A model generated the notes under the pieces. That model saw only the letters and a list, made by a program, of their open reading frames with translations. It was not told where the DNA came from and made no database searches. From Bacteroidota bacterium (lineage in GTDB: Bacteria > Bacteroidota > Bacteroidia > Bacteroidales > GCA-2748055), in assembly GCA_024244665.1 (NCBI GenBank), contig JAAEOI010000385.1:1-28528 (forward strand): DNA of 28,528 bases. Direction: 5' to 3'. Position numbers and translations under genes: made by a program. This document shows positions 1 to 28,528 of this stretch, one piece after another. How positions within the stretch are numbered: position 1 is the first letter of the stretch; every line of letters starts with the position of its first letter.

Positions 1-210
1 AGGCTCAGCCTTAACCACCTTTGCTACAGGCTCAGCCTTTAGTTTGGGCGCTACTTTTGGTGTGGGGGCTTTGGGCTTCTCCGGTTCTGCTACTTTCTTT
101 TTGGTTGCAGTTACCACACTGAATTCGGACTTTCTTTTACGGGGCCTGAGCACACCGTAACTTCCACTGAAGAGTTTTCCCCTGCGTGTTTTTCTATCAC
201 CTTTTCCCAT
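1..210 (-). CDS. 30S ribosomal protein bTHX, partial (C-terminus off the left edge)
   Basis: Reading leftward from the ATG at 208-210, the first residues are [19 protein letters not shown] followed by VLRPRKRK. This matches the small basic ribosomal protein bTHX (Thx), a roughly 26-residue peptide in Thermus that sits in the head of the 30S subunit and stabilises 16S rRNA. Here the core is followed by a low-complexity tail rich in Lys, Ala, Pro, Glu and Val, with KAEP appearing twice just before the edge. At least 70 codons are visible without a stop. Extended tails of this sort are common in Bacteroidota members of the family. The msrB gene lies 60 bp upstream on the same strand, so co-transcription is possible. 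No clear ribosome-binding site is seen, as is usual in this phylum. Confidence 0.88.
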
Positions 211-270
211 TGTAAGATTGTTAGTATTGGAATGTCAATATAAGAAAAATTGAGAGGCTAAGCAACCAGG

Positions 271-714
271 CTACTCAGCAGGGATGAAATGGAGTGATAC
301 TGAGTTTACACAGTGCCTCCTGTTTTTGTCTGTAAAACCCTCTCCCAGGAAGAGATGTCCCAGGTGTCCGCCGCAGTTGGTACAGAGGATCTCGGTTCTT
401 TGTCCGTCCGCATCAATTTTCTTATCAACTGCCCCCTCGATTTCATCATCGAAGCTGGGCCATCCGCAATGACCCTCAAATTTATCGTCCGACCGATAAA
501 GCGGTGCAACGCACCTTTTACACACATATACACCGGTTTCATTGTGATCCACATATTGACCTGTCCAGGCTTTTTCTGTGCCCTTATCCAGGATCACAAA
601 TGCCTCAAATTCTGTAAGTTTATTGTATTCCACAATTTTTTTCTGCTGAGTGCTATCCTCCGCATATAGCGATGCAGACATAACAAGCATGCAGCACATG
701 ATTATTGATTTCAT
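271..714 (-). CDS. msrB: Peptide-methionine (R)-S-oxide reductase MsrB, exported
   Basis: A 147-residue protein that reduces methionine-R-sulfoxide in oxidised proteins. A signal peptide is visible at residues 1-18, with likely cleavage after SLYA. The SelR/MsrB domain fills the rest. C65-x2-C68 and C111-x2-C114 form the structural zinc site, GWPSF is at 84-88, and the catalytic cysteine is C135 in the [11 protein letters not shown] motif. C83, just before GWPSF, is placed to act as the resolving cysteine. The leader implies a periplasmic repair enzyme, which would need an exported thiol reductant; none is encoded in the window. The gene is followed 60 bp downstream by the bTHX gene on the same strand. 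Family assignment is firm; the periplasmic location is inferred from the leader. Confidence 0.95.
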
Positions 715-800
715 GGGATATCATTTTTTAGATAACACCGGGAAGAGGGAAGGGTTCATGGCATATGCTGGCGGAAGTTAAATCCAGGTGCAGAGGAGCA

Positions 801-1910
801 TCACTGCCAGTGCCCCGGAATAGGCTCGCCACAGTCATAACAGGTGCCCTCACTGATTTTCATGCTGTTGATCCTGTAGCCTGAACGTTCAACCAGTGTT
901 GTTCCGCATCCGGGGCAGATTGTGTGGGCGTCATTACTGCCCGGTACATTGCCTATGTAGCAGAATTTCAAGCCCTCAGATAGTGCTATCTTTTTAGAAG
1001 CTTCAAGTGTCTTTACCGGTGTTGGAGGGAGTCTCTCAAGTTTGTGCTTAGGATGAAACCTGCTGAAATGGAGGGGGGTGCCTGAAAACTCATTTTCGGC
1101 CAGCCAGCCACACATTCTCCGGATCATATCCAGATCGTCGGTCCATGAAGGAACCACAAGGTTGGTGATCTCCAGCCAGACTCCCTCGTCTCTCAGGGTT
1201 TTTAAAGTATTCAGCACCGGCTCAAGTTTCCCAGCATTAAGTTTCAGATAGATGGAATCGTCCATAGATTTCAGGTCGATGTTGGCGGCATCGATTACGC
1301 TGCACATATTCAGAAGGGGCTCCTGGTGGATGTATCCTGCCGAAACCAGTACATTCCTGATCCCTGCCTCCCGGGCTATTTTGCCTGTCTCGAAGACATA
1401 TTCGTACCAGGTAATGGGTTCAGAGTAGGTATAGGCAATGCTATGGCAATTATATTTAAGAGCTTGTTTAACAACCTGATCAGGCATTAGATCGTAATTC
1501 TGTGTCTCCTCTGGGGAGGATTGGGAGATGGTCCAGTTCTGGCAATTGAGACAGGCCAGGTTACAGCCGGCAGTAGCAATGGAAAAAGCATCCGATTCAG
1601 GGTAGAAGTGGTAGAGTGGTTTCTTTTCTATGGGATCCACATGAATCGCACATGGATTCCCGTATGCAATTGTATGGAGTTTCCCGCTATATACCCTGCG
1701 GTTGTGGCACTCACTCAGTTCACCCTCCTTGAGGGTGCATTCATTGGGGCAGATCTGGCACCGTACCCCTTTGGGGGTTTCAACCTGGTACATCGCCTCA
1801 CGGCTCCATTTCCAGGGCTTATCAGGGCCTCGGGCTAAGATACTTCCCGGAGAAAGCAGTGTACAAGCTGATCCGCACAACCCGGTTTTCAGAAAGGTTC
1901 TTTTATCCAT
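801..1910 (-). CDS. amrS: AmmeMemoRadiSam system radical SAM enzyme with Tat-like leader
   Basis: A radical SAM protein of 369 residues counted from the ATG at 1908-1910. A GTG one codon upstream (1911-1913) is also possible, but the ATG gives the compact TGATG junction with the preceding stop codon. The 4Fe-4S cluster motif is C116-x3-C120-x2-C123 in AGCNLACLNCQNW. An N-terminal cysteine group (C51, C54, C58, C68) and a C-terminal zinc-ribbon pair (C332-x2-C335 and C357-x2-C360) match the AmrS family, which accompanies Memo and AMMECR1 proteins and whose substrate is unknown. The N-terminus MDKRTFLKTG followed by a hydrophobic stretch ending near ILA (about residue 26) resembles a Tat signal, with Lys-Arg in place of Arg-Arg. 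It is the last gene of the operon. Family is certain; export is inferred. Confidence 0.93.
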   Translation of the reverse strand: MDKRTFLKTGLCGSACTLLSPGSILARGPDKPWKWSREAMYQVETPKGVRCQICPNECTLKEGELSECHNRRVYSGKLHTIAYGNPCAIHVDPIEKKPLYHFYPESDAFSIATAGCNLACLNCQNWTISQSSPEETQNYDLMPDQVVKQALKYNCHSIAYTYSEPITWYEYVFETGKIAREAGIRNVLVSAGYIHQEPLLNMCSVIDAANIDLKSMDDSIYLKLNAGKLEPVLNTLKTLRDEGVWLEITNLVVPSWTDDLDMIRRMCGWLAENEFSGTPLHFSRFHPKHKLERLPPTPVKTLEASKKIALSEGLKFCYIGNVPGSNDAHTICPGCGTTLVERSGYRINSMKISEGTCYDCGEPIPGHWQ

Positions 1911-4417
1911 CACCGTAGTTTTAATACTCCCCGGACCAACAGGCTGAGGCCGGTGGCCAGGTTAATACAGAAGAACAATATAAAGGTATTGCTTACACCG
2001 ATCAAGGGAAGGAGGAAAAGCACAGGTATAAAAGTACCCAGGGCAGCACCGGTCAGATCCGCGCTGTAGAGCTCTCCGCGTATGCCTTGAGTAAGCTCCT
2101 TTTTAATTCCGGCCCCCATGGCATAGACCGATCCAACTACCATTCCAGGTACGAAATTGAGCAGGCCCAGGATTATTTGACCTGAGAGATGTGAGTCAAA
2201 AAGCCACCCGGTTCCGGGGAGGATGAACCCGCCAAGGGCCACCAGGGCCATGATCATAAGCAATCCGGTGAGTTTAGTCATTGAGGCTTTTTGCCGTGCC
2301 CGTTTCCCGGTGATGGTTCCGGCCACAATACCCGCCATAAAGAGGGTGATCATCATGGGTGCCACCATGTAGGCAAATCCGTAAAATGACTGGACCACCA
2401 TGATCAGTATGATCTGGATTCCGGCGCCCGTAAAACCGGTGATGTACATGGCTCGTTTTACAGGGGTGTAGCGAAATAAAAGGAAGAGGAAGAGCAGTGC
2501 GGAGAGGATCCCTGTAAACCTTGTGGAGTGACTGCCGTATTTTGATTCAATGCCAGTGAGTGTGGCAAAAAAGAGCCTGGGCCACAGGTCGCTGTTGATC
2601 TGCGGATTCTCTTGCTGAATACGCCCGAATAGCTGCTCACTGTCGAAGCGGATGTGATTTGCATCCAGGTAGTCGGGGTGTACATAGGTGGTCTGGATCT
2701 GCCGCCGGAGCACCATGGCAGGAAAGTCAAGAGAGAGTTCCCGGTCGGAGGCAAGGAAATAGGTGGAGGTTCCGGGAACAATCACCACATGGGCAAACAG
2801 CTGTTCCATTGTGTTGTAGTTAATGGCCAGTAAGCCGATTCCTTCCTCATTAACATAGTTATCTGAGGTGCTTAGTTGCATGCAGAAGATCCCGCCGGGC
2901 GCAAGGTGCTCTTTTACCATGCTGTAGAACTCAAGTGTGAAGTAGCGGTTCCATCCTATGGTTATTGGGTTGGAGGCTGAGGAGACCACAATATCGTATT
3001 GCACATCCTCTGCCTGCATCAGCCATCTCCGGCCATCCTGCGGAATGAATCTGAGTTCCTCCGGCTGACTTCCTGTAAAATGGGTTTTTCCCATCCGGTA
3101 GATCCATGGATTGGCTTCGCAGTAATCGATCCGTGCGGGATTATATTTTGATGCTTCGGCAATATGACCGGATAAGCCTCCCCCCAGCAGCAGGAAAGAC
3201 TCAGGGCCCGGGTGCTGCAGCGCAGGGAAATGGACCGACTCCTCGGCCCCGGTCAGATCGGATGAGCTGATCACTGGGTTGCCGTCCATAAATGCGGTTA
3301 CCTGATCATCCCTCAGTGAGAAGGTAAGGTTCCCGTATGGCGTATCCCTGGTCTCAAGAACCTTCTCATCCCTGTACCTCAGCTCCTCCAGGCTGTTTTG
3401 AAACTGAGTAGGCAGGGAGAGGATAAATAATACAATGGAGCTCAGCAAAAGAATAATCCTCCATGCGGGCCGGGCAGGGTATCTGAAGAGTAGTACAACA
3501 GCCAGGGAGGTAGTCATGAACAGGAAGGTCAGGAGCTGAATATTATTCAGCAGGTGCACCAGTATCACTCCGAAAAGGATGCCCCCTGCCACCGATCCGA
3601 TGGCATCTAGCCGGTATGGGGATGCTCCTGTTTTATGATGCTCCACCCTGCCTGAAACATATCCAAACAGAAAGCCTGAAACCCCAGTAAACAGTGCTGA
3701 TAGGATGAGCATGCAGATTGTTGTATCCAGCAGTCCAGCTTGCACTCCCGGAAGAAACAAGAACCTGCCGGTCAGGATCAGTGCCAGGTAAACCAGCAGT
3801 GGGAGCAGGCCCAGCAGAACCAGGAGAAGGCAGAGCCGTTGTTGTGGAATTTTGACCCTGTACATGGCACCCAGACTGGCTCCCCGGGCAGTAAGGATCA
3901 TCCATGCAGCCAGGAAAATACCGATCACCAGTTCATTCCCATGAAAGCTTTTGATAAACTCCCGGAGCAGGACTAGTTGAGCCAATATGCTGATGTATCC
4001 AAGCAACAAAAAGAATGAGCTTTCCTGGAGTCGGCTGAATGGGAGGCTCAGGGGAGACCGGGGGGTGGAGGGAGAGATTCCGGCTGCGGGTCCAGGGGAT
4101 GATGGCTTTCGCTGGCTATAATAACGAAGGTGCCACAGCAGGTGGAAGAGGGCCACAAGGGCGAACCCGATGCCGCTGTCCACATGCCATTGCATCACAT
4201 CTTCGATCCAGGAAACATTCAGTTTATAGTTGACTTTGACAACCAGAAGAAGGCCCAGCAAGGCTGTGGATAAAAAGAAGAGCAACAACAGGGTATTCCA
4301 GAATTTCCGGTGGCTCTGCAGGGTGAGCAGGTGCTTGCGAACAAACAGCAGGCTTATGAAATAAGAGACCAGGAGGAGCGCCCCAATGGAGAGCAGATGA
4401 TAGGGGCCGGGGGTCAT
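1910..4417 (-). CDS. Polytopic membrane protein with central spermidine-synthase-like domain
   Basis: An 835-residue protein built as membrane block, soluble domain, membrane block. About nine hydrophobic segments lie between residues 7 and 335, a Rossmann methyltransferase/spermidine-synthase-like domain at about 345-600, and about five or six more segments at about 635-830. The nucleotide-binding glycine loop is LLLGGGLSG (409-417), the acidic strand end is YCEAN (432-436), and PQDGRRWL is at 459-466. Where aminopropyltransferases carry a catalytic aspartate (the DxPD-type loop), this protein reads VVSSASNP (477-484). Polyamine synthesis is therefore doubtful, although a family-like EFYSM segment follows at 496-500. 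The start overlaps the end of the Memo-AMMECR1 gene by four bases (ATGA), and its stop overlaps the start of the radical SAM gene. It probably provides the membrane part of the system; its substrate is unknown. Confidence 0.85.
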   Translation of the reverse strand: MTPGPYHLLSIGALLLVSYFISLLFVRKHLLTLQSHRKFWNTLLLLFFLSTALLGLLLVVKVNYKLNVSWIEDVMQWHVDSGIGFALVALFHLLWHLRYYSQRKPSSPGPAAGISPSTPRSPLSLPFSRLQESSFFLLLGYISILAQLVLLREFIKSFHGNELVIGIFLAAWMILTARGASLGAMYRVKIPQQRLCLLLVLLGLLPLLVYLALILTGRFLFLPGVQAGLLDTTICMLILSALFTGVSGFLFGYVSGRVEHHKTGASPYRLDAIGSVAGGILFGVILVHLLNNIQLLTFLFMTTSLAVVLLFRYPARPAWRIILLLSSIVLFILSLPTQFQNSLEELRYRDEKVLETRDTPYGNLTFSLRDDQVTAFMDGNPVISSSDLTGAEESVHFPALQHPGPESFLLLGGGLSGHIAEASKYNPARIDYCEANPWIYRMGKTHFTGSQPEELRFIPQDGRRWLMQAEDVQYDIVVSSASNPITIGWNRYFTLEFYSMVKEHLAPGGIFCMQLSTSDNYVNEEGIGLLAINYNTMEQLFAHVVIVPGTSTYFLASDRELSLDFPAMVLRRQIQTTYVHPDYLDANHIRFDSEQLFGRIQQENPQINSDLWPRLFFATLTGIESKYGSHSTRFTGILSALLFLFLLFRYTPVKRAMYITGFTGAGIQIILIMVVQSFYGFAYMVAPMMITLFMAGIVAGTITGKRARQKASMTKLTGLLMIMALVALGGFILPGTGWLFDSHLSGQIILGLLNFVPGMVVGSVYAMGAGIKKELTQGIRGELYSADLTGAALGTFIPVLFLLPLIGVSNTFILFFCINLATGLSLLVRGVLKLR

Positions 4418-5940
4418 TTCTCCCTTTTATTATCAAAAATGATTGCCTCATAAATATAAAGGTCGGCCTCTTTCCAGCCATCCCAGCCGATACCCGCCTT
4501 ATCCCTTGCGCAGTGACCCAGGAAATCCTCGGTGGTCCAGCCGGTATCGTCGGCCACCTGCGGCAGGAATGTTCCGGAATTGCTGCCTTTCTTCATGTAA
4601 ATACCGTGCCGCCCCAACTCAAACTCATCAACGGAGCTGATCTTCCTTAAGGGAGTCAGAACCGATATTTCAATTTCAATATACTTTAGCTCAGGCTCTT
4701 CCACAGGGGCAAACCTGCCATCCCGGGTGGCTGCAGCTATGGTCATTCCCTCAACCACGGCATAGAGAGGATCTGTCGGAGAGAAATTTCCGACGCAACC
4801 CCTGAGCCTTCCTCCCATGTACAGGCTTACAAATGCACCGGCAGGCACCTTCAGTGAAGGTGAAAGAGTACCGGGATCGAGTGCGGCCAATTTCCCGGTT
4901 TTGATATATGATTCAAGTGTGGAACGGGAAAGAGCCAGGAGCTGCTTCTTCTCCGCCTCGTTTAAACCGTAGGGACGCTCTTCTGCCGGTTTTTCTGAAC
5001 CTGCAATGGCCCAGTACCCCACCACACGCTCCTTATCGCCGATCTTTGAATCGCCCGAGTTGCGGTATAGCACCCTTGAGAGTTCCAGGTTGGGCATCCG
5101 GTTGGCCATATAGAGCATGGTCATGATGGAGCTCCATCCACAGCTGGGCGTGGAGAGGTTGGTGATCGAGCGGTTGTTGTTGTTTTTGAGTGCGTTGTAA
5201 AACTTTTCAGGGTCTTTGGTCAGAATCGCCTCACCGGTGATTTGATCAATGCGTTTGGCGTCCTGGTAGGTGGGGTAGTGGGAGAAGTCGGAGCTGATAA
5301 TGAAGAGGTTCCCGGGCGTGAACCATGGCACAAGTGCTGCCGCAAGATCCCTTGCACCCGACAGTGAGGAGGTGCCCATGACAAGCGGTACAATGGGAGG
5401 AAGCTCATTGAAGTGGTACTGCAGGAAGGGAATCTGTACCTCGATACTGTGTTCACGGTCGTGCGCTTTTGCATTGTACACAATGTTTTTATTCCCCTCG
5501 ATGAGGGCCTGTGCAATTTCCCGGTTGACCCTGGCTTCACCCAGAGGAGTGATGTAGTTCCCGGCCGAATAGACAGAAACGCCGCTAAACTGTTCCCGGT
5601 GTGACGAAGCAATAATAAAGATGTTGTCGTAACGGGCATCCTTTGGAATGGTTTTATACCCGGAAGCAGCCACGATCCCGGAGTATTCGTATCCGGCATG
5701 TGGAACAATGAGTGTCTGCACTTCTCCCTGGATCCAGCCCGCTTTTGCTGCTGAAAAGAGTTTTTTGAGCTGGGATTCAAGGGCAGAACGCTGAGCTGGG
5801 TAAAATGTACCTGCAAATGCAGGTTGCCTGTTGACCGGGGCAGGGAGGTCCTGTGCAGAACGATCCTGGCATGTTCCATTGTTGGAAAATAACAGCAGGA
5901 ATGCCATCAATGATAACAGGATTAACAGTTGTTTTCTCAT
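4414..5940 (-). CDS. Exported Memo-AMMECR1 fusion (AmmeMemoRadiSam proteins B and A)
   Basis: A 508-residue fusion of the two protein partners of the AmmeMemoRadiSam system (AmrB and AmrA in family naming). Residues 1-24 form a signal peptide with a long Leu/Phe core. The Memo domain (about 38-315) starts with RQPAFAGTFYP and keeps the residues equivalent to the metal-site set of human Memo: H81 in PHAGY, H114 in SSHR, H221 in SSDFSHY and C267 in PSCGW. The DREHSIEVQ motif is at 161-169. The AMMECR1 domain (about 325-505) carries the hallmark LRGCVG at 379-384 and TRDGRFAPV at 405-413. Its stop overlaps the next start (ATGA) and only 15 bp separate it from the DUF4268 gene upstream. Domain identities are firm. 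Biochemical function is unknown for the family; location outside the cytoplasm is inferred from the leader. Confidence 0.94.
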   Translation of the reverse strand: MRKQLLILLSLMAFLLLFSNNGTCQDRSAQDLPAPVNRQPAFAGTFYPAQRSALESQLKKLFSAAKAGWIQGEVQTLIVPHAGYEYSGIVAASGYKTIPKDARYDNIFIIASSHREQFSGVSVYSAGNYITPLGEARVNREIAQALIEGNKNIVYNAKAHDREHSIEVQIPFLQYHFNELPPIVPLVMGTSSLSGARDLAAALVPWFTPGNLFIISSDFSHYPTYQDAKRIDQITGEAILTKDPEKFYNALKNNNNRSITNLSTPSCGWSSIMTMLYMANRMPNLELSRVLYRNSGDSKIGDKERVVGYWAIAGSEKPAEERPYGLNEAEKKQLLALSRSTLESYIKTGKLAALDPGTLSPSLKVPAGAFVSLYMGGRLRGCVGNFSPTDPLYAVVEGMTIAAATRDGRFAPVEEPELKYIEIEISVLTPLRKISSVDEFELGRHGIYMKKGSNSGTFLPQVADDTGWTTEDFLGHCARDKAGIGWDGWKEADLYIYEAIIFDNKREK

Positions 5941-5955
5941 CGCATCTTTGGCTTA

Positions 5956-6414
5956 TCATCCATATTTGAAGAAATCCCGGTATTCACGGTAAAATGCTTC
6001 CAGTTTCATCATGTTATCATACATGAACTGGTGAGCTGAATGCCAGGTGTCGCTGTTGTATATATCAACTCCCTCTTTCTGAAGGTAGATACGGCTCACC
6101 GATTTCCCGTTTTCCCGGGTGTACTCCAGTTCCCAGATCATGGGTGACTTCATAGCATCTTCCATTACTTTTTGAACCGATTCCAGTTTTTCGTAAAGCT
6201 CGATTCGTTTGTCCATATTCCTGGTCTCCAGGTCAATCCCCACCTGGGCCACCTCCCTGTCCACATGGAAACGAAGGTTGAGTGCCTTTACCCCGGTTTG
6301 AGTCAGGAGCCAGTCACCCGGCAACCTTTTCGCCGTTCTCCTGCGGGTGGAGATGGCTTTGAACTGACCCCAGAACTCTTCTCTCAGTTGTTTTGCTTCT
6401 TCTTTTGAATACAT
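5956..6414 (-). CDS. DUF4268-like protein
   Basis: A 152-residue soluble protein with no signal peptide or membrane segment. The opening, MYSKEEAKQLREEFWGQF, and the later pattern of aromatic and charged residues (HVDREVAQVGIDLETR at about 50-65, WELEYTRENG, and a C-terminal YREYRDFFKYG) fit the short stand-alone DUF4268 proteins found in Bacteroidota, recognised here from memory rather than by a search. No catalytic motif is apparent. It is the first gene of the operon, 15 bp before the Memo-AMMECR1 gene and divergent from the GMC oxidoreductase gene with 47 bp between starts. Position suggests co-expression with the AmmeMemoRadiSam genes, but as a cytoplasmic protein it may simply share the promoter. 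Confidence 0.75.
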   Translation of the reverse strand: MYSKEEAKQLREEFWGQFKAISTRRRTAKRLPGDWLLTQTGVKALNLRFHVDREVAQVGIDLETRNMDKRIELYEKLESVQKVMEDAMKSPMIWELEYTRENGKSVSRIYLQKEGVDIYNSDTWHSAHQFMYDNMMKLEAFYREYRDFFKYG

Positions 6415-6461
6415 AATACCGCCTAGCTCTGCAATTTACTTAATTCTCCATATATTCGGGC

Positions 6462-8024
6462 ATGCACTTTGACTATGACTACATCATTGTAGGATCGGGC
6501 TTCGGAGGATCGGTTTCGGCCCTTAGACTCACAGAAAAGGGATATAAAGTACTGGTAATTGAAAAGGGGAAAAGGTGGGAACATTCCCAGTTTCCGGAAA
6601 CCAACTGGAATCTGCGAAGATGGCTCTGGCTGCCCATATTTCTTTTCCGGGGGATATTCAAGATGACCATCATGCGCCATGTGGGCATCCTCAGCGGAGT
6701 GGGTGTGGGGGGCGGATCACTGATGTACGCCAATACCCTCCCCAGGCCGCGGGAGACCTTCTTTCATTCGGGAAGCTGGGCCGGACTGGCTGATTGGAAG
6801 GGAGAGCTGACCCCGCACTATGAGGAGGCTGAAAAAATGCTGGGAGCGATCGAGAATCCCGGACTCTATGATTCTGACGAAACCCTGCGTGCGGTGGCGT
6901 CAGAATTTGGCAAATCAGAGGAGTTCGAACCCACAAGGGTTGCTGTCTTCTTTGGCGAACCGGAGCAGGAGGTACCCGATCCCTACTTCGGCGGAGAGGG
7001 TCCAAGGCGCTCGGGTTGCAATCACTGTGGGTCGTGTATGACTGGCTGCAGGTATAATGCCAAGAATACCCTGGATAAGAACTACCTCTACCTGGCAGAA
7101 AAGGGAGGGGCGGAGGTGCTGCCTGAAAAAAAAGTCTATCGCATAGAACCGGTCGGGAGCAGCAATGGAGATGAGGGGTACCGCTTATGGCTTAAAGACT
7201 CCACCGGGATTCTAAAGAGAAAGAAACGCCTGACATCCAGAGGAGTGGTTCTTTCCGGCGGGGTGTTGGGGACGGTAAGACTGTTGCTTAATTTAAAAAA
7301 TCGTTACCTGCCCGGATTGAGTGATCAGGTAGGAGCCGGAATCAGGACCAACAACGAGAGCCTGGCACTTGTCCATTCACGGAACAAAGAGAAGGATTTC
7401 TCCAGGGGAGTGGCCATCGGTTCCATTTTCCCTCCTGATGAAGATACCCACCTGGAACCTGTCCGCTACGGAAGCGGCTCCGGATTCTGGAAACTGCTGG
7501 GTGTTCCCCTGACCCATGGGAAGAGTATGGCGGGCCGTATCCTTAAACTTATTTGGAGCTTCATCAGCCGGCCCCTTCCCTGGTTTCGGGTCTGGTTCAG
7601 CAAGGATTTTGCGAAAGAGTCCATGATCCTGCTCTTCATGCAGCACCTGGACAGCACGCTGAGGCTGAAAAGGGGAGTGTTGAACCTGAGGAGTGTACTC
7701 TCCTCAGGACCAGCCCCGTCGGCCTTTATGCCCCTGGCTAAAAAGCTTGCTGACTCCACGGCCCGGGAGGTAGACGGAGCTCCGTTCGTGATGGTCTCCG
7801 AGGCCATACTGGGTACACCCCTCACGGCCCACATCCTGGGCGGATCTGTGATCGGGAAGGATGCAGAAAGCGGTGTCATAGATAAGAATCACAGGGTATT
7901 TGGATACAGGAACCTGTATGTGTGTGACGGTAGTGCCATTTCAGCTAATCCCGGTGTGAATCCGGCGCTCACAATCACCGCCATGACAGAAAGAGTAATG
8001 TCCAAAATCTCTTTAAAAGAATAG
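6462..8024 (+). CDS. GMC-family (cholesterol-oxidase-like) FAD oxidoreductase
   Basis: A 520-residue flavoprotein. The FAD dinucleotide-binding fold is at the N-terminus (YIIVGSGFGGS at about 7-17, then VIEKGKRW), followed by the GMC signature region GVGGGSLMYAN (81-91). The C-terminal substrate/FAD segment contains HILGGSVIG, a DGSAI motif and NPGVNPALTITAMTER. These are hallmarks of the cholesterol-oxidase branch of glucose-methanol-choline oxidoreductases, which oxidise alcohol groups on varied substrates; the substrate cannot be told here. A cluster C186-x2-C189-x2-C192-x3-C196 lies in the middle of the protein and is spaced like an iron-sulfur ligand set. No signal peptide is present. 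The DUF1360-type gene follows 36 bp downstream and may be co-transcribed. Confidence 0.88.
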   Translation: MHFDYDYIIVGSGFGGSVSALRLTEKGYKVLVIEKGKRWEHSQFPETNWNLRRWLWLPIFLFRGIFKMTIMRHVGILSGVGVGGGSLMYANTLPRPRETFFHSGSWAGLADWKGELTPHYEEAEKMLGAIENPGLYDSDETLRAVASEFGKSEEFEPTRVAVFFGEPEQEVPDPYFGGEGPRRSGCNHCGSCMTGCRYNAKNTLDKNYLYLAEKGGAEVLPEKKVYRIEPVGSSNGDEGYRLWLKDSTGILKRKKRLTSRGVVLSGGVLGTVRLLLNLKNRYLPGLSDQVGAGIRTNNESLALVHSRNKEKDFSRGVAIGSIFPPDEDTHLEPVRYGSGSGFWKLLGVPLTHGKSMAGRILKLIWSFISRPLPWFRVWFSKDFAKESMILLFMQHLDSTLRLKRGVLNLRSVLSSGPAPSAFMPLAKKLADSTAREVDGAPFVMVSEAILGTPLTAHILGGSVIGKDAESGVIDKNHRVFGYRNLYVCDGSAISANPGVNPALTITAMTERVMSKISLKE

Positions 8025-8060
8025 TTTTGTATATTGCTACGTGATCAATACACAGAAAAT

Positions 8061-8534
8061 ATGATGAATGAACGCAAACATCAGGCCTGGAACTTCTGGT
8101 CGGTTTTTGTCTTTTTTGGTGCACTTGCACTGGTAGGATACTTGCTGGATCAGAAAGGGATTGATATACGGGAACTGTCACTGAAAGAGGCGGTTCTGGT
8201 CATTTTGGGATCCTACCGGATGACCCGTATCCTGGTGTTTGAGAAGATACTCAAATACCTGAGAAATGCTCTGAAAAGAAGAAAGAATATCTATGTAATA
8301 GGTACCATACATTCGATCGTTACCTGTCCATGGTGTGCGGGGGTATGGGTTACGCTGATCATTATTGTATTCTATTTCCTGATTCCTTACGGGACGCTCC
8401 TGGTGTATGTTTTGGCCCTGGCAGGCCTGGCTTCCATGGTAATTCTTCTCTCCAACCTGCTGCATATGTTTACAGAACAGAAGCAGCGGATCCACCAAAA
8501 CGAAAAGTATCCGGACAATGGCGACCTTTCCTGA
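8061..8534 (+). CDS. DUF1360-like small membrane protein
   Basis: 157 residues from the ATG at 8061; a TTG at 8034 would add nine residues, but the ATG-ATG at 8061/8064 is the more likely start. It has three hydrophobic segments: about 13-28 (FWSVFVFFGALALVGYLL region), about 95-115 and about 112-135. The family signature is a helix with SYRMTRIL followed by HSIVTCPWCAGVW (about 84-96), typical of DUF1360 proteins, with C89-x2-C92 in the loop before a membrane helix. The role of the family is unknown. The hydrophilic tail after about residue 138 is Lys/Gln/Asn rich. The gene follows the GMC oxidoreductase on the same strand and converges with the DMT transporter, 26 bp away. Confidence 0.78.
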   Translation: MMNERKHQAWNFWSVFVFFGALALVGYLLDQKGIDIRELSLKEAVLVILGSYRMTRILVFEKILKYLRNALKRRKNIYVIGTIHSIVTCPWCAGVWVTLIIIVFYFLIPYGTLLVYVLALAGLASMVILLSNLLHMFTEQKQRIHQNEKYPDNGDLS

Positions 8535-8560
8535 GCTTCAGGATGGCTGCACCTAAAAGT

Positions 8561-9466
8561 TTAAAGGAAGAAAAGGGCCACACCACTAACCGAGATCAGG
8601 GCCCCGATGATCTCAATCGTTGATACTTTCTCCTTTTTCATCCGGATGGCAGGTAGGATGATCAAAACAGGGGTAAGTGCCATCAGGGTAGCTGCAACCC
8701 CCGTATCGGTATGCTGAACGGCCAGCAGAGAGAAGCTTACCCCAAGGAAAGGACCGGTGAAAGAACCAATGGTCATAGACTTCATGGCTTTCAGGTCTTT
8801 CAGTGCCCCGAACAGGTGCTTCCAGCGTTTAAAGAGGGTGATGACTATTGCAAAGCCTGCCACGCCTACCATGATCCTGATCTGTGTGGCCGAGAAAGCA
8901 TCCATATCCTGCATCCCCTTCTTACTGAGTACCAAGCCGGCTGCCTGTCCAACGGCCCCACCCAATGCCAGCAGGCTTCCAAGCACAAGCGGCCCCATTT
9001 TAAGCGTTTTGCCGAAAGCTCCCTTTTTTATTTCCAATTTGGTCGACATCACCAGTACAATTCCAAGAAGGGTGATTCCCATGCCGAGGAATTCCACCCC
9101 GGAAAGCTTTTCCCCGAGAGTGATCCAGCCAATGAGTGCGGTGATAGGAGGGACCAGTGCCATGATCAGCATGGAGATGCGTGCCCCGATCATGATGAAG
9201 GCGCGGAAGAGGAACAGATCGCCCAGGACAAAGCCGATGAGCCCCGAAAGGGCTAGCCAGAACCACTGGTAGCCGGTGGCTGTGGGGAAGAAGCCGTCAT
9301 TGAATATGGCATTGTAGATGGAGAGGAAAATGAGTCCGATGACAAGCCGGATCAGGTTCAGGGAGAGGGCTCCCACCCTTTTTCCGGCCGATTCGAATGC
9401 CATTGCTGTGACAGTCCAGCATACCGCAGTGAGTAGTGCGGCTATTTCACCCAGGTATTGTTGCAA
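8561..9466 (-). CDS. DMT-superfamily (EamA-type) transporter
   Basis: A 301-residue integral membrane protein with about ten hydrophobic helices arranged as two EamA repeats (about 5-137 and about 155-300). Features seen include the N-terminal GEIAALLTAVCWTVTAMAFE, the end-of-repeat segment PPITALIGWITLGEKLSG (about 105-122) and a second-repeat counterpart with ALTPVLIILPAI. EamA proteins are secondary transporters for amino acids, nucleotides or other metabolites; no substrate can be assigned from sequence. The gene is monocistronic in appearance, converging with the DUF1360 gene and followed upstream on the same strand by the permease remnant and the eight-cysteine gene. Confidence 0.9.
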   Translation of the reverse strand: MQQYLGEIAALLTAVCWTVTAMAFESAGKRVGALSLNLIRLVIGLIFLSIYNAIFNDGFFPTATGYQWFWLALSGLIGFVLGDLFLFRAFIMIGARISMLIMALVPPITALIGWITLGEKLSGVEFLGMGITLLGIVLVMSTKLEIKKGAFGKTLKMGPLVLGSLLALGGAVGQAAGLVLSKKGMQDMDAFSATQIRIMVGVAGFAIVITLFKRWKHLFGALKDLKAMKSMTIGSFTGPFLGVSFSLLAVQHTDTGVAATLMALTPVLIILPAIRMKKEKVSTIEIIGALISVSGVALFFL

Positions 9467-9496
9467 TGGTCAGGAATATTAAAAAGGCAAATATAG

Positions 9497-9575
9497 CTAT
9501 TCGTAGCGTAATGCCTCCACCGGATTCCTGCGTGCGGTTCTGCGTGTCTGACCCAGGGTGATCAGGATTAAAGAG
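9497..9575 (-). pseudogene. C-terminal remnant of an FtsX/MacB-type ABC permease
   Basis: On the minus strand, reading from about 9575 down to the TAG at 9497-9499, the translation is SLILITLGQTRRTARRNP followed by VEALRYE and stop. This is the characteristic last helix and tail of Bacteroidota FtsX/MacB-type permeases; the intact copies at 11635-14055 and 14562-17000 end NPVSSLRYE and NPADSLRVD. Only about 25 codons remain. The upstream side runs directly into the 3' end of the eight-cysteine gene, with no start codon or body of a permease. It is read as debris from a deleted gene. The remnant lies on the strand opposite to the intact copies. The upstream boundary of the homology is approximate. 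Confidence 0.75.
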
Positions 9576-9581
9576 TCGCGT

Positions 9582-9779
9582 TCAGTGGTCCTTAAAATAT
9601 TCCTGAAAGTCAATTCGTTGTGCTTTTTGTATGACGACAATTTCTACCGCACACCCAGGGCAGATATAGATCTCACAACCGGTGCAGGCAAAGCAATTGC
9701 TGCAATTCTGGTAGGCCAGGTCCCGCTCGAAAGAAGTCCCGCAATTGTGGCATAAAATGATCTTTATCATTTTATCCAT
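9582..9779 (-). CDS. Small eight-cysteine, zinc-ribbon-like protein
   Basis: A 65-residue protein (an in-frame ATG three codons in, at 9770, is an alternative start). Its cysteines are C10-x2-C13, then C26-x2-C29-x2-C32-x2-C35, then C40-x2-C43, giving eight cysteines in 34 residues. The paired CxxC knuckles suggest two interleaved zinc ribbons, though the central run of four evenly spaced cysteines also resembles an iron-sulfur ligand set. The rest is hydrophobic-charged (IVVIQ) and ends FQEYFKDH. The cysteine pattern argues for a real gene. No function can be assigned. The heptamer repeat array lies upstream, within the likely promoter region, and the permease remnant begins right after the stop codon. 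Confidence 0.62.
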   Translation of the reverse strand: MDKMIKIILCHNCGTSFERDLAYQNCSNCFACTGCEIYICPGCAVEIVVIQKAQRIDFQEYFKDH

Positions 9780-9810
9780 AGAATAGACGTATCAATTTAA
9801 AATTCATAAC

Positions 9811-9866
9811 ACTGAGCACTGTATACTGAGCACTGTGTACTGAGCACTGTGTACTGAGTACTGAGT
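9811..9866. repeat. Heptamer tandem array, eight units of ACTGnnn
   Basis: Eight consecutive 7-bp units fill 9811-9866: ACTGAGC, ACTGTAT, ACTGAGC, ACTGTGT, ACTGAGC, ACTGTGT, ACTGAGT, ACTGAGT. The first six pair into three 14-bp units (AGC-type followed by a GTAT- or GTGT-type heptamer). A degenerate CCTGT follows at 9867-9871. The array sits between the stop codon of the C69 dipeptidase gene (9874) and the start of the eight-cysteine gene (9779), both on the minus strand. It is a simple-sequence array that could change in copy number by slippage. Confidence 0.9.
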
Positions 9867-9873
9867 CCTGTCA

Positions 9874-11517
9874 TCACCGGCTGTTACTGTATTTGACGAT
9901 TAGTTTGTCATGCAGCCCGTTGTACATCTCAAGTACAGTTTCCATTTTACCTTTGGAGTAGTTAGTGAGGTAGTCAAGTGCCTTTTCGGGACTCTTTTTG
10001 TAGAGGGCAAGCGCCTCATTGTCAACATGATTGCGTTCTTCAAAAAGTGCATCTTCATAGGGATTACGCACTTCCCACACATCTTTTACCGCTTCCTGCC
10101 ATTTCAGGTAGAGCAGGTTATCCACGAAGTCGATGGCCCAGCAGGCCGACTTGTTACTGTAGGTGGTTGGATCGAAGTTTTTGTAACACTCGGCCGTCTC
10201 CTGTGTACCCGCATAGATGGGGACATAGGGGCTGGTATAGGCGTTGTCGAGGAAGACCCAGTAAATGCCGCCGATGGGATCAGGGAGCCAGTCTCTGAGC
10301 TGAGCAATCATGCCATAATGACCCTGTGGCCGCGCCACATTCCTACGGTTGTTGATATCCAGCAGTTCACGCAAATCCTTGCTGGGGAAGGGGGTAGCCA
10401 GCGGGCTCTTTTTCATTCCCCCTTTTCCGTCGGGCACAAACCAGTCATAATCTTCGGTCTTGTCGTAAATAGTTCCTTCGAAGGTGGAGCGCTGGAAGGC
10501 CATCACATCCTGAACCGATATTAGGCGCTCAACCTTTACCGATGTGGGGTAGAGAGAGAGGGGCTCCACATACTGGATATACTGGTTGTAGCCCATCATA
10601 TGGCCGCCTTCAAGGTATCTCTCAGGCCAGTCGGCATAGTTGGGAGCGTAGGTGCTGTAAAAGAGCCAGAGGCGGTTGGTGGCCCATTCGCGGAGCATGG
10701 GTGCGTATACCTCCTGCCATATAAAGGGCTTGCTGCCATTGGGATCGTACCATCCCTTATCAACTGCAAACTGCTTGAAGTTCTTTGAAAACATGAAATT
10801 TTCAGAGTCAGTCTCGTCCACCTCTTTGATAATGCTCCAATTGGCCACCACCAGTGCATGATCGTCGGGCACCCTCTGGGCTACCCAGATGGCTCCTGGC
10901 TCCCCGCTTTCCGGCTCCCAGTCATCTCCTACGCTGAAGATCTCGATAACCCAGATCTCTTCAGTGTCGCCTATAACCAGGGTCTCCGATTCTCCCACAC
11001 AGGAGGGGAGGAAGCCGTAGGTACTCATGAGGTGGCCGATGAAAGCGGCAGCTTCACGGGCTGATGTATAGCGCTGCAGTGAAAACATCTGGGCTTGCTC
11101 CACGGTCATGATCTGTTTACATACAGCCAGGTCTACCTTCAGCTCTTCCCGCTGGCTTGTTGTGCTTTCGGCAATGGCCAGCTGGTGCTGGTTCATGTGT
11201 GGGTAGGCCGAATGAAAGTAGGTATAGGTCTTCTCCACCTGCGGAATTTCCCCGATCACATCCCCGAAATCGTCCAGTGGCCTGTGAATATCCTGGATTC
11301 CCCAGTAGACAGGTGCCATCTCTCCCTTTATATAGCCTTGGCCATGTACCACCCTGATACGGCTGTCGGCCCCGGCATCGGTATGTGAAACAATCACCGA
11401 CCCGTCGGTCGATGCTTTTTTGCCCACTGCGATAATGGTACAGGGGTGCAGATCAGCTGCTGCCAACAGCAAAAGAGCGACTATTGAAACCCTCATGAGA
11501 GAAACATTTTGCATCAT
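9874..11517 (-). CDS. Secreted C69-family (PepD-like) dipeptidase
   Basis: About 547 residues from the ATG-ATG at 11517/11514. An upstream ATG at 11580 would add 21 non-hydrophobic residues and an ATG at 11496 would start right at the signal peptide. The hydrophobic leader (MRVSIVALLLLAAADLHP) precedes C26, the expected N-terminal nucleophile of the family exposed by processing. The segment that follows (CTIIAVGKKASTDGSV, then HTDAG) is the C69 signature. C69 enzymes are Ntn-hydrolase-fold dipeptidases that cleave short peptides. The remainder contains many Trp and Tyr residues typical of the family, and the length matches secreted Bacteroidota members. It is divergent from the first permease gene, with about 117 bp between starts. 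A role in extracytoplasmic peptide use is inferred. Confidence 0.9.
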   Translation of the reverse strand: MMQNVSLMRVSIVALLLLAAADLHPCTIIAVGKKASTDGSVIVSHTDAGADSRIRVVHGQGYIKGEMAPVYWGIQDIHRPLDDFGDVIGEIPQVEKTYTYFHSAYPHMNQHQLAIAESTTSQREELKVDLAVCKQIMTVEQAQMFSLQRYTSAREAAAFIGHLMSTYGFLPSCVGESETLVIGDTEEIWVIEIFSVGDDWEPESGEPGAIWVAQRVPDDHALVVANWSIIKEVDETDSENFMFSKNFKQFAVDKGWYDPNGSKPFIWQEVYAPMLREWATNRLWLFYSTYAPNYADWPERYLEGGHMMGYNQYIQYVEPLSLYPTSVKVERLISVQDVMAFQRSTFEGTIYDKTEDYDWFVPDGKGGMKKSPLATPFPSKDLRELLDINNRRNVARPQGHYGMIAQLRDWLPDPIGGIYWVFLDNAYTSPYVPIYAGTQETAECYKNFDPTTYSNKSACWAIDFVDNLLYLKWQEAVKDVWEVRNPYEDALFEERNHVDNEALALYKKSPEKALDYLTNYSKGKMETVLEMYNGLHDKLIVKYSNSR

Positions 11518-11634
11518 TAGAGAAGTTATTGAGTTATTATGACTGAAAATTACTATTTTGGATTCCAATTTAGGAAACATTCCTGAATAACCACTTTACC
11601 TAAAAAGATAGCCCGTTCATAAAATGAGCTGTCA

Positions 11635-14055
11635 ATGTTATTGAATTATCTAATTATTGCCTTTCGCAACGCCTTGCGAAACAGGGTCTATTCGCTGATT
11701 AATCTCCTGGGGCTTGCCATTGGTATTGCGAGTTCGGTTATTATCCTTCTGTTCGTACTGGATGAGTTGAGCTATGACAGGCACAATGAGCACTTCGGGG
11801 ATATTTACCGGATCTGTATCCGGGGAAAAATCCAGGGAAATGAGATTGCAGCAGCCCTTTCCAACGCACCCATGGGAGCGACCCTTAAATCCGATTATCC
11901 GGAAGTGGAAGAGTCTGCCAGGCTCTATACATTCGACGGAGATCCGGTAGTGAGGTATGGTGATAAGGTGTTCATCGAGGAGGATTTCTACTATGCCGAT
12001 TCCACATTTTTCAATGTTTTTACAGCTCCGGTTGTCTTCGGTGATCCCAAAGGGCTGCTGAATCGTCCCAATACCATGGTACTCACAGAAGAGATTGCCA
12101 GGAAGTATTTTGGAGATGAGGATCCTGTGGGGAAACTGCTTACTGTTGGTGAGCGGGAGACCGAGTATGAGATCAGCGGGGTGGTGAAGGCTTTTCCTGA
12201 GAACTCCCATTTCCGGTTCAACATGCTGGGTTCCATGACATCCATTTATATAGCCGATGTAACACGCTGGCTGGGAAATAACAATTTCACCTACATCAGG
12301 CTACGGGAAAAGGCAGATCCTGAAGAGGTTGAATCACAATTCCCAAGTCTGGTTGCCCAGCATATGGGTACAGAACTTGAGGAGATACTGGGTCTGACCA
12401 TTGAGGAGTTTTTTGCCGCCGGGAATACCTACGGTTACTATCTGCAGCCTTTGAAAGAGATTCATCTTGAGTCTGATTTGCAGTTCGAGATCAATCCTGG
12501 CGGGAGTAAATCCTCGGTCATTATCTTTTCGGTTATCGCCATCTTCCTGATCATTATTGCATCGATCAATTTTATGAACCTGGCCACGGCCCGCGGGGCA
12601 AAAAGAGCCACAGAGGTTGGAATCAGAAAGGTTGCAGGGGCAGATAAGCAACGACTTATAAGTCAATTTCTCGCAGAGTCTTTCCTGGTTACAATTGTGG
12701 CCCTGATTCTGGCCATCGTACTGGTGGAACTTTTCCTCCCGGGATTCAATAAGCTCTCCGGGAAAAGTTTAGAGCTTGATTCCATCAGACCGTGGCACCT
12801 TTGTACCGGACTGCTGCTGATCGGGCTGTTTGTGGGTTTCGCCTCGGGAAGCTACCCGGCCTTTTTTCTCTCTTCCTTTAAGCCGGTGGATGTATTGAAG
12901 AGCGGAGCCATGCGGGGGATCAGGGGAGCCGGACTCAGAAAGGTGCTGGTAACACTTCAGTTTGTTATCACTATTGTACTGTTTATCTGCACCTTAATCG
13001 TGAACGGGCAGATGAAATATATACAGGTGAAAGACCTGGGATTTGAAAAGGAGAACCTGGTGATCATTGACCGGACCTATGTACTGGATAACCAGACAGA
13101 GGCCTTCAGACAGGAGCTGTTGAAGAATCCCTCCATTCTGCAGGCCACTTACTCCAGTGCTGTTCCCGGTGGATTGATCGGCGATAATGCCTACCTCCCT
13201 GAGGGGGCCGGATCGGATGAAACACATGCCATCAATAACATGTGGACCGACTGGCATTTCAAAGAGACCTATAGACTTGAGCTTATTGAAGGAAGGTGGT
13301 TCCAGGAGGGTAATCCCACCGATTCAACTGCACTGATCCTGAATGAATCGGCTGTAAAGGCACTCAGTTTTGAGGATCCCCTTAGTAAGCGGCTATATAC
13401 GCAGTTTGGTGATGATGTGGAAAGCCCCAACCAGATCATCGGGGTGATTAAAGATTTTCATTTTCAATCGCTTCACCAGGAGGTGCGTCCCCTGGTCCTC
13501 CAGTTCATCGATAACAACCAGTTCCAGCTTTCGGTCCGTATCAGTGGCCGTGAAACTGCTAAAACACTGGAATATATCCAGAAGACCTGGACCTCATTCA
13601 AGGAGCAGCAGCCCATCCACATGACCTTTCTGGAGGAGGACCTTGCCGAACTTTATAATAATGATGAGAAGGCTGCAACAGTATTTTCCATATTCTCGGT
13701 TTTGGCCATCTTTATTGCTGCTCTTGGGTTACTCGGACTCGCATCATTCAGTGCAGCCCAACGTACCAAAGAGGTTGGGATCCGCAAAGCCATGGGTGCT
13801 TCAATTCCCGGTGTATTGTTCACCCTCTCGCAAGAGTTCATATGGCTGATCCTCATTGCTACTCTGGCAGCATGGCCACTGGGTTATTTCATTATGAAGG
13901 GCTGGTTGCAGGATTTCCCTGTTCGAGTTCCTATTGAGCCCCAGGTATTTATCATCAGTTCCCTGCTTGCATTTTTCATTGCTGCAGCAACAGTGCTCCT
14001 GCGAGTTTACCAGGCCGCCTCCATGAACCCAGTATCTTCACTCCGGTACGAATAG
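11635..14055 (+). CDS. FtsX/MacB-type ABC transporter permease (copy 1)
   Basis: An 806-residue membrane protein with duplicated architecture. TM1 is at about 19-42 (VYSLINLLGLAIGIASSV), followed by a periplasmic MacB-PCD-like domain to about 290, TM helices at about 292-312, 352-372 and 388-410, TM5 at about 437-460, a second periplasmic domain to about 680, and three final helices. FtsX-domain signatures are present twice: TEVGIRKVAGA (about 325-335) and KEVGIRKAMGA (about 713-723). It ends NPVSSLRYE. In Bacteroidota such permeases pair with a MacB-like ATPase for export of lipids, peptides or drugs by a mechanotransmission mechanism; no ATPase gene is in this window. The broken copy begins 10 bp downstream. 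Confidence 0.92.
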   Translation: MLLNYLIIAFRNALRNRVYSLINLLGLAIGIASSVIILLFVLDELSYDRHNEHFGDIYRICIRGKIQGNEIAAALSNAPMGATLKSDYPEVEESARLYTFDGDPVVRYGDKVFIEEDFYYADSTFFNVFTAPVVFGDPKGLLNRPNTMVLTEEIARKYFGDEDPVGKLLTVGERETEYEISGVVKAFPENSHFRFNMLGSMTSIYIADVTRWLGNNNFTYIRLREKADPEEVESQFPSLVAQHMGTELEEILGLTIEEFFAAGNTYGYYLQPLKEIHLESDLQFEINPGGSKSSVIIFSVIAIFLIIIASINFMNLATARGAKRATEVGIRKVAGADKQRLISQFLAESFLVTIVALILAIVLVELFLPGFNKLSGKSLELDSIRPWHLCTGLLLIGLFVGFASGSYPAFFLSSFKPVDVLKSGAMRGIRGAGLRKVLVTLQFVITIVLFICTLIVNGQMKYIQVKDLGFEKENLVIIDRTYVLDNQTEAFRQELLKNPSILQATYSSAVPGGLIGDNAYLPEGAGSDETHAINNMWTDWHFKETYRLELIEGRWFQEGNPTDSTALILNESAVKALSFEDPLSKRLYTQFGDDVESPNQIIGVIKDFHFQSLHQEVRPLVLQFIDNNQFQLSVRISGRETAKTLEYIQKTWTSFKEQQPIHMTFLEEDLAELYNNDEKAATVFSIFSVLAIFIAALGLLGLASFSAAQRTKEVGIRKAMGASIPGVLFTLSQEFIWLILIATLAAWPLGYFIMKGWLQDFPVRVPIEPQVFIISSLLAFFIAAATVLLRVYQAASMNPVSSLRYE

Positions 14056-14065
14056 AAATCCATAC

Positions 14066-14403
14066 ATGTTCAGAAACTACATTTTTGTTACCTTCCGCAA
14101 CCTCTATAAAAACAGGGTTTTTGCCCTGATCAACATCTTTGGACCTGGCATTGCCATATCCATTTGTATTGTGGCCTACTTCAACCAGATGTTCGTGTAC
14201 GATTTTGACCGATTTCTTGAGAACTTCGATGAAATATCTCGGACGGACTTAAAAGTTATATCTCTGTGCAGAATGAGGTCAACGAGAGCTTTGTTATTTC
14301 AGGATTTAACATCGTACCCATGGAGGAGGTGAAGCTGTTCTTACAGGAGGTATACTATTCCATGGCTGTGAGGACTAATAGTGAAAATCTGCTTGAGGTA
14401 TGA
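14066..14403 (+). pseudogene. Broken FtsX/MacB-type permease gene
   Basis: The ATG at 14066, 10 bp after the first permease, opens a normal permease N-terminus: MFRNYIFVTFRNLYKNRVFA, a TM1 altered to GPGIAIS where intact copies have GLAIGIA, then YDFDRFLENFDEI. Similarity stops near codon 60, and the frame ends at 14332 after a Ser/Arg-rich stretch. In the -1 frame, 14233-14403 is open and reads coding-like, DGLKSYISVQNEVNES through SFVISGFNIVPMEEV to NLLEV and stop. I do not recognise that part as permease; it may be the tail of another gene joined by deletion. No second periplasmic or membrane domain exists, so a functional transporter is excluded. Confidence 0.8.
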
Positions 14404-14561
14404 ATGAGTGAGTGCAGCGAGGGGTACCACAACTCCTTCGGCAGAATAAATTCTGCTTATATTGTTAATTGGTGTTTTATAAGTGCAGTATCGTTTTCAT
14501 AATGTAACTTGTATCAATTCATGTTGGTCACACGTCTAACGAGCATACTAAAATAGAAGAT
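14404..14561. other. Intergenic region with a short palindrome
   Basis: This 158-bp gap separates the broken permease from the second intact copy. It is AT-rich toward its right end and contains a perfect 7-bp inverted repeat, GCAGAAT-aa-ATTCTGC, at 14441-14456. There is no run of T after the palindrome, so it is not a typical terminator. No coding signal was seen. A promoter for the second permease is expected here but no convincing TTG / TAnnTTTG pair was found. Confidence 0.5.
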
Positions 14562-17000
14562 ATGATTCGGAATTACATTGTAGTCGCGTTAAGAAACCTC
14601 TGGAGGCACCGGGGGTATAGTCTGATAAATGTTCTGGGCCTGGCTATCGGTCTCGCCAGCAGTATTTTGATCCTGCTCTATGTGATCAATGAACTCACCT
14701 ACGACCGCTTTCATGATAAATCTGACCAGATCTACCGGGTCTGGATATCGGGCAGCATGCCGGCTACAGAGATGCGCCATGCAGTAACATCTCCCCCCAT
14801 GGCCGAAACCATGCTGAATGATTACCCGGAAGTGGAGCAGACTGTGAGGCTGAGACTGTCAGGAGGATGGCTGGTGAGGACCGGGGACCGGATCTTTCAT
14901 GAAACACAGGAGGACTTCATTTTTGCCGATTCCACTTTTTTCGATGTGTTCAGTTTTGAATTGCTGAGGGGTGATCCCAAATCCTGTTTGCGTGATCCCA
15001 GGAGCATTGTACTGTCGGAGGAGTATGCGAAAAAGTATTTTGGTGACGAGGACCCCATCGGCCAGACTCTGAAGATTGAGCAGGACACCAACCTTTCTGT
15101 CATCACCGGTGTAATGGAGGACTTCCCGGTCAACTCTCATTTTCATTGTAACATGATCGGATCACTGAATACACTTGACAGGAGCCTGAACACCAACTGG
15201 GTGAATCACAATTTCCACACATACGTGGTTTTGAAAGAGGGCACCGATCCGGTTGAATTCGAGGCCCGCATGCATGAAATGGTGATTAAGTACGTGGGGC
15301 CGATTGTGGTGCAGTTTTTGGGAATTGATCTGGACAAGTTTGAGGCGGCCGGCCATTCCTATGGGTACAGGCTCCAGAAGCTGACCGATATACACCTGCA
15401 TTCGGATCTTCAGTATGAGCTGGAGCCCAATGGGAATCCAATGTACGTTTATATTTTCCTGGTGGCGGCGATCCTGATTCTGGTTATTGCGGGAGTGAAT
15501 TTCATGAACCTGGCCACTGCCCGCTCCACCGTCAGGGCACGCGAAGTGGGACTCCGGAAGGTGGTGGGGTCCAGGCGATCGCAGCTAATCTCCCAGTTCC
15601 TCACCGAATCGGTTTTGCTCAGCCTGGTTTCCATGTTGGTGGCCCTTGTACTGGTTTCCCTTTTGCTCCCCAAATATAACAACCTGATCCAGTTAAGTCT
15701 TGTCTTCGATATTTTCAGCAAGAGCTGGATCATTCCCCTTTTGATTCTTTTTGCCCTTTTTGTGGGTATTGCGTCAGGTAGCTACCCTGCATTTGTACTG
15801 GCCTCCTTTAAACCTGCGGCGATATTCAGTTCAGAGAAAAAGGCTGCATCCAGAAAGAGTTTTTTGAGAAGTATGCTTATCGTATTTCAGTTCACAGTGA
15901 CCATTGTGATCCTACTGGGCACTATTGTTGTGAACCGGCAGCTTCACTTCATGCAGAAAAAGGAACCCGGTTTTGGGAAGGAGAACCTGTTGCTGGTAAA
16001 ACGGTCCGATGTGCTTAAGCAAACAATTGATGCTTTCAAAGAGGAGATTGTTCAGCACAACAACGTGATTGCTGCTGCCAATACAACCCATGTCCCGTCT
16101 AACCAGTTTTCAGATAATGTGCATTGGCTGGAGGGAAGAGACCGGGGTGAGATATCCACACTGGCCTCATGCTTTGTGAGTTATGATTTTGGGAAGGCCA
16201 TGGGCCTGGAGTTGGTGAGCGGGAGGTTTTTCGATCCCAACATGCCATCCGATTCCTCGGCCGTTGTGATAAATGAAGCGACTGCAAGGGCACTTGGGAT
16301 TGAAGATCCCCTGAGCACCAGGTTTGTCCAACCCGGAGAGAACGGTGAGGAGGACTTTTTCATGCCCATCATTGGCGTGGTACGGGATTTTCACTATGAA
16401 TCGATGCAGAGTGAGATTAATCCTGTGGTGCTCCATTTTATGAGGGGTAACTACGAAGGTGTTTTAACCATTAAGCTGGGTGATGGAAACAAGGCTGAGA
16501 CCATTAGCTTCCTTGAACAGAAATGGAGCGAATTCAACTCCGAATATCCTTTTGAGTATTTCTGGATGGACGAACAGTTTGATAAGCTGTTTGATACAGA
16601 GCGCCGGACCAGTCAGATCCTGGGAATATTTTCATTTCTCAGTATCTTCATCACCTGCCTGGGCCTGCTGGGCCTGATCTCCTATACCACTACCCAGCGA
16701 ACCCGTGAGATAGGTATCCGGAAGATCATGGGTGCATCAGTCAAAATCGTAATGCGCTTGCTCTCCAGGGAGATGATAAACCTGCTCAGCATTAGTGCTC
16801 TGATATCAATTCCAGCCTTTTTTGGAGTCAGGGCTTGGCTACAGCGTTTTGCCTATCATATTAATTTCCAGGTAGGTATCTATTTTTTGGTCCTTGGAGC
16901 TGTAGTGATCACGATTCTCATCCTGGCCATGGCTACCGTAAGTTTTCACTCATACCGGGCTGCCACTGCGAACCCGGCCGATAGCCTGAGAGTCGACTAA
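14562..17000 (+). CDS. FtsX/MacB-type ABC transporter permease (copy 2)
   Basis: An 812-residue paralogue of copy 1 with the same layout: TM1 at about 20-42 (INVLGLAIGLASSI), a periplasmic domain, a central group of TM helices, a second periplasmic domain and three final helices. FtsX-type signatures are REVGLRKVVGS (about 327-337) and REIGIRKIMGA (about 717-727). A YFGDEDP motif in the first periplasmic domain is shared exactly with copy 1, and the C-terminus reads NPADSLRVD. Similarity between the copies is clear by eye along the whole length (for example NFMNLATAR, GIASGSYPAF and ADSTFF), so they arose by duplication or belong to one expanded family. It probably works with an ATPase encoded elsewhere. 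Substrate unknown. Confidence 0.92.
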   Translation: MIRNYIVVALRNLWRHRGYSLINVLGLAIGLASSILILLYVINELTYDRFHDKSDQIYRVWISGSMPATEMRHAVTSPPMAETMLNDYPEVEQTVRLRLSGGWLVRTGDRIFHETQEDFIFADSTFFDVFSFELLRGDPKSCLRDPRSIVLSEEYAKKYFGDEDPIGQTLKIEQDTNLSVITGVMEDFPVNSHFHCNMIGSLNTLDRSLNTNWVNHNFHTYVVLKEGTDPVEFEARMHEMVIKYVGPIVVQFLGIDLDKFEAAGHSYGYRLQKLTDIHLHSDLQYELEPNGNPMYVYIFLVAAILILVIAGVNFMNLATARSTVRAREVGLRKVVGSRRSQLISQFLTESVLLSLVSMLVALVLVSLLLPKYNNLIQLSLVFDIFSKSWIIPLLILFALFVGIASGSYPAFVLASFKPAAIFSSEKKAASRKSFLRSMLIVFQFTVTIVILLGTIVVNRQLHFMQKKEPGFGKENLLLVKRSDVLKQTIDAFKEEIVQHNNVIAAANTTHVPSNQFSDNVHWLEGRDRGEISTLASCFVSYDFGKAMGLELVSGRFFDPNMPSDSSAVVINEATARALGIEDPLSTRFVQPGENGEEDFFMPIIGVVRDFHYESMQSEINPVVLHFMRGNYEGVLTIKLGDGNKAETISFLEQKWSEFNSEYPFEYFWMDEQFDKLFDTERRTSQILGIFSFLSIFITCLGLLGLISYTTTQRTREIGIRKIMGASVKIVMRLLSREMINLLSISALISIPAFFGVRAWLQRFAYHINFQVGIYFLVLGAVVITILILAMATVSFHSYRAATANPADSLRVD

Positions 17001-17047
17001 AATCTGTCTCATATTAATACACGATTTAAACTAAAAACCAATCAAAC

Positions 17048-18208
17048 ATGTATTTAAGATCAATTGTCATTCACATGGCAGCCGCCTTATTCCTTGTCAA
17101 TATCGGTACATTGGCACAGGATTCTGAAGAGAATCGCCTGGAATTTGAACTGCAAATCCAGTCAAAATTCCTGAACGAGGAGCGAACACTGACCATTGCT
17201 CTCCCTGATGGCTATTACGCTTCAGAAGACAATTACCCGGTTTTCTACCTCCTGGATGGAAGAACACACTTTCAACATTCGGGTGGAGCAGTCAATTTTC
17301 TTTCACAACGGGGTATTATTCCGCAAGTAATCCTTGTTTCGGTTCATAACATCGACCGGAACAGGGATTTCTCACCGGTTCATGATGAGAGAATTCCCAC
17401 CTCGGGAGGAGCTGATAAGTTTCTTGATTTCATGGAGAAAGAGGTACCGTCAGCCTTGAAGGAAAAATTCAGGATCTCAGATTATTCCCTGCTGATGGGA
17501 CACTCATTCGGTGGCACTCTGGCAGTTCATGCACTGAATACCAGGCCAGGGCTCTTTGATGCTTTCATTGCTGTCAGTCCCTACCTGCATTTCAAGGAGA
17601 ATTATGTGATCAAAGAGGCCGGGAACCTGATAAAACCTTTTAAGAAAGGGGGGAAATCAGTTTATGTAACCGTAGGGGATGAGCCTGAATATTTTGAACC
17701 CATCAATGGTTTTTTACAGATTATTGAAAGCAGGACAAAAGGAACAGTTGACTACAAGCTTGAAAAAATGCCCTCGGAGACCCATGGTACGGTCCCCTAC
17801 ATCAGTATTTTCAATGGATTGAGATTTGTATTCTCTGACTGGGCTGTAAGTCCCGAAACTTTTCAATTGGGAATGGAAGCCATTGATGCCCATGTGGCCA
17901 AGACATCGAAAAAATACGGTCTTCAGGTCAAGACCTCCGAACTCATGATCAACCAGCTGGGTTATGCTCATCTTCAGAAGAATGAGATGAAAAAGGCGAT
18001 TGGAATCTTTTCGGAAAATGCAAAGCGTCATCCAGGTTCGGCCAATGTGTATGACAGTCTGGGTGAGGCCTATGAAATAGATGGCCAGCTGAAAATGGCA
18101 GAGAAGAATTACCAGAAGGCCTGTGACGTGGGAGGTATGTGGGGTGACCCAAACTACCCGGTGTATGTAAAGAACCTTCAAAGGGTCAGAAAGGAGCTTG
18201 AGAAATAA
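17048..18208 (+). CDS. Secreted alpha/beta-hydrolase esterase with TPR-like C-terminus
   Basis: A 386-residue protein. A signal peptide occupies residues 1-24, with cleavage near TLAQ-D. The esterase-type alpha/beta hydrolase domain (about 30-265) shows a YPVFYLLDG strand (63-71), the nucleophile elbow GHSFGG with S153, an acidic candidate at D211/E212 (VGDEPEYF) and the likely catalytic histidine H246 (ETHGTVPY). This resembles the Fes/IroE/esterase-D type used on siderophores or acyl esters; the substrate here is unknown. Residues about 300-360 form two TPR-like helical hairpins (LGYAHLQKNEMKKAIGIF and SLGEAYEIDGQLKMAEKNY). It starts 47 bp after copy 2 of the permease and may be in the same transcript. 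Family is firm; physiological role is open. Confidence 0.88.
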   Translation: MYLRSIVIHMAAALFLVNIGTLAQDSEENRLEFELQIQSKFLNEERTLTIALPDGYYASEDNYPVFYLLDGRTHFQHSGGAVNFLSQRGIIPQVILVSVHNIDRNRDFSPVHDERIPTSGGADKFLDFMEKEVPSALKEKFRISDYSLLMGHSFGGTLAVHALNTRPGLFDAFIAVSPYLHFKENYVIKEAGNLIKPFKKGGKSVYVTVGDEPEYFEPINGFLQIIESRTKGTVDYKLEKMPSETHGTVPYISIFNGLRFVFSDWAVSPETFQLGMEAIDAHVAKTSKKYGLQVKTSELMINQLGYAHLQKNEMKKAIGIFSENAKRHPGSANVYDSLGEAYEIDGQLKMAEKNYQKACDVGGMWGDPNYPVYVKNLQRVRKELEK

Positions 18209-18291
18209 AATCCCTGCCGCATGCCAATCATGATTGTCAATAACTAAGTGATATTCCATTCGGTAAACTGGAAAGGTATACTAGAATTAAT

Positions 18292-18311
18292 TCACATCTT
18301 TATTGATGTGA
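18292..18311. promoter_or_regulatory. Inverted repeat upstream of carB
   Basis: A perfect 7-bp inverted repeat, TCACATC-tttatt-GATGTGA, lies 64 bp before the carB start in the 167-bp gap after the esterase gene. No T run follows, so a rho-independent terminator is unlikely. The position fits an operator or a 5'-leader hairpin acting on carB. No known repressor site is assigned. Confidence 0.4.
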
Positions 18312-18375
18312 CTCCGGACTATTCCACAGCACGCAGGAAATCATATAAGATACTTCAGCAAACCAGAAATCAGCT

Positions 18376-21300
18376 ATGGCAAAACACAAGGACATTGAGA
18401 AGGTATTAATAATTGGATCGGGACCTATTATTATTGGACAGGCATGTGAGTTTGACTATTCAGGAACACAGGCTTGCAAAGCGCTGCGTTCCATGGGGTA
18501 TAAGATAGTTTTGGTCAATTCGAATCCTGCCACCATCATGACAGATCCGGAGATGGCCGATGTGACTTATATCGAAGCACTCAACGAATATGCCTTAACT
18601 GAAATCATCAAAAAGGAAAGGCCTGATGCCTTGCTTCCCAACCTGGGTGGACAGACGGGCCTTAACCTCTCTTTATTGCTGGCAAAAAGCGGTATCCTCG
18701 AGTTTTATGGTGTAAAGATTATTGGCGTAAATATAGATGCTATAGAAAGGGGAGAAGACCGGACAGCCTTTAAGGAAACCATGAATCGACTGGAAATTGA
18801 AATGCCAAGGAGCAAGGCTGTGAACACTATTGCTGAAGCTGAAAAAGTAGCTGATGATCTGGGCTATCCGGTTGTGATAAGGCCTGCATACACCATGGGT
18901 GGTACCGGTGGGGGCATTGTCTTCAATATTGAGGAGTTGCGGACAATTGTAAACAGAGGATTATCTGCCAGCATTGTGAATCAGGTGTTGGTTGAAGAAT
19001 CGGTCCTGGGTTGGGAAGAGCTTGAACTAGAGGTGGTCAGAGACGCAAAGGACCAGATGATCACTGTTTGTTTTATCGAAAACGTGGATGCCATGGGTGT
19101 TCATACAGGTGATTCATTTTGTACTGCCCCCATGTTAACTATTGCCCCTGAACTTCAGAAACGACTTCAGAAATATGCCTATGATATTGTTAGAGCTATC
19201 GAAGTAATTGGAGGTACTAACGTTCAGTTTGCTCATGATCCTGCAACAGGAAGGGTCGTTGTGATAGAGATCAATCCGAGGACATCCCGTTCGTCGGCAC
19301 TTGCTTCAAAAGCGACAGGATTTCCTATTGCTCTGGTTTCAGCACTTCTTGCCGGCGGACTGAGCATGGATGAGATACCTTATTGGCGCGACGGAACCCT
19401 TGAAAAATATACTCCCTCAGGGGACTATGTGGTTGTGAAATTTGCACGATGGGCTTTTGAGAAATTTGATAACCTGGAGGATAAACTGGGTACTCAGATG
19501 CAGGCAGTTGGTGAGGTAATGAGCATTGGAAAGAATTATAAAGAAGCATTTCAAAAAGCCATTCGTTCTTTGGAAATCGGAAGATACGGACTTGGTTTTG
19601 CCAGGGATTACAACAATAAATCCCTGAATGAGTTGATGGCACTGTTGAAGCATGCCTCCAGTGAGCGGCAGTTTATCATGTATGAGGCACTGCGCAAAGG
19701 CGCTGATGTGGAGGAACTTTTCATCAGAACCCACATTAAAACCTGGTTCATTTCTCAAATGAAGGAGTTGGTGGAGCTGGAGGAGCAGATCCTGAGTTTC
19801 AACTGGGCATCTTTACCGGGGGAGCTCTTTTTGCAAGCCAAAAAAGATGGATTTGCTGACAGGTATCTGGCCCAATTGCTCAGTGTATCTGAAAAGGAAG
19901 TTAGGGATAGGCGATATTCTTTAGGGATGAAGGAAGCTTGGGAGCCTGTTCCGGTAAGCGGGGTTGAAAATGCTGCTTATTATTTCTCAACCTACAATGC
20001 ACCTGATAGGGTTGAAGTAAGTGACAGGAAGAAGATCATGGTTCTTGGTGGCGGACCGAACCGGATAGGACAGGGGATAGAATTTGATTATTGTTGTGTA
20101 CATGCAGCAATGGCCATACGCAAAGCCGGATTCGAATCCATTATGGTCAATTGCAATCCGGAAACTGTTTCAACGGATTATGACACTTCTGATAAATTGT
20201 ACTTTGAACCGCTGACAGCTGAGGATGTACTTAGTATCTATGAGAAAGAGAAGCCTGAAGGTGTTATAGTTCAATTTGGCGGGCAAACACCTCTGAACCT
20301 GGCCAGTGAACTGGAGAAAGCCGGTGTGAAGATACTGGGTGCCACTCCGGACACCATCGATCTGGCAGAAGACAGGGATCGATTTCGAAAGATCATGAAG
20401 AAACTGGGTATCCCTCAGCCTGAATCGGGAATGGCAAGTACCCTGGAAGAAGCTATAGTAATTGCGAATAAGATCGGATATCCTCTGATGGTAAGGCCAT
20501 CATACGTTCTGGGAGGCAGGGCCATGAAGATCGTTTTGGATGAGCAAATGCTTGAACAGTATATTTCCGAAGCTGTTGGAGTTTCTCCTGACAGACCCTT
20601 GCTCATTGATATGTTCCTGGAAGATGCCATTGAAGCAGAGGCAGATGCCATTTCTGATGGTAACGAGGTATTTGTTCCCGCTGTGATGCAGCATATCGAA
20701 TATGCCGGAATCCACTCAGGAGATTCAGCCTGTGTGATACCCCCGGTGATTATTCCGGAAAACCAGCAGGAGATCATCAAGGAATACACAAAAAGAATAG
20801 CCATTGAATTAAATGTAGTTGGCTTGATGAATATCCAGTATGCCATTTATAAAGAGATTGTCTATATACTGGAAGCAAATCCAAGGGCATCCCGGACTGT
20901 GCCTCTGGTTTCGAAAGTATGCAACATTTCCATGGCCAAATTTGCAACCCAGATCATGTTGGGACAAAAGCTTTCCGATTTTAATTTCGAGGAACAAAAA
21001 ATTGAGCATTTTGGCGTGAAGGAGGCAGTGTTCCCATTTAATATGTTTCCCGAGGTAGATCCTTTGCTCAGTCCGGAGATGCGCTCAACCGGGGAAGTCC
21101 TGGGATTGGCAGACTCATACGGACTTGCATTTTTCAAAGCCCAGGAAGCAACCCAGACCAGTTTGCCCCTTGAAGGAACAGTGCTGATCACAATTGCCGA
21201 CAGGGATAAGGATAAGATATTGGAATGTGTGAAAGACTTTCAGGATATGAAGTTCAACATCATGGCTACCGAGGGAACAAAACGTTTTCTTGAAGAACAG

Positions 21301-21579
21301 GGCGTAGAATGTGAATTTGTAAAGAAAGTCCATGAAGGGAGACCAAATATTGTTGATGCCATCAAGAACGGGGTAATTAGCCTGGTCATCAATACACCTG
21401 CAGGGAAACAAAGTGAGTATGATGATTCCTATATCCGAAAGAACGCCATTAAGCATAAGGTGCCCTACATCACAACCACATCAGCGGCCCTGGCAGCCAC
21501 CAAGGGTATCAAAGACAGGAGAAACGGAGCCTACAAGGTGAAATCCCTTCAGGAGTATCATCTATCCATTCGAGAATGA
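18376..21579 (+). CDS. carB: Carbamoyl-phosphate synthase large subunit
   Basis: A 1067-residue protein, close to the usual length of about 1070. It makes carbamoyl phosphate from bicarbonate, ammonia (supplied by the CarA glutaminase subunit) and two ATP, for pyrimidine and arginine synthesis in the cytoplasm. The first half opens with VLIIGSGPIIIGQACEFDYS (from residue 10) and holds the carboxyphosphate ATP-grasp unit with RPAYTMGGTGGGI. The second half begins at about residue 553 (KIMVLGGGPNRIGQGIEFDY) and holds the carbamate ATP-grasp unit with RPSYVLGGRAM. A C-terminal MGS-like allosteric domain from about residue 935 (TVLITIADRDK) retains the INTPAG motif. All segments are intact. carA is not in the window. 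Neighbouring genes are unrelated, so carB appears to be transcribed alone. Confidence 0.98.
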   Translation: MAKHKDIEKVLIIGSGPIIIGQACEFDYSGTQACKALRSMGYKIVLVNSNPATIMTDPEMADVTYIEALNEYALTEIIKKERPDALLPNLGGQTGLNLSLLLAKSGILEFYGVKIIGVNIDAIERGEDRTAFKETMNRLEIEMPRSKAVNTIAEAEKVADDLGYPVVIRPAYTMGGTGGGIVFNIEELRTIVNRGLSASIVNQVLVEESVLGWEELELEVVRDAKDQMITVCFIENVDAMGVHTGDSFCTAPMLTIAPELQKRLQKYAYDIVRAIEVIGGTNVQFAHDPATGRVVVIEINPRTSRSSALASKATGFPIALVSALLAGGLSMDEIPYWRDGTLEKYTPSGDYVVVKFARWAFEKFDNLEDKLGTQMQAVGEVMSIGKNYKEAFQKAIRSLEIGRYGLGFARDYNNKSLNELMALLKHASSERQFIMYEALRKGADVEELFIRTHIKTWFISQMKELVELEEQILSFNWASLPGELFLQAKKDGFADRYLAQLLSVSEKEVRDRRYSLGMKEAWEPVPVSGVENAAYYFSTYNAPDRVEVSDRKKIMVLGGGPNRIGQGIEFDYCCVHAAMAIRKAGFESIMVNCNPETVSTDYDTSDKLYFEPLTAEDVLSIYEKEKPEGVIVQFGGQTPLNLASELEKAGVKILGATPDTIDLAEDRDRFRKIMKKLGIPQPESGMASTLEEAIVIANKIGYPLMVRPSYVLGGRAMKIVLDEQMLEQYISEAVGVSPDRPLLIDMFLEDAIEAEADAISDGNEVFVPAVMQHIEYAGIHSGDSACVIPPVIIPENQQEIIKEYTKRIAIELNVVGLMNIQYAIYKEIVYILEANPRASRTVPLVSKVCNISMAKFATQIMLGQKLSDFNFEEQKIEHFGVKEAVFPFNMFPEVDPLLSPEMRSTGEVLGLADSYGLAFFKAQEATQTSLPLEGTVLITIADRDKDKILECVKDFQDMKFNIMATEGTKRFLEEQGVECEFVKKVHEGRPNIVDAIKNGVISLVINTPAGKQSEYDDSYIRKNAIKHKVPYITTTSAALAATKGIKDRRNGAYKVKSLQEYHLSIRE

Positions 21580-21645
21580 ACGCTGAATAATGGGTTCTTC
21601 GTATGAATGATGATATGGGATAGCCTGACTATCAACAAGTACGAT

Positions 21646-21676
21646 TTGTGATTGTGCTAACAATGCTTTACTTTTA
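21646..21676 (+). promoter_or_regulatory. Candidate Bacteroidota-type promoter
   Basis: A TTG (21646-21648) and TACTTTTA (21669-21676) are separated by 20 bp. This matches the TTG-N19-21-TAnnTTTG housekeeping promoter form of Bacteroidota, with one mismatch in the -7 element. Transcription would begin near 21683, about 75 bp before the ATG at 21758. The rest of the 178-bp gap after carB shows no clear structure. Confidence 0.4.
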
Positions 21677-21757
21677 TCTGCAACCCCGGCCTCAGTATGA
21701 GCACATGGTTCATGCTGTTCGTGGGAGAGATAGTGAGCACTTAACAGCGGAATTTCA

Positions 21758-22534
21758 ATGAAGAGGCTCTTTCTTTTCATTCTGTATATAATCCTTTTGA
21801 GCGAGGGACCAATCTGTCTGGCTCAGGATTCTATCCAGGTAAGCGACCCTGTACTTGAGATCAGGGGCAATACGCTTTATATTTTCTATGAAATTCTAAA
21901 CAGTACAATATCTGAATATTTTACGGTACAGGTTGAGATCACCGATCAGAATGAGGAGATCATTAATGCTGTATCATTGTCCGGGGACTTCGGTGATCAG
22001 GTGCCTGGAGGAAGCAAAAATGAGATTATCTGGGATTTCGGGGCAGACAGTGTCTATCTAAATACTGACATATACGTCAAGGTTTATGCTGCAAAACTGG
22101 GAGAGGTTACCTCTGGCCATGAATTCACCAGGAGGAGCCTTATTCACCAGACAGTAGCGCTCCCGGGACTGGGATTATCCCGGATCCGTGAGGGTAAACC
22201 TCACTGGTTACGCGGGGTGGCTGGATATGGGTGTGTTGCAGCATCTGTCATTCTAAACAGGATGGCGATCAGTACCTTTAAAGATTACAAGGATCAAATA
22301 ACTTTAGAGGACACCGAGGCCCTTTATACCAGGGCCAACAGGCAGGATGCATTTTCGGAAGCTTTGGCATTTACGGCCATCGCTATTTGGGTGACTGACC
22401 TGATCTGGATCAAACTTACCACCTCCGGACTTCAGGAAACACCTCTCTACACCACATCCAGAGGACTATCCATAGGTGCAACAATTGAACCTTATTCAAT
22501 GGCACCTATGGTGGGCGTCAGGTACTGTTTTTAG
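21758..22534 (+). CDS. Exported beta-rich protein of unknown function
   Basis: 258 residues with a signal peptide (1-22, cleavage near CLAQ-D). Residues about 28-115 look like a beta-sandwich of Ig/FN3 type: alternating hydrophobic strands, a GDFGDQVPGG turn (about 81-90) and an EIIWDFG strand. This kind of module often precedes enzymatic or binding domains in Bacteroidota surface proteins. Residues about 128-258 contain LPGLGLSRIREGKPHWLRG and GYGCVAASVIL (two short hydrophobic segments near 155-165 and 205-222), and the chain ends in an aromatic residue (GVRYCF) after alternating strands. This part recalls small Bacteroidota outer-membrane-associated proteins of the DUF5683 type, but I do not recognise it with confidence. 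It leads the three-gene exported cluster. Function unknown. Confidence 0.7.
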   Translation: MKRLFLFILYIILLSEGPICLAQDSIQVSDPVLEIRGNTLYIFYEILNSTISEYFTVQVEITDQNEEIINAVSLSGDFGDQVPGGSKNEIIWDFGADSVYLNTDIYVKVYAAKLGEVTSGHEFTRRSLIHQTVALPGLGLSRIREGKPHWLRGVAGYGCVAASVILNRMAISTFKDYKDQITLEDTEALYTRANRQDAFSEALAFTAIAIWVTDLIWIKLTTSGLQETPLYTTSRGLSIGATIEPYSMAPMVGVRYCF

Positions 22535-22559
22535 GATACGACGTATTAACGACCAATTA

Positions 22560-22567
22560 TACCTTTG
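22560..22567 (+). promoter_or_regulatory. Possible -7 promoter element (TACCTTTG)
   Basis: TACCTTTG at 22560-22567 matches the TAnnTTTG form exactly and lies 75 bp before the ATG at 22643, in the 108-bp gap between two exported-protein genes. No good TTG partner at the expected distance was found, so support is limited. Confidence 0.3.
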
Positions 22568-22642
22568 ACAAGGAGAACATACGGTTAATCAGGAACGCGG
22601 GTGATGAGGGGGGGGTGATTTTATTTTCTTCAAAAAGAGACA

Positions 22643-24223
22643 ATGAAATATACACACTTAACAGGGATTCTGCTTCTTTTTCTTGCCATTTTCACCTGTG
22701 AACGCTTTGAGGCATCGCATTACCTTATTGTACATACCGATACGGTTTCTAATGTCTCTTTCACATCAGCCACACTAAATGGACTGCTGTTGGATATACC
22801 AGAGCAGGGGATCGGTGACCATGGATTCTGCTGGTCACGAAGCAGCATGCCAGAGCTTGAAAAGGATCCATCCTATCACATAGGAAGCATTAGTGAAGCT
22901 GGGTCGTTCAGTCAGAACATTGAAGGCCTTTTCTCAAATACAACCTATTACCTTCGTGCGCATGCAAGCGATGACCTGGGAACTGTATATGGAGATGAAC
23001 TGGAGTTTAGTACCCTGGCTGGGATCCCGGCGAAACTTCAGCAAAAAAAATATGGTGGGGGAAAGGATGATCACGCTCGCTCAATCATCTCTACATCTGA
23101 TGGTGCTTACGTGCTCGCCGGATACAGCAATTCCGCGGATGGCGATGTGTCGGATTCACATGGGGACTTCGATTTCTGGATACTGAAACTCGATATGAAC
23201 GGGAAGATGCTCTGGCAGAGGTCACTGGGAGGAGAAGGGGAGGACCGGGCTCGCGCTATCATTGAAACCCTCGATGGAGGGTTCGCGATCGTGGGTGATT
23301 CCTACACGCCAGAAGCAGGTTATGATTTCAGGATTGCAAAACTGAGTATGAACGGGGATGTTCAATGGGAAAAGACATTCGGGGGTAGCTCATATGATAT
23401 TGCACACTCGGTAATCCAGGCTGCTGACGGTAGTTTTATCGTCGCGGGCTATTCTGAATCCAGTGATGGTGATGTTACAAATAACCAGGGACACCAGGAC
23501 TGTTGGATCATAAAACTGAGCAGTGGCGGTGATTTGATCTGGCAAAAGTCCATGGGAGGAACCCTGGCCGATGAAGCTTTTACCGTGTTAGAGGCACCGG
23601 ATGGAGGTTTCATGGTTGCCGGTCAGACCTACTCTTCCGATGGTGATGTTGATGAAAATCATGGTAACTCCGACATCTGGTTAGTGAAGCTGAACCAGAG
23701 AGGCTGTATACAGTGGCAGAAAACCCTGGGGGGCAGCGGGCACGAGGCCGCAAAATCCTTGTTGGCGACACCGGACGGGGGCTATGCCCTGGCGGGTCTG
23801 ACATATTCAAGTGATGGGGATGTATCCATGAATCATGGCGATTGCGATTACTGGATCGTGAAGACCGGCGGAGAAGGTAACATCCAGTGGGAGAAAACAC
23901 TGGGAGGTTCGAAGAGGGATGACGCCCGAGCCATATCCTTGACTGCAGACAATGGTTTCGTAGTTGCTGGCAGCTCGCACTCCGGAGACGGGGATATAAC
24001 AGAGGCATATGGCGGATCAGATTACTGGATCGTGAAACTGGACCTGAATGGGAGCCTTGAATGGCAAAAGTCATGGGGAGGATCGGCCAGCGACCAGGCA
24101 TATTCTGTCTTTCAGACTCCCGGGGATGGATTCGTCCTAGCAGGTGAATCCTATTCCAGTGATGGCCATATTACCAGCCACCACGGTGGGTGTGATTACT
24201 GGGTGGCTATTATCAACTACTGA
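22643..24223 (+). CDS. Exported seven-repeat beta-propeller protein with N-terminal FN3-like domain
   Basis: A 526-residue protein. A hydrophobic leader ends at C19 (LAIFTC-E), a poor but possible lipobox. Residues about 28-124 resemble a fibronectin-III-like module (SATLNGLL, then LFSNTTYYLRAHASDD and the closing YGDELEFST). From about 133 to the end there are seven repeats of about 52-58 residues with the consensus KxLGGSxxDxAxSI..DGGFxxAG..SSDGDVxxNHG..DYWIVKL..G.IxWQ. Seven units fit a closed seven-bladed propeller. Repeat 2 lacks the DGDVxxNHG loop. The Asp-rich loops could bind calcium. Such propellers serve as binding or scaffold modules on Bacteroidota surfaces. The final repeat ends the protein, with no obvious separate secretion tail. 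Confidence 0.85.
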   Translation: MKYTHLTGILLLFLAIFTCERFEASHYLIVHTDTVSNVSFTSATLNGLLLDIPEQGIGDHGFCWSRSSMPELEKDPSYHIGSISEAGSFSQNIEGLFSNTTYYLRAHASDDLGTVYGDELEFSTLAGIPAKLQQKKYGGGKDDHARSIISTSDGAYVLAGYSNSADGDVSDSHGDFDFWILKLDMNGKMLWQRSLGGEGEDRARAIIETLDGGFAIVGDSYTPEAGYDFRIAKLSMNGDVQWEKTFGGSSYDIAHSVIQAADGSFIVAGYSESSDGDVTNNQGHQDCWIIKLSSGGDLIWQKSMGGTLADEAFTVLEAPDGGFMVAGQTYSSDGDVDENHGNSDIWLVKLNQRGCIQWQKTLGGSGHEAAKSLLATPDGGYALAGLTYSSDGDVSMNHGDCDYWIVKTGGEGNIQWEKTLGGSKRDDARAISLTADNGFVVAGSSHSGDGDITEAYGGSDYWIVKLDLNGSLEWQKSWGGSASDQAYSVFQTPGDGFVLAGESYSSDGHITSHHGGCDYWVAIINY

Positions 24224-24256
24224 CCGTAGTGAATTACTGTCAAAAAAAGCTGCAAC

Positions 24257-27200
24257 ATGCAAACACTTCGACAAGTCCTTTCCATATTGCTCATCCTGAG
24301 TACTGCCGCAACAGCGGCCCAGACCTATTTATCTGGAGAGATCTCGGGAACCTATGATGAACCTATCAGGTGGACAAAAGAAGCTTCCCCATATATCATC
24401 CTGGACTCCGTGATCGTAAATAAAGCATTGCAAATAGATGCGGGCACAGTGGTCATGTTCAGATACCATCCGGATCCGGATAAGAAGAGCTACATGGTAT
24501 TAAAAAGTGGAACAATTGGAGAAGAGATTCTCTGTAACGGCACTCCCGATGATCCTGTCGTGTTCACCAGTGAAAGGGATGATGCCTTTGGTGACCTGAA
24601 TGGGGACAGTTCTGTCACTATTCCCAGACCCGGCGACTGGGGCTATATTCGCTATCAAAGCAAAACCGGGTTTTCTTTCTCATCATTTAACCACGCTGTT
24701 TTCAGATTTGGAGGTGGCAGGGACCCCGGCGGAATAGCTTCGCCTGAATTCTTCCCGATGTTGTTAATTGATAATACAGATGATTTCAGCACTACAACTG
24801 TGAACTCCTGTACTGTCCAGTATTCGGCTGGAGTGGGAATTATGAACGGCTCTGCAGATATTACGAAATCAACGATTAGTGATTGTACCCACGGGATATT
24901 GCTTAATACTTCTGAGGGATCTGTTCAACAGTCACTCTTTACGCGTAATGCAAAATATCCGATTTGTATAAAAGGAATGTGGATATCCTCTTGGGAATCA
25001 GATCATCCAACTGAATCTATTCGACTGGGAGGCAATATGGCAGACAACACGTTTACCGAGAACGGGCAGAACTTCTTTGCCATCGAAGGGGACGTGTTAG
25101 TTCCTGAAGTAATCAACCCGGAGGGAATTGCAATCCGGTGGGAGCGATCTACCATTCCATATTTGATAACGGGTCCTCTCAGGATCGTTTATCCTGAAGG
25201 AAGGAACTTAGGTTCGCTTTCTATTGAGAGGGGTACCTTGATCAAGTTTAAACATTACAGAGAATATGCGCGCAAACCTTATATCGAGATTCATCCCGGC
25301 TGTAAGCTGATTGCCGGAATGACAGGCGATCCCGGAGATGTTGTGTTCACCTCAGAATATGATCACCGTTATGACTACGAACTGTATACAGGAAGTGACC
25401 GTGATCCGATGCCGGGCGATTGGGGATATATCGAGGGAAGCAGCTTTGAATTAAGCAATTGTGTTTTAAAATACGGTGGTGTGTATTACAACCCCCAAAC
25501 CGGCAGGATCCCGGCCGATTCCTCCGCCGTATTAAGGATCAGGGTCGGGGATTCGGGATCGACTCAGATTACCAGTTGCCTGTTTAACAGCCTTTACAGG
25601 GACGGGATCACGTTTTTATGCGAAGATGTTGTGGATTACGGAGCCCATGTGGACACTTCATCTTTCCTGATGGAAAAGGAAGCCTATGCCATAAGGATTC
25701 TCAAGGAGGACGATGTCAACAGGCTGGACGTTTTTGCTGATCTCAATTTCTGGAATGGGAAATTTGGCCCCTACAATCCTGTAAGCAATCCTTCCGGGAA
25801 CGGATGCCGTGTGGACAACAACGTGCATTTTGATCCCTACCTGAGCTCTTCTGATGATGAACTGGACCTGGAGAGCTCGGTGGTTTGGGGCTGGACCATG
25901 AATACAGATTTGGATACTGTTCCCAATGTTCTGGTAAAAATGATCGGCAAAAGGGAACAAAACGTGCACAGCAATGCTGAAGGCAAATATTACATGTCGA
26001 ATGTCTACCCGGGTTTCGGGTATAAGATGAAAGGTTTTGCACCGCGTCACAAGAATGGCCTGGTGGAGGATATTGTGGTGGAGAAGGACTATTCCCACCA
26101 GATGGATATGGTCCTGGAGCCACGTACCATCGACTACCTGCTGGACACAATCACCTTCAAAGTCAACCCGGAGGTGTCTGAGGTGCAGGAGGGCGGAACT
26201 GCTTACCGGTACTACAAAATAATTGACAGGAAAACGCATGATCCTGTATATGGAGCGGAAGTTTTTGTAAACGGACTTGGGGATACGCTCTATTCAAATC
26301 ACAAGGGGATTGTGACCATCCCTATTTCATCAAACAAGCTAAATGGCTATCCCAATGGCAGGAATTTCTATATCTCCCGGGTGGGATTGGAGACGCTTCC
26401 GTATCCCCCGGAAATGCGAATGAATTTCAGGGTAAATCCCCTTCCAAGAGATTATACGAAAATGTGGGGAGGTAAACTATGGCTCAAGGAGGGAATCTCT
26501 ATCATTGAACTGAAGCAGGAGACAGGCGCATCGATAGGACTTGCCATGGAGGATCGGGGCTCAGGGGAGGAGCCGGTTAACCTGATCCTGGAAAGAGGGT
26601 TCCAGGCTGGAGCCGGGATTAACCTGGGAGCTTCTGCCAAATTGACCCTTGGACCCGTGGAAGCTGGCGCAGAGGCGGAAGTTGGTGTAAACCTGAACGC
26701 CCTGATGAAGGACCAGTTTATATTCGATTATGAAAACAGCAGCGGTAAACTGGCCCTGGCCAAGTTCATTGTCCTGGCAGGATCGGCATTCCAGTACCTG
26801 GATTCGCCGCTTCACCGCTATCTGGGAGTGGCACTACTGGATAAAAATGAGCTGGTTGCTGAAGCATCCTTTTCGAATAGTGTTGGACTGAATCTTCATG
26901 GTTATGGCAGCGCTGAAGCCGGGCTGGATATCAACCTGCTGGACAGCAAGAGAAAGGGTGGAGTGATCGGTGCTGAACTGAAAGGCAATGCAGAAGCGGA
27001 AGGGGACCTGGATTTTCTCTTTACATCCTACACCCATAAGGACCAGCTTGATTTCAGGTTATCCTACAAGGCGGAGATCGGGGTCGGAGCATCGGCCGGG
27101 GTGGGGGTGGACCTTGCTGAATTGTTTGGCGGGGGGGATGATGACGGGAACGATAGCGGGAAGGATAAGGATAATGATAAGGATGACGATACTGAAATTG

Positions 27201-28528
27201 ATATTGATTTCCTGAGCAAGGACCTGCTCTCTGCAGGGGTTAGTGCCGGGGTAAAATACGGCGTATCCATAAGCACAACAAGGGGAATACCCAAACCCTA
27301 TACAAGCCTCGGATTCATGTATGGCTATAAGTATGATGCCAATGCAGAGGCCATTTTCCTGGGAGGTGTGGAGGCGAAAGCTGACAGGGAATATGAATTC
27401 ACATTCGATCTGCATGATGCCTACCTGAAGGGCATCCTTGAAGAAAAAGTGCAGCTGGCCAATGAAATTGCCAATACGGATATGAGTAATCTGAGCCTGG
27501 ATATCTCATCCCTTTCAGCTGCAAAAATATTCGAAAGCCCGCTGGCAACATTTGCAGCCGAACAAACCAGGAATGCCTTCTCCTTTCCTCCTGTTCCCTA
27601 CACCCAGACCGTAACCGACCTGGTGGATGAGGGTGAGTTCAAGTTAGAGATTTCCTTTGGTATTGGACCGGTGAAGGCAAAATTCGGGGCAGGAATAGAG
27701 TATGCTGAAGCAAACGATTACCTGTGGAAATCAGGTGTATTTTATGATTGGAGACTCTACCCCTTGCAAAGCTATGATTACGTGGCAGAAAACGATGACC
27801 TGAGTGTGGGGCCCATCCTGCAGGATATCCTTACTGAATCGGGAAAGTATATGTGGAAGAGGATCAAGGATGCACTAAATCCTCTTCCCAGGATTTTTAA
27901 GAAAATAAAAATATGGCCATTCAACAAGATCAGGTGGAAGGGTGCAGGGGATTATTACCACATCCCGGTGGGGCCTGAATCAAGAAATTCCTTCCTGGTG
28001 GCGGATTCCATAACCACGTCGGAAGACAGCCTCTTTGTTTATTACTGGGATTGGTATGGAACTGGCGAGGAGGATCAAAGCAAAGGAACCATGGATTCAG
28101 AGGAACTGAGAATCCTGGAATATGTGAAATCAAAGGCCGTGGAGCTTCACAAACTGGACTACGGGATCGGGGGTTTCTACCAGTTCGAGCCCAACGGCAT
28201 GCTTGTGGCAGACTCAGCTGTTCTGACCATTAACTATTTCCAGGAAGAACTGGACGTCATGTTGCCCGATAGTACGGAATATACCATAGATGAGAATGAC
28301 CTGAGGATGTACGTGGAGGATAAAACCAATAACAGGTGGATTTGTGTGGGGGGAGTGGTTGAACCGGACAGTAATTTTGTGACAGCAAGGATCGATTCCC
28401 TGGGCACTTTCACACTTGCACCCTTTACTCCCTATGGGGAGATCGTTTTAACTGCCAGTCCGGATAGTATCTTTGTAGAGGAGTCTGACAGCTCACATAT
28501 TACGAGCAATGTAATCTATTATAATACC
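24257..28528 (+). CDS. Giant exported beta-helix / regulatory-domain / Ig-like protein, partial
   Basis: Open for 1424 codons from the ATG at 24257 to the right edge without a stop. A signal peptide spans residues 1-21 (cleavage near TATAA-QT). Two right-handed-beta-helix-like blocks follow, at about 26-170 and 285-440. They are visibly duplicated: IRW at 37 and 293, VVFTSE in both, PGDWGYI at 125 and 386. A carboxypeptidase-regulatory-like module begins near 556 (VPNVLVKMIG, with LEPRT at its end), and a second similar unit (DPVYGAEVFVNG) follows near 660. A long Gly/Ala-rich beta region runs from about 780 to 1070 and is interrupted by an Asp-rich run near 959-980 (GGGDDDGNDSGKDKDNDKDD). 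The last visible residues (ASPDSIFVEESDSSHITSN) look like the start of a bacterial Ig-like domain. It is the third gene of the exported cluster, 33 bp after the propeller gene. A surface or secreted structural/adhesive role is inferred. Confidence 0.85.
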   Translation, partial: MQTLRQVLSILLILSTAATAAQTYLSGEISGTYDEPIRWTKEASPYIILDSVIVNKALQIDAGTVVMFRYHPDPDKKSYMVLKSGTIGEEILCNGTPDDPVVFTSERDDAFGDLNGDSSVTIPRPGDWGYIRYQSKTGFSFSSFNHAVFRFGGGRDPGGIASPEFFPMLLIDNTDDFSTTTVNSCTVQYSAGVGIMNGSADITKSTISDCTHGILLNTSEGSVQQSLFTRNAKYPICIKGMWISSWESDHPTESIRLGGNMADNTFTENGQNFFAIEGDVLVPEVINPEGIAIRWERSTIPYLITGPLRIVYPEGRNLGSLSIERGTLIKFKHYREYARKPYIEIHPGCKLIAGMTGDPGDVVFTSEYDHRYDYELYTGSDRDPMPGDWGYIEGSSFELSNCVLKYGGVYYNPQTGRIPADSSAVLRIRVGDSGSTQITSCLFNSLYRDGITFLCEDVVDYGAHVDTSSFLMEKEAYAIRILKEDDVNRLDVFADLNFWNGKFGPYNPVSNPSGNGCRVDNNVHFDPYLSSSDDELDLESSVVWGWTMNTDLDTVPNVLVKMIGKREQNVHSNAEGKYYMSNVYPGFGYKMKGFAPRHKNGLVEDIVVEKDYSHQMDMVLEPRTIDYLLDTITFKVNPEVSEVQEGGTAYRYYKIIDRKTHDPVYGAEVFVNGLGDTLYSNHKGIVTIPISSNKLNGYPNGRNFYISRVGLETLPYPPEMRMNFRVNPLPRDYTKMWGGKLWLKEGISIIELKQETGASIGLAMEDRGSGEEPVNLILERGFQAGAGINLGASAKLTLGPVEAGAEAEVGVNLNALMKDQFIFDYENSSGKLALAKFIVLAGSAFQYLDSPLHRYLGVALLDKNELVAEASFSNSVGLNLHGYGSAEAGLDINLLDSKRKGGVIGAELKGNAEAEGDLDFLFTSYTHKDQLDFRLSYKAEIGVGASAGVGVDLAELFGGGDDDGNDSGKDKDNDKDDDTEIDIDFLSKDLLSAGVSAGVKYGVSISTTRGIPKPYTSLGFMYGYKYDANAEAIFLGGVEAKADREYEFTFDLHDAYLKGILEEKVQLANEIANTDMSNLSLDISSLSAAKIFESPLATFAAEQTRNAFSFPPVPYTQTVTDLVDEGEFKLEISFGIGPVKAKFGAGIEYAEANDYLWKSGVFYDWRLYPLQSYDYVAENDDLSVGPILQDILTESGKYMWKRIKDALNPLPRIFKKIKIWPFNKIRWKGAGDYYHIPVGPESRNSFLVADSITTSEDSLFVYYWDWYGTGEEDQSKGTMDSEELRILEYVKSKAVELHKLDYGIGGFYQFEPNGMLVADSAVLTINYFQEELDVMLPDSTEYTIDENDLRMYVEDKTNNRWICVGGVVEPDSNFVTARIDSLGTFTLAPFTPYGEIVLTASPDSIFVEESDSSHITSNVIYYNT

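Follow-up and report, generated by a model that had tools for sequence, protein, structure and literature searches.

Does the gene run at positions 801-6414 of this window (the whole stretch of 28,528 nucleotides that was analysed) encode a form of the AmmeMemoRadiSam system that works in the cell envelope? An earlier note on this DNA had proposed as much, on the strength of leaders on a Memo-AMMECR1 fusion and on a radical SAM enzyme, with a membrane protein, here called MEM, encoded between them. The genes are listed below in the order in which they are read, together with the msrB gene that follows; the range also covers a DUF4268 gene that was absent from the earlier description.

6414-5956, minus strand: DUF4268 protein, 152 aa, no leader seen (PF14088, 105 bits)
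5940-4414, minus strand: Memo-AMMECR1 fusion, 508 aa, N-terminal Sec-type signal peptide MRKQLLILLSLMAFLLLFSNNGTCQ
4417-4414, minus strand: ATGA overlap of the fusion stop and the MEM start, read in the sequence
4417-1910, minus strand: membrane protein MEM, 835 aa; 3-helix N-terminal module, MFS-like helices, SpdSyn-like domain, MFS-like helices
1912-1908, minus strand: TGATG overlap of the MEM stop and the radical SAM start, read in the sequence
1910-801 (frame start GTG 1913), minus strand: radical SAM enzyme (TIGR04337), 369 aa from ATG 1910, Tat-like leader MDKRTFLKTGLCGSACTLLSPGSILA
714-271, minus strand: MsrB (methionine-R-sulfoxide reductase), signal-like N-terminus (NF004036, 197.5 bits, cut-off 179)

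The Memo, AMMECR1 and radical SAM genes are clustered, and each scores above its curated NCBIfam cut-off (TIGR04336, 239.8 bits against 26; TIGR04335, 149.1 against 99; TIGR04337, 349 against 220), with Pfam placing Memo at aa 40-311 and AMMECR1 at aa 336-502 of the fusion. The earlier note had recognised these three marker families and the fusion, had put the membrane-protein gene between the fusion and the radical SAM gene, and had described the ATGA and TGATG junctions; profiles, coordinates and sequence bear out all of this. The junctions make ATG 1910 a likelier start for the radical SAM enzyme than GTG 1913.

Conservation of the gene order beyond this genome had been named as a test on which the proposal could fail, and the order proved to be conserved. 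When the MEM alignment was scanned against contigs representing one genome per species, at least 553 stretches were found to code for a relative. The 80 that scored best were retained; being the closest matches to the family of the window, they are not a random draw. Among these best 80 of at least 553 loci, AMMECR1 lies within 6 kb of MEM in 64, radical SAM in 63 and Memo in 57, and 57 loci have both AMMECR1 and radical SAM, of which 42 are collinear, 14 have AMMECR1 divergent upstream and 1 is arranged otherwise. Ten of the 80 have no partner within 6 kb, four of them (L036, L039, L071 and L079) with at least 5 kb on both sides. The linked loci of this set come from Bacteroidota, Chlorobiota, Ignavibacteriota, Verrucomicrobiota, Planctomycetota, Nitrospirota and delta-type lineages, nearly all as contigs of metagenome-assembled genomes, some of whose bins are probably contaminated (L022 and L046 are labelled archaea). 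The largest other neighbour cluster in the 80 loci, encoding a long protein that has a membrane segment close to the N-terminus (sample L003, 18542-21034), occurs in 15, and the remaining ones of the 30 largest clusters reach 6 loci at most, much of this being shared synteny of near relatives. Four searched genomes have only AMMECR1 beside MEM (G029, G035, G040 and G043); in three of them a Memo with a hydrophobic N-terminus is encoded elsewhere (L165, L172 and L169), and the sole Memo match of G029 (L167) has none.

The flanking genes are confined to the nearest relatives. Among the best 80 of at least 553 MEM loci, DUF4268 is found only in L001-L005, where it lies upstream and opens the gene run in that lineage alone, and MsrB lies beside MEM only in L002-L005, that is, in four of the five closest loci, L001 stopping just past the radical SAM gene. 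Because of this restriction, neither was counted as a core part. A separate 625-aa single chain (P0022) joins Memo, AMMECR1 and MsrB (SelR), paralleling the msrB gene after the operon here. In PADLOC, the DUF4268 protein of the window resembles PDC-S11 candidate defence proteins over their C-terminal part (best E 5e-15), and the MEM SpdSyn domain matches mad2 (E 2e-8); both were taken as shared domains and a defence role was rejected, and PADLOC gave no match for the Memo-AMMECR1 or the radical SAM protein. Elsewhere in the window, a divergent GMC oxidoreductase gene (6462-8024), kept in L003-L005 and with no leader seen, is nearest the cholesterol oxidase model NF058674 (586 bits, below the cut-off of 850), and two adjacent large permease-like proteins (806 and 812 aa), alike at their starts, are encoded at 11635-17000.

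MEM matches the fused MFS/spermidine synthase family NF037959 (MFS_SpdSyn) with 66 bits against a cut-off of 40. Its AlphaFold2 model (mean pLDDT 87.7, pTM 0.88) contains 17 membrane helices (3+7+7, with two counted for the helix at 779-834), resembling a 14-helix MFS-like protein with three added N-terminal helices, and the predicted model matches the MFS fold over most helices. The spermidine-synthase-like (SpdSyn) domain, at about aa 340-628, falls between blocks of 10 and 7 helices, and charge bias places it outside in the predicted topology. The earlier note's count of 14-15 helices gives way to 17 in the model. The N-terminal 3-helix module (aa 1-101) is present in 27 of the best 80 of at least 553 loci, as counted from match starts; W77, H78, V79, G82 and H92 are invariant in it, H78 and H92 in 60/60, and its resemblance to cytochrome b561 (PF01292) is sub-threshold (E 0.078, 13.2 bits against 30.1). 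In profile alignment with 1uir, the catalytic Asp and the GGGD/E acid, which we take to be functional residues of aminopropyltransferases, map to positions 480 and 415. Position 480 is D in 2/60 and position 415 is hydrophobic in 58/60 (L45, I7, F3, V2, W1) and T in one, and E392, E393, H396, Q401, E421, N490 and R491 are invariant in 60/60. As judged from these alignments, the domain has lost the aminopropyltransferase acids and kept the putative adenosine-binding residues, and for want of these acids the reading of MEM as a polyamine synthase was rejected.

The leaders were examined in 107 distinct radical SAM proteins, comprising those of the MEM loci (from the best 80 of at least 553) and other TIGR04337 copies in 45 of those genomes. 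By a criterion fixed after the sequences were viewed, a twin-basic leader is present in 62/62 proteins with MEM within 6 kb and in 6/45 others (Fisher 3e-23, a value that ignores shared ancestry). The same pattern occurs in 62/1069 unrelated ORFs of the fetched loci, so the leaders on the MEM-linked proteins are not chance. Of the six leader-positive proteins without a nearby MEM, L147 proved a false positive on visual inspection and clusters with leaderless rows, and the other five (L087, L095, L096, L111 and L154) lie in MEM-containing genomes. A copy with a twin-basic leader is found in 39 of the 45 MEM genomes and is absent in G006, G020, G037, G038, G041 and G045, the last being a whole-chromosome record with a truncated radical SAM gene beside an exported-type Memo-AMMECR1 (L171). 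A leaderless copy coexists in 33/45, with the cut copy of G008 excluded and L147 counted as leaderless. In two Omnitrophota genomes (G038 and G041), TIGR04337 proteins (L086 and L155, the former beside Memo and AMMECR1) have a strongly hydrophobic N-terminus that is not twin-basic.

The Tat-like leader described earlier for the radical SAM enzyme is present, but its twin-basic pair reads KR, not RR, and so departs from the Tat consensus (S/T)RRxFLK. In the part of the source available, KR is described as a functional variant: TtrB naturally has K in place of the first R, and in SufI this exchange slows export (PMC1182353). Across the 68 leader-positive proteins (L147, false by eye, among them) the pair is KR in 49, RR in 15 and RK in 4. 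KR prevails in nearly all Bacteroidota, RR occurs in Verrucomicrobiota, Planctomycetota and some of the delta-type genomes, and RK in others of these; among the remaining strict Tat-like leaders in the fetched loci, 16 read RR and 1 reads KR. TatC was found in 40/45 relatives' genomes, and the five without it include those of L027 and L028, which carry radical SAM proteins with KR leaders. The best 12-residue mean Kyte-Doolittle value is 1.47 for the radical SAM leader and 3.07 for the fusion signal peptide.

The signal peptide ascribed to the fusion was confirmed by its sequence features, a charged n-region followed by a hydrophobic core of the Sec type, and it starts at the first start codon of the frame. 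An N-terminal hydrophobic run is present in 64/69 MEM-linked Memo/AMMECR1 ORFs and in 2/12 controls. The five ORFs without it are L019 and L011, both truncated at the edge of the locus, L002, divided between two frames, and L068 and L073, which are AMMECR1-only and have no clear run; the two positive controls are L086 (Omnitrophota, whose radical SAM protein also has a hydrophobic leader) and L088, from the same locus as L076. Separately, mutually similar proteins with RR Tat-like leaders lie near ordinary spermidine-synthase-like genes in Bacteroidota (L221-L224 and L227), a possible parallel pairing of such genes with exported enzymes.

Two further draws of genomes were not chosen for MEM. 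Among 247 evenly drawn Bacteroidota genomes, with G005 (locus L005) itself picked for MEM, TIGR04337 exceeds its cut-off in 58, and MEM is present in 5 at E 1e-40 or better, all of them also at E < 1e-100. All five (four besides G005) have a leader-bearing radical SAM protein, truncated at the contig end in G142, and beside MEM a Memo-AMMECR1 of the exported type. The leader occurs in 0/60 other radical SAM copies, three of which (L198, L243 and L255) are without an N-terminus; one of these, L255, may be the remainder of the exported copy of G142 itself. Another 24 genomes gave weaker MEM-profile matches (2.8e-34 or weaker), which were taken for other spermidine synthases; one weak match (G164 C309) holds the helix part only, near the contig start.

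The system is not confined to Bacteroidota. In the second draw, 148 Thermodesulfobacteriota genomes (the phylum of G029) scored for MEM at E 1e-40 and TIGR04337 at E 1e-50, MEM is present in 57, and at least two TIGR04337 matches are found in 51/57 MEM genomes versus 9/91 others (Fisher 2e-23, again ignoring shared ancestry). At most 30 loci of about 2-5 kb were fetched per search, so that neighbours were often out of reach, and 16/30 fetched MEM loci of this length show no neighbours. Within 41 distinct proteins, the leader is present in 12/12 MEM-adjacent radical SAM proteins, including two RK leaders (L272 and L273) missed by the pattern and accepted by eye, versus 14/29 others; 13 of these 14 are from MEM genomes, and 15/29 have no leader. 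G332 has a leader-bearing radical SAM protein and no MEM at E 1e-40. Four loci of this phylum (L310, L313, L321 and L323) show RR-leader radical SAM proteins beside AMMECR1 or Memo, several of the leaders ending in AQ, with no MEM inside the short locus, in genomes that encode MEM.

A quick tree was built from 164 radical SAM domains; one branch (SH-aLRT 97) unites 64/65 MEM-linked rows, four leader-bearing rows without MEM, and L236, a plain, long-branch row; a wider branch of 72 rows (SH-aLRT 86) adds L265, L096 and L086, the last from Omnitrophota and bearing a leader of another, hydrophobic kind. In the genomes nearest to the window, the leaderless copies (L142-L144) fall in a separate leaderless group, and the exported form is therefore a paralogue and not a relocated copy. 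C87 (in GNPC) is present in 64/65 MEM-linked radical SAM proteins versus 12/102 others and can serve as a sequence marker of the putatively exported group. To judge from their residues, the enzymes of the exported set look intact. In MEM-linked radical SAM proteins the cluster motif CxxxCxxC (C116/C120/C123) and C51/C54/C58/C68 are each kept in 65/65 and C332/C335/C357/C360 in 64/64, and R380 and C382 of the AMMECR1 RGC motif are kept in 68/68 MEM-linked proteins. Human MEMO1 binds iron or copper through two His and one Cys, the iron ligands being H49, H81 and C244 (PMC11081632, in the part of the article available). Their equivalents in MEM-linked Memo domains are kept in 60/60, 61/61 and 54/54; in the fusion, H81 and H114 correspond by alignment to human H49 and H81, and C267 was matched to C244 by motif, as in the count, because the alignment ends before it.

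We consider it probable, if by no great measure, that these genes encode an envelope-located, paralogous AmmeMemoRadiSam system that has MEM as a fourth part and is present in several phyla. Sec would export Memo-AMMECR1, and Tat would export the radical SAM enzyme in folded form, carrying its iron-sulfur cluster; both would act at the outer surface of the inner membrane, together with MEM as a dedicated component. MEM would be an MFS-fold protein bearing an SpdSyn-derived domain on the outer side; this domain may bind an adenosyl compound (SAM or a SAM-derived product) with no aminopropyl transfer, and MEM may carry that compound through the membrane, which would allow radical SAM chemistry to run outside. 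The metal-binding Memo-AMMECR1 chain would be the partner of the radical SAM enzyme, and the 3-helix module with its two invariant His, in part of the Bacteroidota and their relatives, may bring electrons. This account builds on sequence, namely the intact families, key residues, conserved linkage, leaders and charge pattern; from these we infer real export, SAM handling, electron supply and any substrate. Because of the leader-pair and TatC evidence, we grade export of Memo-AMMECR1 as very likely and that of the radical SAM enzyme as likely, with tethering at the inner face as the main rival. The interpretation put forward earlier is partly supported, its extracytoplasmic location by the cross-phylum leaders tied to the MEM gene, the leaderless paralogues in the same genomes, TatC in 40/45 genomes and the charge pattern that puts the SpdSyn domain outside. 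The more specific picture, an extracytoplasmic radical SAM enzyme fed by MEM, with the outer SpdSyn-like domain as the site of SAM or its product and Memo-AMMECR1 as the exported metal-binding partner, is put forward tentatively, as possible rather than probable. To our knowledge, SAM is not known in the periplasm, and we know of no earlier case of extracytoplasmic radical SAM chemistry.

In the main rival, the leader hooks the radical SAM enzyme to the membrane or anchors it weakly; the enzyme would stay on the cytoplasmic side and modify MEM or Memo-AMMECR1 before these are exported or while they are. Radical SAM enzymes require SAM and low-potential electrons, and SAM and reductant are available on the cytoplasmic side; such tethering would also suit the KR pairs of the Bacteroidota, set against the RR of nearly all other strict Tat-like leaders of the fetched loci, and the five genomes in which TatC was not found. 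On the other hand, the same protein carries RR in Verrucomicrobiota, Planctomycetota and some of the delta-type genomes, its partners and the SpdSyn domain are predicted to lie outside, and the core of the window's leader is moderately hydrophobic, as is usual for Tat leaders (PMC1182353, in the part available). We regard tethering as unlikely, though a rival to be taken seriously.

MEM could also be a true membrane-bound polyamine aminopropyltransferase, or a polyamine exporter, that merely shares the operon. Given the rarity of the catalytic Asp and the hydrophobic residue at the GGGD/E acid position beside seven other invariant residues, and a linkage to AMMECR1 and radical SAM that spans phyla, this seems to us improbable. 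Least credible of all is the idea that the leaders are wrong-start artefacts or ordinary variation on the usual cytoplasmic system. The start codons are indeed predicted, and the radical SAM frame offers both GTG 1913 and ATG 1910, but the leader pattern is present in every one of the MEM-linked proteins and absent from leaderless copies in the same genomes, and the signal peptide of the fusion begins at the first start codon available to it.

The exported form with MEM is a variant of AmmeMemoRadiSam (TIGR04335, TIGR04336, TIGR04337; amrA, amrB, amrS), itself already known. The two are alike in families above cut-off and in the cluster cysteines, Memo ligands and RGC motif; the form described here differs in the secretory leaders on Memo-AMMECR1 and the radical SAM enzyme, the added MFS-SpdSyn partner and the clade-typical C87, and it coexists with the leaderless form in 33/45 genomes. 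MEM exceeds the NF037959 cut-off and shares its MFS-like helices and SpdSyn domain, but its SpdSyn domain lies between 10- and 7-helix blocks, is predicted to be outside and is without the aminopropyltransferase acids, and in 27/80 loci (the best 80 of at least 553) the 3-helix module is added. Pyruvate formate-lyase activating enzyme, which is cytoplasmic and without a leader, shares the radical SAM core; its structures 3c8f and 8fo0 are the only solved-structure sequences that match the window's radical SAM enzyme at E 0.001, over residues 114-269 only (best E 3.8e-10). Human MEMO1 is a stand-alone, intracellular protein. Its Memo domain resembles the present one in having two His and one Cys as iron or copper ligands (PMC11081632, in the part available), whereas Memo here forms one chain with AMMECR1 and bears a signal peptide. 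In a literature search that covered few subscription journals and in which most matches were judged by their listing, we found no description of an exported AmmeMemoRadiSam form with MEM and no publication joining MEMO1, AMMECR1 and radical SAM; in the parts seen of the publications examined, 'AmmeMemoRadiSam' appears as a gene name only.

AMMECR1 is a human disease-linked protein, and we know of no primary molecular function established for it. The same holds for Memo, whose primary molecular function is described as unknown (PMC11081632, in the part available). The AmmeMemoRadiSam gene set, which humans share, ordinarily acts within the cell; bacteria of several phyla have a second form of it, apparently outside the inner membrane and with a transporter-like partner. 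The envelope is a surprising place for oxygen-sensitive radical SAM chemistry; if such chemistry does take place outside the cytoplasm, it calls for an unexpected supply of SAM and of a strong reductant on that side. With its dedicated membrane partner and its separable genes, the conserved exported form points to the envelope, to metal and to adenosyl compounds.
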